Source: Lancefieldella rimae ATCC 49626
Lineage (GTDB): Bacteria; Actinomycetota; Coriobacteriia; Coriobacteriales; Atopobiaceae
Direction: 5' to 3'
DNA: 64,000 bases
NCBI RefSeq assembly: GCF_000174015.1
Contig: NZ_ACFE01000001.1
Location: forward strand, 62,001-126,000
In this document: positions 1 through 64,000 of the stretch, in pieces
How the letters are laid out: the number at the start of each line of letters is the position of its first letter
Numbering within the stretch: position 1 is the stretch's first letter
Notes under the pieces: model-generated
The model's database searches: none
What the model was told of the DNA's origin: nothing
What the model saw: only the letters and a program-made list of their open reading frames with translations
Program-made: the position numbers and the translations under genes

Positions 1-464
1 TGGCTCGGGCTTGTGCGGAGCTCTTCAGTGGTATGCAGGAAGACCCGGCTGCCCATCTGCGTAAACAGTTCTTTGAAGAGGGAAACCACGAGATGGTCAT
101 TGTTCGCGACATCCCGTTTTCTTCTACCTGCGAGCATCATATTCTGCCGTTTGTGGGAAAGGCTCACGTATGCTATATCCCCAAAGGAGGCCGTATTACC
201 GGGCTCTCTAAAATAGCCCGCTGCGTGATGGGGTATTCGCGTCGCCTACAAGTGCAAGAGCGGCTTTGTGGCCAGGTGGCCGACGCGATGATGGCCGAAC
301 TTGATCCTTTGGGCGTACTGGTTGTCATGGAAGCAGAACATACCTGTATGACCATGCGAGGCGTTAGGAGCGCCGGTGCGCTGACGCTTACCTCAGCGGT
401 GAGGGGCATCTTTAAGGATAACGAGAAGACCCGCGCAGAAGCCATGCGTCTTTTGGGTTTGTAG
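1..464 (+). CDS. folE: GTP cyclohydrolase I, 5' end outside window
   Basis: Converts GTP to 7,8-dihydroneopterin triphosphate, the first step of folate synthesis. The open frame runs from the window edge (codons in phase with base 3) to the TAG at 462-464, so only the last ~150 residues are visible. The zinc-ligand segment CEHHILPF, the GLSKIAR segment and the C-terminal [10 protein letters not shown] motif (third zinc ligand Cys) are intact. folC starts 8 bases downstream, so the two are very probably co-transcribed. The true start lies upstream of the window. Confidence 0.95.
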
Positions 465-472
465 GGAGATCA

Positions 473-1888
473 ATGTCATATCACATACCGTTTGAGGTGA
501 GCGATTACACCTATGAGCAGGCCATGTCGGCGCTTCAAGCTACTAAAAAATTTGGTATTCAGCCTCTTTTGGAATCTGTTTCGGAGATGCTTCTTGAGCT
601 GAAGAACCCTGATGAATGTTTCAAGAGCGTACAGATTGCGGGCACTAACGGCAAGACTTCAACATCGCGCTATACCGCAGCGTTTTTGCGCGGGGAGGGT
701 CTGAAAACGGCTCTTTATACTTCACCTGAGCTGATGAAGTATACCGAACGCATGGAAATAGACGGCGTACCTGTGACGGAAGAGGTATTTGGGCACGGCA
801 TTGCCGCCGCCGTGGCTGCAGGCAAGCGCGTAAATGCCGCACGTATTGCAGCAGGCAGACGCGCCTATGACATTACCGAGTTTGACCTTTTGACGGTAGC
901 CGCACTTACGGTTTTTGCAGAGGCAGGCGTTGATGTTGCGGTACTGGAGTGTGGTATGGGAGGCCGTTGGGATGCCACGTCAGCGGCAAAAAACATCACC
1001 TCTGTAGCCATCACCGGCATAGGCCTTGATCATACCCGTATTTTAGGCAATACGCTCGAAGAAATTGCAGGTGAGAAAGCCGCCATCATACAAAGAGGTC
1101 GCAGCTGTGTGCTTGGCGTGGGAACGGCAACACCCGTATCCGTGGAGGAGGTCTTTCTTTCCCGTGCGGCTGAACAAGGGGTAGTTCCAACGCTGCTCCG
1201 CGCAACTGACGTTTGCGACGTAGCAGGGGAGATGCAGGAAGGTATGGTACGGCACCATGCCGATCTTCCGTGTGCAACGTTTGCCATAACCAAGCATCCC
1301 GCACGCCTTGGCTTTCCTCTTGAACTGACGGTAAAAACACCACGAGCAACTCACGGAGACCTTGCGGCGCTCAAACCAAGGTATCAGGCCGCAAATATTG
1401 CGCTGGCCCTGTGCCTTGCGGAAGATTTTCTCGACCGAGCGCTTGATGCGGATAAGGCATTTGATGCGGCAATCAGCTGTCCGACGCCCGGTCGTTTTCA
1501 GCTCTTGCGTCCGGATCCTCTGGTGCTTATTGATGCGGCGCATAACCCGCAGTCGGTGGCAACATTTCTGACAGCCATTCGCGACGTTGAACCCAACCTA
1601 CTTCATCGGCCCAAACTCTTGACCGCTGTTTTGGCCGATAAAGATGTTTTTGGTATTGCGGAACTTCTCGCCAAGGAATTCCCTGCCGTGATTGTGACGC
1701 AAACGGATTCCGCGCGTGCGTTGCCGGCAGATGAACTGGCAAAGATATATCGAGATCTAGGGGCACGGGTAGAGGACGTTTTTCCCACGGTGGAAAAGGC
1801 CGTGTGTGCTCTTGCTCGTGAATCATATGTGGCTTGCGGTACCATTACGCTGGCAGGAGAAGTGATGTCGTCTTTGAGAGATTTGTAA
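473..1888 (+). CDS. folC: Bifunctional dihydrofolate synthase / folylpolyglutamate synthase
   Basis: Mur-ligase family enzyme of 471 residues that adds glutamate to dihydropteroate and to reduced folates, using ATP. The P-loop GTNGKTS is at residues 57-63, followed by the Mur-ligase central domain (LECGMGGRWDATS) and the C-terminal ligase domain (LIDAAHNPQSV). The ATG is preceded by GGAG a few bases upstream and lies directly behind folE. Whether it has both activities or only the FPGS activity cannot be read from sequence. The family assignment is secure. Confidence 0.95.
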   Translation: MSYHIPFEVSDYTYEQAMSALQATKKFGIQPLLESVSEMLLELKNPDECFKSVQIAGTNGKTSTSRYTAAFLRGEGLKTALYTSPELMKYTERMEIDGVPVTEEVFGHGIAAAVAAGKRVNAARIAAGRRAYDITEFDLLTVAALTVFAEAGVDVAVLECGMGGRWDATSAAKNITSVAITGIGLDHTRILGNTLEEIAGEKAAIIQRGRSCVLGVGTATPVSVEEVFLSRAAEQGVVPTLLRATDVCDVAGEMQEGMVRHHADLPCATFAITKHPARLGFPLELTVKTPRATHGDLAALKPRYQAANIALALCLAEDFLDRALDADKAFDAAISCPTPGRFQLLRPDPLVLIDAAHNPQSVATFLTAIRDVEPNLLHRPKLLTAVLADKDVFGIAELLAKEFPAVIVTQTDSARALPADELAKIYRDLGARVEDVFPTVEKAVCALARESYVACGTITLAGEVMSSLRDL

Positions 1889-2025
1889 AATCGTCTAATT
1901 TATAAGCAGATTCTTTATTCTTGTGTCTATCCGTCCCATTTTGGTTTACGATAGATGCGCTTGTGGTTCTTATTTTCTAACCGTTGCCCGCCACAGCTTC
2001 AAATCGATTCTAAGGAGTTCCCGAG

Positions 2026-2457
2026 ATGCAGGAAATTCTCGACCAGATCATCACCCCTGAGGTACGTATGGTCCTCTATCTTATGGTCATCTGTGTAGTT
2101 ATGCTCTACATCCTTTCCATTATCTACGTCATTCGTGACGCCCAGCGCCGCGGCGCAGAGCCTTGGTGGATGTGGGCGGTCATCTCGGTTGTTCCTATTG
2201 TGGGGCTTTTGGCGTATGTTATTTTGCGTCCAAGCAGCTACCTCATTGACCGTGAGGAGCAGGATTTAGACATTGCCCTTCGCGAGCACCAGCTTTCACA
2301 CTATGGCATCTGCCCCAAGTGCTCGGCACCCATTGACCGGGACTTTATCGTGTGTCCCATTTGCAATACGCAGGTACGCAATGTGTGTCCAACGTGCCAC
2401 CGTCCACTGAACGCAGACTGGAAGGTCTGTCCGTATTGCCGCACTCGTATCCAGTAG
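2026..2457 (+). CDS. Membrane protein with two C-terminal zinc ribbons
   Basis: Protein of 143 residues. Two hydrophobic helices span roughly residues 15-35 and 47-68, separated by a short basic loop (RDAQRRGAEPWW), an arrangement resembling the PLD-nuclease N-terminal membrane module. The C-terminal 45 residues carry four CxxC pairs (CPKC, CPIC, CPTC, CPYC), consistent with two zinc ribbons facing the cytoplasm. AAGGAG lies just upstream of the ATG. Function is unknown; such proteins are common single genes in Actinobacteria. Confidence 0.8.
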   Translation: MQEILDQIITPEVRMVLYLMVICVVMLYILSIIYVIRDAQRRGAEPWWMWAVISVVPIVGLLAYVILRPSSYLIDREEQDLDIALREHQLSHYGICPKCSAPIDRDFIVCPICNTQVRNVCPTCHRPLNADWKVCPYCRTRIQ

Positions 2458-2499
2458 TGTATCTATGGTTTTGTGCGTAGGACTGACAGAGACTATTAA

Positions 2500-2538
2500 G
2501 GCGGCTACTCGCAGCTTCTTGAAAGCGGGGTAGTCGCC
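2500..2538 (+). terminator. Hairpin between the zinc-ribbon gene and thrS
   Basis: GGCGGCTAC (2500-2508) pairs with GTAGTCGCC (2530-2538) with one G-U wobble, and a few inner pairs extend the stem. A moderately U-rich stretch follows. It may terminate the upstream gene or act as a thrS leader. No T-box consensus was seen. Confidence 0.45.
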
Positions 2539-2624
2539 GTTACATGTGTCTTTAAGGTCTTGTGCGTTTCTCGCTTAAAACTGATTGTGTGCATCAAGCG
2601 CAGAAAATAAGGAAGGTTTTATAT

Positions 2625-4391
2625 ATGAAGGTTCTCTACAATGACGGCCATGTAGGAGAAATCGATGATGCCGCTGAAGAGCTGCATGTTATTCGCCACA
2701 CCGCAGCCCACATTTTAGCTCAGGCTATCAAGCGTTTGTATCCTGAAGCAAAGTTTGCCTATGGTCCTGCCACCGAAAACGGCTTTTATTATGACGTAGA
2801 CCTTGGTGATACCAAGATCAACACGGAGGACTTTTCTGCTCTTGAAGCCGAGATGAAAAAGATTACCAAAGAGAATCTCAAAATCGAGACGTTTGAGCTT
2901 TCACGTGACGAGGCCATTAAGCTCATGGAAGAGCGTGGCGAGACGTATAAGGTAGAGCATATTGGTGATTTGGATCCCGCTGAGCGTATTACCTTCTATA
3001 AGCAGGGCGAATACATTGACATGTGCGTGGGGCCACACCTTCTCTACACTAAGGGTGTCAAGGCGTTCAAACTGACAGGCGTCTCAGGTGCATATTGGAA
3101 AGCCGACAAAAACAACAAAATGCTTACGCGTGTCAACGGTACGGCATTTGCGACAAAAGACGAGCTTGAACAGCACCTTAAGATGCTTGAGGAAGCCGAG
3201 AAGCGCGACCATCGCAAGATTGGCCGTGAAATGGAACTCTTTATGATGTCTGATTTCGGTCCGGGTTCTCCATTCTGGCTTCCCAATGGTATGGCAGTGC
3301 GCAATGCGTTGACTGACTACTGGCACGAGATGATGGTTAAGTTCAACTATGAAGAGGTGCTCACGCCACAGATTCTCTCGCGTTCTTTGTGGGAAACTTC
3401 AGGCCACTGGGATCACTACAAAGAGAATATGTATACCACGTCGGTCGATGAGGAAGACTTTGCCATTAAGCCTATGAACTGCCCTGGCGCGTGTCTTATT
3501 TATAAGAACCGTCCGCGTTCTTATCGCGATCTGCCCTTAAAGCTTGCCGAGGCCGGCCTCGATCACCGATATGAGATGAAGGGCGCTCTTCACGGTCTTT
3601 TCCGCGTGCGCGAGTTCACTCAAGACGATGCTCATATCTTTATTCGACCCGATCAGATTACCGAGCAGGTTGCCGATGCGTCACACTTGATTACCGCGTA
3701 CTATGCGCAGTTTGGCTTCCCGTATCGCGTTGAGCTTTCCACGCGTCCGGAGAATTCCATGGGTTCCGATGAGGATTGGGAGCGTGCGGAACAGGGCTTA
3801 AAGGATGCGCTTGAGTCCATGGGCATCGACTATGTGCTCAACGAGGGTGATGGCGCGTTCTATGGACCCAAGATTGACTTCCATCTTACGGATTGCTTGG
3901 GTCGCTCGTGGCAGTGCGGTACCATCCAGCTTGACTTCCAGCTTCCGCATAACTTTGAGCTTGAGTACGTTGACAGCGACGGCACCAAAAAGCAGCCCAT
4001 TATGATTCACCGTGCGGGCTTTGGTTCGTTTGACCGTTTTATCGGTATTCTTACCGAGCACTATGAGGGCAAATTCCCTGTTTGGCTGGCTCCCTGCCAG
4101 GTTAAAGTGTTGCCTGTGTCCGAGAAGTCCCGTGAGTATGCGCATGAGGTGGCCGGCGCTCTTCAGGCAGCCGGTATTCGCGTCAAGGTCGATAACCGCG
4201 ACGAGAAGATTGGCTATAAGATCCGTGAGGCTCGTTCCCTCGATCGTGTACCGTACATGCTGATTATTGGCGAGAAAGAAGTCGAGGCTCACAATATCTC
4301 TGTGCGCGATCGTTCAAACGAGACCGTTCAGAGCACGTTGGACGCCTTTATCGCAAAGGTATCAAAGGAGAATGACGAGCGTCTTGGCTAA
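2625..4391 (+). CDS. thrS: Threonyl-tRNA synthetase lacking the TGS domain
   Basis: Charges tRNA-Thr. The start is placed at 2625 because AAGGAAGG lies about 8 bases upstream; an earlier in-frame ATG at 2562 lacks a site. The product is 588 residues against about 640 in E. coli. Only about 20 residues precede the editing domain (HTAAHILAQ, HxxxH), so the N-terminal TGS domain is absent. Class II signatures are present: motif 2 (LHGLFRVREFTQDDAHIF) and motif 3 (IMIHRAGFGSFDRFIGIL), followed by the anticodon-binding domain. The last 20 bases overlap the next gene. Confidence 0.95.
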   Translation: MKVLYNDGHVGEIDDAAEELHVIRHTAAHILAQAIKRLYPEAKFAYGPATENGFYYDVDLGDTKINTEDFSALEAEMKKITKENLKIETFELSRDEAIKLMEERGETYKVEHIGDLDPAERITFYKQGEYIDMCVGPHLLYTKGVKAFKLTGVSGAYWKADKNNKMLTRVNGTAFATKDELEQHLKMLEEAEKRDHRKIGREMELFMMSDFGPGSPFWLPNGMAVRNALTDYWHEMMVKFNYEEVLTPQILSRSLWETSGHWDHYKENMYTTSVDEEDFAIKPMNCPGACLIYKNRPRSYRDLPLKLAEAGLDHRYEMKGALHGLFRVREFTQDDAHIFIRPDQITEQVADASHLITAYYAQFGFPYRVELSTRPENSMGSDEDWERAEQGLKDALESMGIDYVLNEGDGAFYGPKIDFHLTDCLGRSWQCGTIQLDFQLPHNFELEYVDSDGTKKQPIMIHRAGFGSFDRFIGILTEHYEGKFPVWLAPCQVKVLPVSEKSREYAHEVAGALQAAGIRVKVDNRDEKIGYKIREARSLDRVPYMLIIGEKEVEAHNISVRDRSNETVQSTLDAFIAKVSKENDERLG

Positions 4392-5169
4392 AACAACGCG
4401 AGAAATTCTCTCTGAGTATGCAGCTTATATGGGAACAAACCGCTGTCGGCTTGTTCCCATTTCTGCATGGGAGACGCTTCTGTCTGACGATGCATTGCAG
4501 GCACACGTTGGTGCGGTCGCGGCTCATGTTGGTGTGGCAAACGTTGGCACAGCGACTATCGATGCTCGCACGCTCAAGCCTCAGCTTATTGAGCCGCTTT
4601 GCGGGCGCCCCATCAGTGTCGTTGATGTGAAGGGCCGTGCGCGTGAGTTGGCAGCTTTACGTGAGTATGATTTCTCCGCTGCTTCTGCGATATCGTTTCT
4701 CGTTGCCGATGTACGAAGGTTTGGCTGTGAGCTCAGTCCTGCATGCAGGCTCGGTGCGTGGCTCGCCATTGACGAAGACCCTGGATTTCCAGGCTTTGTA
4801 ATCGTGGGTATTGCCAAGGACGCTGACGAACGTGTCGTGACGTTAGTTGAAGCCGTAGCGGCGGACGCCGATAAAATACAAGCAGCTTTTGGCTCAGATG
4901 AAGCGCGAGAGGCCAGGCGTACTTCTCGCCACCACGCCAACGACGCCGCAGCGGTGATGGCGGCATATCTACGCGCGCATCCCAAGGTGGCTGAAGTACG
5001 GTATCCGGGCCTTAAAGATACAGAACAGTTCAAAATTGCTTCGACACAGCTTGTTGGAGGGTTTGGCCCGATTGTGGATTTTCGGACCCAAGAGCTGCCC
5101 GATGTTTGGCAAAGACTTAAAGCCACCGATGACGATCCCAAGCAGCAAATATTGAATCTTGGGATATAA
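4372..5169 (+). CDS. Degenerate Cys/Met-metabolism PLP-fold protein
   Basis: Protein of 265 residues starting at ATG 4372 with AAAGGAG just upstream, inside the end of thrS. Residues about 175-245 (AAYLRAHPKVAEVRYPGL ... GGFGPIVDF) match the C-terminal domain of cystathionine gamma-synthase/methionine gamma-lyase enzymes. The N-terminal two thirds show no catalytic lysine motif (SxTKYxxGHSD) and no PLP-binding glycine loop that I can find. It is therefore probably catalytically dead or repurposed. The resemblance is seen; the loss of activity is inferred. A role tied to thrS is suggested only by the overlap. Confidence 0.6.
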   Translation: MTSVLAKTTREILSEYAAYMGTNRCRLVPISAWETLLSDDALQAHVGAVAAHVGVANVGTATIDARTLKPQLIEPLCGRPISVVDVKGRARELAALREYDFSAASAISFLVADVRRFGCELSPACRLGAWLAIDEDPGFPGFVIVGIAKDADERVVTLVEAVAADADKIQAAFGSDEAREARRTSRHHANDAAAVMAAYLRAHPKVAEVRYPGLKDTEQFKIASTQLVGGFGPIVDFRTQELPDVWQRLKATDDDPKQQILNLGI

Positions 5170-5234
5170 ATAAAGAAAGTTTGAGATGTAAATAGAGAAT
5201 TGTCGGTCAGCGGCGCATATTTGTCGGCGAACGC

Positions 5235-5243
5235 TGCTATAAT
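5235..5243 (+). promoter_or_regulatory. Extended -10 promoter of adhE
   Basis: TGCTATAAT is a perfect extended -10 element (TGnTATAAT) 38 bases before the adhE start. No good -35 box lies at the usual distance, as is common for extended -10 promoters. The 11-mer ATATTTGTCGG at 5217-5227 just upstream recurs at 18482-18492 before ackA. Confidence 0.65.
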
Positions 5244-5280
5244 TTGTACGATGTCTGTACCTAGTCCAGGAGGGGACCAG

Positions 5281-7899
5281 ATGACAAAGAAAGCAACAAA
5301 GATTGAGGATGTTGAAACTTTGCACGTTCGTCTCGCAGAGATGCGCGAGGCTCAAGCTGAGTTTGCAACATTTTCCCAAGAGCAGGTCGATAAGATCTTT
5401 TATGAGGCTGCTCTTGCTGCCGAGAAGGCACGTGTTCCTCTTGCTCACATGGCCGTTGAGGAGACCGGCATGGGCGTTATGGAGGATAAGGTCATTAAAA
5501 ACCACTATGCTGCGGAGTATATCTTCAACAAGTACAAGCATATGAAGACATGCGGTGTCGTTGAGGAAGACAAAGCCGGTGGATACAAGGTAGTCGCAGA
5601 GCCTATGGGTATTGTCGCGGCTGTCATTCCGACAACCAACCCCACTTCTACGGCAATCTTCAAGTCACTTCTCGCGCTCAAGACGCGCAACGCCATTCTC
5701 ATCTCGCCGCACCCGCGCGCAAAGGGCTGCACCATTGAGGCTGCCCGCATTGTTCGCGATGCTGCCGAGAAGGCCGGCTGCCCCAAGGGTATTATCGATT
5801 GGGTGCCAAGTCCAACCATTGAGCTTACCGCGGCCGTTATGGGCAACGCCGACATTATCTTGGCTACCGGTGGTCCCGGCATGGTCAACGCCGCCTATTC
5901 TTCGGGCAAGCCTGCGCTTGGCGTTGGCCCCGGCAACACACCTGCCATTATCGACGACACCGCCGATATCAAGCTTGCCGTCAATTCCATTATTCACTCA
6001 AAGACGTTTGACAACGGTATGATTTGCGCTTCCGAGCAGTCCGTGACCGTTCTTGATGGCGTCTACGATGAGGTTAAGAAAGAGTTTGCCGCGCGCGGCT
6101 GCTACTTCCTTAAGGGCAAGGAGCTCGACGCCGTCCGCAAGACCGTCATCATCAACGGTGCGGTCAACGCCGGTATCGTGGGTAAGTCAGCTCACTTCAT
6201 TGCCGAGACCGCCGGCGTTAAGGTTCCCGAGGGCACCAAGATTCTTATCGGCGAGGTTACATCCGTTGAGCCTTCCGAAGAGATGGCGCACGAGAAACTA
6301 TCACCCGTTCTTGGTATGTATCGCGCTAAGAACTTTGACGACGCTCTTGCCAAGGCCGAGCGTTTGGTTGCCGATGGCGGCTATGGTCACACCTCGTCTC
6401 TGTACGTTAATGTCAATGAGACCGAGAAGATCCAAAAGCACTATGAGGCAATGAAAACCTGCCGTATTCTCATCAATACACCATCTTCTCAGGGTGGCAT
6501 CGGAGACCTTTACAACTTCAAGATGACGCCATCTTTGACGCTGGGCTGCGGCACATGGGGCGGCAACTCCGTTTCCGGCAATGTTGGACCCCAGCACCTG
6601 CTGAACTACAAGTCTGTTGCAGAGAGGCGTGAAAACATGCTTTGGCTTCGTACTCCCGAGAAGGTTTACTTCAAGAAGGGCTGCATGCCCGTTGCTCTAC
6701 GCGAGCTCAAGGATGTCTACGACAAGAAGCGTGCCTTCATCGTTACCGACCAGTTCCTATACAAGTCCGGCTTCACTAAGAAGATTGAAGAGTCCCTCGA
6801 CGAGATGGGCATCGTTCATTCTTCGTTCTGGGATGTCGCTCCTGATCCAACGCTTCAGTGCGCTCTTGAAGGTCTTGCTCGCCTGCGCGCCTTTGAGCCC
6901 GATTGCATTATCGCCATCGGCGGTGGATCAGCCATGGATGCAGGTAAGATTATGTGGTCCATGTATGAGAACCCGGACGAGAACTTTGAGGACATGTCTG
7001 CGGACTTCATGGATATCCGCAAGCGTGTCTACAACTTCCCCAAGATGGGCAAGAAGGCGTTCTTTATTGCCATTCCGACCTCTTCGGGTACCGGCTCCGA
7101 GGTTACTCCGTTTGCCATTATTACCGATGCAGATACCGGCGTAAAATGGCCTGTCACTGACTACGAGCTCATGCCCAATATGGCCATCGTTGATACCGAC
7201 AACATGATGACGCAGCCTAAGGGTCTGACTTCCGCTTCCGGTATTGACGTTTTGACGCACTGCCTTGAGGCCTATGTCTCCATGATGGCTTCCGACTACA
7301 CCGATGGCCTGGCACTTCGTGGTATGAAGCTCGTCTTCGATTACCTGCCGCGCGCCTATGAGAATCCCAACGACGTTGAGGCTCGCGATCACATGGCAAA
7401 CGCTTCCTGCCTTGGTGGCCTTGCCTTTGCAAATGCGTTCCTTGGCGTGAACCACTCCATGGCTCACAAGCTGGGTGCCTTCCATCACATTCCTCACGGC
7501 TGGGCAAACGCCGTTATCCTCACACGCGTTATGCGCTATAACGCCTCCGAGCGTCCTGCCAAGATGGGTACCTTCCCGCAGTATGATCACCCACATACAC
7601 TGGCACGATATGCTGAAGCAGGTCGTTACTGTGGCGTTGAGGGCAAGGACGATTGGGATGTCTTCGAGAAGTTTGTGGCAAAGATCGAAGAGCTCAAAGA
7701 CTTTATTGGCGTTAAGAAGACGATTAAGGACTATGGCGTTGACGAGAAGTACTTCCTCGATACCCTCGATGCTATGTCTGAGCAGGCCTTTAACGATCAG
7801 TGCACCGGCGCCAATCCTCGCTATCCGCTGATTTCCGAGATTAAAGACCTTTATCTCGATTCTTATTACGGTCGCGAGGCAACAAGCTACGACATCTAA
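5281..7899 (+). CDS. adhE: Bifunctional acetaldehyde-CoA / alcohol dehydrogenase
   Basis: Reduces acetyl-CoA to ethanol in two NADH-dependent steps, regenerating NAD in fermentation. The product has 872 residues, the usual length. The N-terminal aldehyde dehydrogenase half carries the catalytic Cys in GMICASEQ (about residue 249). The C-terminal iron-dependent alcohol dehydrogenase half has GGGSAMDAGK, GTGSEVTPF and the metal-binding histidines in NHSMAHKLGAFHHIPHG. Start 5281 follows AGGAGGGG at 5269-5276. It is monocistronic, with its own promoter and a strong terminator. It functionally pairs with pfl, ackA and pta elsewhere in the window. Confidence 0.97.
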   Translation: MTKKATKIEDVETLHVRLAEMREAQAEFATFSQEQVDKIFYEAALAAEKARVPLAHMAVEETGMGVMEDKVIKNHYAAEYIFNKYKHMKTCGVVEEDKAGGYKVVAEPMGIVAAVIPTTNPTSTAIFKSLLALKTRNAILISPHPRAKGCTIEAARIVRDAAEKAGCPKGIIDWVPSPTIELTAAVMGNADIILATGGPGMVNAAYSSGKPALGVGPGNTPAIIDDTADIKLAVNSIIHSKTFDNGMICASEQSVTVLDGVYDEVKKEFAARGCYFLKGKELDAVRKTVIINGAVNAGIVGKSAHFIAETAGVKVPEGTKILIGEVTSVEPSEEMAHEKLSPVLGMYRAKNFDDALAKAERLVADGGYGHTSSLYVNVNETEKIQKHYEAMKTCRILINTPSSQGGIGDLYNFKMTPSLTLGCGTWGGNSVSGNVGPQHLLNYKSVAERRENMLWLRTPEKVYFKKGCMPVALRELKDVYDKKRAFIVTDQFLYKSGFTKKIEESLDEMGIVHSSFWDVAPDPTLQCALEGLARLRAFEPDCIIAIGGGSAMDAGKIMWSMYENPDENFEDMSADFMDIRKRVYNFPKMGKKAFFIAIPTSSGTGSEVTPFAIITDADTGVKWPVTDYELMPNMAIVDTDNMMTQPKGLTSASGIDVLTHCLEAYVSMMASDYTDGLALRGMKLVFDYLPRAYENPNDVEARDHMANASCLGGLAFANAFLGVNHSMAHKLGAFHHIPHGWANAVILTRVMRYNASERPAKMGTFPQYDHPHTLARYAEAGRYCGVEGKDDWDVFEKFVAKIEELKDFIGVKKTIKDYGVDEKYFLDTLDAMSEQAFNDQCTGANPRYPLISEIKDLYLDSYYGREATSYDI

Positions 7900-7944
7900 G
7901 TTTTTCTCGCTTCTGGTAGTGGTTTTGCCTTTGGTTTCTACACA

Positions 7945-7980
7945 AAAACGGTTGCTTGCAAATCTGCAGGCAGCCGTTTT
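7945..7980 (+). terminator. Rho-independent terminator of adhE
   Basis: A 15-bp stem (7945-7959 with 7966-7980, two G-U pairs, 6-base loop) is followed by a T-containing tail. Its 3' half merges into the repeat element that follows, so the repeat may have brought or captured the terminator. Confidence 0.8.
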
Positions 7981-8126
7981 GCCTTAGTGGTGCTTTTCTC
8001 GTGACGTAGGGAATTGGTACCAAATTGGATGTTTAGTGGTGATTTTATTCACCACTAAACGCTCAAATCCGAGAAAAACCACCACTAAACGTCATTTTTC
8101 CGGACAAAAACACCACTAAACTTCGA
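7949..8126. repeat. Intergenic repeat element, copy A (CACCACTAAAC family)
   Basis: About 175 bp closely similar to 28800-28975. It holds an inverted pair GTTTAGTGGTGA (8031-8042) / TCACCACTAAAC (8049-8060) with a 6-base loop. Two further direct copies of CACCACTAAAC follow at 8080-8090 and 8111-8121, so the starts are 30 and 31 bp apart. The stretch TTTTCTCGTGACGTAGGG (about 7994-8011) before the hairpin is also shared. It encodes nothing. No terminal inverted repeats or target duplication were recognised. Confidence 0.85.
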
Positions 8127-8153
8127 AATCGACCAAGATCTGTAATCAGGAGT

Positions 8154-9212
8154 TTATCGGTGATTTTCTCGCTTAACATTGGAGCCCCATCTAGCAGGGT
8201 CGATGCTGTCGAGAAGTTTTACAAGGTCCTGTTGTCTTTTGCGGCACCGTATCTGTTCTTCATGTGACAACTTGCGCTCGGGTAAACCGATGTCTTTCCG
8301 AATGCACTCAACAAGGTTCTGCATACAGTTGAAGTCATAGTAGATTTCTTTATCAACTTGATAATTTTTTATTCCAGCCGATACGAGCTCATTATGCCGA
8401 ATTCCGTCAGCAATTTGCTGATCAACGGTAGTGTGGTACTGGCCGTTATATTCAAGAGTGACGGCTTTCCATGGTTGTTTGTCCCGAGACGCTTTAGGTG
8501 TTTCAAAAACTAAGTCTGGCTTTCGTATAGTAAATGCTTTCGTTTGACTGGTTAATTTCTTGACCTTGTATTCTTGATTGAGCCTAATCTCGCCAAGTCC
8601 GTAGCCGCCTTTGGAGCAGGGGAGTGTAGCGCGAATGAATAGTTTGACTTCCATAGGTGAAGCCGCCTTTTCGCAGCTGAGAGCCAGAGCGCTCCATACT
8701 TTTGCACACCCTGGGACATCTGAATATTTTCTGAGAAAGCTTTCCAATTTCTTGCGAGTTATAAGAGGTGATTCTCTGGATTTAAGTTCCCCTTCTTGGT
8801 CAAGATAATAGGTTCCCATAAGTTCGCTCAGGAGAAGGGCGAGCTCTAAAATGGAACATGATCGGCTCATTTGAATCGGTATATACTCAGGTCTCGTTAG
8901 ATAGAGATTGGGCAGTATCTCAAAAAATGCAGTTTTGGGAATTTTTTCATTGAGAATATGTATTTGCAATCCTTTTGTTTGGTAGACACCGTTATTGGAT
9001 GTAATCGAAACATGAATTGGCAGCTGCGGCTTGTTACCCAGTATTTCATGGAGCGTTCTCCAGAGCTCTCGTTTTTCACTAAGGTGAGGAGGTTGGTTAG
9101 GAATAAGAGGTGGGTGCCGAAAAGTGCCTTTTGAGGTATTCTCAATAATCTGATAGACATAATTAGTGCGTAATAGTTCGATGCCACTCTGGTGGGAGAT
9201 GAAGATGGGCAT
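8154..9212 (-). CDS. DUF559/Vsr-like nuclease-fold protein
   Basis: Protein of 352 residues; start 9212 chosen because AAGGAG lies 7 bases upstream, although the frame stays open to 9308. The C-terminal third (KPDLVFE ... VTLEYNGQYH ... ADGIRHNELVSAGIKNYQVDKE) matches the pattern of DUF559/very-short-patch-repair nucleases (D ... ExxxxxH ... RDxxLxxxG). The N-terminal part (SRSCSILELALLLSELMGTYYL) is unrecognised. It is a single gene facing the repeat element at its 3' side and a phased 11-bp array at its 5' side. Nuclease activity is inferred from fold motifs only; a type IV toxin-antitoxin or defence role is possible. Confidence 0.6.
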   Translation of the reverse strand: MPIFISHQSGIELLRTNYVYQIIENTSKGTFRHPPLIPNQPPHLSEKRELWRTLHEILGNKPQLPIHVSITSNNGVYQTKGLQIHILNEKIPKTAFFEILPNLYLTRPEYIPIQMSRSCSILELALLLSELMGTYYLDQEGELKSRESPLITRKKLESFLRKYSDVPGCAKVWSALALSCEKAASPMEVKLFIRATLPCSKGGYGLGEIRLNQEYKVKKLTSQTKAFTIRKPDLVFETPKASRDKQPWKAVTLEYNGQYHTTVDQQIADGIRHNELVSAGIKNYQVDKEIYYDFNCMQNLVECIRKDIGLPERKLSHEEQIRCRKRQQDLVKLLDSIDPARWGSNVKRENHR

Positions 9213-9254
9213 AGCCGGTCTCCTTACGTACATCTTAAATACATAAGGAAGAAT

Positions 9255-9319
9255 TATTCCTGATGAGTTTGACGGTAATTTGACTCTTGTCTGACGCCCG
9301 TCTGACACATATCTGACCG
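9255..9319 (-). promoter_or_regulatory. Five-unit 11-bp phased operator array with -10 box
   Basis: The hexamer TYTGAC occurs at 9270, 9281, 9292, 9303 and 9314, exactly 11 bp apart (GTCARA on the transcribed strand of the nuclease gene). An AATAAT -10-like box (9260-9255 on the minus strand) sits about 10 bp past the last unit. This geometry is that of PhoB/PhoP-type response-regulator boxes. The start codon at 9212 lies about 43 bp downstream of the -10. Confidence 0.6.
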
Positions 9320-9439
9320 TAAGTTCACTCTGAGCAAAAAACTATAGTTCACACGCCAAAGAAGTTGCATTTTTGATGTAAGTTGGTTAAATAACAGACA
9401 ACCGATGAGTATAAAAACTCCATCTATAGTAGCGAATTT

Positions 9440-9931
9440 TCAGCGCTCCTGTTTGTACACAACAAACTCAAAAGCTACGCCTTCAGGGGTTACACCGCCC
9501 TTCTCGACATCAGCGACGTGCCATTTAGGATCTGCATCCAGGTTGGGGAAGTATGAGTCGGCAGGAAGTATTATGTCATGTTTTGTCACATATGCACAGT
9601 TACAGTCAGAGAGCATTTCTTTATAGACGGATGCGCCTCCGATAAGCCAAACCTTCTCGCCTGGTTCTGAAGCGACAAGAGCGCGCGCAGCGGCAGGGGA
9701 TGATACTACCTCAACGCCTTCGTGCGTCCAGCTCGAATCCCGAGTGATGACGATATTCCGCCGTCCTTTTAAAGGGCCGTTAGGAAAACTCTCAAAAGTG
9801 CGGCGTCCCATAATTATGGTACAGCCGAGAGTATGCTCAACAAAGTACTTCATGTCGGCCTTGTTGTGGATAAGCAGATCACCGTCGCATCCAATACCCC
9901 AGTCGCGGGCAACCGAAACAATCGCGTTCAC
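9440..9931 (-). CDS. folA: Dihydrofolate reductase
   Basis: Reduces dihydrofolate to tetrahydrofolate with NADPH, recycling the dihydrofolate made by ThyA. Length 163 residues, typical. It begins MNAIVSVARDWGIG and carries the substrate/NADPH segments IIMGRRTFESFP and VWLIGGASVYKEML. AAGGAG precedes the ATG. It lies 84 bases downstream of thyA on the same strand, so the pair probably forms an operon despite the tandem repeat between them. Confidence 0.96.
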   Translation of the reverse strand: MNAIVSVARDWGIGCDGDLLIHNKADMKYFVEHTLGCTIIMGRRTFESFPNGPLKGRRNIVITRDSSWTHEGVEVVSSPAAARALVASEPGEKVWLIGGASVYKEMLSDCNCAYVTKHDIILPADSYFPNLDADPKWHVADVEKGGVTPEGVAFEFVVYKQER

Positions 9932-9944
9932 AGAGACTCCTTGC

Positions 9945-10025
9945 CTTTATACGTACCTTGTTTTACACGTGTCGTGTCTTTATACGTGTCTTTGTGCGTA
10001 TCTTTATACGCGCCTTTACACGGCA
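9945..10025. repeat. 12-bp tandem repeat between thyA and folA
   Basis: Four contiguous 12-bp units related to CTTTATACGTGT lie at 9978-10025, and another copy at 9945-9956 is separated by a diverged stretch. The array covers the thyA stop codon and nearly all of the intergenic space. Unit number could vary between strains. Confidence 0.75.
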
Positions 10026-10864
10026 ATGGGAATGTTTTTGACCTGCGGCCCATGCTCGTAATTCTCAACAATGAGGTCATCGGTGGTAAACGCATAGAAG
10101 TCGGTTACGTCAGGGTTGAGCGATACGTGGGGCGCCGCAAAAATGGGGCGAGAAATAAGCTCACGTACAATGTCTACATGGCGATCATAGATGTGTGCAT
10201 CGGAGATCATGTGGACAAGTTCACCTGCTTGCATGCCACTGACCTGCGCCACCATCATGAGTAAAATAGCATACTGACAGACATTCCAGTTATTCGCTGC
10301 AAGAATGTCTTGGCTGCGCTGTACTAAAAGCAGGTTAAGCGTGGGCTTTGCATCGCCGGGATTTTGCGTAACGTTATAGATGGCATTGAATGCGCATGGA
10401 TAGAGATTCATTTCCGATAAGTCTGCAAACGTATAGAGATTGGTCATAATACGACGGCTGAACGGGTTGTTCTGAAGGTCGTACAAGACGCGATCCATTT
10501 GGTCAAAGTCGCCTTCTGCATAGTGAGACTTCTGCCCAACCTGATATCCGTATGCTTTTCCGATAGAACCACTCTCGTCTGCCCATGCATCCCAAATATG
10601 AGAATTGAGGTCATGGACGTTGTTGGACTTTTTCTGGTAGATCCACAAAACCTCATCCATGGCACTTTTAAGCGCAGTCCGTCGAAGCGTGAGAGCAGGA
10701 AATTCTTCACGCAAGTCGTAGCGGTTACAAACGCCAAACTTCTTGATCGTATATGCAGGGGTACCGTCTTCCCAGTGTGGACGGACCTTCTCGCCAACCG
10801 TAGTGGTGCCATGTTCAATGATATCTGAGCACATTGCGGTGAATATGCCATCAGCTTTGCTCAT
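10016..10864 (-). CDS. thyA: Thymidylate synthase (ThyA type)
   Basis: Methylates dUMP to dTMP with 5,10-methylene-THF. The product is 282 residues; start 10864 is chosen over a GTG at 10879 because GGGA lies at a usable distance. The catalytic cysteine lies in MNLYPCAFNAIYNV, and the region DILAANNWNVCQYAILL matches the usual substrate-binding block (RSxDxxLGxPFNIxxYA). The residue after the catalytic Cys is Ala, where E. coli-type enzymes have His, so this is a divergent branch. It is followed by folA, the matching pathway partner. Confidence 0.92.
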   Translation of the reverse strand: MSKADGIFTAMCSDIIEHGTTTVGEKVRPHWEDGTPAYTIKKFGVCNRYDLREEFPALTLRRTALKSAMDEVLWIYQKKSNNVHDLNSHIWDAWADESGSIGKAYGYQVGQKSHYAEGDFDQMDRVLYDLQNNPFSRRIMTNLYTFADLSEMNLYPCAFNAIYNVTQNPGDAKPTLNLLLVQRSQDILAANNWNVCQYAILLMMVAQVSGMQAGELVHMISDAHIYDRHVDIVRELISRPIFAAPHVSLNPDVTDFYAFTTDDLIVENYEHGPQVKNIPIAV

Positions 10865-10878
10865 ACGTGTCCCTTTCA

Positions 10879-10901
10879 CTTCTCGCGAGTGGGGCGAGAA
10901 G
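10879..10901 (-). other. GCGAGAAG inverted pair in the thyA leader
   Basis: CTTCTCGC (10879-10886) and GCGAGAAG (10894-10901) form a perfect 8-bp stem with a 7-base loop just upstream of the thyA ribosome-binding site. It is one of three such inverted pairs in the window. It has no T-run on the minus strand, so it is more likely a leader hairpin than a terminator. Confidence 0.65.
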
Positions 10902-10953
10902 ACCTTTTGATGCCACTCTTCTTTTGATTGCGCTCTATTCTATCGTAGAGTGG

Positions 10954-11406
10954 CTATAAATGTTGACTCTCAAAGATGTCGTCCCACAAAGTCCCCAGTG
11001 TCATCACAAGATTTGTGTCTGCGGGAAGCCACTTGACATCTAAGAGCTCGCTTTGATGAAGCCACCGAAGCTCAGAGTGTATGAGTTTTTGCGGCTCTTG
11101 GTTGGGCGCGAGCGTGCATACGAAAACTTCCATAGAAAGGTGGAAGTCAGGATAGTCGTATTCAATTGTGTCGTAGGGGAGAATAAGCTGCAGTTCAACG
11201 CCAAGTTCTTCTTGAATCTCACGCCGTAGGGCATGCTCGGGATTCTCACCGGCTTCAATTTTTCCTCCGGCAAACTCCCACAGACCGCCCATGTCTCGAT
11301 CCTCGTCTCGCTTGCATGCGAGAACCGCGTTATTGCGATAGATGATTGCCGCAACAACGCGCTTGACGGGCTTAGCGGCGGCGGACTCAGAACCAACTTG
11401 TGTCAT
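10954..11406 (-). CDS. Nudix hydrolase, MutT-like
   Basis: Protein of 150 residues with a full Nudix box (GGKIEAGENPEHALRREIQEELG, matching GX5EX7REUXEEXGU). The segment LWEFAGGKIE is typical of MutT, which hydrolyses 8-oxo-dGTP, so a nucleotide-sanitising role is likely. Start 11406 is supported by GGAG at the end of the preceding thioesterase gene; an upstream ATG extension into that gene has no site. The two genes are 1 base apart and surely co-transcribed. Confidence 0.85.
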   Translation of the reverse strand: MTQVGSESAAAKPVKRVVAAIIYRNNAVLACKRDEDRDMGGLWEFAGGKIEAGENPEHALRREIQEELGVELQLILPYDTIEYDYPDFHLSMEVFVCTLAPNQEPQKLIHSELRWLHQSELLDVKWLPADTNLVMTLGTLWDDIFESQHL

Positions 11407-11407
11407 A

Positions 11408-12121
11408 TTACTTCTCCAGTCGGACGATTGCGTAGGCTTTATGTTCCGGTGAATCAAGAGAGACGGTGATGCCGGCCTCGTCCTGATAGACTTGGGGGAA
11501 AATGACATCGTCAAGATGGGCCTGACGACGATATTGGACGATAATTCGATGCAACGCAAACGGATATCCAAGAGCGGATAAAGCGTCGATTGCCATCATG
11601 ACATACTGTGCATTGTTGACGTGTTTGTTGGTGTCAAGGTGCTGTTGCGAGACGGTGATGGAAGGTGCTTCCGTAGGCGTTCCGGTAGCCGGTATGTGTC
11701 GAGGCATAGGTGGCATATCAAGACGGGGCGTGTCACTTATGTACGCAGCTTCGCTTTCGGGAACACGAATGGCCTTACCGGCCTTGGTGTCAACCATGTA
11801 CCATGTGGAATCCGCTCGTACAACAGCCGCGCCCTTCTCGTCAAGAATAACAAAACAACGGGATGCGGAAAGACCTCCTAGCTCATATGCCCACGTACCA
11901 ACGGTAATCTTCTCGTTGAAGTGAGGCATACGTGCAACTTCAATCTGCCAGGAAGCAAGTACCCATGCAAGATGCTCTTGAGCAAGCGTCTCAAAACCAC
12001 GGCCGATATGCTCGGAATGAAACGAGGAGCAGTCTTGGAGGTAGTTCATGGCCCCTACGAGAGATAACTTTCCGGTCTTATCGCATTCGCTATAGCGAAC
12101 ACGGCTTTCAAGCGTATACAT
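11408..12121 (-). CDS. Acyl-ACP thioesterase (hotdog fold)
   Basis: Protein of 237 residues of the bacterial acyl-ACP thioesterase family, which releases fatty acids from acyl carrier protein. The N-terminal hotdog has RYSECDKTGKLSL and WQIEVARMPHFNE. The C-terminal repeat carries the conserved segment LDTNKHVNNAQYV, whose Asn/His belong to the active site of this family. Start 12121 is preceded by TGGAGC. It lies first in a pair with the Nudix gene. Confidence 0.85.
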   Translation of the reverse strand: MYTLESRVRYSECDKTGKLSLVGAMNYLQDCSSFHSEHIGRGFETLAQEHLAWVLASWQIEVARMPHFNEKITVGTWAYELGGLSASRCFVILDEKGAAVVRADSTWYMVDTKAGKAIRVPESEAAYISDTPRLDMPPMPRHIPATGTPTEAPSITVSQQHLDTNKHVNNAQYVMMAIDALSALGYPFALHRIIVQYRRQAHLDDVIFPQVYQDEAGITVSLDSPEHKAYAIVRLEK

Positions 12122-12212
12122 GAAGCTCCAATTACTTTGATTGCGTGCGTTCTGTACGCGTCTCACATACGCCTTATATATCGTATATGAAGACGAATAT
12201 GCGAAGACGCTA

Positions 12213-12830
12213 CTACATATGGGAGCGAATTTCCTGAACGAGAAGGGCTATATGTTCAGAGGCTGCAGGGGTGAGATAAATCAGGCTTGCAGTGAAATCC
12301 GCAAGGTACAGTATACCCGTGATGCCCGCAAGGGAAATCATGACATCGGACGGGATAAAGGAAAAGAGATACAGGAGTCCCGGAGCAATCAGAAAAACCG
12401 TTGCCACTGAGAAAGCTCCAAATACCATCGAGGCTTGGGGGCAAATGCGGCCTTTGATGTTATAGCGAAACATCGAATAATCCCACCATGTACGATGAAA
12501 ACGACGTTCCAAGATAAGACCTGTTGAGTATTCAAGAATGGTTGCCATAAGGCCGCCTAAAAGAAATACGAGAATGGGGTTATCAATGTTTCCGATTGTA
12601 ATCCACACGGATACGGCACCAACGCCATAGATAGGACAGCTTGGTCCAAAAAGAAAGCCTCGGCGCGTAAAGCCATGTTCAACAACCGAGCAGTACACGG
12701 TCTCGTAGAGCCACCCGCCGACGGAAATAATCGCAAACATTAAGATGATCTGTGGAATCATTTGTTTGAGAGCGCCCCAGCTGAGGTCAAGTACTATCAG
12801 ACTGGAGAACGTGGTAATAATAGGTTCCAT
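12213..12830 (-). CDS. Putative permease, CmpB-like (PF06541) membrane protein
   Basis: Protein of 205 residues with about five membrane helices. It carries the family signatures FGPSCPIYGVGA, ILEYSTGLILERRF, WWDYSMFRYNIKGRIC and an early GWLYETVYCSV. The family is annotated as an ABC-transporter-like type IV permease but its substrate is not known, and no ATPase gene is adjacent. Its ATG overlaps the stop of the upstream HD gene by one base (TGATG), indicating translational coupling. Confidence 0.75.
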   Translation of the reverse strand: MEPIITTFSSLIVLDLSWGALKQMIPQIILMFAIISVGGWLYETVYCSVVEHGFTRRGFLFGPSCPIYGVGAVSVWITIGNIDNPILVFLLGGLMATILEYSTGLILERRFHRTWWDYSMFRYNIKGRICPQASMVFGAFSVATVFLIAPGLLYLFSFIPSDVMISLAGITGILYLADFTASLIYLTPAASEHIALLVQEIRSHM

Positions 12831-13339
12831 CAGCGAGCACTCCTTACGTAAGGGTTGCCCAAACAGGTTTCAGCCGATGAGCAGAGCTTGTCGCATAGAG
12901 AAACAATCCACGCTTCTTTACTGCGTGGTGGGAAAGGTACCAGAGGAAACATGTGGTGCAAAATAATATCGCGCTCAATGGGGGAGAGATCGGGGAAATC
13001 TACGAGGGCGTTATTCAAAGCGTGGCGGGGATGGGTAAAACCATGCCACTTGTCAGGCGCCGTACTGTGGTCATGCCAATCGTACAGATAGTAGTCGTGG
13101 AGAAGCGCTCCCCGCACAAGATCATGTTCGTTAACGTGAGCATCACTTGAAAGCGCTACAAAAAGACTGGCATACGCAACGGCAACGACGTGGTCGAGCG
13201 TGGTGGTAGTACCATGCTGAGTAAACGTTGCGAGTTCTGGAAAACGACCAGACTCTAAGGTTGGGCGTGAAAGCTCATCAAACTTCTCGCGTATTTCAGC
13301 AACTTCTATCAAAGCACCTCCACCAAGCGTTTCCGACAT
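12830..13339 (-). CDS. HD-domain phosphohydrolase-like protein
   Basis: Protein of 169 residues. The metal-binding HD motif lies in RGALLHDYYLYDWHD, with a downstream conserved histidine pair (HHMFPL) and a final aspartate (VSLCDKLCSS). Substrates of small stand-alone HD proteins vary, so none is assigned. A likely promoter lies just upstream. The gene is coupled to the following membrane protein. Confidence 0.7.
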   Translation of the reverse strand: MSETLGGGALIEVAEIREKFDELSRPTLESGRFPELATFTQHGTTTTLDHVVAVAYASLFVALSSDAHVNEHDLVRGALLHDYYLYDWHDHSTAPDKWHGFTHPRHALNNALVDFPDLSPIERDIILHHMFPLVPFPPRSKEAWIVSLCDKLCSSAETCLGNPYVRSAR

Positions 13340-13355
13340 GTTCCTAACATATAAA

Positions 13356-13385
13356 AGATTACCGAGAAAAAGCGTAGTGCGTCAA
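13356..13385 (-). promoter_or_regulatory. Candidate sigma70 promoter of the HD gene
   Basis: On the minus strand TTGACG (13385-13380) and TAATCT (13361-13356) are 18 bp apart. The predicted transcript would start about 10 bases before the ATG at 13339, leaving a very short leader that still includes AGGA. Confidence 0.4.
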
Positions 13386-13433
13386 CGTTTTGTGTGATAT
13401 ATGACAATATTGTAAGGTTTTTTTGAACACTAT

Positions 13434-14354
13434 TTATTTCTGCGCGTAGGGGCTGAGCGTATCAACTATGACAGTGCAGGCTTTCGGGAGAACACGGGCA
13501 TCGAAGGTGCGCGTTTCTCCTGCAAAAACCTCTCCGTCTACCTCAACCGGAATGGGCGACGACATTTCAACGTGTACTTCTCGACCATGAAATCCCTCAA
13601 TATTTGGCCGTCCAAGCGTTTTTCCGCTGCGATCAAAAAGACCGGTAAACAGGGGCTTCACGAGTTCCGCCGTCATTTTTGTTTCAAGGACAATGACGCT
13701 CAAAAGTCCGTCGTCCATGCGGACTCCCGGTAAAAGCTCAAAATCGGCTTGAAACTTTGCGCTATTGGCTACCAGACACGCAATGCCTTGCCTCTCATGG
13801 GTAACTCCGTCAACGGTAATGGTAAAAGTCTGTACGGTCGGAGCGAGGTTTGAAAGGGCGGCGGTAAAGTATGCGGCTTCTCCAAAGAACTTCTTATGGG
13901 GAATTGCCGTTCGCATAAGCTGCGCGTCAAGACCACTTCCCGCTACAAGAGCTATGCCATGCGTGTGCATATGACCGGCTTCAGAGGTCCATGATATCTC
14001 ACCGAGATCAAGTTGAGTGGTGTGACCGCGTCTGACCGCGAGGGCAAGTGCCGCCGGTTCATGTGCGTTACCAATACTGGCGCAAATGAGGTTGGCGGTT
14101 CCGGAAGGAAACACGCAGAGGGGCACACCGGTGTTGCACAGGGCATACATAAGGTGTCCGATGGTTCCGTCTCCGCCGGATATAATGACGCAATCATATA
14201 AGGCGGCATCCTGAACGGCTTGTTTAGGATCCCATGCATCATCCATTATGCGCATGAGGCACTCATCGCCATCATGCAGAAGTGCACGCTCAAACTCATA
14301 TATGGCATCGGAACCAAAGCCTGATCGTGGATTGTGAAGGATAAGAAAACGCAT
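13434..14354 (-). CDS. Diacylglycerol/lipid kinase family protein
   Basis: Protein of 306 residues of the DagK/YegS lipid kinase family, which phosphorylates diacylglycerol or a related lipid at the membrane surface. Seen are the nucleotide-binding loop ISGGDGTIGHLM (GGDGT), the segment VFPSGTANLICASIG and the C-terminal beta-domain segment IPVEVDGEVF. GAGGAG precedes the ATG. It is divergent from the RNase D gene, with 86 bases between them. Confidence 0.85.
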   Translation of the reverse strand: MRFLILHNPRSGFGSDAIYEFERALLHDGDECLMRIMDDAWDPKQAVQDAALYDCVIISGGDGTIGHLMYALCNTGVPLCVFPSGTANLICASIGNAHEPAALALAVRRGHTTQLDLGEISWTSEAGHMHTHGIALVAGSGLDAQLMRTAIPHKKFFGEAAYFTAALSNLAPTVQTFTITVDGVTHERQGIACLVANSAKFQADFELLPGVRMDDGLLSVIVLETKMTAELVKPLFTGLFDRSGKTLGRPNIEGFHGREVHVEMSSPIPVEVDGEVFAGETRTFDARVLPKACTVIVDTLSPYAQK

Positions 14355-14440
14355 AAGACTCCTCGATACAGTGTGGCGTATTAGGTATCATAAGACTGCT
14401 ACTCTTTGATGGTAGCGCAGTTTTCGTCGAATGGGATGCT

Positions 14441-15571
14441 TTGTATATATCTACGCAAGAGGAACTTATTTCATTTTGTCTCAGGGCGGCTCACGTGCCC
14501 GTGCTTGCCGTTGATACGGAGTTTCTTCGCGAGAAGACCTATTATCCCAAACTGTGTCTTGTACAAGTTTCAACGGGTGAAGAAATCGCGGCCATAGATC
14601 CTTTGAGCATTGATGACCTCTCGCCGCTTGTGAGACTTTTTGAGGATCAAAAGATTGTCAAAGTCATTCACGCCTGTTCTCAAGATCTTGAAGTTCTTCT
14701 CTACGGTATGCATTGTGCGTGTGCTCCGGTGTTTGACACCCAGCTGGCAGCCGCATTTTTAGGCATGCGTCAGCAGGCGAGCTACGCATCGGTTGTTGAG
14801 CATTACATGGGGGTTCATCTGCCCAAGACCGAATCGCTTACAGACTGGTCAAGGCGACCGCTTGATCCTGAACAGCTGGTATATGCGGAAGATGATGTCC
14901 GCTACCTTCCCGATATCTATCGGTGTATGTATGAGCGTTTGATGAAGACCAATCGTTTAGGCTGGCTCATGCCGGAAATGAATGCCTATACGGCTCCGGA
15001 AAATTTCAAACGCGATCCCAAAGAAGCATACTTGCACCTCAAACGATCAAACTCACTCACAAGACGTCAAATGGCGCTTGCCCGCGAAATTTGTGCCTGG
15101 CGAGAAGAACGTGCGGCTCAGCACAACATTCCACGAAAGTGGATTATCTCGGACGAAACGCTTGTTGAGATATGCAAAAGATCGCCCGCAACGTCTGAGC
15201 GTCTCAAAAGAATCAGAGGTACGGAATCGCTTTCACAAGAATCGGTTGCAAGCATTCTTGCCGCCATTAAAGTGGGCAGGAGCATTCCGCCGGAAGAGTG
15301 TCCTGTTATTGAACACCACAGCCGTCCCGCAGCAGGATCGGAAGGCGTTCTTGAGCTCATGTATGCCCTAGTAAAGATCGTATCGGAAAAAGAGGGAATT
15401 GCGCCGCAGCTCATTGCAAACAAAAACGATCTTGCCGATCTTCTCGCCCAGAAGAAAGACTCCAAGCTTTCTTGCGGCTGGAGGCATGAGCTTGTTGGCA
15501 AGCAGCTGCAAGGCCTTCTTGCAGGTGAGGTGGGACTCACGGTTAAATGCGGACATGTGGAGCTCCTCTAG
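14441..15571 (+). CDS. rnd: Ribonuclease D
   Basis: 3'-5' exoribonuclease of tRNA maturation, 376 residues. The DEDD exonuclease residues are visible: D25/E27 in VDTEFLRE, D82 in HACSQDLEVL and the last Asp in YAEDDVRYL. A C-terminal HRDC-like helical region follows from about residue 210. The start is a TTG; no in-frame ATG or GTG exists upstream before a stop, and only a weak GGGA site is present, so the exact start is uncertain. Confidence 0.88.
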   Translation: MYISTQEELISFCLRAAHVPVLAVDTEFLREKTYYPKLCLVQVSTGEEIAAIDPLSIDDLSPLVRLFEDQKIVKVIHACSQDLEVLLYGMHCACAPVFDTQLAAAFLGMRQQASYASVVEHYMGVHLPKTESLTDWSRRPLDPEQLVYAEDDVRYLPDIYRCMYERLMKTNRLGWLMPEMNAYTAPENFKRDPKEAYLHLKRSNSLTRRQMALAREICAWREERAAQHNIPRKWIISDETLVEICKRSPATSERLKRIRGTESLSQESVASILAAIKVGRSIPPEECPVIEHHSRPAAGSEGVLELMYALVKIVSEKEGIAPQLIANKNDLADLLAQKKDSKLSCGWRHELVGKQLQGLLAGEVGLTVKCGHVELL

Positions 15572-15655
15572 AGGCATCATTTTGGTTTCTTGGCTCATGT
15601 GATTGTTGTCCGCCGCACGGGGTACACTTTTCTCAATCGAAACGATTGGAGTGAG

Positions 15656-16348
15656 ATGTATTACTTTGGTGGGAGATCGGATATCTTTTACTGGATATTG
15701 GTGCTGGTATCTTTGGCGCTCGGTGGCCTGGCTCAGCTCTATATCCGCTCGTCGTATAAAAAGTGGTCGCGAGTTTCTTCCGGTATCCAAGGTACGGGAG
15801 CCGATGTTGCCCGGCGCATGCTTGACGATGAAGGTGCGCAAGAGGTAGGCATTGCGCATATTGAAGGTGACCTTACCGACAACTATGATCCGCGAAGCAA
15901 TATGCTGCACCTGTCCGATGCCAATTTTAATGAGAGTTCCGTCGCATCCATTGCGGTTGCTTGCCATGAGGCTGGCCACGCCGTTCAAACGGCACGAGGA
16001 TTTTGGCCTGCTCGGCTGCGTTCGGCATTGGTTCCCGTAGTAAACCTTGCGTCTGCTGCATGGATTTATGTTTTTATTGCCGGCGTTTGGCTCAACATTG
16101 CGGGAGCGGCGCAAATTGCCATTTTGTTGTATGCCGCAACGGTGCTTTTCCAAATTGTTACGCTGCCGGTTGAAATCGATGCTTCTCGACGGGGCCTTGC
16201 CTATTTGAGCAAACATGTCCCGTCAACGTTTAATAAAGCTGGCGCTCGTCAGGTATTGGTTGCCGCCGCTCTTACCTATGTTGCCGCTGCCCTTGTGTCG
16301 GCGCTTCAGCTGTTATATCTGATTTCAAATAGTCGTAATAGGGATTAG
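15656..16348 (+). CDS. Membrane zinc metallopeptidase (YugP/PF04298 type)
   Basis: Protein of 230 residues. The N-terminal helix (YWILVLVSLALGGLAQL) is followed by the zinc motif HEAGH (about residue 107) and two or three more membrane helices. The family (Zn_peptidase_2) is membrane-bound with its active site at the cytoplasmic face; substrates are not well known. Start 15656 follows TTGGAG. It is 5 bases upstream of xseA, so they are probably co-transcribed. Confidence 0.8.
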   Translation: MYYFGGRSDIFYWILVLVSLALGGLAQLYIRSSYKKWSRVSSGIQGTGADVARRMLDDEGAQEVGIAHIEGDLTDNYDPRSNMLHLSDANFNESSVASIAVACHEAGHAVQTARGFWPARLRSALVPVVNLASAAWIYVFIAGVWLNIAGAAQIAILLYAATVLFQIVTLPVEIDASRRGLAYLSKHVPSTFNKAGARQVLVAAALTYVAAALVSALQLLYLISNSRNRD

Positions 16349-16353
16349 CCAAG

Positions 16354-17733
16354 ATGTGGGATTTTTCAGATACGCCCTCGGAAGACATGAACTTCAAAGA
16401 GAAGGAAGAAAAACACGTTCTTTCCGTTTCTGAGGCCATTATCGTCATTAAGGAGAATATCACCCGTATCCCTCTTTTGACCGTTGTAGGAGAAGTAAGC
16501 GGTTTTAGAGGCCCGAATGCGCGGTCAGGACATTGCTATTTTGATATCAAAGACGCAAGTGCGAGTATGGCGGCAATCGTGTGGAAGGGCATCTATCTTG
16601 CAAGCGGGGTTACTCTTCACGATGGCATGAGGGTCCAAATCACAGGCCGCTACGATGTCTACAAAGGATCGGGGAAACTTTCTTTTGTGGCAACGTCTTT
16701 GACGGTTGCCGGTGAGGGAGACTTACGTCAGAAGGTTGCGGAACTTGCAAAGAAGCTTGAGCGAGAAGGGCTGATGCGTGAGGATCGCAAACGTCCCATT
16801 CCTCGGTTCTGTACGCGTATCGGAGTCGTAACATCTCTTTCAGGCAGTGTTATTGAAGATGTCAAACGAACACTTGCGCGGCGTAATTCTCTTGTTGAGA
16901 TTGAAGTTACCGGAGCGGCGGTACAAGGCGAACATGCACCTCAAACCATTGTGCAGGCCTTGGGTATAGCCGAATCTACTCATCCCGATGCCATTCTTTT
17001 AGTGCGCGGCGGGGGTTCGTTTGAAGATCTGATGTGCTTCAATGACGAGGCCGTTGCTCGTGCCATTGCCGCATCTTCCGTGCCCGTCATTACCGGCATT
17101 GGCCATGAACCTGATGTCACCATAGCGGATATGGTATCGGATCGGCGTACCTCAACACCAACGGCAGCAGCCGAGTCGGTTGCTCCGTCCATCAGTGAAC
17201 TTCAGATGGCTTTTAACGATCGGGTATCTCGGCTTGCGGGAGCTACGGAAGCCCTTCTTTTGGGATATGCCCAAGAGATAGACGGATTTTCTCGCCGCGC
17301 AGATCTTGCGATACAAAACAGCCTTCGCCAACGTCAGATTCGTTTTTTGGCTTTGGCTGAGCGGAAATGTTTGTCGGATCCTCTGTATTTGTTTGTGTCG
17401 CGAAAGTCGGATCTGTTGCAAACGGAGCAGCGTCTTCATGACGCGCTTCCTCTGGCGCTCAACAGAAAAGAGCAAGCGCTTACGCAAAGTGCCGATCGCT
17501 TGAAGACGGCCGCCACAAGACTGCTTGCGCCATACGAAGCACAGGTCAGTGCAGCGGCAGGAAAGCTTGAAGCACTTTCACCTCTCAAGGTGTTGGGTCG
17601 AGGCTATGCTCTTGCAACTAATGAGCGCGGACATGTTCTTAAAAATGCTCATGACGCTCAAAAGGGCGAAGCCATACGCGTAAAGCTTGCCGAGGGTTCA
17701 CTCGTTGCACATGTTACGGAAATTGAAGCGTAG
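16354..17733 (+). CDS. xseA: Exodeoxyribonuclease VII large subunit
   Basis: Catalytic subunit of ExoVII, which degrades single-stranded DNA from both ends. Length 459 residues. The N-terminal OB fold (VVGEVSGFRGPNARSGHCYF ...) is followed by the catalytic core (ITSLSGSVIEDVKRTL-like segment, LLVRGGGSFEDLMCFNDEAV, TGIGHEPDVTIADMVSDRR), a long helical region and a C-terminal strand domain (LGRGYALATNERG). No strong ribosome site precedes the ATG; a second ATG at 16387 is possible. xseB follows 30 bases downstream. Confidence 0.95.
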   Translation: MWDFSDTPSEDMNFKEKEEKHVLSVSEAIIVIKENITRIPLLTVVGEVSGFRGPNARSGHCYFDIKDASASMAAIVWKGIYLASGVTLHDGMRVQITGRYDVYKGSGKLSFVATSLTVAGEGDLRQKVAELAKKLEREGLMREDRKRPIPRFCTRIGVVTSLSGSVIEDVKRTLARRNSLVEIEVTGAAVQGEHAPQTIVQALGIAESTHPDAILLVRGGGSFEDLMCFNDEAVARAIAASSVPVITGIGHEPDVTIADMVSDRRTSTPTAAAESVAPSISELQMAFNDRVSRLAGATEALLLGYAQEIDGFSRRADLAIQNSLRQRQIRFLALAERKCLSDPLYLFVSRKSDLLQTEQRLHDALPLALNRKEQALTQSADRLKTAATRLLAPYEAQVSAAAGKLEALSPLKVLGRGYALATNERGHVLKNAHDAQKGEAIRVKLAEGSLVAHVTEIEA

Positions 17734-17763
17734 GTTGCGCATATTGCGCTGAAAGGAGCTTTA

Positions 17764-18027
17764 ATGGCTGAGAAAGATATCAAAGATTTAACGTTCAAGG
17801 ACGCCTCAGTTGAGCTTGAACAGATTGTGCGCCAGCTGGAGGGGAGCGATCTTGAACTTGAAGAGTCGCTTGCTCTGTATACTCGGGGAGTAGAGCTGGT
17901 GAAGGATTTGCGCGGGCGTCTTGATACGGCCGAGCAAAAAGTCAGGGTTCTTCTGGATGCCTCCGAGGCCGGATCCGCAATCTCCGATACCACGGCAGCA
18001 CCTTCTACGGCCTATGTGAATGAGTAA
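17764..18027 (+). CDS. xseB: Exodeoxyribonuclease VII small subunit
   Basis: Protein of 87 residues. The signature region runs from LTFKDASVELEQIV to LELEESLALYTRGVEL, typical of XseB, several copies of which wrap the helical part of XseA. AAAGGAG precedes the ATG. It directly follows xseA, as in most bacteria. Confidence 0.93.
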   Translation: MAEKDIKDLTFKDASVELEQIVRQLEGSDLELEESLALYTRGVELVKDLRGRLDTAEQKVRVLLDASEAGSAISDTTAAPSTAYVNE

Positions 18028-18100
18028 TATCCATATAGTAAGCCCATACGCACATGAGTCATCCACGTATATCTACGTATACGAAAGCAGAGGAAATGTA

Positions 18101-18451
18101 ATGTCCGATTGTATTTTTTGCAAGCTCGCAAACGGAGAAATTCCCACAGAGTTTTTGTATGAAGACGAAAATGTTGTCGCCTTTAGAGATGCCCATCCTC
18201 TTGCACCGGTACATGTACTGGTGGTACCCAAGGCGCATCATGAAAATATTCTTGATTCCGTTCCGGCACAGACGCTTGCTTCCGTAGCCAAGGCGATAGA
18301 ATCGGTGGTTGATGCAACCGGCATCCGTGAGTCTGGATTTCGTGTTGTAACAAATACGGGTTCAGATGGCGGTCAATCCGTTATGCACCTGCACTTCCAC
18401 ATTCTCGGAGGAAAACAGCTTAATCCTACGTGCGGGGAGAAGGAGCTTTAA
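18101..18451 (+). CDS. HIT family nucleotide-binding hydrolase
   Basis: Protein of 116 residues. It begins with the zinc-binding-type CIFCK segment and ends with the histidine triad HLHFHILGG. HIT proteins hydrolyse AMP-linked nucleotides (adenosine phosphoramidate, Ap4A). Start 18101 follows GAGGAAA; an in-frame ATG at 18020 has no site. It is probably transcribed with xseAB. Confidence 0.9.
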   Translation: MSDCIFCKLANGEIPTEFLYEDENVVAFRDAHPLAPVHVLVVPKAHHENILDSVPAQTLASVAKAIESVVDATGIRESGFRVVTNTGSDGGQSVMHLHFHILGGKQLNPTCGEKEL

Positions 18452-18559
18452 GTTCTTCTCGCGAGCTGGTTTGAGCCTTGGATATTTGTCGGTAAAATGG
18501 TAAAGATGCGTGCGCCCTCTGTGCAGGGGGAGTATGATGTCTTGCGGTTGTTAAAGTAA

Positions 18560-18579
18560 AAGGGACATGGCTGTCCCTT
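18560..18579 (+). promoter_or_regulatory. Perfect hairpin in the ackA leader
   Basis: AAGGGACA and TGTCCCTT form an 8-bp stem with a 4-base loop (TGGC) 15 bases before the ackA start. No T-run follows. It could be an operator or an mRNA-stabilising leader hairpin. A possible -10 box TATGAT lies at 18533-18538. Confidence 0.5.
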
Positions 18580-18594
18580 GAGAAAAGGAGAGTC

Positions 18595-19764
18595 ATGAAC
18601 GTACTGGTCATTAACGCCGGCAGCTCGTCGCTCAAGTATCAGCTTTTGAACGTTGATACACGTGAGGTGTATGCAAAGGGAAACTGTGAGCGTATCGGCA
18701 TCGACGGTTCATTTGTAGGTCATGAAGAAATGGGTGGCGAGAAGCAAAAGCTTGATGTGGCGCTTCCCGATCACAAAACGGCTATCAAGTACGTTTTTGA
18801 CATTTTAAAAACCGTGAATCAGCCCATTGACGGCATTGGTCACCGCGTTGTTCAGGGAGGCTGGTACTTCCCTCAGTCTGCCGTCATTACCGATGAAACT
18901 CTTGGTTGGGTCCGCGAAGTTGCGCCGTTGGCTCCGCTTCACAACTATGCCGAAGCCGACGTCATTGAGATTTGTCGCGAAATGTTCCCCGAAGTGGGCA
19001 ATGTTGTCGTCTGTGATACCTCGTTCCACTACAACATGCCGAAAAAAGCCTATACATATGCGCTTCCACGTGATGTGGTTGAGAAGCTGCATATCCGTAA
19101 GTACGGAGCTCATGGCACGTCTCACCGCTATATTTGGCGTGCGGTAAATGAGTTTACGGGCGGACAAACGCATAAGCTGGTGAGTTGCCATCTTGGTTCC
19201 GGCGCTTCACTTTCCGCCATTGAGGATGGAAAGGATAAGGACACCACCATGGGTCTGACCCCGCTCGACGGCCTTATCATGGGCACCCGTTGTGGCACGC
19301 TTGATCCGGCAACGGTCTTTTATCTTTCCCGCGTTGGTGATTATTCCATTGACGAGATTGATACGATGATGAACAAGCAGTCCGGTCTTTTGGCGCTCTC
19401 CGGTCATTCCGACTCTCGTGACATTGAAGACGGCGCTCATGCGGGTGATGAGAACTGCCGGCTGGCACTTGATATGTTCTACTACCGCACTTCTCAGCTC
19501 ATTATGGAGATGGCTCAATCCATGCACGGGTTTGATACCATGGCATTTTCTGCCGGTATCGGTGAGAACTCTTCCGAGATGCGCCTGGGCATTGCAAAAG
19601 AACTTGCGTGGATGGGTGTCAAGATTGATGAGGAGAAGAACAAGGTTCGCTCTGATGAGGTTCGTGACATCTCCGCACCCGATTCAAAGATCCGCGTTCT
19701 TGTCGCCCCAACGAACGAGGAATATATGATTGCCCTCGACGTTCAGGAGCTCTTAGGAAAGTAA
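18595..19764 (+). CDS. ackA: Acetate kinase
   Basis: Converts acetyl phosphate and ADP to acetate and ATP. Length 389 residues. Family segments are present: NAGSSSLKYQL at the N-terminus, GAHGTSHRY, CHLGSGASL, MGTRCGTLDP and FSAGIGENS. AAAGGAG precedes the ATG. Unlike in many bacteria it is not next to pta, which lies 4.4 kb away on the other strand. A terminator hairpin follows. Confidence 0.97.
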   Translation: MNVLVINAGSSSLKYQLLNVDTREVYAKGNCERIGIDGSFVGHEEMGGEKQKLDVALPDHKTAIKYVFDILKTVNQPIDGIGHRVVQGGWYFPQSAVITDETLGWVREVAPLAPLHNYAEADVIEICREMFPEVGNVVVCDTSFHYNMPKKAYTYALPRDVVEKLHIRKYGAHGTSHRYIWRAVNEFTGGQTHKLVSCHLGSGASLSAIEDGKDKDTTMGLTPLDGLIMGTRCGTLDPATVFYLSRVGDYSIDEIDTMMNKQSGLLALSGHSDSRDIEDGAHAGDENCRLALDMFYYRTSQLIMEMAQSMHGFDTMAFSAGIGENSSEMRLGIAKELAWMGVKIDEEKNKVRSDEVRDISAPDSKIRVLVAPTNEEYMIALDVQELLGK

Positions 19765-19792
19765 TCGCTGCGTATACAATTTGAAGCTTACT

Positions 19793-20974
19793 TTACATAC
19801 TCGGTATGCCTGCGTGCGTACCGAGTATTTCTTTAAGCGCCGAGATTGCAGCGTCAACGTCTGCCATTGTATTTGCCCAACCGAACGAAAAACGCATCGT
19901 GCCGATGGGGAAAGTCTTCAGTGTTTTATGCGCGGAGGGAGCGCAGTGAAGACCGACGCGTGTCTGAATGCCAAACTTTGCATCAAGATCGCGTGCTACA
20001 AAGGACAGGTCATGGCCGGGCGTCTGTATGGAGACAACGCCTACGCGTCCGTGTGTGTCAGGCAGACCTATGACATTGACAGAACCGGCTCTTTTGAGAA
20101 GCTCAAGCTCTTTCAAAAATGAGGTGGTGAGCTCAATTTCATGGGCATATATGGAGTCTATTCCGCGATCGCAAAGCCACGCGAGACTTGCATGCAACCC
20201 CATAATACCGGGAAGATTAGGCGTTCCTGCTTCAAAGCGGTCGGGAAGGGTTGCGGGAATCTCTTCGGAGTCGCTCATCGATCCGGTGCCACCTGAAACA
20301 ATAGGGTCTAATTGCGCCGCAGCTTCATCGGTGAGCAGCAGCGCTCCTATGCCCTGCGGTCCCAAAAGTCCCTTATGCCCCGTGATGCAAAGCATATCGA
20401 TATGCATGGCGTGCATATCGAGGGGGATAACACCGGCTGTTTGAGCGGCGTCCACAATAAAAAGTACGTGTCGAGAAGCGCAGATTTTCCCGACTTCCGT
20501 AATGGGAAGCACGGTTCCTGAAACATTGCTGGCATGGGTCATGACAACGGCTCTTGTATTGGGCGTTATTGCTGCTTCTACCTTATGAGGATCAAGTGTG
20601 CCGTCAGGCGAGCAGGACACGCGCTCAAAGGTGACGCCTTTCTTTTCTAGTTGCACAAGCGGCCGCATTACGGCATTATGCTCCATAGATGAGGTGACAA
20701 CGTGATCGTTTGGGTTAAGCAAACCTTTGAGTGCCAGATTCAGCGATTCGGTGACGTTTCTGGTAAAGATAACATTTGAGGGTTTTGGACCATGAAAGAG
20801 TTTTACCAGTGCTTCTCGCGTTTCAAAGACTGTGTCCTCAACGCTATACGCTGAAGAGTAGTTGCCACGACCAATATTTGTGCCGGCATATTTCATGTAG
20901 TGCGCGACGGCGTCCGTAACACATGAGGGCTTGGGAAAAGTTGTGCTGGCGTTATCTAAATACAGACGATTCAT
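19793..20974 (-). CDS. Class V aminotransferase, cysteine desulfurase / selenocysteine lyase-like
   Basis: PLP enzyme of 393 residues. It starts YLDNASTTFPKP, the hallmark of NifS-like enzymes. The PLP lysine lies in CITGHKGLLGPQG and the substrate Cys loop in RVGLHCAPSAH. The pattern matches the EF2568-type cysteine desulfurase subfamily found beside selenium genes. The divergent yedE-tusA-DUF3343 cluster supports sulfur or selenium mobilisation. Its 3' end overlaps the ackA terminator. Confidence 0.82.
   Translation of the reverse strand: MNRLYLDNASTTFPKPSCVTDAVAHYMKYAGTNIGRGNYSSAYSVEDTVFETREALVKLFHGPKPSNVIFTRNVTESLNLALKGLLNPNDHVVTSSMEHNAVMRPLVQLEKKGVTFERVSCSPDGTLDPHKVEAAITPNTRAVVMTHASNVSGTVLPITEVGKICASRHVLFIVDAAQTAGVIPLDMHAMHIDMLCITGHKGLLGPQGIGALLLTDEAAAQLDPIVSGGTGSMSDSEEIPATLPDRFEAGTPNLPGIMGLHASLAWLCDRGIDSIYAHEIELTTSFLKELELLKRAGSVNVIGLPDTHGRVGVVSIQTPGHDLSFVARDLDAKFGIQTRVGLHCAPSAHKTLKTFPIGTMRFSFGWANTMADVDAAISALKEILGTHAGIPSM
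19797..19828 (+). terminator. ackA terminator hairpin
   Basis: ATACTCGGTA (19797-19806) and TACCGAGTAT (19819-19828) form a perfect 10-bp stem with a 12-base loop, followed by TTCTTTAAG. It lies inside the last codons of the convergent desulfurase gene, so the same DNA serves both uses. Confidence 0.7.
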
Positions 20975-21135
20975 CCGTTTACCCCAAAATTCAACTCGCT
21001 CATCGAATAGATATAACAGATTGTTTGAGTATCAAACTTTTTCTTTGAGTTTTCTTCTACTATAGCAATAAAAATAGAATAGGTATATGAGCTTCAAAAT
21101 GGTATTTGGAATTTAAAAACTTCGTTTTCCCACGA

Positions 21136-21205
21136 GAAGCTTGAGATTTGAAGTCTAAAACTTGAGGTTTGAGACTTGAGATTTGGAGCTTAAGACTTTG
21201 AAATT
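21136..21205. repeat. Heptanucleotide tandem repeat upstream of yedE
   Basis: Ten consecutive 7-bp units vary around GAGACTT/GAGATTT, in the 292-bp gap between the divergent desulfurase and yedE-like genes. A small stem (GCCGGA 21228-21233 / TCCGGC 21242-21247) sits between the array and the yedE ribosome-binding site. Such short arrays can change length by slippage. Confidence 0.7.
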
Positions 21206-21266
21206 TTATTAAGACGATAGGCACGTTGCCGGACGTTGAAATCCGGCGGGAGAGGAAAGGTTTGAT

Positions 21267-22355
21267 ATGGATGTAAAAAAAGAAAAGATGCTGATTGTTG
21301 GTGGTGGCCTTGTTATGGGCGTCATTGCATCAGTGCTCGTGTTCCTAGGGAATCCGGGCAACATGGGCTTTTGTCTGGCCTGTTTTATCCGTGACACAAC
21401 GGGTGCGCTTGGCCTGCATAGGGCAGAGGCCGTACAGTATATTCGTCCCGAGCTCATTGGTCTTATTTTGGGCAGTTTTTTGTTTGCCGTTGGCAAAAAG
21501 GAATTCTCCGCGCGCGGAGGTTCTGCTCCCTTAACCCGCTTTGCGCTTGGATTTTGTGTCATGGTGGGCGCTTTGATGTTTTTGGGTTGTCCCTTCCGTA
21601 TGATTCTTCGCATTGCCGGTGGCGATCTTAACGCCGTTGTTGGTATCCTTGGTTTCATTGCGGGAATCGGAGCAGGAACTTTCTTCCTAAAGCGGGGCTA
21701 CTCACTGAAAAGGACGTATCGCCTTCCCGCAGCAGAAGGCGCTATCTGGCCTCTTGTCCAGCTGGCTCTTCTCGCCTTGCTCATTGCGGCACCGGCGTTC
21801 ATTCTCTTTACTGCGGCAGGAAAGGGACCGGGTGCACAGCACGCGGCAATAGCCGTCAGCCTTGTCGCCGGTTTGATTGTGGGTGCTCTTGCACAGCAGA
21901 CGCGTTTTTGCATGGTTGGAGGTGTTCGCGACTTTATTCTGTTCCGCGAGAATCGCCTGCTTTTGGGCTTTGTTTCTGTATTGGTGGCCGCATGTATCGC
22001 AAATCTTGTTTTGGGTGCGGTCGCAGGTAAGGAGTTCTTCAAGCTTGGTTTTGAAGGTCAGCCGGTAGCTCATACCGACGGACTGTGGAACTTCCTTGGT
22101 CTGTTTTTGGTTGGCTTTGCCTCAGTTCTTCTCGGCGGTTGCCCACTGCGCCAGATGATTCTTTCCGGTGAAGGTAACGGTGACTCTGCGATTGCCATCC
22201 TCGGGCTTACCGTTGGCGCAGCGTTTTGCCACAATTTTGGTCTTGCAGCAAGCGGTAAAGGCCCAACCGGTGCCGGTGAAATTGCCGTTATTGTTTGTTT
22301 GGCGGCAGCGGTTGCCATTGCATGCGCAAATACCTTTGGCAAATCCAAAGCGTAA
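21267..22355 (+). CDS. yedE: YedE-like selenium/sulfur transport membrane protein
   Basis: Protein of 362 residues with about ten membrane helices in two similar halves. Conserved cysteines occur in pairs of equivalent positions (MGFCLACFIRD / TRFCMVGGVRD and LGCPFRM / LGGCPLRQ). These match the YedE/YeeE family, the branch linked to selenium metabolism when YedF and DUF3343 proteins are nearby. GAGAGGAAAGG precedes the ATG. It is followed by the TusA-like and DUF3343 genes on the same strand. Confidence 0.85.
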   Translation: MDVKKEKMLIVGGGLVMGVIASVLVFLGNPGNMGFCLACFIRDTTGALGLHRAEAVQYIRPELIGLILGSFLFAVGKKEFSARGGSAPLTRFALGFCVMVGALMFLGCPFRMILRIAGGDLNAVVGILGFIAGIGAGTFFLKRGYSLKRTYRLPAAEGAIWPLVQLALLALLIAAPAFILFTAAGKGPGAQHAAIAVSLVAGLIVGALAQQTRFCMVGGVRDFILFRENRLLLGFVSVLVAACIANLVLGAVAGKEFFKLGFEGQPVAHTDGLWNFLGLFLVGFASVLLGGCPLRQMILSGEGNGDSAIAILGLTVGAAFCHNFGLAASGKGPTGAGEIAVIVCLAAAVAIACANTFGKSKA

Positions 22356-22388
22356 TTGGTTTGAAATTTTATTTGGAACGGAGCACTC

Positions 22389-22595
22389 ATGGATACTCTT
22401 GATGCACGCGGGCTATCATGTCCGGAGCCGGTTGTTATGATAAGCCAAGCTATGGCGAGTAAAGCTGACGGTTATCGTATGATTGTGGATGCGGTGGCCG
22501 CTCGAGAGAACGTTACCCGCTATGCACAAAGCCAGGGCTATACGGTAAACGTTACTGAAAACGGCGGCGAGTGGACGCTGGATATTACCAAGTAG
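22389..22595 (+). CDS. TusA/SirA-like sulfur carrier, short YedF
   Basis: Protein of 68 residues with the sulfur-carrier motif GLSCPEPVV near its N-terminus; the Cys would carry a persulfide or selenide. Selenium-type YedF proteins are usually about 200 residues with a second domain, absent here. The gene is 33 bases behind yedE with ACGGAG before the ATG. Its 3' end is repeated imperfectly downstream. Confidence 0.85.
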   Translation: MDTLDARGLSCPEPVVMISQAMASKADGYRMIVDAVAARENVTRYAQSQGYTVNVTENGGEWTLDITK

Positions 22596-22670
22596 GCACT
22601 GCGTCGCTGCAAAAGTAGATACTGCATTGCTGCGCTAATGGATATTACCCAGTAGATCGCACTGCGCGTA
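22580..22670. repeat. Partial duplication of the tusA 3' end
   Basis: GGATATTACC-AGTAG at 22580-22595, including the stop codon, recurs at 22640-22655, 60 bp away. Each copy is followed by a CACTGCG-like stretch, and an intermediate diverged unit near 22614 suggests units of about 30 bp. Confidence 0.65.
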
Positions 22671-22696
22671 TGTTCTATGTGTTTAAGGGGACAGGT

Positions 22697-22951
22697 ATGA
22701 CCTATCTTGCAACTTTCTTTTCGCACTTTGGAGCCATAAGTTTTCGAAGGCTTTGTCGCGAGAAGGGCATTGAGGTAGAGCTCATGCCTGTCCCTCGTTT
22801 TCTCTCAAGCAGTTGCGGTACGTGCGCGCGGTTTTCCAATCTCGAAGGTCTTCGTATGGGCACATGGCCTGAAGAGGTGGAACGCGTAGTTGCATTAACG
22901 GGAGAGAATGAAAACTCTTATAGTGAGCTTTATGTAGCTCAAGGTTTGTAG
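22697..22951 (+). CDS. DUF3343-like small protein of the selenium module
   Basis: Protein of 84 residues; start 22697 follows AAGGGG. It has the layout of DUF3343 proteins: an early strand (YLATFFSHFGAISFRRLC), the segment LMPVPRFLSSSCGTC with a CGTC pair, and a final Tyr/Val-rich stretch. DUF3343 proteins resemble putative Se/S carriers and co-occur with YedE/YedF. The assignment rests on motif and neighbourhood. Confidence 0.7.
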   Translation: MTYLATFFSHFGAISFRRLCREKGIEVELMPVPRFLSSSCGTCARFSNLEGLRMGTWPEEVERVVALTGENENSYSELYVAQGL

Positions 22952-23098
22952 AATTTGGCTCAAATCACAATCACGTCCCAAATCACTGGTTTACGGGTGC
23001 TTTTAAGTGACAAAAGTGATGTCTAGTTGTGTTTTCTCGCCACACGGTGTGCTTCATAGGTTCGTATTTTATGCAGCAGATAGAGAGCTGCCGGAAAT

Positions 23099-23164
23099 GC
23101 ACCAAGTTGGTCTTAAATTAACCAAACTTACTGCAAGTATGGCTATATTAACCAAACTTGGTGC
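23099..23164. repeat. Intergenic inverted/direct repeat (ACCAAACTT family)
   Basis: GCACCAAGTTGGT (23099-23111) is inverted with respect to ACCAAACTTGGTGC (23151-23164). ATTAACCAAACTT occurs twice, at 23117 and 23147, exactly 30 bp apart. The gap 22952-23231 holds no credible gene. Confidence 0.65.
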
Positions 23165-23231
23165 GTTTTTGGCAGCACTTTCCAGCAGCACTACCAGCTC
23201 TGTAGCCAGAACGCTTGAAGCTAGAACAAAG

Positions 23232-24128
23232 CTAGAACGGCCGAATGGTAAAAGCGCGAGAAAACGTTTCGCCTGGCGACAAGAGCGTCATGTTGCGCTT
23301 GTGCTCAAAGACGTCATCCTCATCAAGGGCGGTGGCGACGCCTGTCCAAGGTTCAATGGCCACGAAGGGACATCCGGAACCCGCGCACCAAACGCCTAGG
23401 TAATCAAAGCCGTCAAAAGTAAGTTCAACTCCGTGTGTACCGCGGGAAATCTCACGAGGCAGCAGCGCTACGCGACGGTCGGGCACGTCTTGAAGCGTGA
23501 GTGTTAACTCGCGGTCAAAGAGCTCCCATGAGAGCGGAAGAGAATCCGAATCAGTAATCAGGCGTTGCGGATGTTCGAAATCACATAGACCGTCTGGCGT
23601 AATGGAGGGCCCCAAAGACGTCCATGCTCGCGTGAATGCAAGCTCGTAATCGGGAAGCTCTGAGCCGTTGTTTTTGGGAACGGGAACTTTGAAGGCAGGA
23701 TGTCCGCCAAGAACAAACGGTAAATCAACGGAGCCGGTGTTTCGTACCTGATAGCGCTGTGTGAGGATGCCATCCTCAACGGCATAGGTCATGTTGAGCA
23801 CAAAGTGATACGGATAGGCTGGCCACGTTTCTTCAGAATCACTCAGTTCAAATGTCACACGCTCTGAAGACTTCTCTACAATACGATGCTCATAGAGGCG
23901 GGCAATGCCGTGTCGAGCCAGCTTAACGGGGCCTGATGCTGACTGAGCACACTCATCGCGCAAAACACCGACGATGGGGAAGAGAATGGGAGCGCGCCTG
24001 GGCCACCACGTGGGATCTCCTTGCCAGAGATATTCGGCATCGTCCAGGCGGACGCTCATAAGCTGCGCTCCCAAAGAATCAACGGAAGCGGAGAGTGTGC
24101 CATCAGAGATGGTGACAAGTGTGCTCAC
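23232..24128 (-). CDS. Aldose 1-epimerase family protein
   Basis: Protein of 298 residues of the galactose mutarotase superfamily, probably the LacX/YeaD-like branch acting on aldose or hexose-6-phosphate anomers. Seen are LWQGDPTWWPRRAPILFPIVG at the N-terminus (conserved Arg and WP motif), LGGHPAFKVP (catalytic His) and VAIEPWTG (catalytic Glu). The start is a GTG whose first base is the last base of the pta stop codon (TAGTG), so translation is coupled to pta. Confidence 0.85.
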   Translation of the reverse strand: MSTLVTISDGTLSASVDSLGAQLMSVRLDDAEYLWQGDPTWWPRRAPILFPIVGVLRDECAQSASGPVKLARHGIARLYEHRIVEKSSERVTFELSDSEETWPAYPYHFVLNMTYAVEDGILTQRYQVRNTGSVDLPFVLGGHPAFKVPVPKNNGSELPDYELAFTRAWTSLGPSITPDGLCDFEHPQRLITDSDSLPLSWELFDRELTLTLQDVPDRRVALLPREISRGTHGVELTFDGFDYLGVWCAGSGCPFVAIEPWTGVATALDEDDVFEHKRNMTLLSPGETFSRAFTIRPF

Positions 24129-25123
24129 TATTTGCTCTTCTCGCTTGCAACGGCCATTTGAGCCTGAACGGCGGTAATGGCAACCACACCTACGATATCG
24201 TCAGCCGAGCAGCCACGAGAAAGATCATTGACCGGACGTGCGATGCCCTGAAGAAGAGGACCGTAAGCCTCGGCACCGCTGAAGCGCTGTACGAGCTTGT
24301 AGCCGATATTGCCCGCTTCAAGCGTCGGGAAGACGAGGATGTTGGCGTGTCCGGCAACCTTGGAATAGGGGGCTTTGAGCTTTGCCACTTCAGGAACGAT
24401 TGCGGCGTCAAGCTGGAGATCGCCGTCAAGTGCCAGATCAGGAGCTTTCTCGTTGGCAAGTTTTGTTGCCTCCTGGACCTTCTCGGCAGTCTCTCCTCCG
24501 GCAGAGCCCATGGTGGAGTAAGAAAGCATGGCCACGCGCGGCTCTTGATCCATGAAAGCGCGCCATGACTGTGCGGATGCCAGAGCAATTTCGGAAAGCT
24601 CATCGGCGTTGGGGTTAATGTTGAGGCCGCAGTCGGCAAAGAGGAGCGTACCGTCTTCGCCAAACTCAGGCTTGTCCGTGCTCATAATGAAGAACGCGGA
24701 AACAAGCTTGGTTCCCGGAGCGGTCTTGATGATCTGGAGCGCAGGTCGGAGCGTGTCTGCGGTGGAGTGGCAGGCGCCTGAAACAAGGCCGTCGGCATCG
24801 CCCATCTTGACCATCATGGTGGCAAAGTAGGTGTTGTTGTTCATGGTTTCGCGAGCCTGCTCAATGGTGACGCCTTTGCGTGCGCGCAACTCGGCAAATT
24901 TCTGCGCATAAGCCTCATGGCGCTCATCGGTGGCAGAGCATATAACGGTCGCGCCGGCAACGTCAATCTCATCCGGATTTCCGAGGATTACAAGATTTGC
25001 AAGGTTTTCTGCGATGATGACCTTTGCGGCCGCAATGGTGCGGGGATCTTCACCTTCGGGAAGCACGATGGTTTTTTTATCAGCTTGAGCGGCTGCTTTC
25101 ATCTGTTCAAGAAACTTTCCCAT
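24128..25123 (-). CDS. pta: Phosphate acetyltransferase
   Basis: Converts acetyl-CoA and phosphate to acetyl phosphate, the substrate for AckA. Length 331 residues, the short Pta form without N-terminal regulatory domains. Family segments include IVLPEGEDPRTIAAA, LVSGACHSTADTLRPALQI, FADCGLNINPNADELSEIA and GHANILVFPTLEAGNI. Start 25123 follows TAGGAG; the frame stays open upstream over the divergent glf gene but that extension is not coding. It forms an operon with the epimerase gene. Confidence 0.95.
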   Translation of the reverse strand: MGKFLEQMKAAAQADKKTIVLPEGEDPRTIAAAKVIIAENLANLVILGNPDEIDVAGATVICSATDERHEAYAQKFAELRARKGVTIEQARETMNNNTYFATMMVKMGDADGLVSGACHSTADTLRPALQIIKTAPGTKLVSAFFIMSTDKPEFGEDGTLLFADCGLNINPNADELSEIALASAQSWRAFMDQEPRVAMLSYSTMGSAGGETAEKVQEATKLANEKAPDLALDGDLQLDAAIVPEVAKLKAPYSKVAGHANILVFPTLEAGNIGYKLVQRFSGAEAYGPLLQGIARPVNDLSRGCSADDIVGVVAITAVQAQMAVASEKSK

Positions 25124-25168
25124 GAAAAGAACTCCTATCAAAAAGATAATTTGTGCCATACGAACCTC

Positions 25169-25174
25169 ATTATA
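25169..25174 (-). promoter_or_regulatory. Candidate -10 of pta
   Basis: TATAAT on the minus strand, 46 bases before the pta start, in the divergent pta/glf gap. No consensus -35 box is evident. Confidence 0.4.
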
Positions 25175-25258
25175 GGAGTGCGTGATAAAATTAGGGACGA
25201 GAAATACTGTCACCGGAAGGCGCTTCTCGCCAAACGAAGGCGCTTCATGGAGGTTTAC

Positions 25259-26461
25259 ATGGCTATTATGCACGGTCTTCCTGCTGGTTTTAACCCCGAT
25301 GCCTACGATGTTATGGTGGTCGGTGCCGGATATGCCGGTTCCGTTGTGGCTCGCCGTATGGCTGAAGCGTGCAATTTTAAAGTCGCAATTATCGAGCGCC
25401 GTGGACACATTGCCGGAAACGCGTACGATCGGATCGATGATGCGGGCGTCTTGATTCATGAGTACGGTCCGCACATCTACCACACCGTCAGCGACCGGGT
25501 GCACGAGTTCCTCTCGCGCTTTACCGAATGGACAAACTACCAGCACAAGGTTCGCGCGAATATCTACGGCCAGCTGATGCCCGTGCCGTTTAACCACGCT
25601 TCGCTTAAGCTTGCCTTTGGTGAAGAGCGTGGCGAGAAGCTCTATCAGAAGCTCGTGTCTGTCTTTGGCGAGAACGTCAAAGTTCCCATCATGGAGTTGC
25701 GCGAGCAGAACGATCCCGAACTGGAAGAGATTGCCGACTACGTGTATGAGAACGTTTTTCTGCACTACACCATGAAGCAGTGGGGGAAAACGCCGGATCA
25801 GATTGATAAGTCCATTACGGGTCGCGTTCCGGTTTTCGTCGGTGACGATGATCGTTATTTCCCCACGGCAAAGTACCAAGGCATGCCGGCCGAAGGTTAT
25901 ACCAAGCTTTTTGAAAATATGCTCGACCACGATTTGATTGACGTCTTTCTTGACGTTGACGTGCGCGACATTATGAAGATTGACGCTTCTCATGTGTCTG
26001 TATGCGATAAGCCCTTTACCGGTGAGGTTATCTATACCGGACCGCTTGATGAACTCTTTGGACTGGATTTGGGTGCGCTGCCGTATCGTACGCTTGACAT
26101 GCAGTTTGAGACGCTGGATCAAGATCAGTTCCAACCCGTTGGTACGGTGAACTATACCGTGAGCGAGGACTTTACGCGCATCACCGAGTTCAAGAATATG
26201 ACGGACCAGGTTGTTCCCGGAAAAACCACCATCATGCGCGAATACTCTCATGCGTATGAACCCGGAAGTGGCCAGACTCCCTACTACGCCATTCTTGAGC
26301 CGGAAAGTCAGGAGCTGTATCGTACATATCGCGAGCGCGTTGCGGACGTGTTGAACTTCCATCCCGTGGGACGTTTGGCAGAGTATCGCTACTACGACAT
26401 GGACGGTGTTGTTGCCTCCGCACTTGAGCTGTCCGACGAACTCATTGCCAATCAGGCCTAG
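25259..26461 (+). CDS. glf: UDP-galactopyranose mutase
   Basis: Flavoenzyme interconverting UDP-galactopyranose and UDP-galactofuranose, supplying Galf for cell-surface glycans. Length 400 residues. The FAD-binding loop is VVGAGYAGSVVARRMAE; further conserved stretches are HEYGPHIYHT, MPVPFNHASL, MKQWGKTPDQIDKSI and EYRYYDMDGVV. Start 25259 is set by GGAGG 5 bases upstream, inside an alternative in-frame ATG at 25247. A glycosyltransferase gene follows 29 bases later. Confidence 0.95.
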   Translation: MAIMHGLPAGFNPDAYDVMVVGAGYAGSVVARRMAEACNFKVAIIERRGHIAGNAYDRIDDAGVLIHEYGPHIYHTVSDRVHEFLSRFTEWTNYQHKVRANIYGQLMPVPFNHASLKLAFGEERGEKLYQKLVSVFGENVKVPIMELREQNDPELEEIADYVYENVFLHYTMKQWGKTPDQIDKSITGRVPVFVGDDDRYFPTAKYQGMPAEGYTKLFENMLDHDLIDVFLDVDVRDIMKIDASHVSVCDKPFTGEVIYTGPLDELFGLDLGALPYRTLDMQFETLDQDQFQPVGTVNYTVSEDFTRITEFKNMTDQVVPGKTTIMREYSHAYEPGSGQTPYYAILEPESQELYRTYRERVADVLNFHPVGRLAEYRYYDMDGVVASALELSDELIANQA

Positions 26462-26490
26462 AAACAGGGCATATAAGGAGCGTTCTTTCC

Positions 26491-27540
26491 ATGAAAAAGA
26501 CCATTACGTTTGGTATTCCGTGCTACAACTCCGCAGAGTATATGGATCACTGCATTGAGTCGATCCTTGAAGGTTCAGACTATGCCGATGACGTGCAGAT
26601 TGTTATCGTTGACGACGGCTCGATGAAGGATAATACGCCCGCCAAGGCTGACGAGTGGGCGGCGCGTTATCCAAACATTATTAAGGCGGTCCATCAGGAA
26701 AACGGTGGTCACGGTATTGCGGTTATGAAGGCAGTGGCTTATGCCGACGGCGTGTATTTCAAAAACATCGATTCCGACGACTGGGTTGATGGCGAGGCGC
26801 TTAAGATTTTTTTGAACAAGCTTCGTGAGTTTATCGCCAACGCATCAAACTCTGGCGAGAAACCCGTTGATTTGGTGCTTTCCAATTACGTTTACGAGCA
26901 TGTTGAAGACAATACGCAAAACTTTGTAAATTATCGTGCCGCAATTCCAACCGATCGCGTTATTGGTTGGGAAGACTTGGGACATTTTAAGCTCTCGCAG
27001 TATCTTCTTATGCATGCGCTGACGTATCGCGTTGAGGTGTTGCGCGCAGCAGGAATTGAGATGCCGCCGCACACGTTTTATGTAGATAACGTGTACGCCT
27101 ACGTTCCCTTCCCTAAGGTTGAGACCATCTACTATGTGGACGTTGACCTGTATCGCTACTTTATTGGCCGTGACGATCAATCTGTAAACGAGAGGGTCCT
27201 CACCAGCCGCGTGGATCATTATTGGCGTGTAGCTCGGGTTATGATGCGCGCTTATCACCTGTATGATGACGTAGATTCTCCGCGCTTGCGTAAGTATATG
27301 ATGAGTTACTTCGCAATTATCATGGCTATTTGCTCGGTGTTCTCAAAGATGTCCGATCGCGATGATGTCATGGACGAGCTTGAAAAACTGTGGGACGAGC
27401 TACGAGTTTACGACAGACGAATGTATCTTCATGCTCGCCATGGACTTGTGGGAAAGGCATGTAATCTACCCGGACGCCTTGGTCGCTTTATAACGCTGAG
27501 CGGCTATCACATTGCGCAGAAGGTCGTGAAGTTTAACTAG
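26491..27540 (+). CDS. Family 2 glycosyltransferase
   Basis: Protein of 349 residues. The N-terminal GT-A fold has FGIPCYNSAEYMDHCIESIL, IVIVDDGSMKDNT and the metal-binding DxD-like NIDSDDWVD. The C-terminal part is not assignable to an acceptor. It sits behind glf with AAGGAG before its ATG, so it may transfer galactofuranose; that link is inferred from context. Its last 8 bases overlap the convergent maf gene. Confidence 0.88.
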   Translation: MKKTITFGIPCYNSAEYMDHCIESILEGSDYADDVQIVIVDDGSMKDNTPAKADEWAARYPNIIKAVHQENGGHGIAVMKAVAYADGVYFKNIDSDDWVDGEALKIFLNKLREFIANASNSGEKPVDLVLSNYVYEHVEDNTQNFVNYRAAIPTDRVIGWEDLGHFKLSQYLLMHALTYRVEVLRAAGIEMPPHTFYVDNVYAYVPFPKVETIYYVDVDLYRYFIGRDDQSVNERVLTSRVDHYWRVARVMMRAYHLYDDVDSPRLRKYMMSYFAIIMAICSVFSKMSDRDDVMDELEKLWDELRVYDRRMYLHARHGLVGKACNLPGRLGRFITLSGYHIAQKVVKFN

Positions 27541-28195
27541 CGTGGCCTTCAAGTGCGCATTCAAGATAGTTATGGTTACCGGTGAACTTGACGAGTTCTC
27601 GGGCGAGAAGTGATACGGGAAGACCGACAACGTTTTCATAGTCTCCTTTGATTTCTTGCACCAGAAAGCGACCTTGGCCTTGAATGCCGTAGGCTCCTGC
27701 TTTGTCTGATGTTTCTCCGGAGGCTACATATGCCGCAATCTCATCCTCTGAGAGCTGATAAAAGGTTACCTCGGTAGTCTGTACAAACGAAACGGCAATT
27801 ACCGATGGCGCTCCTTTTGGTGAAGACGATGCAAACGCCTTGAAGCGTCGCAGTGCCACGCCGGTGGAAACAAAGTGCGTCTTGCCGGAAAGCTCTCGAA
27901 GCATACGTTTGGCATCTTCAGGGTCTTTCGGCTTTCCAAAGACTGTTCCGTCTTTGGTCCACACGATGGTATCGGCTGCAATGACAATCTCGTTGTTCTT
28001 CTCGGCAGCTTGAGCGTCGCTCATCAAGTGACGGCAAACTGCTATGGCCTTTTCCTGCGCAAGCCGCTTGACCAGCGCGAGGGGAGTCTCATTGGGTTTG
28101 CGAGACTCATCAATGTCGGCAGGTATGACTTGAGGTGTGATACCCAGTGATGCAATAAGTTCAAGGCGGCGAGGGGATTGAGATGCAAGGATCAT
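27533..28195 (-). CDS. maf: Maf/YhdE-like nucleoside triphosphate pyrophosphatase
   Basis: House-cleaning NTP pyrophosphatase that removes modified nucleotides such as m5UTP or dTTP analogues; some members affect septation. Length 220 residues from start 28195, which follows AAAGGAAC. It begins MILASQSPRRLEL, carries AADTIVW, GKPKDPEDAKRML and GETSDKAGAYGIQG. It includes a small insert (SSSPKGAPSV) relative to the usual length of about 190. Confidence 0.92.
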   Translation of the reverse strand: MILASQSPRRLELIASLGITPQVIPADIDESRKPNETPLALVKRLAQEKAIAVCRHLMSDAQAAEKNNEIVIAADTIVWTKDGTVFGKPKDPEDAKRMLRELSGKTHFVSTGVALRRFKAFASSSPKGAPSVIAVSFVQTTEVTFYQLSEDEIAAYVASGETSDKAGAYGIQGQGRFLVQEIKGDYENVVGLPVSLLARELVKFTGNHNYLECALEGHAS

Positions 28196-28232
28196 GGTGT
28201 TCCTTTGATGTTTTGCGCGTATACATAATAAA

Positions 28233-28256
28233 TGAGAGTCGCCGAAGCGACTCTCA
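28233..28256 (-). terminator. Terminator of the ferredoxin gene
   Basis: TGAGAGTCGC / GCGACTCTCA form a perfect 10-bp stem with a 4-base loop. On the minus strand TTTATTAT follows. It separates the ferredoxin gene from maf. Confidence 0.8.
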
Positions 28257-28330
28257 CATGGTAGCTGATTATCAGCCGGATTGCAGTGCGATATGCGTTG
28301 CATTGCAATTGAACATGTATGCGACTAGGA

Positions 28331-28516
28331 CTAGTCGAGCTCAATGGCGGTAACGGGGCAACCGTCACAAGCCTCCTGTGCAGCGTCCTCTGCAGCTTCA
28401 GGAACTTCTTCCTCGATAGCGTGTGCCAGGCCGTCATCACCGATAGCAAAGACCTCCGGGCAGGTGCCTTCGCAAAGACCGCAACCGATGCAATCCTCAG
28501 AAACTGTTGCTTTCAT
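28331..28516 (-). CDS. Small [4Fe-4S] ferredoxin
   Basis: Protein of 61 residues. Cysteines in CIGCGLCEGTCP and the later CDGCPVTAIE would bind a single 4Fe-4S cluster; the pattern matches short acidic monocluster ferredoxins. It is likely an electron carrier for anaerobic metabolism. It stands alone between its own leader hairpin and a terminator. Confidence 0.93.
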   Translation of the reverse strand: MKATVSEDCIGCGLCEGTCPEVFAIGDDGLAHAIEEEVPEAAEDAAQEACDGCPVTAIELD

Positions 28517-28535
28517 AGTACTATCCTCTCACTAA

Positions 28536-28607
28536 TTCCCAAGCCCCTTACTTGGGAAATTATTGGCTCAAGTGTAACGTAAATTGTTGCTAAGCAGATT
28601 ACACTTG
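28536..28607 (-). promoter_or_regulatory. Ferredoxin leader hairpin and inverted half-sites
   Basis: TTCCCAAG (28536-28543) / CTTGGGAA (28551-28558) form a stem just upstream of the ferredoxin ribosome site. Further upstream CAAGTGTAA (28569-28577) and its exact inverse TTACACTTG (28599-28607) start 30 bp apart and may be operator half-sites. The rest of 28608-28800 is AT-rich with no gene seen. Confidence 0.45.
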
Positions 28608-28799
28608 CATATAAAGTTTTTACACGTTTTTACCGTCTGATGCAACGCTTTTTATATGCGTGTTTACCTGCGCATAAGTTTACTTTTGCTAACTCTTTTA
28701 TGTTTCTCGACGCTCTGTTTTAGTGTTTCGTTTCTTTTTGCTTCTCTTTAGTGGTGTTTTTATGCATTAATTTTTATGGCGCTATACATGCGCAGAGTA

Positions 28800-29017
28800 G
28801 CTGTCTGTAAATTCGCTGGTAGTCGTTTTGCTTTCGTGGTGGTTTTCTCGTGACGTAGGGAATTGGTACTAAATCGGGTGTTTAGTGGTGATTTGATTCA
28901 CCACTAAACGCTCAAATCCGAGAAAAACCACCACTAAACATCGTTTTTACGGAAAAAACCACCACTAAACATCGTAAAAGGAGAAAACGCGCGAGCAGAG
29001 CATTTAGTGGTGGTTTT
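28800..29017. repeat. Intergenic repeat element, copy B (CACCACTAAAC family)
   Basis: Aligns with copy A at 7949-8126 through the hairpin and all three direct repeats: GTTTAGTGGTGA (28880) / TCACCACTAAAC (ends 28909), then CACCACTAAAC at 28929 and 28960. The 30- and 31-bp spacings are identical to copy A. A further inverted copy, TTTAGTGGTGG, lies at 29003-29013. Sequence between the motifs has diverged more than the motifs. Confidence 0.85.
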
Positions 29018-29048
29018 TTGCTCTCAAAGCCCTTCTCGCTTCCAAAGT

Positions 29049-29723
29049 TTATTGTTGCTTCAAACTCTTGAGGTAGAGCTTTTGCTCGGCGGTAATCCGG
29101 TAGCTCTCGCGAGCCTTTTGGATTGTTTTGTTGTGCACCCACGTATCCAGCTTTTTGGCCTCAAGATAGGGTAGAGCAGAATCCCATTGCTTTGCCAAAG
29201 CGGTCGCAAAGAACCAGGCAATCATCATGTTAACGTAGTATTCGTCTGAGTGAATTTGCGCAGGAATTTCAAGGTATTTGGAGTCAAAATCATCATCCAG
29301 AAAATGAGTCATAAGCATCTCTATACCAAAGCGACAGGTATATACATGGCTCGAAGATGCCCACCTGAGGATTTCTGGCAGAAGTCGCGTGCGATTCTTT
29401 TTGAAAACTTGTGGCGACAAGATGTCACACACGGCCCAGTTATCGACATAGGGAAGAAACGCATCAATCGCTGAGATACAGTCGTCAAAGTCTTTAATCT
29501 CGGAAACAAGTAGGCTATGCAGCATGTTTTCGTCATAGTAGACATGTGGGAGGGCGAGAAGAAACTCTTGGGCTTCTTTGCTTTTCCCAAGCCTTTTAGC
29601 AAACTTTCTGAGTTGAGGAACGCGTACACCAATGATGGATTCTCTTGGGATATTGGGCGTAAGCTTGCTTTGAAATGCCGCATACTCCGTATCTTGAAGT
29701 GCAAAAAGTTCCTCTTGAATCAT
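29049..29723 (-). CDS. DNA alkylation repair protein, AlkD-like
   Basis: HEAT-like helical protein of 224 residues. Segments match AlkD-type glycosylases: IIGVRVPQLRKFAKRLGK, LHSLLVSEIKDFD, VDNWAVCDILSPQVF and YYVNMMIAWFFATALAKQ. These enzymes excise bulky cationic N-alkyl bases. Start 29723 is supported by GGGAGAG; the frame remains open upstream without a site. Confidence 0.85.
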   Translation of the reverse strand: MIQEELFALQDTEYAAFQSKLTPNIPRESIIGVRVPQLRKFAKRLGKSKEAQEFLLALPHVYYDENMLHSLLVSEIKDFDDCISAIDAFLPYVDNWAVCDILSPQVFKKNRTRLLPEILRWASSSHVYTCRFGIEMLMTHFLDDDFDSKYLEIPAQIHSDEYYVNMMIAWFFATALAKQWDSALPYLEAKKLDTWVHNKTIQKARESYRITAEQKLYLKSLKQQ

Positions 29724-29847
29724 TGATGCTCTCCCTTGTTTTGCGCAGGTGTACGGCGCGAGCATGACGCGTGGACGCGTCTTTATTCTACTTGACTTTG
29801 CAGATTTCTGGCCTTTGCTAAGATTTACGGATTGTCGAGAAGAACCT

Positions 29848-30375
29848 CTAAAGAGTAATCCAATATCTTTGAGTGAGAATACCATCCTCGTCTAGGACTT
29901 CATTTTCCAGGATTCCACCGTTATTGATAATGGACTTTGCTGAGCCAATATTATCCTTGCGGCAGCACATTAAGACGCGATCAATCCCCAGTTTCTTACA
30001 TTCCTGTAGTGCAAGAGCAATCATTGCTGTTGCATATCCTTTTCGTCTTTCACTTGGGCGGATACCGTCTCCGATGTGGCCGCCACTTAACAGAAGTCCT
30101 TCATTGAGGTAATGACGGATATCGACTGCTCCAACAAAGATGTTTCTATCAAAGTCAAAACAAAAGAGGGTTGTGCTGGGAACTCTTCCGTCTACGGTTG
30201 TTTCTTTGGTATCCAGGTGTTCTACATACTGCTTAAAATCATGATAGTCATACAAAAAGATTCTTCGGGGAGAAGAGTTTGTGTGATTTGTTTCAATGTC
30301 TTGTGTCCACTCTTCGAGCATGTCAAAAAGCTGTGCTTTGTTCTTCTCGCTTGGTTTTATGAGGGCGATGTTCAT
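29848..30375 (-). CDS. GNAT-family N-acetyltransferase
   Basis: Protein of 175 residues. The acetyl-CoA-binding segment is SGGHIGDGIRPSERRKGYATAMIALALQECK (R/Q-x-x-G-x-G/A motif as RKGYA), then LMCCRKDNIGSAKSIINNGG. The substrate is unknown. AAGGAG precedes the ATG. It is divergent from another GNAT gene. Confidence 0.85.
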   Translation of the reverse strand: MNIALIKPSEKNKAQLFDMLEEWTQDIETNHTNSSPRRIFLYDYHDFKQYVEHLDTKETTVDGRVPSTTLFCFDFDRNIFVGAVDIRHYLNEGLLLSGGHIGDGIRPSERRKGYATAMIALALQECKKLGIDRVLMCCRKDNIGSAKSIINNGGILENEVLDEDGILTQRYWITL

Positions 30376-30445
30376 GTAGCTCCTTTAGACCTTTGAACGT
30401 TTCGTGTCCAATGTGAGATTAGCTAAGCATTCTACTGCAACAGCC

Positions 30446-30454
30446 TGCTATATT
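30446..30454 (+). promoter_or_regulatory. Extended -10 promoter of the second GNAT gene
   Basis: TGCTATATT matches the extended -10 form, 41 bases before the ATG at 30495. Confidence 0.45.
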
Positions 30455-30494
30455 GAGAGAGAAGAAACGAACAAGATACAGATATGGAGCAGCG

Positions 30495-31022
30495 ATGGAA
30501 GACTACCTTGTGGCAAAGGCCTCTGATTTTTCTGATGTGTGTGCGTTCTACAAAACGGTGTGCGAGCGACAGGCAGATGACGAGTATGGCGCCGACTGGC
30601 ACTACGGCATTTATCCGGCTGAAAACGATTTGAAGAAGAGCTTGGAGAAGTCTGAGATCCATATTTGCAAAATTGATGGCAGGGTAGTGTCGGCTGTGGT
30701 GCTGGAGGAGTCCGCTGATCCGATGTATCGTGACGTGAACTGGAAGATTGCATGCCCCGATAATGAGGTGCTGACAATACATCTGTTTGCTGTTCATCCG
30801 AATTTTCGCGGACGGCAAATTTCGGGAAAAATGATGCACTACATGTTTGAGTACGGTAAAAAGAAAGGATTCAAGTCCGTTCAACTTGATGTCTTGAAGG
30901 GCAATGTTCCGGCCGAGAAGCTCTATGTCAAGAACGGCTTTTGCTTTGTGGAAGAACGATCGGTCTGGTATGAGGATATTGGAGATCAGGTTGCTCGTCT
31001 TTACGAGAAGAGCCTTGAGTAA
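30495..31022 (+). CDS. GNAT-family N-acetyltransferase
   Basis: Protein of 175 residues. The core is LTIHLFAVHPNFRGRQISGKMMHYMFEYGKKKGFKSVQLDVLKGN with the RGRQIS acetyl-CoA loop. The acceptor is unknown. Start 30495 is the first ATG after the likely promoter; no strong ribosome site precedes it. Its unrelated sequence argues against duplication of the neighbouring GNAT gene. Confidence 0.85.
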   Translation: MEDYLVAKASDFSDVCAFYKTVCERQADDEYGADWHYGIYPAENDLKKSLEKSEIHICKIDGRVVSAVVLEESADPMYRDVNWKIACPDNEVLTIHLFAVHPNFRGRQISGKMMHYMFEYGKKKGFKSVQLDVLKGNVPAEKLYVKNGFCFVEERSVWYEDIGDQVARLYEKSLE

Positions 31023-31046
31023 TATATACCATGTAATGATAATGTA

Positions 31047-31077
31047 TTGATATCAAACGAATTTTGTATACTATAAT
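31047..31077 (+). promoter_or_regulatory. Promoter of the DinJ/YafQ-like pair
   Basis: TTGATA (31047-31052) and TATAAT (31072-31077) are separated by 19 bp; TATACT at 31067 is an alternative -10. The palindrome TTGATATCAA overlaps the -35 and may be the antitoxin operator. Confidence 0.6.
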
Positions 31078-31099
31078 TGTATCGATGGAGGTGTGTGAA

Positions 31100-31381
31100 A
31101 TGGCTACGATAAATTTAAACGTCAGAACTGATAAGGACATTAAAGATCGAGCAGAATTGATTTTTAATGACTTAGGGCTAAATATGACGACTGCTATTAA
31201 TATGTTTTTGAGAACTGCAATTCGAGAGAACGGTATTCCTTTTACGCTGAGATTGGATACACCTAATAGAACAACTGCGGCCGCTATTGAGGAAGGTAGG
31301 CGTATTGCTTCTGACAGTACAGTAAAAGGATATTCCGATATGGATTCATTAAAGGCAGCGCTTGATATTGATATGCCATGA
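31100..31381 (+). CDS. dinJ: RelB/DinJ-family antitoxin
   Basis: Protein of 93 residues with an N-terminal ribbon-helix-helix domain (INLNVRTDKDIKDRAELIFNDLGLNMTTAINMFL) and an extended C-terminus that would wrap the toxin. GGAGGTG precedes ATG 31100. It ends in a 4-base overlap (ATGA) with the toxin gene, the usual arrangement. Autorepression is expected. Confidence 0.88.
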   Translation: MATINLNVRTDKDIKDRAELIFNDLGLNMTTAINMFLRTAIRENGIPFTLRLDTPNRTTAAAIEEGRRIASDSTVKGYSDMDSLKAALDIDMP

Positions 31382-31656
31382 AATACGAAGTTAAATTTAC
31401 CAATCAGTTTAAGAGAGACTTAAAACTTGCAAAAAGGCAAAAGAGAAATCTGGACAAACTGTTTGGGGTAGTGAATATTCTTGCTGATGGCGGTGTTTTA
31501 GACGCAAAATACCATGATCATGATCTTTTAGGGAATTATAAAGGTACAAGAGAGTGCCATATTGAATCAGACTGGCTTCTTGTATATGAACTCCGAGATG
31601 AGGTACTTGTTCTTATGCTATATCGTCTTGGTTCTCATGCGGATTTGTTTAGTTGA
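31378..31656 (+). CDS. yafQ: YafQ-family mRNA interferase toxin
   Basis: Protein of 92 residues of the RelE superfamily. It begins MKYEVKFTNQFKRDLKLAKRQ and carries HDHDLLGNYKGTRECHIESDWLLVYEL and a final LGSHADLF, matching the YafQ signature (HxL ... GxxxCHIxPDWLLxY ... GSHxDLF). It acts as a ribosome-dependent RNase in characterised members. It is paired with the upstream antitoxin. Confidence 0.9.
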   Translation: MKYEVKFTNQFKRDLKLAKRQKRNLDKLFGVVNILADGGVLDAKYHDHDLLGNYKGTRECHIESDWLLVYELRDEVLVLMLYRLGSHADLFS

Positions 31657-31682
31657 TGGTACGAAACACAATCCCCATGTAT

Positions 31683-32525
31683 CTACGACTGTATCTCTAT
31701 CTTAACAACCTGCATGTGCATTATGTTGTCACCCATGTGTGCCAGAAGGCGATGAGTGCCTTTGATGCCTCGCGATTTCATATCGTAGTAGCCAAGCATG
31801 TATCCTTTGGATGAAACGACAATCTTATCTGACCAGGTAGAGAGATCTTTCACGGCATCGTTGGTGTAAAACAGGTTGCCAAAGTCGTTCATTCCATGCT
31901 TTTTTAGGATGGCTTTCATCATAAGTTTGTACCCTAAAGTGCCAACCGTATCAAAGACGAGTCTGCATCCAGGAAAGAGCTCGGTCATTTTTAAGACAAT
32001 GGCTTTAACGTCCTCTTTTTTCAGATAGTGAAAGACACCTGCTGCGTAAAAAACAGCGCCATTGCGCGTATCGACTTGATCCATCCAAGAGAGATTCGTC
32101 AAGTCGGAGACAATGTTTGTTTCCCTTGGATCGGTACCTACCAGCTCTTCTCGCATGGCGATAACATCCGGAAAGTCCACGTTGAATATTCTGTTCTGTT
32201 GGTTTCCGCATCTCCTGGGATCAAGGTCGAGCCCGCACCCAAGACAGACGATCGAGGCGTTTGGATGATTATTCAGGTAATCGTTTATTTCATACATCAT
32301 ATCGAGCTGTCGCATAGCGCCTTCTAGTGCACCGAATTCATAGAGGGCTGTGTCATATTTCTTGTCGAGCTCTGAGAAATCGTAGTCCAGTCTGTCACAA
32401 ATTTCTGCTGCTGCAGGATCTGTATAGAGTTCAGGGAACTTGTCGCCACATTTCTTTCGGGCATAAAGCGGAATGATGAGTGTTTCTTGTGCCGTTCCGG
32501 GTCGTATCTGTAGCTTGTTGTCCAT
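31683..32525 (-). CDS. Class I SAM methyltransferase, LCM/TcmP family
   Basis: Protein of 280 residues of the leucine carboxyl methyltransferase-like family (PF04072), often annotated as polyketide O-methyltransferase. The SAM loop is IVCLGCGLDLDPRRCG; the segments NVDFPDVIAMREELV and AAGVFHYLKKEDVK are characteristic. The substrate is unknown. AAAGGA precedes the ATG. Confidence 0.82.
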   Translation of the reverse strand: MDNKLQIRPGTAQETLIIPLYARKKCGDKFPELYTDPAAAEICDRLDYDFSELDKKYDTALYEFGALEGAMRQLDMMYEINDYLNNHPNASIVCLGCGLDLDPRRCGNQQNRIFNVDFPDVIAMREELVGTDPRETNIVSDLTNLSWMDQVDTRNGAVFYAAGVFHYLKKEDVKAIVLKMTELFPGCRLVFDTVGTLGYKLMMKAILKKHGMNDFGNLFYTNDAVKDLSTWSDKIVVSSKGYMLGYYDMKSRGIKGTHRLLAHMGDNIMHMQVVKIEIQS

Positions 32526-32663
32526 TGCAGGTTCCTTTTGAGAGAACTGGTTTGTCTTTTTTTATCATCTAAGTTTGCCACAACATACTTACGGACGTGC
32601 TTGGAGAAAACGATTGCAGAGAACAGGTTCGCATGATGAGCTATTTCGGATTAACTCATTAAA

Positions 32664-33287
32664 TTAGCAGCTCGTAAGACAAAGTTCTTCACATTTTTCA
32701 GTACACTCAACATAGCATAAAGACAGTCTGACCACGATAGTTTTAGTGAATTTTATCTTCCACCCTTGTGATTCAAGATACTGAGGATAAGTATCTTCTG
32801 TCCAATGGTGCTCAAAACTAACACCGACGATTTTAAGAAAAGCTTTCCAGAGCGTATTAACTTCAGCATGATTGACAAAGTTTGGAGCAATTAGCATGCC
32901 TCCGTTTTTTAAGACACGTCTTATTTCTTGTAAGGCTTTGTCTGAGTGCTCCATGATGTGCAGTGCATTTGCAATGACAACGACATCAAAGGACTGGTTT
33001 GCATAGGGGAGACAAGTAGCATCTGCAATTTCAAAGGTGAGGTTTTCTGGATATATGTTCTTTTGAGCCTCTTTAATCATATCGGCAGAATAATCTGTTG
33101 CAATGATGCTTTTTGCTGCGAAGGCAATATGTTTTGCTATAAGCCCGGGTCCAGTTGCAATTTCGAGAACAGTTTTGTCTTTTACAACGTGTGAGATACG
33201 GTCGTACATCCATTGATATGCTTTTTTATCAGGAAGCATGGATTGGCGATAGAAAGGGGCATGCCAATCCCAAATTGTTTTCTTCAT
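32664..33287 (-). CDS. Class I SAM methyltransferase (Methyltransf_11)
   Basis: Protein of 207 residues. Motif I is VLEIATGPGLIAKHIAF, with the acidic residue in SIIATDYSADMI and motif IV in DVVVIANALHIMEH. Similar to UbiE/phospholipid-type methyltransferases, but the substrate cannot be set. The C-terminus is cysteine-rich (CYVECTEKCEELCLTSC). Confidence 0.82.
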   Translation of the reverse strand: MKKTIWDWHAPFYRQSMLPDKKAYQWMYDRISHVVKDKTVLEIATGPGLIAKHIAFAAKSIIATDYSADMIKEAQKNIYPENLTFEIADATCLPYANQSFDVVVIANALHIMEHSDKALQEIRRVLKNGGMLIAPNFVNHAEVNTLWKAFLKIVGVSFEHHWTEDTYPQYLESQGWKIKFTKTIVVRLSLCYVECTEKCEELCLTSC

Positions 33288-33389
33288 ATCAGATATTATC
33301 CATTCAAATTTGATAGACGAGTATGAAAGAGCATTGGATTTTTCTCGATAGAATTTTACTCTTATATGAGAAGTTGAGACATGTTTTAG

Positions 33390-33773
33390 TTAAATCGTAA
33401 TTTCAATTTGATTGTCTTCAAGGGCAATAATGCAACTTTCATAATAGCCGTCTCCGGTTGTCCTTGGTCCGCTGATGACTTCATAGCCGTCTGCTTTCAA
33501 CTCTGCGGTAAGAGCATCAACCTTTTCTTGACTTCCTACACTAAACGCAATATGTGCATATCCTGTGCGGCTGATCTCTTTTGGTAGATCCGACATTTTA
33601 GGTTTGTTCATGATTTCGAGTCGTGCGCCGTTATCGAAGGAGAGGAAGTACGAGCGAAAATCTGTTTGAGGATTATGATAGCCGTCATTAGACGTTGCTC
33701 CAAAGTACTTCACGAAAAACCGTTGAGCAGTCTCTAAGTCATTTACATACAACGCGATATGTTCAATTCTCAT
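33390..33773 (-). CDS. VOC (glyoxalase-like) family protein
   Basis: Protein of 127 residues with the two beta-alpha-beta-beta-beta modules of the vicinal-oxygen-chelate fold. The first metal histidine is in [14 protein letters not shown], and glutamates lie in ARLEIM and [14 protein letters not shown] precedes ATG 33773. It could be a lyase or a drug-binding protein such as a fosfomycin- or bleomycin-type determinant. Confidence 0.8.
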
Positions 33774-33904
33774 GGCTGTCTCCAAAAATCTATAGTGCCT
33801 GATACTTTTTTGTAGCCCACCTTCTAAATACGTCGAGAAGAACGAATCAATATTGTCTCTAATTAGAATTGTAGTATTGATTTGTTATCATTTTGTTCTT
33901 CTAG

Positions 33905-34477
33905 TCAATAACGTCCAGCGTAATCACTCTTTGCTACAGTAGTCCATTTTCTAATGAACTTTGTTTTAGCCTCTGTATAAGCATCTCTATTGTGTTCAAA
34001 TTGTTTCCATAAACCCAATTTCAAAGTTTCGTATTCTTTTGCAATCTGTGGATGGTCTTTCAGGTAATCTCGAAAATACAGTTCATCGTTATCTCCGACA
34101 TATCGAAGATGAATGTGAAAGACCTTATCGGCAAACCCGTTTTTAGTATAACCAGAGTTCAAAGATATTCTGCGATCTTCCGTTGACATTCGCAGAAGTC
34201 CACTGCGTTCGATAAGTTGCGCAATACATTCGATATTAGAATCCATTGAAATTTCAACAAGAACGTCGACTATATCTTTTGCCCATATTCCAGGAACTGC
34301 GGTACTACCAATATGACTAATCCTCTTTATAGAGTGTTTAGGTAAAATATATTGTAGCTTGGCTTCCATTTCACTATAAAATGCATCCCATTTGTCATTG
34401 TGCTCGACAAGAAATATTGGGAAAAGTTCCCATAATTCGTTCAGAGACATTTCTGACAGATCTTTTTCTACTTTCAT
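33905..34477 (-). CDS. GrpB (UPF0157) family nucleotidyltransferase-fold protein
   Basis: Protein of 190 residues. The signature IKRISHIGSTAVPGIWAKDIVDVLVE is the GrpB nucleotidyltransferase motif (GSTAVPG...KPIVD), followed by FHIHLRYVGDNDELYFRDYL. Members resemble aminoglycoside-type nucleotidyltransferases, but their substrates are not known. Confidence 0.85.
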   Translation of the reverse strand: MKVEKDLSEMSLNELWELFPIFLVEHNDKWDAFYSEMEAKLQYILPKHSIKRISHIGSTAVPGIWAKDIVDVLVEISMDSNIECIAQLIERSGLLRMSTEDRRISLNSGYTKNGFADKVFHIHLRYVGDNDELYFRDYLKDHPQIAKEYETLKLGLWKQFEHNRDAYTEAKTKFIRKWTTVAKSDYAGRY

Positions 34478-34524
34478 AGTTTTCTTTTCCTTCTTTGATA
34501 GTCTCCTAAATTTGTCTTGATATA

Positions 34525-35286
34525 TTACTTTTTCCTCGCCACAAAGTAGTATCGATGAATTTTTCCCTTGATTACGCCATCTTGCTCAATAATTTTCTGA
34601 GCTTTAAAGAGGTTCTCTTGGTATTTTTTGACTTCAAAGTATGGGAATTCCCAGTCAATGATTCTTGCAAACCAAACAAGAGCACCTACATCATAAAATT
34701 CTATGGGCCTATAGGCTTCAGCTTCCTCAATAATGTCAAATCCATTATTTATGAATTCTTGTCTGGCAATACTTAAATAAGCTTTAGGAAAGGGAAGCTC
34801 GATATCTCCTAGTAGAAGCTCTACCAGGTCTCTGTCATTCTCAGCGCCAACCTGTTGCGTAAGAAACATACCTCCACTTTTAAGAATTCTTTTTAGTTCT
34901 TGTATGTTGTATTTACCGTGTCTGTTGGTGACAAGATCGAAGTAATCATCTTCAAACGGAAGCTCATCTCCTCCGTCAGCTGCCTTAAAATCTATCCCTA
35001 AAGGAAGAAGTCTTTCTTCACATAGTTTGATGTTTGGAGCATAACCTTCGATTGCCGCAGTATGTTCAGGATTGGCGAGAAAAGACAAAAGAAATTCTCC
35101 GCCGCCCGTTTCCATATCTAATAGATAATCAGTATCGTGTAGATAGGATTTGATGATATTTCCAAAGTCCCATGGAAGATCATCCTCTTCTTTATATCTG
35201 TCCCTAATGTGAGAGAAATCCCACCCCTTGATATGAGCGATCTCTTGTTCATGTAGCCATTGGGTGAGAAGTGCTTGTTTTTCCAT
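34525..35286 (-). CDS. Class I SAM methyltransferase
   Basis: Protein of 253 residues. Motif I is LLDMETGGGEFLLSFLANP, with EGYAPNIKLCEERL, DYFDLVTNRHGKYNIQELKRILKSGG and a C-terminal cap. It resembles small-molecule methyltransferases from Firmicutes. AT-rich codon use stands out from the housekeeping genes nearby. Confidence 0.8.
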   Translation of the reverse strand: MEKQALLTQWLHEQEIAHIKGWDFSHIRDRYKEEDDLPWDFGNIIKSYLHDTDYLLDMETGGGEFLLSFLANPEHTAAIEGYAPNIKLCEERLLPLGIDFKAADGGDELPFEDDYFDLVTNRHGKYNIQELKRILKSGGMFLTQQVGAENDRDLVELLLGDIELPFPKAYLSIARQEFINNGFDIIEEAEAYRPIEFYDVGALVWFARIIDWEFPYFEVKKYQENLFKAQKIIEQDGVIKGKIHRYYFVARKK

Positions 35287-35423
35287 AGGTTTCCCAACTT
35301 TTGTGGACTGGTTCTGAATATCAATGTAATCAAAAGGGCTTGGTGTCTGCTGAAGTATAACACCCAGCTAAAATAATTCGTCAGAAGAGTCAAAAAATAA
35401 TCAATGCATTGCGTAATAACTAC

Positions 35424-35463
35424 TTGCAATTGCTTGCAATATCTTGCGTTGTTTTAGTAAAAT
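35424..35463 (+). promoter_or_regulatory. Promoter and 10-bp repeats before the second TA pair
   Basis: TTGCAA (35434-35439) and TAAAAT (35458-35463) are 18 bp apart. TTGC begins direct repeats at 35424, 35434 and 35444, exactly 10 bp apart and covering the -35 box, a likely autoregulatory operator. Confidence 0.55.
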
Positions 35464-35488
35464 GGGAGCAGAAAGGAGCGTAATTCTT

Positions 35489-35794
35489 ATGGCAAATACC
35501 AATGCTGTTTATGCACGAATTGACCACAATCTCAAAGAAAATGCGGAAAGTATTTTGAGCCAACTTGGAATTTCTCCATCCTCGGCAATACAAATGCTTT
35601 ATAGCCAAATTGTCCTTCAAAAAGGGATGCCTTTTGATCTTCGCATACCCGTTCATACACCTGTCGCAATGGGTGGTTTAACACGAGAAGAACTTGATTC
35701 AGAACTGCAAAAAGGTGTTGACTCTCTTGCAAGAGGAAAGTCTTATAGCGTAGATGAAGTAGACCAGCTATTCTCCAAGGAATACGGTATATGA
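35489..35794 (+). CDS. RelB/DinJ-family antitoxin
   Basis: Protein of 101 residues. The N-terminal ribbon-helix-helix reads VYARIDHNLKENAESILSQLGISPSSAIQMLY, as in RelB/DinJ. The C-terminal part (LTREELDSELQKGVDSLARGKSYSVDEV) is the usual toxin-wrapping tail. AAAGGAG precedes ATG 35489. It overlaps the toxin gene by ATGA. Confidence 0.87.
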   Translation: MANTNAVYARIDHNLKENAESILSQLGISPSSAIQMLYSQIVLQKGMPFDLRIPVHTPVAMGGLTREELDSELQKGVDSLARGKSYSVDEVDQLFSKEYGI

Positions 35795-36129
35795 GTAAGC
35801 ACTATAAAGTGACTTATACTTCACAAGCGCTACAGGATCTTACTGAACTATATGAATATATTTGCTTTATTTTACGAGCTCCTAAAGCAGCAGAAAATCA
35901 GTCTTCTCGTATCAGAAGGATTATTCGTTCACTTGATACAATGCCCATGCGACATTCACTTGTTCCATGGGAGCCCTGGTATTCTATGGGGATTCGTAAA
36001 GTATCTATTGATAACTACATGGCTTTTTACTGCGTTGATAAAGAGAAGGGTGTCGTAACTGTTATTCGTATTTTCTATTCAGGCAGAAACATTAAAGACA
36101 TAATTAAAAATACGAGCAACAGTTTATAG
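35791..36129 (+). CDS. RelE/ParE-family toxin
   Basis: Protein of 112 residues. It begins YKVTYTSQALQDLTELYEYI, the ParE/RelE helix hairpin, and ends with YMAFYCVDKEKGVVTVIRIFYSGRNI, the typical strand-Arg-Tyr end. Whether it poisons gyrase (ParE) or mRNA (RelE) cannot be told from sequence. It is coupled to the antitoxin. Confidence 0.87.
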   Translation: MSKHYKVTYTSQALQDLTELYEYICFILRAPKAAENQSSRIRRIIRSLDTMPMRHSLVPWEPWYSMGIRKVSIDNYMAFYCVDKEKGVVTVIRIFYSGRNIKDIIKNTSNSL

Positions 36130-36199
36130 AAGCAAAATATCGCCGTGGGTTAAGACTACTGTTGAAATAAACAGGTATACATACCATTTTGCAAAAGGG

Positions 36200-36421
36200 C
36201 TAATCAGGCTTCTTAACCCTCGACATCAGACAGACATTCTCCACATGGCTCGACACGTCCATTTTGATGTCAGGGCATATTGCTGTTCGCGGAAACATAT
36301 CCACCGCTTTCAGGAAAGCCGTATAAAATGGGCCTTTTTCGGGCATCGCGTTTTTCATCGTCTCAACCCTTGCCCGGTTTGCGAGTGGATGGATTTTCAT
36401 CGTCTCAACCCTAATAGCCAC
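36200..36421 (-). pseudogene. Displaced 3' fragment of an rlmD-like methyltransferase gene
   Basis: The frame encodes VDMFPRT followed, after an unfamiliar stretch, by HVENVCLMSRVKKPD, the C-terminal signature of TrmA/RlmD RNA methyltransferases (the intact copy at 40755 ends VDLFPQTFHVENVVLMSRVER). Upstream of it, TTTTCATCGTCTCAACCCT occurs twice (36352-36370 and 36394-36412, 42 bp apart; both encode RVETMK on this strand). Nothing of the catalytic domain is left, so it is a remnant. It overlaps the end of the Mrr-type gene. Confidence 0.6.
36211..36246. repeat. Possible att-like repeat, distal copy
   Basis: About 80 percent identical over 36 bp to 40762-40797 at the 3' end of rlmD, in the same orientation. 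The shared core is CGACATCA and ACATTCTCCACATG. It brackets a 4.5-kb islet. Confidence 0.45.
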
Positions 36422-37178
36422 GATACTTTCTTGCGCTCTTCTGGATCAAATCGTGGATTTCATCAACATCAATTACGCTCATCATGGTATTTTGTTTTTC
36501 AACAAATCTGCGGGCTCCACGCGTAACATGACCGGTAGTTACAAGAATCGCCTTGTTAATACGATCTGTCGATTGCACACCATACAGGGACCTTACTGTG
36601 CTCACTCCAACAGAATTCTGTCTTCCATATCTTTTACATTCGATATAGAAAACAACAGGCTTTCCCATCTCGTATTTTGTCGCAATGATATCTCGTCCAT
36701 CGTCTCTGGTCTGCTGTGTTAAGATTGTTTCAAACCCTTGATCCTGTAGTACTCGCTCTATAACCTCTTCAAATTCCCGTGGTGAAATGTCATAAATCAT
36801 TTCTGGAGACTGCGCAATTTCCATAATCATCTGCTTGACTCTTGTATACTCCGGATAGGCATCATCAGGATCAAAATCATCGCGGCTATAGATAACTCCC
36901 ATATGCGGCTCCACTTCAAAGGAGCCACCTTCAATTTCGCAATCTTCGTAATCGAACGCTCCTACCGGATATTCATATCCAGATATTCTGAAGGATATTC
37001 TGTTCCCGCAGCAGTCGCATTCAAATCCGCCTTCGTGCCTATATTCTATTTCTTCACCCATGCCATTATCGCCGTGATCATAAACATAGGTTTCAAAATC
37101 AAAATCCTCTTTATGAATTCCTGTTATTTCCCGGCATCTGTTGCAACGGATGAAAACATCTTCTAATAGCTCCATCAT
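36411..37178 (-). CDS. Mrr-type restriction endonuclease with N-terminal zinc finger
   Basis: Protein of 255 residues. The N-terminal part has a CNRC pair (Cys12, Cys15) and a CDCC cluster (Cys54-57) that could bind zinc. The C-terminal Mrr_cat domain starts at ISPREFEEVIERVLQDQGF, with catalytic Asp163 (GRDIIA) and Glu180-Cys-Lys182 (YIECKR). Such nucleases cut modified or foreign DNA. Start 37178 overlaps the stop of the upstream DUF262 gene as ATGA, so the two are translated together and probably work together. Confidence 0.82.
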   Translation of the reverse strand: MMELLEDVFIRCNRCREITGIHKEDFDFETYVYDHGDNGMGEEIEYRHEGGFECDCCGNRISFRISGYEYPVGAFDYEDCEIEGGSFEVEPHMGVIYSRDDFDPDDAYPEYTRVKQMIMEIAQSPEMIYDISPREFEEVIERVLQDQGFETILTQQTRDDGRDIIATKYEMGKPVVFYIECKRYGRQNSVGVSTVRSLYGVQSTDRINKAILVTTGHVTRGARRFVEKQNTMMSVIDVDEIHDLIQKSARKYRGY

Positions 37179-38998
37179 ACAAACATCTCCGTATTCCATA
37201 CCAGATTAACCAGCTGCACGAGAAGCTGAATCCGCTCAGTGATTTCCGTCTTTCCGAACTGTGCGTAAGGCTTGAATCCCAGACCGTTATCAGCTATGAA
37301 TTTCTTGAACTTCGGATTGTTCTGATAGGCCTGATCTCCCAGCGACTCGGTATAAATGTTTCCTTCATTGGAGCAATACTTCGAGAGCTTGTAGTCATAT
37401 TTGGAGTCGTTCAGGCTGGCATTGATACTCTTATGCAAAAGCAGCAATGCGCCGAAACTATTCCTCCACCGTCTGAACTCTTCCCGATCAGCGTATTCGC
37501 TTGTGAACCACTCGTAATGATCCGGGATGATATGCTCAATTTCAAATGGATTCTTTGTCTGCGTATTCATGTAATTACAGTAATTTGAAGCCACTCCGGT
37601 CTGCTCCTCTATATAACCGGTGATGCGGGCAAGCATGTTCTTGATGTACTTCTTAGTAAAGCTGTTCAGACGCAGCTCAGGAAGTGCCGCTGCCGGATCA
37701 TAGGCAAGATTCTTATATTGAGCCTTCAGTCGAGCCTTCAGGTCATCGATACTACATCTGCGGATGTTCTTCGTTACGTTGAATACATAGTTTTTGATAG
37801 TACTGTAATCAACGGTTTTGTAATTCGTAACTCTGGCAGTGATCAGCAGGTCAATGAACCGGGCTACCAGATTCATTTTTTCGATGATGACCGGCCATGT
37901 ATCCTCATAGCAAATCGGTGCCAGCAACAGCTGCGGCTGGAGCGTAAAATTGACCTGCGCATTGTAATAAATGTATTTTGTCTCTTCCGCGAAGGTGCTC
38001 TCTGCCTCGTGGATTTTCTTGTAGACATCAGCGAACTTCGAGAACTTCATGATGAAAAGTTCGAAATCGTCCGTTGTGGAAAGACCCAGCTTATCTCGCT
38101 CATCACGTACCCATTTATGGAAAGAGCCACCAATAATATCAAAGTCCTGATTCACAGCACCGGCTTTCGTTTCACGAATAGTCTCCGCGTACTGTGCTCT
38201 CAGCCACGCCTTGATAAAAGTCTCATCGCCCTTGTCATCATCCTTCTTGAGCGAGAGGACCTTATCCTTCCAGACGTCATTCAGCTTTTCACGCTTTGAA
38301 TCGTCCTTAATTTCAGACAGCAGATAACCCTTCAGCATTTCCGTCGATGTCAGGCTAAGGCCACGGTCATTCATCGTTACGAAAACCTTATGCGCATCCT
38401 GCTCTGTTGTGGCAACAATCTCAATGAAGAACACCTTCTCAGCCAGCCAGTCGCAGAAATGCAAAAGCATATCGTCCGTAATATCATCAGCAGGGAAGAC
38501 GTCGACGATATCGTTGTATCTGCCATAAAGATTTCTCACGGATTCGCCAACATCAGTCGTGTCATATGGCTGGTCATTGAAAATAGCATTCATGCAATCT
38601 GACCGGTCCTCAACATTGATATTGAAAGACTTTGTGCCATAGGCTTCGGAGAAAATCATCTGCTCGATCATGCTATAATTCTGGCCAAGCGTGCGCAGCC
38701 GGTTATTGAGATACATCAGCAACAGAGTAAGCGACGAAAACCTCTGCTGCCCGTCAATGATGGCATTCTCTCTTCCAGCCAGAACAATGGAGCCCATGAA
38801 ATATGCGCCATAATCCTGTACCTTCTGACGGCTGTCGCCCGGAATATAGTAATCCAAAAACTCCGATGTAAGGTCATCAATCAGCTCTTCGATATGCTTC
38901 CTCTGCCACATGTATTCCCTCTGGTAATAGTGGATGGAATACTTTGTGTTCTGTAGCAGCTGCTTCAAACTCTTAGGAGAGCCTTCAATCTTTTTCAT
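37175..38998 (-). CDS. DUF262/DUF1524 (GmrSD-like) restriction protein
   Basis: Protein of 607 residues. The N-terminal DUF262 domain has YYQREYMWQ, FMGSIVL and the ParB-like nucleotide-binding motif IIDGQQRFSSL (residues 80-90). The C-terminal DUF1524 domain has the HNH-type motif FEIEHIIPDH (about 485-494) with NSFGALLLLHKSINASLND. GmrSD enzymes restrict glucosylated-hydroxymethylcytosine phage DNA. GGAGGTAAC precedes the ATG. It is coupled to the Mrr-type gene. Confidence 0.87.
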   Translation of the reverse strand: MKKIEGSPKSLKQLLQNTKYSIHYYQREYMWQRKHIEELIDDLTSEFLDYYIPGDSRQKVQDYGAYFMGSIVLAGRENAIIDGQQRFSSLTLLLMYLNNRLRTLGQNYSMIEQMIFSEAYGTKSFNINVEDRSDCMNAIFNDQPYDTTDVGESVRNLYGRYNDIVDVFPADDITDDMLLHFCDWLAEKVFFIEIVATTEQDAHKVFVTMNDRGLSLTSTEMLKGYLLSEIKDDSKREKLNDVWKDKVLSLKKDDDKGDETFIKAWLRAQYAETIRETKAGAVNQDFDIIGGSFHKWVRDERDKLGLSTTDDFELFIMKFSKFADVYKKIHEAESTFAEETKYIYYNAQVNFTLQPQLLLAPICYEDTWPVIIEKMNLVARFIDLLITARVTNYKTVDYSTIKNYVFNVTKNIRRCSIDDLKARLKAQYKNLAYDPAAALPELRLNSFTKKYIKNMLARITGYIEEQTGVASNYCNYMNTQTKNPFEIEHIIPDHYEWFTSEYADREEFRRWRNSFGALLLLHKSINASLNDSKYDYKLSKYCSNEGNIYTESLGDQAYQNNPKFKKFIADNGLGFKPYAQFGKTEITERIQLLVQLVNLVWNTEMFV

Positions 38999-39075
38999 GT
39001 GTTACCTCCGCAATACTTATATGATCGAGCCTGCCTCTTCGTCGTCAATGAAAAGTCCCGGTCTGTTCTTATCTA

Positions 39076-39518
39076 TTATCCTATTATCTCTGCTTCTGTC
39101 CTTGCATTATTATTAGAGCACTTGAGCAAAGAGCGATGCAGCTTCCAGCCTTCTTCTGTCTTAACCAGATACTTCGGATTGTCCTTTATGTAGTTTGCCG
39201 GTTCACGAGAGAAGCCATTTCTCTGTAAAAACACTGTCAGCTCATTGGTGGTGCCGTACTCCACGAATTCATACCAGTTGTTATCATCCAGAGAATGTTC
39301 ACCGTGAATTGACTTGTACATATTCGAAAACCGCAAGAAATAGTTTGAGATGCTGAATAGAATGATGTTTTCAATCACCTCCAGCGTATCTGCGAAAACT
39401 ATATTCTTGTGCTCCGGCGTCCCCTCAAAATATGACGGTGTATAATCATTCAACCAGAATCTGTCCGGGTGATTCGTCATATGCTGGATTGCCTGACGCA
39501 TAATATAGTTGAGCTCTT
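39076..39518 (-). pseudogene. 3' fragment of a helicase-like gene
   Basis: The open frame (QEELNYIMRQAIQHMTNHPDRFWLNDYTPSYF ... EYGTTNELTVFLQRNGFSREPANYI) looks like the C-terminal end of a large DEAD/DEAH-box helicase of defence islands; that assignment is tentative. It has no start of its own. Upstream it joins the HD gene out of frame at about 39510-39520, so it is the downstream side of a deletion. Confidence 0.5.
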
Positions 39519-39782
39519 CTTGCCTTCCACATCGTATGCATAGGTATCTCCGGCATCGATCTCAACGACGTCATGGATCAGGCACATCAGCATCACCTTC
39601 GCAATATCTATCGGCTCATTGGAATATTCCCGCAGAAGATAGGCTATGATCGCCATATGCCATGCGTGTTCTACGTCATTTTCATTTCTGCCATGTCCGG
39701 AGAGATGCGTCTGACGGAATACATTCTTTTCCTTATCGATTTCAAGTGAAAAATCCAATTGCCTTTTTATGCGTTCATCCAT
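39477..39782 (-). pseudogene. Truncated YfbR-like HD phosphohydrolase
   Basis: Residues 1-90 (FRQTHLSGHGRNENDVEHAWHMAIIAYLL ... LMCLIHDVVEIDAGDTYAYDVEGKK) match the N-terminal half of HD-domain nucleotidases of the YfbR/HDDC2 type, with His and HD ligands present. After GKK the frame runs 12 unrelated residues to a stop, where intact members continue for about 80-100 residues. The 3' half has been replaced by the helicase fragment. Confidence 0.7.
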
Positions 39783-39845
39783 ATGTATCTTCCCTCATTT
39801 TTTCGCTCCCCGCCGTCTGTGATGGTAGTGTGGGTGCCTTGTTTA

Positions 39846-40586
39846 TTACATGATCATTTCTAGAAGTTCTTTTACATATTTTTCTGGATGGTTGATGGAA
39901 TACTCACCGTGATACAATCCCGCTTTAATATCAAGAATACTTTCCGGTAACATCCCGTGCAAAAGCTGCGCGGATCTCAGCATGGACTTCTGTTCGTTTC
40001 CTCCAACGATAATTCGTATATGTATGTGGTTTTCTCGAAGTTCAGGCTTTATTTTATACGCAGTGTTTGCTTTCAGAAAAGCGATCATGTTATTTTTTGA
40101 GATTTTCGACGTATCACGATAATAGTCTTCAAAAAGATCTTCACGAATGCGAAGATAACGAAATTGTGTTTTTGTAAACCATTTCTTTTGAATCAGGCCA
40201 TAACTCGAAGCAAATGTTGGTCCGATCAGAGCGTTTGTCATCTTGGATGGAATAACAGAAGCACTCTCAATGACAGCATATCGGCAAATATTATTCCGCT
40301 GTGTCAGCATTTCCACTAAAACCTGAGCACCAAGGGACAGCCCTCCTATGAGCAAAATTGAGCCACCATATTCGCTGTCAATAAAGGAGATGAGACGACT
40401 TGCGTTTTTTTCAATGCTGACAAAATCTGCATCGCTGTCTGCATGTCCGTCAAGAATCGGCAGTACAACATGGTAGTGATCTTTGAGTATTTCCGCTTCG
40501 GCTCTGTAATTCCACCACGACAATCCACCGCCGTGAAGCAGCATGATAATGTCGCGATTTTGTTTTCCGTATTCTATAATCTTCAT
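39846..40586 (-). CDS. Alpha/beta hydrolase
   Basis: Protein of 246 residues. Oxyanion segment IIMLLHGGGLSWWNYR, nucleophile elbow GGLSLG and a late His in AGLYHGEYSINHP follow the alpha/beta hydrolase order. The substrate is unknown. Start 40586 follows GGAG. It lies inside the islet next to rlmD. Confidence 0.8.
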   Translation of the reverse strand: MKIIEYGKQNRDIIMLLHGGGLSWWNYRAEAEILKDHYHVVLPILDGHADSDADFVSIEKNASRLISFIDSEYGGSILLIGGLSLGAQVLVEMLTQRNNICRYAVIESASVIPSKMTNALIGPTFASSYGLIQKKWFTKTQFRYLRIREDLFEDYYRDTSKISKNNMIAFLKANTAYKIKPELRENHIHIRIIVGGNEQKSMLRSAQLLHGMLPESILDIKAGLYHGEYSINHPEKYVKELLEMIM

Positions 40587-40754
40587 GCCCGCTCCAATCA
40601 TATATCATTTTTCCGACATCCAAACCGGCCACTCAACCCTCCGGCAAAACGCCTTTGATATGTTCCCACGGAGCGATTTTTGCGGTCTGAGCGAGACCTC
40701 GGTACTGATGGTCAAATCCTCACAACGCCCATAAATCAAGCACTTTTTCACATA

Positions 40755-42161
40755 TCACCGCTCAACCCGCGACATCAAGACTACATTCTCCACATGAAAC
40801 GTTTGGGGGAAAAGATCAACGGGTGTGACGCTTACGGGCTTAAACGTTCCCGCATCAACAAAGCGACGCAGGTCACGCGCAAGGGTTGCCGGATCACACG
40901 AGACATAGGCAATTGCACGAGCACTCTGCTCAGAGAGCTGCTTTACAACATCAGGAGCAAGTCCCGCACGTGGCGGGTCAACTACGATAACATCCGCATC
41001 GGTATCGGGAAACGAACGTCCCGCATCTCCGCCGATGGCATCAACGTTACTCCAGCCGGCGTCCTCCAGATTGCGTCGCAGGTCACGCACAGCCGGGCCG
41101 TATGATTCAACTGCAGAGACAAATCCGACGCGACGGGCAAGCGGCAGCGTAAACGTACCGGCACCGCAATAGAGATCCATGGCCTCATCGCTATCCCGTA
41201 CGTCAAGCGCGGAGAGTACCAGCTCTACGAGCTTCTCGGCACCTTTGGTGTTGACTTGAAAAAACGATGGGGCAGAGACGCGCATGCGCTCGTCGCCGAT
41301 AAGCTCTGACCAAGAGCCTGCGCCGGACAGCCGCTCAACGCCTGCAATGCGCCGGGCCTTGCTCGATCCCTTTGTCATCACGCGTACGATGCTTGTGGCG
41401 CCCGTAGCATCTTCCAGCACGCGTGCAACCTGCGCTCGGGGAAAGCCGCCGGGAGCCGTCCATAGTGCTACTTCAACGTCTTTTGTGCGACGAGACGTGC
41501 GAATGCCAATGCGCTCAATGTCAAGCTCGTGGGAGCCGGAAAGGTAGGAAAGGGCACCGCTCACTGCGCCGACGATCTTTTCATGAGCCTTGTCCAAAAG
41601 CGGACAATCTTTGATGCGAACGATATCTTGGCCGTTTGGTGCATACATGCCCACAAGCGTTTTGCGCCCGACTCGCTTAAAAGCAAGTTCAATCTTATTG
41701 CGATATCCCCAGGGTTCTCCCGGAGCTACGATATCGCGCACCAGATCGGAAGTCTCTTTCGGCGAGAAGTGCCCGATGCGCTCGAGTGCCGAGACAACTC
41801 CGGCCTTCTTCTCGCGAAGCTGAGATTCGTAGGTCATATTGCCCCAGGGAGCAGCTCCTGTAAGCGCGACAAAAGGAAGGGGACTTGTGATGCGCTCGGG
41901 CGACGGCTCAAGAACCCCCGTGAGCGTGGCTCGAGAAAAGCGCTCACCGTCGTCTGTCAGTCTTGCACGGACAGTGTCTCTAGGAACGGCTCCGCCGGAG
42001 ACAAAAACCGTCTTGCCATCGGCGGTGTGCGCTATGGCATCCGCACCGTAGCTCATGCGCTCAATGACAAGCTCAAGTTCAACCGCATGCACCGCGTCGT
42101 TGTGAGAGCAAGCGGAAGCATCTGAGGCAGCGCCATTGTGAAAACGAGCAAAAGTATCCAC
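40755..42161 (-). CDS. rlmD: 23S rRNA (uracil-5-)-methyltransferase RlmD/RlmCD-like
   Basis: TrmA-family RNA methyltransferase of 468 residues. An N-terminal TRAM domain (ELVIERMSYGADAIAHTADGKTVFV) precedes the catalytic domain with LYCGAGTFTLPLA, VVDPPRAGL and the catalytic cysteine in AYVSCDPATLARDL, ending HVENVVLMSRVER. I place the start at GTG 42161, one base after the trpS stop; the frame is open into trpS but that part is its shadow. The cysteines of a 4Fe-4S site seen in E. coli RlmD are mostly absent. Confidence 0.9.
   Translation of the reverse strand: MDTFARFHNGAASDASACSHNDAVHAVELELVIERMSYGADAIAHTADGKTVFVSGGAVPRDTVRARLTDDGERFSRATLTGVLEPSPERITSPLPFVALTGAAPWGNMTYESQLREKKAGVVSALERIGHFSPKETSDLVRDIVAPGEPWGYRNKIELAFKRVGRKTLVGMYAPNGQDIVRIKDCPLLDKAHEKIVGAVSGALSYLSGSHELDIERIGIRTSRRTKDVEVALWTAPGGFPRAQVARVLEDATGATSIVRVMTKGSSKARRIAGVERLSGAGSWSELIGDERMRVSAPSFFQVNTKGAEKLVELVLSALDVRDSDEAMDLYCGAGTFTLPLARRVGFVSAVESYGPAVRDLRRNLEDAGWSNVDAIGGDAGRSFPDTDADVIVVDPPRAGLAPDVVKQLSEQSARAIAYVSCDPATLARDLRRFVDAGTFKPVSVTPVDLFPQTFHVENVVLMSRVER
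40762..40797. repeat. Possible att-like repeat at the rlmD 3' end
   Basis: Proximal copy of the 36-bp similarity described at 36211-36246. It encodes HVENVVLMSR, so integration here would leave the gene intact, as for integrative elements known to use the rum/rlmD 3' end in streptococci. Confidence 0.45.
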
Positions 42162-42162
42162 G

Positions 42163-43212
42163 CTAGTAAACCATACCCATAGCGCTTCGCACCTCGTCCA
42201 AGGTAGCGTTTGCAATTTCATTTGCACGACGATTGCCCTCATGGAGCACTTCACGCACATAGTCGGGACGCTCTGCAATCTCTGCGCGCTTCTCGCGAAT
42301 TGGTGCAAAGTAGCTGTTTACGGCTTCGGTGACATACGCTTTGAGAGCACCGCCACCACCCATGCCAATTTCGTCGGCAATCCCTTTAGGGTCGCGACCG
42401 GTACAGATGGCAGCCGTAGTCAGAAGTGCTGAGACACCGGGTCGCATCTCGGGGTCAAAGGTAATCATGCGCTCGGAGTCGGTCTTGGATTTCTTGATGA
42501 GCCTGGCGGTTTCTTCCGCCGTCATGGAAAGGGAAATTGCGTTTCCGTAGGACTTGCTCATCTTGCGGCCGTCAAGTCCCGGAATCAATGGAGTAGAGGT
42601 TAGGAGGCCTGAAACCTCAGGAAAAACTTTTCCGTAGCGCTCGTTGAAGCGGCGGGCAATCTTGCCGGTAAGTTCAATGTGCGGCAGTTGATCGCGGCCG
42701 ACGGGCACAATGTTGCCCTTGCAGAAGAGGATGTCGCACGCCTGATGGACGGGGTAGGTAAGCAAAAGTCCGGTAAGCGCATGACCGGAGGCTTCCTGCT
42801 CGGCTTTAACGGTGGGGTTACGAAGCAACTCCGCCTCGGTGACCAGCGACAAAAACGGCAGCATAAGTTGGTTGAGCGCCGGTATGGCTGAGTGCGTGAA
42901 GATCATGGTCTTCTCGGGGTCAATGCCGCAGGCAAGGTAGTCAACAACCATGTTATAGACGTTGTCGGCAATATGCTCGGTGGTGTCGCGGTCAGTAATG
43001 ACCTGGTAGTCGGCGATGATTACGTTGGTATGTACGCCAAGGTTCTGCAGGCGCACGCGCTCAACGATGGTGCCAAAGTAATGGCCCAAGTGCAGTCTGC
43101 CCGTAGGACGATCTCCGGTAAGCATGGTGTAGTTTCCGGGATGCTCCGGCAGATCTGCTTGAATCTCATTTGAGCGACGGAGCGCCGCCTCGTAGCTGCC
43201 CTCATTTGGCAT
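42163..43212 (-). CDS. trpS: Tryptophanyl-tRNA synthetase
   Basis: Class I synthetase of 349 residues. The HIGH motif is in PTGRLHLGHYFG and KMSKS is in GRKMSKSYGNAI. The tryptophan-pocket and dimer segments (AEQEASGHALTGLLLTYPVHQACDIL, VGRDQLPHIELT) fit. Start 43212 follows GGGAG; a TTG four codons upstream is less likely. rlmD follows with one base between. Confidence 0.95.
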   Translation of the reverse strand: MPNEGSYEAALRRSNEIQADLPEHPGNYTMLTGDRPTGRLHLGHYFGTIVERVRLQNLGVHTNVIIADYQVITDRDTTEHIADNVYNMVVDYLACGIDPEKTMIFTHSAIPALNQLMLPFLSLVTEAELLRNPTVKAEQEASGHALTGLLLTYPVHQACDILFCKGNIVPVGRDQLPHIELTGKIARRFNERYGKVFPEVSGLLTSTPLIPGLDGRKMSKSYGNAISLSMTAEETARLIKKSKTDSERMITFDPEMRPGVSALLTTAAICTGRDPKGIADEIGMGGGGALKAYVTEAVNSYFAPIREKRAEIAERPDYVREVLHEGNRRANEIANATLDEVRSAMGMVY

Positions 43213-43288
43213 AAAAACTCCCAAACTTTCAAGTTCGTGCGCAGCGCCTCACTTAGACGCCCGCGTTCTCTAGTCAACAGTGCTTATT

Positions 43289-44023
43289 CTATCGCAAAGA
43301 CGGCCGAGCGCCTTTGAGGCTGGCGCGGACTTCTTTCCAGTTGGGATAGAAGGTGGCGAGAAGTGCATAGAATTCGCGGTTGTGTCCGCGAACGTAGAGG
43401 TGGGTGAGTTCGTGAGCGATAACGTACTTCAGGGCTTCTTTGTCATGTTCGGCGAGCTCAAGGTTAAGCGTGATGGTGCCTGTTTTGATGTTGCAGGATC
43501 CCCAGCGGCTTTTCATGCGACGTACTTTATACCGCGAGGCGTGTTTTTGAGCTTTTGTTTCCATGGCGACGGTGAGTTCAGGCAGGACCGTGCGCATCTC
43601 TTGGGCGAGAAACTCATCAAATGTTTTACGAATGGCTTGCTGTGAAGCTTCGGAGGCAAGGTCGTCCAGGTAGCGGTTGGGAAGCGTGATAACAACGTCG
43701 TGTGCAAAGATGTGTGCCGCCCGCTTGGGTCCGTGAATGATGCGCAGGTTGTATGGGTGTCCCCAAACGCTCACCGTATGTCCGGAGGCTATGGGAGTAG
43801 GAGTTCGGAAGTTCTTCTCGCCAAGTGAGGAGGTGCGAGAAAGAGCGGTGCGAATCCAATCAGATTTGGATTCGACAAAGGCGATTGCAGCCGCTTCGGA
43901 AGTGTGCCACGGATAGCTCACGTCAACGTGACCTTCTCGACTAACGCGCAGATTGATGTTCTTGACGCGCTTACGAGTGAGCTGTACGGAGATGTTTGCT
44001 ATCTGTACGGTTTTTGCGGTCAC
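43289..44023 (-). CDS. YgjP-like (M48/DUF45) zinc metallopeptidase
   Basis: Protein of 244 residues. Zinc motif HELTHL with a third ligand His in VRGHNREF, and the family block RRMKSRWGSC. I prefer GTG 44023, which has AAGGA 5 bases upstream; ATG 44062 is in frame but lacks a site. The biological substrate of this family is not known. Confidence 0.82.
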   Translation of the reverse strand: MTAKTVQIANISVQLTRKRVKNINLRVSREGHVDVSYPWHTSEAAAIAFVESKSDWIRTALSRTSSLGEKNFRTPTPIASGHTVSVWGHPYNLRIIHGPKRAAHIFAHDVVITLPNRYLDDLASEASQQAIRKTFDEFLAQEMRTVLPELTVAMETKAQKHASRYKVRRMKSRWGSCNIKTGTITLNLELAEHDKEALKYVIAHELTHLYVRGHNREFYALLATFYPNWKEVRASLKGARPSLR

Positions 44024-44144
44024 ATGAGTCCTTACCGTGATTTGGTTTATGGAGCGTAACATAGTATGACACGCACGTGACGCAGGGAATGGGGAGGCAG
44101 TATGGATAGATCGGTCCTGCGTATCTGAAAGCAAAACCTACAGA

Positions 44145-44173
44145 TTGTGAACATAGTGCGTTGATACTATAAA
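44145..44173 (+). promoter_or_regulatory. Promoter of the LPXTG protein gene
   Basis: TTGTGA (44145-44150) and TATAAA (44168-44173) are 17 bp apart. AGATTGTGAA recurs about 87 bp downstream before AT-rich DNA, a possible second promoter or regulator site. The rest of 44024-44277 holds no gene. Confidence 0.5.
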
Positions 44174-44277
44174 AACTTTGAATATTGTCTATAACAGTGC
44201 GATTTGTTATCTGATAGATTATATATAGATTGTGAAGATTTATTTATAAAGTTATTCGGGGTTATTCAGGAGGCACC

Positions 44278-47200
44278 ATGAAAAGAAAAGGTGCAATTTC
44301 AAGGATTATTCTTGTGGCGCTCGTAGCATTTTCAATGTCTATGCCGACTCCTGCGCTTGCGGAGATGAGCACAGAGTTTGGGAGTACTCCGGCACAGGGG
44401 TCTGCAGAAGCAGTCGGTACCACGGCTCCTGCACAAGCGGAGAAGAACAACAGTTTATCTACTGAGTCATCCGCTGAGCCGAATGAGCCGAAGGATGATA
44501 ACGTCAAGCATGAAGAAACTCGCACGGAGGCAAACTCCACATCAGAGGCACCTGCAAGCGATTCTTCCGAAAGTTCTACCAACTCTCAAACAGAACCTGA
44601 AAAAACTCAAGCCCAAACTCAGGCCAAGGAAGACTCTCAGAAAAACCTTACCCAAGAGACTTGGACAACAACTGCTTCTGACGGCACTCAGATAACGGTC
44701 TCGGGAAAGCTCCCTTCCGACGGTAGCGTGTCAGCTGTTCCGACAAATACCTCCATTAAAGGTCAGACAACACTTCTCGCCTTTGATATTACTATTCGCG
44801 ATGCCCATGGAACAAAATGGGAGCCGGCCGGCTCGCCAATCGCCGTAAACATTTCCTCCTCCCGCATTTCCGGCAACTCCGTCTCGGTCTGGCATATTTC
44901 TGACAGTTCATCCGTAGAGCAGGTGAGCAGCCCTACATCTGCTACAGGCTCCGTGTCTTTTACGGCAAAAGGCTTTTCAGTCTATGCCGTAACTACACCT
45001 GATACACACTTCACAAAAACCTATCGTTTTCATGTAATAGATGCATCCGGTACCGATTCCATTGTGTCAACTCAGAAACTCTCTGATGATGAGCGCTTGA
45101 TAGAGCCTGCTACTCCATCCGGAGACGGAACGTTCCGCGGATGGAAAACTTCTTCGGGATCTACCTTTACTGACTTTGGAAAGACTGCCGCTGAGCTTAA
45201 CGGCGCTGCCCTTGATGCTGCGGCTGAAGCATCCCCGGTTGATCTGTATGCATCTTTCACTGCATCCAATCGCCATGTCGTTTACTTCATGTCTGCTACC
45301 GATTCAAACCGCGTGCTCAGTGCAGTGACGTATGCGGATGGCGACATCATTCAAGGTAGCAGTATTCTTCCGCTCGTAAATACCGGAAATCCTGAAACGC
45401 AGGCCGTGGGCTGGTCTCGCACAAAAGGAGCAACCCAGCCGGATGCAAGTCTCGGTACCATCGACGGTCAGGATGTCTATCTTTGGCCTGTTGTCAAAGC
45501 CGGACATAGCATCACCTTTGATAGCGCTGGTGGATCTTCCGTGGCTACCGAGTATATTGATACGGATGATGTAACCGTTGCGCCGAGCAATCCAACAAGA
45601 ACCGGATATACCTTTGCAGGTTGGAAGACTTCCAATGGTACAACCTTCACTTTTGGGTCAAAGCTTACCCAATCCATTCACCTTACCGCTTCATGGACAC
45701 CAAATGCCAATACGGTCTATCATGTGAACTATTGGATACAGAAGTCTACTGATCCTTACAATGCAGCTGCAGCCGATAAAACCTATACTTTATATACCGT
45801 CCAAGGTTATACGGCCGCTACTGACGCTACCGTCTCTCCTGCAACTACAGACGTTGCATCAAAAATTGCTGCTATCAATGGCCAGTATTATGGACATTTA
45901 TTCCTTGATACCGAGCGGAGTGACGGCTCTGCTACGGTTGCTGCAGATGGCAGCACAACTCTAAACGTGTACCTTGATCGTTCGCTGGTACGTGTTAATT
46001 TTTACAATAGCAAGGCTGACTATACTAATGATGCCGATAAGACAGGGGTTGAAAACTACTCAGGCAATGCTGCCCATACGTTCTTAGGGCTCTACGGCGC
46101 AACATTTACGCCTATTGAACCTGAAGCAGGGTATCGCTGGTTTGACGGTAATCTTTGGTATGCCCAGAGTCCTTCTAGCTTTAAATCACCAGGCAGCAGA
46201 AATCGCACGGCAAGCCGTTTCGATTTTTATCCTTATAAGGTGAATCTGACCAAAAACTTTGCTATATACACCGATAAAGCTGATGGAAACGGCTACAGTG
46301 CAAATAATGCTTCTTGGATACCTGCCGATGGAACATTTAGTTTCAGTACAAACCAGGCAATGTATTCTTACGTCAAGTACGGCTATTACACGCCTACCGG
46401 AACTCCTAAAGACCCGAAAGATCTAAACCTCGATACTGACGTTACTCAGTGGTTTGATATTTCTAAGGGAGAAGGTCCTGCGATATATGATGCTGCCAGT
46501 GGAGACGTTGCCTTCAAGCCTCTTCCTGCAAAATATCTCGTCATGGTCAGAAAGCGCATTATTTATAATCTGACTCTCAAAAACGCGGCAACTTCCGTTA
46601 CCTCTGAAACCACAATCTCAACGGAACAGCGTAAATATGGAGCTTCGTTGGCCGACATCTCAAACTCAACGCCAAGCCGCCCTGCCGGATTGCCACAGTA
46701 CTACCGATTTGCTGGCTGGTATCGAGACGCTCAGCTGACCATGCCTCTCACCTCTGATAATTCCATGTCTTCAAGTGATACCTCTCTGTATGCTAAATGG
46801 GAGCCGGTACCCGTTAATGTCACGTATGTGTACAACAATGGAACACCCAACAAGACCGTGTCAGTACCTGCGCAAACAACCCTCGATGAACCGACGGGGA
46901 TAACGCGCGATGGCTATGTTCTTGTCGCATGGCTTCGAAACGATGGAAAGCCGTATCGTTTTGGAAGTCCCGTGACGGAAGACATTACCCTTACAGCCAA
47001 ATGGGTTCCGATAAACCAGACGCATACCATCACCTACGATCTTGCCGGTGGTACAGGCTCTGTTTCAGATCCGATGCACTATGCCGAAGGTTCTGATATT
47101 CGTGTGCTCGATGCTTCCGGTGTGACTCCTCCTGCAGGCTCCCGTGGGTTCATTTGCTGGGTTGCAAGTGACGGAACGCGCTACTATCCGGGAGATTTGA

Positions 47201-47661
47201 TTCCGATGGAAACTTCGGATATTTCCCTGCGCGCCGTGTGGGCAAACTCCAATGCCGTACGTCTTGCGTATGATCTCAACTACAAAGGCGCTCCCGATCG
47301 TACGTACTCAGATTTCGTTGAGTCAAACGATACGCTTATCATTGATGCGGCAGATCCGGTGCGAGCAGGATATCGCTTCTTAGGCTGGTCCATCTCAAAA
47401 GAGGGTGGAGAGCTGCTTCATCGGGGCGATAAGGTGGAAGTTGACACCATAAACGCAGAGGGAAATGTCCTTTATGCTCAGTGGGAACGTATTGATGAGC
47501 CAACGCCTGCTGAAAATAAGACGGCTTCAACAAAGGCTCCCGGTGCACTTCCCGATACGGGGGATAATTCGCCTGCCATGATTTTCTCGCTTGCTGCTAC
47601 CGGTCTGTTTGTGCTTGTAGCATCCACTCTGCATCGTCGTCGCACAGAGCCTCAGGCATAG
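44278..47661 (+). CDS. LPXTG-anchored surface protein with InlB-type repeats
   Basis: Protein of 1127 residues. A signal peptide (MKRKGAISRIILVALVAFSM, cleavage after PALA near residue 28) leads into a Ser/Thr/Glu-rich stalk (30-120). Several Listeria-Bacteroides InlB B-repeats follow (for example ITFDSAGGSSV ... TRTGYTFAGWKT ... LTASW near 405-475, and four or five more between 760 and 1070). The sorting signal LPDTG (1091-1095), a hydrophobic helix and the tail HRRRTEPQA complete it. It would be linked to peptidoglycan by sortase and is a likely adhesin. AGGAGG precedes the ATG. It is monocistronic. Confidence 0.9.
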   Translation: MKRKGAISRIILVALVAFSMSMPTPALAEMSTEFGSTPAQGSAEAVGTTAPAQAEKNNSLSTESSAEPNEPKDDNVKHEETRTEANSTSEAPASDSSESSTNSQTEPEKTQAQTQAKEDSQKNLTQETWTTTASDGTQITVSGKLPSDGSVSAVPTNTSIKGQTTLLAFDITIRDAHGTKWEPAGSPIAVNISSSRISGNSVSVWHISDSSSVEQVSSPTSATGSVSFTAKGFSVYAVTTPDTHFTKTYRFHVIDASGTDSIVSTQKLSDDERLIEPATPSGDGTFRGWKTSSGSTFTDFGKTAAELNGAALDAAAEASPVDLYASFTASNRHVVYFMSATDSNRVLSAVTYADGDIIQGSSILPLVNTGNPETQAVGWSRTKGATQPDASLGTIDGQDVYLWPVVKAGHSITFDSAGGSSVATEYIDTDDVTVAPSNPTRTGYTFAGWKTSNGTTFTFGSKLTQSIHLTASWTPNANTVYHVNYWIQKSTDPYNAAAADKTYTLYTVQGYTAATDATVSPATTDVASKIAAINGQYYGHLFLDTERSDGSATVAADGSTTLNVYLDRSLVRVNFYNSKADYTNDADKTGVENYSGNAAHTFLGLYGATFTPIEPEAGYRWFDGNLWYAQSPSSFKSPGSRNRTASRFDFYPYKVNLTKNFAIYTDKADGNGYSANNASWIPADGTFSFSTNQAMYSYVKYGYYTPTGTPKDPKDLNLDTDVTQWFDISKGEGPAIYDAASGDVAFKPLPAKYLVMVRKRIIYNLTLKNAATSVTSETTISTEQRKYGASLADISNSTPSRPAGLPQYYRFAGWYRDAQLTMPLTSDNSMSSSDTSLYAKWEPVPVNVTYVYNNGTPNKTVSVPAQTTLDEPTGITRDGYVLVAWLRNDGKPYRFGSPVTEDITLTAKWVPINQTHTITYDLAGGTGSVSDPMHYAEGSDIRVLDASGVTPPAGSRGFICWVASDGTRYYPGDLIPMETSDISLRAVWANSNAVRLAYDLNYKGAPDRTYSDFVESNDTLIIDAADPVRAGYRFLGWSISKEGGELLHRGDKVEVDTINAEGNVLYAQWERIDEPTPAENKTASTKAPGALPDTGDNSPAMIFSLAATGLFVLVASTLHRRRTEPQA

Positions 47662-47723
47662 AGCCACGATTATGATTCGGTGAGTTACGGACAAGCAGTA
47701 GTAAAAGATAGCAACAGTAACTT

Positions 47724-47755
47724 AAAAGGGCGCAGCAAAAACGCTGTGCCCTTTT
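47724..47755. terminator. Bidirectional terminator between the surface protein and pflA
   Basis: AAAAGGGCGCAGC / GCTGTGCCCTTTT form a 13-bp stem (one G-U) with a 6-base loop. A/T runs on both sides allow termination in both directions for the convergent genes. Confidence 0.88.
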
Positions 47756-47802
47756 ATTAGCTTGTTTTATACGTGAGGTTTTGTGCGGTGGCAATGCGCC
47801 AG

Positions 47803-48624
47803 CTACAAACCTAGTCGTTTGCGTTCAAGAGCGCGGGCGATGAGAATCTGTTTGCGGATCTCGGGAATACGCTTAGGATCCATGGCAGGTACGCCGGAGA
47901 GACGGTAGGGTATGCCAAGTTCTTCGTATTTCTTGGTGCCCATGGTGTGATAGGGGAGCACGTCAAGGCCAATGACGTTGTTCCAGTGGGCTATAATGCG
48001 GCCCACGCCGGCAAGCTCTGCGGGAGAGTCAGTATATCCCGGTACGACAACATGGCGAATGAGTACGGGAATCTTACGCCGGGACAACTCGTTGCCAAAG
48101 GTAAGCGGTCGTTCCGGTCCCACTTCACAGAGCGCGTGGTGCCCTTTGGGATCCGAGTGTTTGATGTCGAGAAGTACTAGGTCAGTATTGGCCAGCAGCC
48201 GTTCAAACAGTTCCGGATGGTGCGGGTCATACGTGATGCCGGAGGAATCCAGACAGGTGTGAATGTGTCCTTTAGGGTCGGTGTGAGCGGCTTCAAACAG
48301 CGCGCCGACAAACGCGGGTTGAGCCAGCGGCTCGCCGCCCGTTGCGGTAATGCCGCCTTTACGGTAAAAAGGTCGGTTGCGGTCGTAGAGCGCGAGCACG
48401 TCCGCCACGCTCTTCTCATGTCCAATGCCAAACTTCCACGTATCGGGGTTATGACAGTAGGCGCAGCGCATGGGGCAGCCCTGCATGAAGACCACCAAGC
48501 GCGTGCCGGGACCGTCAACCGTGCCGAACGTCTCAATGGAATGAACCCGCCCACGCACGGTGAGCGGGTTCTGATCTGCAGATCGTTCGCATGAATTGTC
48601 TGGGGTATGTTGCGATTCAGACAT
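47803..48624 (-). CDS. pflA: Pyruvate formate-lyase-activating enzyme
   Basis: Radical SAM enzyme of 273 residues that installs the glycyl radical on PFL. The cluster motif is GCPMRCAYCHNPDTW (CxxxCxxC), preceded by the GTVDGPGTRLVVFMQ segment shared by activases; TGGEPL is the SAM-binding motif. The start at 48624 has AAGGA upstream. It is the last gene of the pfl group, 32 bases behind the glycyl-radical gene. Confidence 0.95.
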   Translation of the reverse strand: MSESQHTPDNSCERSADQNPLTVRGRVHSIETFGTVDGPGTRLVVFMQGCPMRCAYCHNPDTWKFGIGHEKSVADVLALYDRNRPFYRKGGITATGGEPLAQPAFVGALFEAAHTDPKGHIHTCLDSSGITYDPHHPELFERLLANTDLVLLDIKHSDPKGHHALCEVGPERPLTFGNELSRRKIPVLIRHVVVPGYTDSPAELAGVGRIIAHWNNVIGLDVLPYHTMGTKKYEELGIPYRLSGVPAMDPKRIPEIRKQILIARALERKRLGL

Positions 48625-48656
48625 GAGAGAAACGGATCCTTGTGCTTGAAAAAATC

Positions 48657-48908
48657 CTACAGTGCCTCGTGGAAGGTGCGGGAAATAACGTCGTCCTGCT
48701 GCTCTTTGGTAAGCGAGTTGAACTTGACGGCATATCCGGAAACACGAATGGTAAGCTGCGGATACTTCTCAGGATGTGCCTGGGCATCAAGCAGGGTATC
48801 TTTAGTGAATACGTTGACGTTGAGGTGGTGTCCGCCCTTCTCGGCATAGCCATCAATCATGCTGACAAGGTTATCTACCTGCTCGGGTGCTACTTCGTTT
48901 GCTTTCAT
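48657..48908 (-). CDS. Stand-alone glycyl-radical subunit of pyruvate formate-lyase
   Basis: Protein of 83 residues equal to the last part of a normal [41 protein letters not shown] ... SRTFHEAL. The radical glycine is Gly58 in RVSGYAV. AAAGGAG precedes its own ATG, and the 21 N-terminal residues before [11 protein letters not shown] look like a new gene start and not a frameshift scar. It resembles GrcA/YfiD, which repairs broken PFL, but here the large subunit has no radical domain at all, so this protein must supply it. Confidence 0.92.
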
Positions 48909-48930
48909 GGTTTCTCCTTTGAGTATATGT

Positions 48931-48955
48931 GGCGAGAAGCACGGCGCTTCTCGCC
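48931..48955 (-). terminator. Perfect GCGAGAAG-type hairpin between the two pfl genes
   Basis: GGCGAGAAGC and GCTTCTCGCC form a 10-bp stem with a 5-base loop in the 53-bp gap. No T-run follows, so it may stabilise or partly attenuate the transcript and set the ratio of the two subunits. Confidence 0.7.
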
Positions 48956-48961
48956 AAGTTG

Positions 48962-51142
48962 TTATGAACGGTCTTCGGCGCCTTCCGATGCGGACGGATC
49001 CGCCTCACAAGCGCAGTCAACGTGGTTTTCGATGCCGACATTGCTGAGGTCAAGATCGGAAAAATCAATGCCGTCGAGGTTGAGTTCATCTTCGTGGAAG
49101 AGGATGTCGTTGCCCTTACCAAGCGCATTGGGGATGATTGAGAACGTGTTGGAGATGCCGTCCTGAGCGTCTCCGAAGGGGAGCTTTGCCACGGAGGCCA
49201 AGGATGCTACGGCGCCGTGCGTATCGCGACGGTGCATAGGGTTGGCGCCCGGTGCAAAGGGAGCTCCGGCACGACGTCCGTCAGGAGTATTGCCGGTTGC
49301 TTTGCCGTAGACCACGTTTGAGGTGATGGTCAGAATGGAGGTGGTAGGTACGGAATCGCGGTAGGTGCCGGTCTCGCGGACAAACTTCATGAAGACCTCA
49401 ACGATATCGTGAGCGATGGTATCCACACGGTCGTCATCATTGCCGTACTTGGGGAAGTCTCCCTCAATCTCGTAGTCAACGACCAATCCGTCATCGTTTC
49501 TGATGGCTTTGACCTTGGCATACTTGATGGCGGAAAGCGAGTCTGCAACAACGGAAAGACCCGCAATGCCCGTAGCAAACCAGCGGTGTACGTGCTCGTC
49601 GTGGAGCGCCATCTGAATGCGCTCATAGCTGTACTTATCGTGCATATAGTGGATGGCGTTGAGGGTGTTGACATACACGCCTGCAAGCCAGTTCATCATG
49701 TCCAAGTACTTACTCATGACATCGTCGAAGTCAAGGTAGTCTCCTTCGACGGGCTGAAAACGAGGGCCAATCTGGTCGCCGGTTTTCTCGTCACGGCCGC
49801 CGTTGATGGCGTAGAGCAAACACTTTGCTAGGTTGGCGCGGGCGCCGAAGAACTGCATCTCTTTGCCGATGCGCATTGAGCTGACGCAGCAGGCAATGGC
49901 GTAGTCATCGCCGTGATAGACGCGCATGAGATCATCGTTTTCGTACTGGATGGAGCTGGTGGTGATGGAAATCTTGGCGCAGTAGCGCTTGAAGTTTTCC
50001 GGCAGGCGCACCGACCAAAGTACCGTAAGGTTTGGCTCGGGGCTGGTACCCATGTTCTCAAGCGTGTGAAGCCAACGGAAAGCCGACTTGGTAACCTGCG
50101 AGCGACCGTCAACACCCATACCGCCGATGGATTCGGTTACCCACTGAGGATCTCCCGAGAAGAGCTCGTTGTATTCAGGGGTACGTGCAAACTTCACCAT
50201 GCGGAGTTTCATAACCAAATGATCAACAAATTCCTGGATCTCGGACTCGGTGAAGGTACCTTCGGCAAGATCGCGCTCAGCATAAATGTCGAGGAAGGTG
50301 GTGTTGCGGCCGATGGACATGGCAGCGCCGTTTTGCTCTTTAACTGAGGCAAGGTAGCCCATGTAGAGCCACTGTACCGCCTCCTGGAAGTTGCGAGCAG
50401 GACGTCCAAGCTCCAAGCCGTAAATGTCACTGAGCTTTCGCAACTCACCGAGGGCGCGAATCTGCTCCGAGAGCTCTTCGCGGTGACGAATGGTCTTCTC
50501 GTCCATGGTTTTATGCGTACCGGCTTTTTCGGCCTTCTTTTCCTCGATAAGCGCATCGACACCGTAAAGGGCAACACGGCGATAATCGCCGATGATGCGG
50601 CCACGGCCGTATGCATCCGGAAGACCGGTGATGATGTGGGAATGACGGCAAGCACGCATCTCATCCGTGTAGACGTCAAAGACACCGGCGTTGTGGGTCT
50701 TGCGACGGTTGGTATAGAAGTCAACGATTTCGGGGTCAACTTCATAGCCGTAAGCTTTGCAGGCAGCCACGGCCATACGGATGCCGCCGTCAACCATAAG
50801 GGCACGCTTCAGCGGCTTGTCCGTCTGAAGACCGACGATCTTCTCGAGAGACTGATCGATATAGCCTGCCTTGTGCGAGGTGATGGTGGAGACCACCTTG
50901 GTGTCCATATCAATGACCCCGCCGTTTGTCGTCTCTTGCGCAAAGAGATTCATGACATCGGCCCAAAGCTTAGTGGTTGCTTCGGTGGGGCCGGCCAAAA
51001 ACGACTCGTCACCCTCATAGGGGGTATAGTTTTTCTGGATGAAATCGCGGACATCAATAGCGTGGTTCCAGTTACCGTGGGTAAAGTTACGCCATGCAAT
51101 TGATTGGTCTTCTGTGAGGACCACTTCTGCGCCTACTTGCAT
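48962..51142 (-). CDS. pflB: Pyruvate formate-lyase catalytic subunit lacking the glycyl-radical domain
   Basis: Cleaves pyruvate with CoA to acetyl-CoA and formate. The 726 residues follow E. coli PFL closely through the ten-stranded barrel: active-site Cys418-Cys419 in [14 protein letters not shown] (same numbering as E. coli), [16 protein letters not shown] and [26 protein letters not shown]. The protein then ends in an acidic tail ([12 protein letters not shown]) where the radical domain should begin. Start 51142 follows GAGGAG. The missing domain is encoded next, at 48657. Confidence 0.95.
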
Positions 51143-51352
51143 AACACACTCCTCTTTTGCAGCTCCGATGACGGGCGCTGCCTTGGGCCGGAAATTACGG
51201 TGGCAAAACTCCTCTTTTTGCCACTTCCAGCAATTACTACAACGTTCGTTTTCAGACCACTGGGTTTGTGTATAGCAAGTACCTGACACACACGATAAGC
51301 GCACAAAAGGCATTTCCTAAGACACTTGGTCAGTGATTAACTCTACTCTACA

Positions 51353-51382
51353 TATAGTGTGTGATGCAAGTGATTCTCACAA
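51353..51382 (-). promoter_or_regulatory. Candidate promoter of the pfl operon
   Basis: On the minus strand TTGTGA (51382-51377) and ACTATA (51358-51353) are 18 bp apart, about 210 bases before the start, leaving a long leader. The 409-bp gap 51143-51551 holds no other recognised gene. A TTGTGA-TCAC pair near the -35 resembles part of a redox-regulator site but not a full consensus. Confidence 0.4.
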
Positions 51383-51551
51383 CATTTGGCGGTTTTTGGA
51401 TAATAAGGAGCGATGCTCGTGGCACACTGACATACGCACATCAGTATAAGATGTGAATTAGAAGTCAGAATGGTGTATACAACAAGTATGAAGTCATAAA
51501 AGTGATACCCTTTATTTGCTGAGATTCACTGAGGTAAAATTTGTCAGGTAG

Positions 51552-52178
51552 ATGACGTACGTAAAGGCTGGTGGCATGGGTAGTACCTGCGGAACAGATG
51601 CTGGAAAAACCGCACTTCGTAAAGAACAACGCAAGGTAAGGGATTTTGTGCCTGAGCGTGTTCGTGCTACCTTGGACGCTCGCATTTTGGCCAATCTTCA
51701 AGCGTCTTCTGAATATCAGGATGCTGATTTAGTCTTGACGTATGTCTCTATGGACTCAGAGGTGGATACACGTACCATTATTGCCGAGGCGCTAGAATCA
51801 GGTAAGCGCGTTGCTATTCCTCGCTGTACTGCCGAGAAGACCCTTGAATTTGTAGAGATTTCTTCTCTTCAAGGTCTTCATCAAAGCAGGTTTGGCATGC
51901 TTGAGCCTGATGCTTCTCTACCTGCATTAAAGACACCGGAATTTGTGGGATCTATTTGTTTGGTACCCGGACTGGTGTTTGATGGATTAGGTAATCGCAT
52001 TGGGTATGGCGGAGGATACTACGACCGCTTTCTTGCATTTTACCCCGGCCATAAGATTGCACTGGTTCGTACACGACAGCTAAGCTGCAATGAACTCCCA
52101 CATGAAGCTCATGACATCGCCATTGATCTTCTGGTTACCGATCAGCGTATTTGGCGTGTAAATAACAATTTCAAATAA
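51552..52178 (+). CDS. 5-formyltetrahydrofolate cyclo-ligase
   Basis: Converts 5-formyl-THF to 5,10-methenyl-THF with ATP. Length 208 residues. The basic N-terminus ALRKEQRKVR and the signature LVPGLVFDGLGNRIGYGGGYYDRFL are diagnostic. The start is either ATG 51552 (AGG upstream) or ATG 51576. It complements the folate genes at the window start. Confidence 0.92.
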   Translation: MTYVKAGGMGSTCGTDAGKTALRKEQRKVRDFVPERVRATLDARILANLQASSEYQDADLVLTYVSMDSEVDTRTIIAEALESGKRVAIPRCTAEKTLEFVEISSLQGLHQSRFGMLEPDASLPALKTPEFVGSICLVPGLVFDGLGNRIGYGGGYYDRFLAFYPGHKIALVRTRQLSCNELPHEAHDIAIDLLVTDQRIWRVNNNFK

Positions 52179-52196
52179 TGCGAGCTAACGTGAGTC

Positions 52197-53081
52197 CTAC
52201 GCTTCTGTAAGGTATTTCGCGAGCAATGCAATACCTTCTCGATAGCTCTCGAATCCCTTACCACAACATACGCCTATGCAAGCATCTTTAAGGTAGGAAA
52301 CGCGGCGATACTCTTCGCGTTCATTGATGTCGGTCAGATGCACCTCAACCATTGGAATCTTTACGGATAGCGCGGCATCAAGCAGGGCTATTGAGGTATG
52401 CGTGTATGCTGCCGGGTTAATAAGGATGGCATCGTAGGTTCCAAGCGCATCTTGAATGGCACTTACCAGATCTCCTTCATAGTTGGACTGATAGCATACG
52501 CAATCAATAAATCCCTGTCTATCCGCTTCTTCTTTACATATTTTGATAAGCGTGCGGTAATCTTGTTTTCCGTAAAGCTTCGGCTCACGGATACCGAGCA
52601 TATTGATGTTGGGGCCGTTAATAATCAAAAGCCGCAATCCCTGCTCATCTTGAGTCAGTTCTTCAGGGGTCACAGATTCTTCTTTTGGGTCGGTGTCAAA
52701 CGTCCCGGTATGGGAGAGATTGTCAACCGAAAGATCAACGTCGCGCAAAAGAGATATCAGCTGTTCAACTTCCTTCTCGTCGGAGGTGGAACCATCTTCA
52801 GGTATAGGTATGACCTGAGATGCTTGCGTATGATTGCAACAAGCGGTGATTGCGGCATTTACCTGCTGTGCAATATTTGGCCCAAAGACAACTTCAATGC
52901 CGTTGATACCTCTGCCCACAATGCCAAGAACGCCTTGCAGGTTTCCAAGTTGTTCAGTATCGATACGGGTGGGGTCAGTAACGGTGAGACGCAACCGCGT
53001 CATACAGACTTCGTTACTTACAAGATTATCCGAACCTCCGATTGCCAAAAGAACGTTTTGTGCCGCTTGCTGCGAATCCAT
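52197..53081 (-). CDS. aroQ: PTS EIIB domain fused to type II 3-dehydroquinate dehydratase
   Basis: Residues about 5-85 form a glucose-family PTS EIIB domain with the phospho-acceptor Cys26 in EVCMTRLRLTV and the usual GVLGIVGRGINGIEVVFGPN. An acidic linker follows (90-148). Residues 149-294 are AroQ: INGPNINMLGIREPKLYG (catalytic Tyr170), SNYEGDL, INPAAYTHTSIALLDA and VEVHLTDINEREEYRR. AroQ makes 3-dehydroshikimate. All AroQ catalytic residues I know appear present; ALLDA replaces the usual ALRDA. Start 53081 fits AAAGGTG; ATG 53084 is possible. The fusion suggests sugar-transport control of aromatic synthesis, an inference. Confidence 0.88.
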   Translation of the reverse strand: MDSQQAAQNVLLAIGGSDNLVSNEVCMTRLRLTVTDPTRIDTEQLGNLQGVLGIVGRGINGIEVVFGPNIAQQVNAAITACCNHTQASQVIPIPEDGSTSDEKEVEQLISLLRDVDLSVDNLSHTGTFDTDPKEESVTPEELTQDEQGLRLLIINGPNINMLGIREPKLYGKQDYRTLIKICKEEADRQGFIDCVCYQSNYEGDLVSAIQDALGTYDAILINPAAYTHTSIALLDAALSVKIPMVEVHLTDINEREEYRRVSYLKDACIGVCCGKGFESYREGIALLAKYLTEA

Positions 53082-53108
53082 CATGCACCTTTCGTAGGTA
53101 TAGACGCG

Positions 53109-53134
53109 TTAATGGATTCCCCATAATCCATTAA
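53109..53134 (-). promoter_or_regulatory. Perfect palindrome upstream of the EIIB-aroQ gene
   Basis: TTAATGGATT / AATCCATTAA form 10-bp arms with a 6-base spacer, 25 bases before the start. There is no T-run, so an operator is more likely than a terminator. No gene was seen in 53135-53316. Confidence 0.5.
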
Positions 53135-53316
53135 GAATTTATGAAAGGGGAGTTGGCTTTCAAGCTATATGCTCACAAGAAAACGACCCCTTATTTGAGA
53201 CACACAGTATACGGCGAGAAAATCCATGAGTCCCGCAGGTCTACCATTCGCTCGGTAGGCGGAGAGATATACGAGGTAAAAGGTTTGGAGATATCCGTGA
53301 GCGGTTGTCCGGGGGT

Positions 53317-54681
53317 CTATAGCAAGAAGAGAGACTTGAGCGCGCGGGCATCCGTGAGAGGAGAACCCGTACAGGTAAAGTACGTATCTTTCCAAGCACG
53401 ATAGAGCGGCATACGTCTTTGTGCTATCTCTTTGAGATCATATAGGGCACTGAGTGGCCGATCTTTTATGGAGAGACCTTCAATGGGTCGATCAAGAAAG
53501 ACTAGGTGTCCATTTTGCTTCAGATAGTCATAGTTGACATCCCGTACAACCACACCTCCACCACACGCAATAATGGATCCTGTTTTTGAGCCCACATGCC
53601 GGGTAATTCTTGATTCAATGTCTCTAAAGTAAGTTTCGCCATAGGCGCGCAAGATTTCCGATGACGTTTTCCCTGTTTCATCGTGTATGGCAACGTCAAT
53701 ATCAACGCAAGGTCTTCCACAGAGTTTTGAAAGTTCAACTGCCGTACTTGTTTTGCCAACACCGGGCATACCGATAAGTACGATGTTTTGCATCTTTTGG
53801 GCAAGAGTACTCTCAATGGCTTCAATTTTTTTAGAGTCCATCTGTTGGAGCTCTATCGTGGGGCGCGTGGCACGTGCGGGCGCGTTTGGTGCCTGAAAGA
53901 GCGTATGCGCCGCGTATGCTTGGGCAACAAGCATACCGAGACCGTTTTCCGTGGCTACACCGCACCTTTGTGCTTCAAGAATAAGGCCGCTTCTTAGCGG
54001 ATTATAGATGAGATCAATAACACCGCTAAGTTTAGGAAACGCCGTAAGCATGCCATCAGGAAGTGGACTTTTTGGGCAGGCAGGATACATGCCGACGGGC
54101 GTACAGTTCACGATGAGAAATACACGGCGGCTACAATCGGGCACGTGGTTCTCGGTAAGGTCTTGATAGGTAATCCAGTCATTGCAGAGAGTATGTCGAG
54201 AAAAGAGAGAAGTACTTCTCGACACGCCAACGACATACGCGCCAAGTTTTGTACAGAGATAGCTCACGGCGCGACCGGCGCCACCGGTGGCGCCCAGCAC
54301 CAAAACGGTCTTTTTGTTTAAGAAGTCGTGAACAGAAAGGCCTGCTGTGAAACGGGCAAACCGCTCTAAAAGCCAGTGAAATCCCATTGCGTCAGTGTTT
54401 TCGGCAAAGACGGTATTGCCGTATCGCACAAGCGTGTTGGCTGCTCCTATGGTACGTGCCGCTTCACTTGCAACATTGGCGCTAAGAAGTGCTTTTTGCT
54501 TGTATGGAATTGTAACGTTAAGCCCTTTCCAATTCTGACTTGTGAATACGGCATCGACCTCGTCAAAGGCAGCCTCGATAAGAGCATAGGAGTCGGTCCC
54601 TAACAGCGCATGAATCTCCGGCGACCAACTGTGCGCAAGATGTTCTCCTAAAAGGCCGTATGATGCGGGGATTTCTTTCAT
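53317..54681 (-). CDS. aroE-aroK: Shikimate dehydrogenase-shikimate kinase fusion
   Basis: Two consecutive steps of the shikimate pathway in one 454-residue protein. Residues 1-270 are AroE: LLGEHLAHSWSPEIH, LNVTIPYKQ (catalytic Lys), GAANTLV, NTDAMGF, NADP loop VLGATGGAGRA. Residues from about 297 are AroK with P-loop GMPGVGKTS (304-312), VDIDVAIHDETG, FRDIESR and ACGGGVV. The linker is short. The ATG overlaps the chorismate mutase stop as ATGA. Confidence 0.93.
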   Translation of the reverse strand: MKEIPASYGLLGEHLAHSWSPEIHALLGTDSYALIEAAFDEVDAVFTSQNWKGLNVTIPYKQKALLSANVASEAARTIGAANTLVRYGNTVFAENTDAMGFHWLLERFARFTAGLSVHDFLNKKTVLVLGATGGAGRAVSYLCTKLGAYVVGVSRSTSLFSRHTLCNDWITYQDLTENHVPDCSRRVFLIVNCTPVGMYPACPKSPLPDGMLTAFPKLSGVIDLIYNPLRSGLILEAQRCGVATENGLGMLVAQAYAAHTLFQAPNAPARATRPTIELQQMDSKKIEAIESTLAQKMQNIVLIGMPGVGKTSTAVELSKLCGRPCVDIDVAIHDETGKTSSEILRAYGETYFRDIESRITRHVGSKTGSIIACGGGVVVRDVNYDYLKQNGHLVFLDRPIEGLSIKDRPLSALYDLKEIAQRRMPLYRAWKDTYFTCTGSPLTDARALKSLFLL

Positions 54682-54947
54682 GAGAGGTGGCTCTGCCGTG
54701 ATTTGGCCGCATCCATTAAAACGTGCATAAGCGAGACCGTAGACGGTTTGAGATACTCAGGGACGGATGCCTCTGCCATCTCAATCTTTTGCCGCTCACG
54801 GCTTGGATCCGGTATTGAAAGGTTGTGCTCGCGTTTATATACGCCAATTTGTGCTGCCAGACTTGTACGTTTGGCAAAGAGATCAAGAATCTGTGCATCG
54901 ATCGCATCGATTTGCACGCGCAGTTCCTCAAGCGTGTCTGTACTCAT
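54678..54947 (-). CDS. Chorismate mutase, AroQ-class helical domain
   Basis: Protein of 89 residues that rearranges chorismate to prephenate. It begins LEELRVQIDAIDAQILDLFAKRTSLAAQIGVYKRE, the first helix of the all-helical mutase, with the active-site Arg, Lys and later Arg (SRERQKIEM) in place. GAGGTGG precedes the ATG. Both ends overlap neighbours by ATGA, so it is embedded in the aro operon. Confidence 0.9.
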   Translation of the reverse strand: MSTDTLEELRVQIDAIDAQILDLFAKRTSLAAQIGVYKREHNLSIPDPSRERQKIEMAEASVPEYLKPSTVSLMHVLMDAAKSRQSHLS

Positions 54948-56089
54948 AGTCCCACCTCGTATGGATTGCGTTTTGATTCTTGCGGCCAGGAAAGCTCTGC
55001 ATCGAGAAGAGCGAGGGCGCATACGGCTTCCACCACAGGAACGGCTCTGAGAGCCGCACAGGTATCATGACGTCCGTGGACCTCAAGAGTTGTCTGGGTA
55101 TTTGAAGACAGGTCAACTGAGCGCTGGGGAAGTGAGATACTTGAGATGGGTTTGAATGCGCATGTAAAGAAAAGAGGCGCTCCGGTTGAAATACCCCCAA
55201 GAATGCCGCCCGCGTTGTTCGTTGCGGGTTGTACTTCACCGTCTTGTACAACGTACGGATCATTATTTTTACTACCACGGGTACGCGCGGCTTCAAAACC
55301 AAGGCCAAATTCAATGCCTTTAACCGCAGGGATACTAAAAATGGCATGTGCTATGGTGCTTTCGAGTCCTTCAAAGAGCGGAGAGCCCATGCCGGCGGGA
55401 ATACCCGTTGCTACACACTCAACAAGACCTCCGACACTGTCACCCGCATCGCGAGCCTCCCGTATGGCCGAGAGGATCTTCTCGCCCGCCAAATCATTGA
55501 GAACGGGCAACCCTTGTTTGGCATGGAGATGGGAAATTTGCTTGGATAAGAGCAGCCGTGAAGCAGGGGAGGCATCAAAAACCGCGAGCGTGTCGTCTTT
55601 TATTCCGGCAACTTCTTTAAGATGTGCGGCAATATGAATTTCTTGCGTGGAAAGTGCCTGGATGGCAATGCCTCCGGCAAGGCAAAGCGCCGCCGTAAGG
55701 CGTCCGGAAAACTGTCCGCCGCCTGAAGCGTCCTGGCGTCCGTGCCATTTGTACCAGGCGGCAAAATCGGCATGTCCCGGCCGAGGAACGGTACTGAGGT
55801 AGTCGTAATCGCCTGTGCGTACGTCGGTATTTTCAATGATGGCCGCAAGGGGAGCTCCACACGTTGTTCCCTTGGAAGTAAGTCCTGAGAGAATACGGAA
55901 TGAATCTCTTTCATGGCGCGGAGTATCTCCGGAAAACGAGCCGGGTGTACGTCTGGCAATAAAGTGTGTAAGCGCATCCATGTTAAGGTGCAAACCCGAC
56001 GGTAAACCATCAAGAACGCAACCAATCGCTTTGGAATGAGACTGTCCGAAAACGGTAACGCGCAATGTTGTTCCAAATGTTGAAGGCAT
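54944..56089 (-). CDS. aroC: Chorismate synthase
   Basis: FMN-dependent enzyme converting EPSP to chorismate, 381 residues. Signature blocks are FGTTLRVTVFGQSHSKAIG, RRTPG, RPGHADFAAWYKWHGRQDASGGGQFSGRLTA and NNAGGILGGISTGAP. AGGTACGT precedes the ATG. It follows aroA by 9 bases and overlaps the mutase gene by ATGA. Confidence 0.96.
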   Translation of the reverse strand: MPSTFGTTLRVTVFGQSHSKAIGCVLDGLPSGLHLNMDALTHFIARRTPGSFSGDTPRHERDSFRILSGLTSKGTTCGAPLAAIIENTDVRTGDYDYLSTVPRPGHADFAAWYKWHGRQDASGGGQFSGRLTAALCLAGGIAIQALSTQEIHIAAHLKEVAGIKDDTLAVFDASPASRLLLSKQISHLHAKQGLPVLNDLAGEKILSAIREARDAGDSVGGLVECVATGIPAGMGSPLFEGLESTIAHAIFSIPAVKGIEFGLGFEAARTRGSKNNDPYVVQDGEVQPATNNAGGILGGISTGAPLFFTCAFKPISSISLPQRSVDLSSNTQTTLEVHGRHDTCAALRAVPVVEAVCALALLDAELSWPQESKRNPYEVGL

Positions 56090-56098
56090 ACGTACCTG

Positions 56099-57415
56099 CT
56101 ATTCCGTTGTGTCCGTAAGTTCCACATTGCCACCGAGAGCACGGAAATCCTCGAAGAAGGCGGGGTAGGATTTGGCGATCGCTTCCGCATGTGTGACGGT
56201 GGTTGGATTGTTCGCAAAGGAGGCGGCAACCGCGGCCATCATAACAATGCGATGATCGCTCTCGCCATCGACGCTTCCTCCGTCAAGAGAGCCGTGACCT
56301 TCAATAACGAGAGTGTCATCGCCCTCAATATATGCCCGGCCCCCAAGAGCGCTTATGGCAGCGGTAATGCTCTGCAAACGATCGGACTCTTTTAAGCGCA
56401 GCCTTTGAACGCCACTGAATTTCGATGTACCTTCCGCAAACGCCGCAACAATGGCAAGCGGCGGCACCAGATCGGGCGTGTCGGCAACGTTAAGTTGAAT
56501 GGCTCGGAGATGATCGTACATGGCCGCGGCAGTACTTCCGTGGCGAGAAACACGTGCGCCTACGAGTGAAAGCGCAGCCAATATGGTGCGATCACCCTGT
56601 TTGCTTTGCATGTTGAGGTCCGTAACTTCCACACCCGAGCCAAGGGCCCCTGCAGTAAGCCAAAAGGCTGCATTTGACCAGTCACCTTCGACTTCGAGAA
56701 GGCCGGGGGTTTGATAGCGGACATTGTCGGAAACATAGAATCTGAGGTATTCGGTATCGTTTTCTGTTACGTGGGTCTTCTCGACACCCACGCCGAACTT
56801 TGCAAGGACCGAGCAGGTAAGATCTATATACGGTGCAGACTCAACCGGCTCAGTTACCAGTACCTCAAGATCTTGCTCCATAAGCGGAGCTGCCATAAGA
56901 AGTCCGCTTACAAACTGTGAGGAAATATTGCCCGGCAATACAAAGTAGCCGCCTTTAATCTGCCCAGAAACCGAAAGAGGATAGGAGTCTTCCGGAGACA
57001 AGCGTGCCCCGTGGGACACAAGTTCCTCGTAGAAAGGTGTAAGAGGCCGATGGGCGAGCGTACCTTCAACATGAAGTTCAACCTTACGTCCAAGGGCACA
57101 GACTAAGGGAAGGAGAAAGCGCAGGGTTGAGGCAGACTCACCACAGTTGAGATCAAATCGGCGCAGGTTAAAGAGGACGCGTTTGGGTTGCTTGATGGGT
57201 GAAACGCGATAGCCTTTTGATGTTTTGGCAAAGTGAGCGCCAAGTGTCTCCAAACACGCAATGGTAGCGTCAATGTCTTTTGATGCGGTATGGCAGGTAA
57301 TGTCTGTAATACCGTCGGCAAAAGCCGCACAGATGAAACTTCGGTGAGCCTCGGATTTTGAGGCGACACTGCGAATACTTCCTGAAAGCTCATGTGGAAT
57401 AATAGTTGCTAACAC
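56099..57415 (-). CDS. aroA: 3-phosphoshikimate 1-carboxyvinyltransferase (EPSP synthase)
   Basis: Protein of 438 residues. Conserved parts include SKSEAHRSFICAAFADG, LNCGESASTLRFLLPL, the substrate-binding GNISSQFVSGLLMAAPL, KESDRLQSI and the C-terminal DHRIVMMAA. The start is a GTG; its ribosome site TAGGAG includes the stop codon of the upstream repressor gene, so aroA is translationally linked to that regulator. Confidence 0.95.
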   Translation of the reverse strand: MLATIIPHELSGSIRSVASKSEAHRSFICAAFADGITDITCHTASKDIDATIACLETLGAHFAKTSKGYRVSPIKQPKRVLFNLRRFDLNCGESASTLRFLLPLVCALGRKVELHVEGTLAHRPLTPFYEELVSHGARLSPEDSYPLSVSGQIKGGYFVLPGNISSQFVSGLLMAAPLMEQDLEVLVTEPVESAPYIDLTCSVLAKFGVGVEKTHVTENDTEYLRFYVSDNVRYQTPGLLEVEGDWSNAAFWLTAGALGSGVEVTDLNMQSKQGDRTILAALSLVGARVSRHGSTAAAMYDHLRAIQLNVADTPDLVPPLAIVAAFAEGTSKFSGVQRLRLKESDRLQSITAAISALGGRAYIEGDDTLVIEGHGSLDGGSVDGESDHRIVMMAAVAASFANNPTTVTHAEAIAKSYPAFFEDFRALGGNVELTDTTE

Positions 57416-57424
57416 GGTGTACTC

Positions 57425-58099
57425 CTAAAGAGTCTTGAGCGGCTGGAACCAAATAATGGTTCCAAGTACTTCAATGGTGCTATCTATATCAGAGATGCCG
57501 ATGATGATATCGTCCAAATTTTTATTATGACTGTAGGGAGAGAGCATAAGGTGCTTGGCACCCTCGTTCCAAGTACGCAATATTACATATGATTTTTGAT
57601 TCCACAATGTACTAAGCTCCTGATAATTAAGTACCTCTACAGCAACGATTGATCCATTTTTTGGTTGCTTTTCATTGGGATCTACAACAACAGCAACACC
57701 TTGAGGAATCTTGAGATTGTATCCGTCATCTTCAACAATGAAAGCAAATAGATTTTTTCTGTTTTGAGCAATATATGCAGGAATGGAAATCAATATGCAT
57801 GAATCTTCTTTGACATTTCCATGAGTATCAAACAATACCTTTATGAGGGGAATTTTGATCTGTTCATCAGAACTGAGGGTGGATTTGTATTTTTGAGCTA
57901 GACCATAAGTATCAGATATAAGATCGTCTTCTGAAATCCCGAATGCATTACACAGTTTCTTTAAAGATTCTTTTCTAGGGAGTGATCCTTTTCTCCAACC
58001 GGTAACTGCACCAGCAGTAACACCGCTTAGGCGGGCGATTTCATCTTGTGTCACATTTTTTAATACGAGAAGAGCCTCTAAATTTTCAGAAAATCCCAT
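57425..58099 (-). CDS. XRE-type repressor with degenerate S24 (LexA/CI-like) domain
   Basis: Protein of 224 residues. The helix-turn-helix is in KNVTQDEIARLSGVTAGAVTGWRKG (about 14-40). The C-terminal half has the S24 fold (FAFIVEDDGYNLKIPQGVAVVVDPNEKQPKNGSIVAV), but the usual catalytic Ser of GDSM is replaced by DGYN, so self-cleavage is unlikely. Start 58099 follows GAGGTTTC. It is divergent from the KDPG aldolase/PTS operon and stops inside the aroA ribosome site; it probably controls the PTS and is read with aroA. Confidence 0.8.
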   Translation of the reverse strand: MGFSENLEALLVLKNVTQDEIARLSGVTAGAVTGWRKGSLPRKESLKKLCNAFGISEDDLISDTYGLAQKYKSTLSSDEQIKIPLIKVLFDTHGNVKEDSCILISIPAYIAQNRKNLFAFIVEDDGYNLKIPQGVAVVVDPNEKQPKNGSIVAVEVLNYQELSTLWNQKSYVILRTWNEGAKHLMLSPYSHNKNLDDIIIGISDIDSTIEVLGTIIWFQPLKTL

Positions 58100-58153
58100 A
58101 GAAACCTCATTTATATCGCTGGCGGCTGAGAAACAACCGCTCACCGCAAATAA

Positions 58154-58233
58154 ATTGAGAAAAACTAAAACTCAATTTAGAATTACTAAATAGAAGAGGT
58201 TGAATCTCAATACTGAGAATACCTCAAAATGAG
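58154..58233. promoter_or_regulatory. CTCA/TGAG operator-like sites in the repressor-PTS gap
   Basis: Three inverted sites lie between the divergent genes: ATTGAG/CTCAAT (58154-58176, 11-base spacer), TCTCA/TGAGA (58205-58218, 4-base spacer) and CTCA/TGAG (58223-58233, 3-base spacer). They are plausible sites for the adjacent repressor. Confidence 0.5.
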
Positions 58234-58280
58234 CAACAGATGTATGAGTCTTTGCCTATCAAACGAAAGAAGGGGTTAAT

Positions 58281-58895
58281 ATGGACGCAAGCTTTGGTTC
58301 GGTTACTCAAATATTACGCGGATATACCTATGAGCAGGTACGATTGGTTGTCTCCTTACTTGTAGGAAGTAAGGTACATAATGTTGAAATAACTTTAAAC
58401 TCTGATGATCCATACACAATCATAAGGAAAATTTCAGCCGAATTTTCTGATCATTTGCATATTGGAGCTGGAACTGTACTTACGTTAAATGAACTTAGAA
58501 ATGCAGTGAACGCAGGAGCTACATTTGTTCTTTCTCCAACCATGATGTCTCAAGAAATGTTTGATTTTTGTAAGGAAAAAGGCATACGAAGTGTTCCAGG
58601 GGCATTTACACCTTCTGAAATTCGACAGTGTTTTTTAGATGGTGCCGATATTGTTAAGGTTTTCCCCGCGAACGAAGTTTCACATACCTATGCATCTAAA
58701 GTTTTGGAACCACTAGGGTCTTATCCTTTGATGGCTGTTGGTGGTGTAACAGCAGCTAATGTAAAAGAAGTTTTTTCCGGTGGTTACTCATATGTTGGAA
58801 CAGCAGGTGGAATTTTCAAAAAGAAAGACATTATAGAGATGAATGTTAAAGCTCTTAAAGAAGAGCTGCAGTTTTTTGAAGAGAACCTTGTGTAG
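58281..58895 (+). CDS. eda: KHG/KDPG aldolase
   Basis: Aldolase of 204 residues cleaving 2-keto-3-deoxy-6-phosphogluconate-type sugar acids to pyruvate and a triose phosphate. The Schiff-base lysine is in DIVKVFPANEV; VEITLNS holds the catalytic Glu, and GAGTVLT and SPTMMSQEM are typical. AAGGGG precedes the ATG. It heads an operon with fructose-type PTS genes, so the PTS sugar may enter by a 2-keto-3-deoxy route. Codons are AT-rich compared with the aro genes. Confidence 0.9.
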   Translation: MDASFGSVTQILRGYTYEQVRLVVSLLVGSKVHNVEITLNSDDPYTIIRKISAEFSDHLHIGAGTVLTLNELRNAVNAGATFVLSPTMMSQEMFDFCKEKGIRSVPGAFTPSEIRQCFLDGADIVKVFPANEVSHTYASKVLEPLGSYPLMAVGGVTAANVKEVFSGGYSYVGTAGGIFKKKDIIEMNVKALKEELQFFEENLV

Positions 58896-58918
58896 CTTAA
58901 TTTAAGAAAGGGATATCT

Positions 58919-59236
58919 ATGAAGATTGTTGGAGTAACTGCGTGTCCTACTGGTATTGCACATACGTATATGGCAGCTGAGGGACTTGAAAGGGAATGTC
59001 GTAAACGTAACTTCGCGGTAAAGATTGAAACCCAGGGGAGTATAGGGCCGGAGAATGAACTTTCACAGGAAGATGTTGATTCAGCTGATGTTGTGATACT
59101 TGCAGTAGGAATTGTTATTGAAGGGGAGGAACGCTTTGAGAATGCTCTCGTTTTGCATGCGGATGTGAATAAGGCTATTTCTCATCCAGAAGTAATTGTT
59201 GATGCAGCGGTAAAGCTGTTTTGTGAATCGCAATAG
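58919..59236 (+). CDS. Fructose-family PTS EIIB component
   Basis: Protein of 105 residues. The phospho-acceptor is Cys9 in VTACPTGIAHTYMAAEGLE, the diagnostic fructose-EIIB motif; VKIETQGSIGPENEL follows. GAAAGGG precedes the ATG. It pairs with the following EIIC; no EIIA is present in the window. Confidence 0.93.
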   Translation: MKIVGVTACPTGIAHTYMAAEGLERECRKRNFAVKIETQGSIGPENELSQEDVDSADVVILAVGIVIEGEERFENALVLHADVNKAISHPEVIVDAAVKLFCESQ

Positions 59237-59254
59237 ACAGGAAGGTGGCAATGT

Positions 59255-60346
59255 ATGGAAGACAAGAAACTTAAAGCTTTTGGAAAAGACATCCAAAAAC
59301 ACTTGCTCAGTGGCGTCTCCTTTATGATTCCGTTAGTAGTTGCAGGTGGTGTTATCTATGCAATTTCGATTTTGGGGGCCGTGTCTACTGCTAAAGGACT
59401 TATTCCAAACGGTCCGATAATGACGTATTTAAGTGTACTTGGTAAAGCTGGTCTATCTCTAATGATTCCTGTATTTGCAGGATATATTGCATATTCAGTT
59501 GCCGGACGTCCTGGTCTTGCACCTGGTTTTATTATGGGATTCATTGCAAATAATACTGTTCAAGTAAATGGAATTGACGTAAAGTCCGGATTTTTAGGCG
59601 CCTTACTTCTAGGACTTATTGTTGGATACATCGCTAAATGGATGAAATCATGGAAAGTCAGTAAAACAGTAAAAACTATTATGCCTATACTCATTATTCC
59701 AACGTTGACAACATTAATTGCAGGAGCACTTTATTACTGTGTTATTGCAATTCCATGCTCATGGATTATGAATGCTCTTACTGAAACAATGAACAACCTT
59801 GAAGGTGCGAGCAAATATGCTCTTGCTGCTGGTATTGGAATCTTTGGTGAACTTGATTATGGCGGACCGGTAACTAAAGCTGTTTCGATGTTTACTCTTT
59901 CTTTAATTAATGAAGGAAACTACTTCCCGAATGGACTTTTCCGAATAATAGTTGCAGTACCACCTATTGGTATTTTCTTCTCTACACTTATTGCGAGAAA
60001 CAAGTGGAGTATTGAAGATAGGGATCTAGCGAAATCAATTGCAATTATTGGCTGTCTTGGTATTACGGAGGGTGCTATACCTTTTGCAGTAAAAGATTTA
60101 AAGAGGGTAGTTCCAAGCTCAATTTTTGGTTGCGTTGTTGGAGCAGCTATCGGTGCATTTGGGGGAGTTTCATGTCCTGTACCTCATGGTGGTTTTATTG
60201 TATTGCCCGTTGTTGGAGAACCTCTTTGGTTTTGTGCAGGTATAATTGGTGGAGCACTTGCAACAGGAATCTTACTTTCTATTTTGAAAAAACCGCTTGA
60301 ATCTCAGGAAACTAACAAGACTGATGCGTCCTTTGCCATTGTTTAG
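59255..60346 (+). CDS. Fructose-family PTS EIIC permease
   Basis: Membrane protein of 363 residues with about nine or ten helices. Fructose-EIIC blocks are present: HLLSGVSFMIPLVVAGGVIYA, AGYIAYSVAGRPGLAPGFIMGF, FGELDYGGPVTKAV, and GITEGAIPFA with the conserved Glu. AGGAAGG precedes the ATG. The substrate is unknown; the gene neighbour suggests a sugar whose phosphate is cleaved by the aldolase. Confidence 0.93.
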   Translation: MEDKKLKAFGKDIQKHLLSGVSFMIPLVVAGGVIYAISILGAVSTAKGLIPNGPIMTYLSVLGKAGLSLMIPVFAGYIAYSVAGRPGLAPGFIMGFIANNTVQVNGIDVKSGFLGALLLGLIVGYIAKWMKSWKVSKTVKTIMPILIIPTLTTLIAGALYYCVIAIPCSWIMNALTETMNNLEGASKYALAAGIGIFGELDYGGPVTKAVSMFTLSLINEGNYFPNGLFRIIVAVPPIGIFFSTLIARNKWSIEDRDLAKSIAIIGCLGITEGAIPFAVKDLKRVVPSSIFGCVVGAAIGAFGGVSCPVPHGGFIVLPVVGEPLWFCAGIIGGALATGILLSILKKPLESQETNKTDASFAIV

Positions 60347-60373
60347 TTCATGCTTTTGAGGTGTTTTATTTTA

Positions 60374-60403
60374 TATAGCGAGAAGCTCAGACTTCTCGCT
60401 ATA
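60374..60403. terminator. Terminator between PTS EIIC and aroB
   Basis: TATAGCGAGAAG / CTTCTCGCTATA form a perfect 12-bp stem with a 6-base loop, followed by CCTGTTTTA. The stem is built from an inverted pair of the over-represented GCGAGAAG octamer. It serves the convergent genes. Confidence 0.82.
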
Positions 60404-60424
60404 CCTGTTTTATGAGTTTTCGAT

Positions 60425-61534
60425 CTAGGCAAGCTTTATCAGATCCGAAAGCGTCTCAAAAGAAACGGGCATCACTGACGACGTGCCGATGGATTTTGGA
60501 ACGATGATGTTTAGGACATGATCGGTTCGTTTTTTGTCTCGTTTAATGTACGCGAGAAGCTCTTCGGATTGATAGGGAGACTCCGTAGGCAGGTTATATG
60601 CCCTCACGCAGTTCTCTATGGCATCGGCGGTTTCTTTGCTGCACCAGCCTTTCTTCTGACTTATACGCCCCATCATACAAAGACCGGCTGCCACGCTGTG
60701 CCCATGGGGAAGCGTGTAGCTACTTGCGGCCTCGATTGCATGTCCGAATGTATGTCCCAAGTTCAGCCGAATACGAACTCCATGCATATCAAAAGGATCT
60801 TGCTCAACAAGGGTCTTTTTGATGTTGACGCAAGTTATAACGATATTGGTCAGCCAGTCTAAGTTCTTCTCGTGTATTGCAAGGTTACTTCCCAAAGGAG
60901 CGTGGTCCAGTAATTGAGAGAACAAGGTTTTATCGGCCATAACGGCGCACTTTATTACCTCCGCAAATCCTTCTTCTATATCTTGTGCCGAGAGGGTTTG
61001 CAAAAGAGATGTGTCGGCTATAACGAAACTTGGCTGCCAGAAAGTCCCCGCCTGGTTTTTACCGGATGCCAGGTTAATCGCTGTTTTTCCTCCCACGGAA
61101 GCGTCAACCATGGAGAGAAGAGTCGTTGGCATGGTGACGTAGCGTATACCGCGAAGATAGGTGGAAGCGGCAAATCCTGCAGTGTCACTGACCACGCCTC
61201 CGCCAAATGCAATGACGCAGGAGTTTCTCGTAAGCTCGTTTTGTGCAAAGTCAGACCAAAGCATCTGTAAAGTTTCAGGTGATTTTGTGTGCTCACCGCA
61301 GGGAAGGATGGTCTGGGAGATATTTGAGAAATTCCGGTAAAGTACCGCTTTCAGCCGATTCAGGTAGAGCTTTGATACGGTTGTGTCAGAAACAATATGC
61401 AGATGTGTATCAGAGTCTATCCAAGTGGCCAATATGTTGGCGCTTTCGGCAAGCACATCTTTGCCAATAATGATTTCAGAAGAATTTTCAAGTTGATATT
61501 TTGAGAGGTCAAGGCTTAGTTTTGAATACGTCAT
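60425..61534 (-). CDS. aroB: 3-dehydroquinate synthase
   Basis: Second step of the shikimate pathway (DAHP to 3-dehydroquinate), 369 residues. Key blocks are VIAFGGGVVSDTAGFAAS, YVTMPTTLLSMVDASVGGKTAIN, EGFAEVIKC and RIRLNLGHTFGHAIEAAS with zinc-binding His residues. Start 61534 follows GAGGAC. It is separated from the other aro genes by the PTS/repressor block. Confidence 0.95.
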   Translation of the reverse strand: MTYSKLSLDLSKYQLENSSEIIIGKDVLAESANILATWIDSDTHLHIVSDTTVSKLYLNRLKAVLYRNFSNISQTILPCGEHTKSPETLQMLWSDFAQNELTRNSCVIAFGGGVVSDTAGFAASTYLRGIRYVTMPTTLLSMVDASVGGKTAINLASGKNQAGTFWQPSFVIADTSLLQTLSAQDIEEGFAEVIKCAVMADKTLFSQLLDHAPLGSNLAIHEKNLDWLTNIVITCVNIKKTLVEQDPFDMHGVRIRLNLGHTFGHAIEAASSYTLPHGHSVAAGLCMMGRISQKKGWCSKETADAIENCVRAYNLPTESPYQSEELLAYIKRDKKRTDHVLNIIVPKSIGTSSVMPVSFETLSDLIKLA

Positions 61535-61653
61535 ATATGTCCTCATCTTGTGCTTTGGCGTGTGTTGTAGTGAGTCTAACATGGTGGGTATCTTGTGCAC
61601 ATAAATTTTCAACTTGAATTAGGGTAGGGGTGCTCGCTATACTTACCAACCAT

Positions 61654-61730
61654 GGCCCCGTAGCTCAGTGGATGAGAGCGTTTGCCTCCGGAGCAAAAGG
61701 TCGTGGGTTCGAACCCCACCGGGGTCACCA
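61654..61730 (+). tRNA. tRNA-Arg (anticodon CCG)
   Basis: A complete 77-nt cloverleaf: acceptor stem GGCCCCG/CGGGGTC (one G-U), D stem GCTC/GAGC, anticodon stem TTTGC/GCAAA with loop CTCCGGA (anticodon CCG, reading CGG), T stem GTGGG/CCCAC, and an encoded CCA end. It lies 119 bases upstream of the aroB start, on the opposite strand. Confidence 0.95.
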
Positions 61731-61827
61731 TGTATGAAGCACTGATATCTGCTGCATTCATGCTGACAAGAAGTGCTGGCCTGGCATATATGCCTTGAGA
61801 TACGTGCCAAATTTTGGCTGGAGAATG

Positions 61828-64000
61828 ATGATAAACGCTACAAAAGAGCAGGATAGCGTAACTTTACAAGGTTTAAGTTCAACAGAAGTTGCCAAGCGGA
61901 TTGCAGATGGCCGCGTCAATACCAATACGGATGTAAAAACAAAGTCTATTCCTGCCATCATTAAAGACAACGCACTGACGCTTTTTAACGTAGTAAACGT
62001 TGCCATGGCATGTTTAGTGCTTCTAACGGGTGAGTTGCGAAACGTCCTTTTTATGGTGGTAGTTTTTGCAAATCTGTTGATTGGCATCGTACAAGAAGTG
62101 CGCGCCAAGCTCATGGTAGATCGCCTGAGCCTTTTAGCAGCTCAAAATGTGACGGTTATTCGCGATGGTCATGATAAGGCCATATCTCCTTCTGAGCTGG
62201 TAGTTGATGATCTCATTCGGCTTCGTACGGGAGACCAGGTTCCGGCTGATTGCACGTTGGTTGAAGGATTGCCGACAGTTGACGAAAGCCTGCTTACGGG
62301 TGAGAGCAAGCCTGTCGAGAAGAGACAAGGCGACGAGCTTCTCAGCGGAAGCTTCATAGATTCAGGTGGTTTGGTGGCTTGCATTACACGTGTGGGACAG
62401 GATGGTTATGCCGCACGTATTAATGCCGAAGCAAAATACGTTAAACCCATAAACTCAGAAATCATGCAGACGGTTAACTCAATCATCCGCACAGGCTCAA
62501 TTGCCCTGATACCGCTTGGAATAGGGCTTTTTTTGCGCACCTATCTGCACGCACCAAACGATGTTTCTGCTGCCATCTTATCTTCGGTTGCTGCTGTTAT
62601 CGGTATGATTCCGCAGGGTTTGGTGCTTTTGACCTCTTCGGTTTTGGCCATTGCCACCGCCCGTCTTGCGTTTAAGAAAGTGCTTATCCAACAAACGTAC
62701 TGCATTGAGACGCTTGCCCGCATTGATACGCTCTGTTTGGATAAGACCGGAACAATTACCACGGGGAATATGGAAGTTGCTCATATTGTTGACGCTGACC
62801 TGGACCTTAAATCCGATGTCTCACATATCATAGAGGCGCTCGCCGCCATTACGGACGCCAATAGGCATGATGCGAACGACACCGCTCAGGCAATCCTTAC
62901 CTATCTTGCGGCGCATGACGTACGGCCTCCACGTATTTCTCGCGCCATACCGTTTACCTCGGCACGTAAATATTCAGGTTGCATAACCAATGATGGTATA
63001 TGTTATGTTATGGGTGCGGCTCAGTTTGTTATGAACTCGGAGATTGCACAGCGCTCTCTCGCGTCGGGTATCTTCGATGAACTTGAACGAGTGCTTGTGG
63101 TCTGCCAGGTGGAGGGCATATCTGAAGACAACGCCATTATTGGCACGCCGCAACTCTTGGGTTTTGTCGGTATCCAAGACCAGATCAGACAAACCGCTCC
63201 AGAAACAATTCAATACTTCATACAGCAAGGAGTTGACCTTCGCGTTATTTCCGGTGATGATCCACGTACCGTTGCTGCCATTGCACAGCGAGCCTGCATT
63301 CCTCATGCGGATGCGTGGGTTGATGCGACAACACTGAAAGACGAGAAGGACATTGCGCACGCGGTTGCAACCGCTCACGTATTTGGCCGGGTCACCCCAC
63401 AGCAAAAGCGTCTTTTGGTGCAGGCACTCCAGGCTGAGGGGCATACGGTAGCAATGACGGGCGATGGCGTGAATGACATTCTCGCACTGAGAGAATCGGA
63501 TTGTTCAATATCCATGGCATCAGGATCTGCTGCGGCTCGAAATGTTTCTGAGATTGTTTTGGTTGACAACGATTTTGCTCATATGCCTGAGGTTGTGGCA
63601 GAAGGACGGCGCTCAATCAATAATCTGCAGCGTTCTGCATCACTTTTCTTGGTAAAAACGGTATTCACTGCAGCGCTTGCTCTTTTTTGCATCATTATGC
63701 CGCCGTATCCGTTTATCCCTATTCAGATGTCTCTTCTCTCCTTTGCAACAGTGGGATTCCCGTCTTTCGTGCTTGCGCTTGAGGCGAATCACGATCGCGT
63801 ACAGGGTAACTTCCTCAAAAACGTACTCAAACGTTCACTTCCTGCTTCGGCGGCAATTACCGTTTCTTTGGCGCTGGCCATTGTATGCGGACGCCTAATG
63901 GGGGTATCACGTGCTGAGGTATCTACTGTCTGTCTTATGGTGACCGGAATTATTGGAATTTTGCTCATTTATCGCATTTCACTTCCGCTCAATACGCTCC
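61828..64000 (+). CDS. P-type cation ATPase, CtpE-like, 3' end outside window
   Basis: The frame is open to the window end (724 residues visible). The phosphorylation site is LCLDKTGTIT; the actuator loop is VDESLLTGES; the hinge is MTGDGVNDILALRESD. The M4 region reads IGMIPQGLVLLTSSVLA, typical of the CtpE branch (calcium-type transporters in mycobacteria) and lacking the CPC motif of heavy-metal pumps. GGAG favours the second of two adjacent ATGs (61828). The substrate is inferred only from subfamily. Confidence 0.88.
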   Translation, partial: MINATKEQDSVTLQGLSSTEVAKRIADGRVNTNTDVKTKSIPAIIKDNALTLFNVVNVAMACLVLLTGELRNVLFMVVVFANLLIGIVQEVRAKLMVDRLSLLAAQNVTVIRDGHDKAISPSELVVDDLIRLRTGDQVPADCTLVEGLPTVDESLLTGESKPVEKRQGDELLSGSFIDSGGLVACITRVGQDGYAARINAEAKYVKPINSEIMQTVNSIIRTGSIALIPLGIGLFLRTYLHAPNDVSAAILSSVAAVIGMIPQGLVLLTSSVLAIATARLAFKKVLIQQTYCIETLARIDTLCLDKTGTITTGNMEVAHIVDADLDLKSDVSHIIEALAAITDANRHDANDTAQAILTYLAAHDVRPPRISRAIPFTSARKYSGCITNDGICYVMGAAQFVMNSEIAQRSLASGIFDELERVLVVCQVEGISEDNAIIGTPQLLGFVGIQDQIRQTAPETIQYFIQQGVDLRVISGDDPRTVAAIAQRACIPHADAWVDATTLKDEKDIAHAVATAHVFGRVTPQQKRLLVQALQAEGHTVAMTGDGVNDILALRESDCSISMASGSAAARNVSEIVLVDNDFAHMPEVVAEGRRSINNLQRSASLFLVKTVFTAALALFCIIMPPYPFIPIQMSLLSFATVGFPSFVLALEANHDRVQGNFLKNVLKRSLPASAAITVSLALAIVCGRLMGVSRAEVSTVCLMVTGIIGILLIYRISLPLNTL

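Follow-up and report, generated by a model that had tools for sequence, protein, structure and literature searches.

Conservation of a PTS EIIB domain and its linker in the aro operon of Atopobiaceae with intact, decayed or deleted AroQ

We report that a PTS EIIB domain and an acidic linker, fused to the dehydroquinase AroQ in the aro operon of the Atopobiaceae, a family of anaerobic bacteria, are kept in that operon even where AroQ has decayed or been deleted, and we consider it probable that EIIB and linker together form a PTS-phosphorylation sensor module of the operon for which AroQ catalysis is not needed. The fusion gene lies in the window (the whole stretch of DNA that was analysed, 64,000 nucleotides from the 1.63-Mb genome of Lancefieldella rimae ATCC 49626, an Atopobiaceae) as a single open frame of 294 aa at 52197..53081 on the minus strand. 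It starts with the ATG at 53081, with an alternative in-frame ATG at 53084, and on the plus strand over 52197..53081 stops interrupt that frame. Pfam and NCBIfam matches reveal a glucose-family PTS EIIB that is followed by an acidic linker and then by a complete type II dehydroquinase, AroQ, and the protein is 74–75% identical over its full length to its sister-species counterparts. The architecture read in the earlier note is thereby borne out: a complete EIIB with its phospho-cysteine (PF00367, Cys26) precedes a full AroQ (PF01220 and the AroQ residues), and the stretch that joins them, about residues 85–148, is acidic. In an AlphaFold2 model of the fusion, AroQ is confident, EIIB is moderately confident and the linker is disordered with one helix.

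The EIIB domain (residues 1–90; 52812..53081, minus strand) is assigned to the glucose family by its match to PTS_EIIB PF00367 (residues 9–41, E 8.1e-11, 41.6 bits against a gathering score of 27), by phmmer against the solved structures of E. coli IIB-Glc, the IIB domain of the glucose transporter (9e-7), and by invariant site residues. Its predicted phospho-acceptor, Cys26, is encoded by a TGT codon at 53004..53006 (minus strand) and stands in the context CMTRLR. Conservation was counted on an alignment of 125 fusions, 124 of which cover the site: G15, G16, N19, C26, T28, R29, L30 and R31 are identical in 124/124, and EIIB identity across the aligned fusions averages 51% with a minimum of 26%. 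The Cys26 codon is TGC in 116 relatives and TGT in 8, and all six arginine codons are used at R29 and R31 across the family; since synonymous codons vary at these invariant sites, a lack of time for change does not explain the invariance. The domain, the CxTRLR phospho-site and the overall fold are common to the transporter EIIBs of EIIBC and EIICB proteins (sucrose, N-acetylmuramate, trehalose, glucose), of which the nearest are same-genus EIIBC proteins (L065–L067, 517–538 aa, 39–43% identity) that also carry LEVVLGP. Unlike these, the fused EIIB is soluble, lacks an EIIC and is fused to or co-transcribed with shikimate enzymes; no EIIC was found fused to it or beside it in the aro operon, as would be the case in a PTS EII complex. 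The fused EIIBs bear the signature VLG...RGxNG(I/L)EVVFGP with Glu63. Position 63 is Glu in 124 of the 125 fusions, whereas most transporter EIIBs have Gln there; we rejected Glu63 as a unique mark of the fused domain, because transporter EIIBs of two types (L065–L067 and L248) also have Glu. A glucose/sucrose-type EIIB is likewise attached to a soluble metabolic enzyme in the TIM-EIIB fusion (NCBIfam PRK14905/NF011497), but there the enzyme is triosephosphate isomerase and the EIIB is C-terminal, and the window protein matches the EIIB part only (model positions 279–350 of 357; it scores 16 bits where the cut-off is 485).

The AroQ domain (residues 149–294; 52200..52637, minus strand) matches DHquinase_II PF01220 over residues 151–287 (E 1e-48), and Foldseek with the model returned solved AroQ structures. 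The residues invariant in stand-alone AroQs (R165, Y170, N222, D235, E246, H248 and R255) are all present, so that the window protein has the fold and catalytic residues of an ordinary type II dehydroquinase, to which an N-terminal EIIB and a linker have been added. The linker (residues 91–148 or, more loosely, 85–148; 52638..52811, minus strand) is mostly disordered, with a pLDDT below 50 over most of residues 85–145, and it is acidic in most relatives. It evolves faster than the rest of the fusion, yet keeps two motifs which, degenerate as they are, occur far above shuffled expectation. Motif 1 is a short V-H-I-like strand (75% of linkers versus 4% of shuffled ones), often followed by (S/T)P(G/A)RRxS(Y/F). 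Motif 2 is an amphipathic, acidic LxxLL-like helix (94% versus 28%), which in the window protein corresponds to the helix of the AlphaFold2 model at residues 102–113, the EQLISLLRDVD region (52743..52778, minus strand). In the window's own genus only motif 2 is evident and motif 1 is missing.

The fusion gene is the last of an operon that runs, all on the minus strand, from aroA (EPSP synthase, 56099..57415; PF00275, 3e-76) through aroC (chorismate synthase, 54944..56089; PF01264, 9e-117), a chorismate mutase gene (54678..55022; CM_2, 1e-19) and an aroE-aroK fusion (53317..54681; Shikimate_dh_N and SKI), the order being the same across genera. The fusion was found in all five genomes of the window's genus, and L004, recovered in a scan for close relatives, is another full-length one. 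In a survey of 140 Atopobiaceae genomes, many of them MAGs, the DNA of 127 AroQ loci was inspected and EIIB is in frame with AroQ in 125, the other two being cut at a contig start and broken by ambiguous sequence. Recurring at this frequency, the fusion is not explained by chance or by a local artefact, and the possibility raised in the earlier note that it might be unique to one isolate fell away once the search of relatives recovered the same domain pair as a family trait. The 13 genomes without an AroQ match are not simply cases of gene loss, for five of them (G122, G131, G135, G137, G139) keep an EIIB-only gene in the slot. In two the contig breaks off ahead of the slot (G015, G052), one (G081) is a 68% complete MAG, and five (G012, G013, G014, G029, G138) also lack chorismate synthase; these last five have no module either, their EIIBs lying in transporter-size frames of 485–683 aa. 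Counted by slot, EIIB occupies its place in the aro operon in 130/130 Atopobiaceae genomes where the slot is assembled. In the rest of the order Coriobacteriales, AroQ matches begin after the EIIB part, mostly in frames of 150–220 aa. Nine sister-family operons have the same aroB-aroA-aroC-CM-aroEK-aroQ order with a stand-alone AroQ, and no EIIB was found within ~14 kb of these nine. The same operon without EIIB in sister families places the gain of EIIB at the base of the Atopobiaceae.

AroQ itself was not kept everywhere. PF01220 and the catalytic Arg, Tyr, Asn, His, Glu, His and Arg are found together in the window protein and in 105 of the 125 aligned relatives; in the other 20, namely all 16 members of genus g30 and four of g35, the active site appears from the residues to be lost, making these AroQs predicted pseudoenzymes. 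R165, Y170, H228, E246, H248, R255 and R259 are variously replaced or deleted in the 20 (in some decayed g35 members only part of the set is changed) and identical in 105/105 others. Many of the genomes with a decayed AroQ are MAGs. The decayed domains retain fold residues such as N155, N160, S199, N200, E202, N222, S230, G276 and Y280. In five more g35 genomes the AroQ domain is absent and an EIIB-linker gene of ~150 codons sits in its slot, between aroE-aroK and a convergent 5-FTHF cyclo-ligase gene; these genes stop after the linker helix of motif 2, retained at their C-terminus, and no AroQ remnant was found downstream of them. The Cys26 site is unchanged in all 25 genomes with a decayed or deleted AroQ. 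A type I dehydroquinase, AroD, which is non-homologous to AroQ, is encoded in 24/140 genomes: in 23 of these 25, as against 1 of 107 with an intact AroQ (G126), and the two AroD-less exceptions are 77% (G070) and 73% (G139) complete. The three AroDs checked score above the curated TIGR01093 cut-off and are located away from the aro operon. Chorismate synthase is present in every genome with a decayed or deleted AroQ, and the pathway has thus been retained there. Mapped on an AroE-AroK tree, the AroQ losses require a minimum of three events, placed on supported branches; with too few independent pairs for significance, the association of AroD with AroQ decay is drawn from the overall table and from these few events. 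As an observation from the AroD neighbourhoods, which were read by NCBIfam, AroD is fused to a second AroE outside the aro operon in g35 genomes (L292:2675-4405, L293, L294; including G131). Candida albicans Aro1 (PMC9074039) is a multidomain protein that likewise retains an inactive dehydroquinase, the activity being supplied by a non-homologous enzyme. There, however, a type I domain has decayed, the type II Dqd1 compensates and no PTS domain is involved; in the Atopobiaceae it is the type II enzyme that has decayed and the type I AroD that is present.

The EIIB is under strong purifying selection in all genomes with a decayed or deleted AroQ: pN/pS is 0.04–0.08 for the EIIB-only genes of close relatives and 0.06–0.07 for EIIB in decayed fusions. 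For decayed AroQ it is still 0.10–0.19, compared with about 0.04–0.2 for intact AroQ, which suggests that the pseudo-AroQ is kept as a folded body. Since EIIB and linker outlast AroQ in at least three lineages, their conserved output must reach beyond their own AroQ; the conserved unit is most likely EIIB plus linker, with an output that is not just the catalysis of the attached enzyme. As the two persist where AroQ is predicted to be inactive or is gone, and vanish without the aro pathway, the module most likely reports the state of the PTS to that pathway or to its control.

A supply of phosphate for such a module is encoded in these genomes. Encoded in the window's genome are a single HPr and a single EI, together with two free EIIAs and one EIIBCA, and within the Atopobiaceae a glucose-type EIIA is found in 134/140 genomes and EI in 126/140, covering all 35 genera. 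Seven genomes (two of them closed) out of the 22 examined contain no PF00367 domain other than the module, although all seven encode EIIA. Glucose-family EIIAs of B. subtilis phosphorylate non-cognate EIIBs of the same family (PMC6148471), which by analogy makes phosphorylation of Cys26 in the fused EIIB by a glucose-type EIIA plausible. One candidate donor recurs across genera (L272, L280–L285, L287, L291): a free EIIA that resembles E. coli Crr and carries an MGLFDxFKK-like segment at its N-terminus. No EIIA was found near EI in the EI regions of G058, G059, G086, G103, G037 and the window's genome.

We propose that a glucose-family EIIB, related to those of sucrose- and MurNAc-type transporters, was fused onto AroQ at the base of the family. 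A free glucose-type EIIA, fed from PEP through EI and HPr, would phosphorylate Cys26, and the module would thereby report PEP supply and PTS sugar flux. By way of the EIIB surface and the short motifs of the linker, its phospho or dephospho form may then act on a partner that belongs to the aro pathway or controls it. AroQ would be an enzyme and probably an oligomeric carrier, in most genera both at once. The earlier note had taken the EIIB for a PTS sensor that adjusts the shikimate pathway. This holds up insofar as a complete, conserved EIIB is tied to the aro operon family-wide, alongside EI, HPr and a free EIIA, and is the sole glucose-type EIIB in seven relatives; it does not for AroQ catalysis as the target, given the lineages in which AroD is found and EIIB and linker are kept after the site, or AroQ altogether, has gone.

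Other explanations have to be weighed against this one. The covalent fusion in nearly all AroQ loci and the intact catalytic residues of most members are what would be expected if phosphorylation of EIIB served only in cis, switching the activity or assembly of its own AroQ; yet the EIIB site is unchanged after loss of the AroQ site (20 genomes) or deletion of AroQ (5) in at least three lineages, and we regard regulation confined to the fused enzyme as unlikely. The EIIB could serve some PTS function without effect on the aro pathway, for instance as a soluble EIIB acting in trans in sugar transport or as a general phosphate sink, its place in the aro operon being a historical accident. Free-standing EIIB domains are possible, and the arginines of the EIIB motif are conserved too. 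Against this, the operon position is fixed across genera, no module exists where the aro pathway is absent, and every glucose-type EIIC of the window's genome has its own EIIB, so that we rate it a shade lower, as improbable. The earlier note was right that no glucose-family EIIC adjoins the fusion: the two in this genome lie elsewhere. Service to an orphan glucose-type EIIC is unsupported there, because the two EIICs without an EIIB are both of the lactose/cellobiose family.

Cys26 is itself invariant, as it would be in redox sensing, metal binding or a structural role; a role of this kind is very unlikely, since the whole phospho-site (GG, N and C-x-T-R-L-R) and not just the cysteine is invariant, and EIIA and EI are encoded in nearly all these genomes. 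That EIIB is a neutral relic of a gene fusion is scarcely credible, being contradicted by the pN/pS of the EIIB-only genes and by invariance across the family.

A sensor module acting beyond AroQ would follow a known logic, in which the phosphorylation state of an EIIB controls a partner protein. In E. coli, dephospho EIICB-Glc sequesters the repressor Mlc (PMC3901232), and SacX controls SacY in B. subtilis (PMC6148471). The EIIBs of EIICB-Glc and SacX, however, belong to membrane transporters and regulate sugar genes, whereas the Atopobiaceae EIIB is soluble and encoded in an aromatic biosynthesis operon. We found no description of an EIIB-AroQ fusion among open-licence papers; the part families are known, and those papers do not describe their combination, its fixation across the family or the persistence of the sensor once the enzyme is lost. 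PEP is used twice by the shikimate pathway, and by the PTS for every imported sugar. To our knowledge no direct protein link between the two is known; a phospho-sensor built into the aro operon throughout a family would, if true, provide one, and our data point to such an undescribed link from sugar uptake to aromatic amino acid synthesis. Whether this amounts to a new class of PTS-controlled regulator seems to us evenly balanced: it would be a soluble EIIB sensor, encoded in an operon and devoted to a biosynthetic pathway, that was at first attached to AroQ and later emancipated from it, with a pseudoenzyme and finally a free EIIB-linker protein linking aromatic amino acid synthesis to PEP and sugar status. 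The natural series from intact enzyme through pseudoenzyme to enzyme loss makes it testable which part carries the function, and offers a bacterial case of an enzyme domain outliving its catalysis, apparently due to a regulatory passenger.

Several observations concern the surroundings of the operon. The chorismate mutase of the window stands alone; in other genera, frames of ~390 aa at that place probably also contain a prephenate dehydratase. An XRE/S24-type regulator (57425-58144, minus strand) is encoded on the strand of aroA and ends 10 bases ahead of it; as no counterpart turned up in the other genera whose aro regions were examined, it may be a local regulator of the operon. In most of the sister-family operons that were examined, aroB directly precedes aroA. 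In the window (60425-61612, minus strand, and 58281-60346, plus strand), by contrast, an aldolase-like gene and an apparent fructose-type PTS EIIC gene lie between the two. On the other side of the fusion gene, pyruvate formate-lyase is apparently split (48657-51313, minus strand): a 783-aa frame (48962-51313) lacks the glycyl-radical end, which is apparently encoded in a separate small frame (48657-48908, with RVSGYAV) before the activase (47803-48624).
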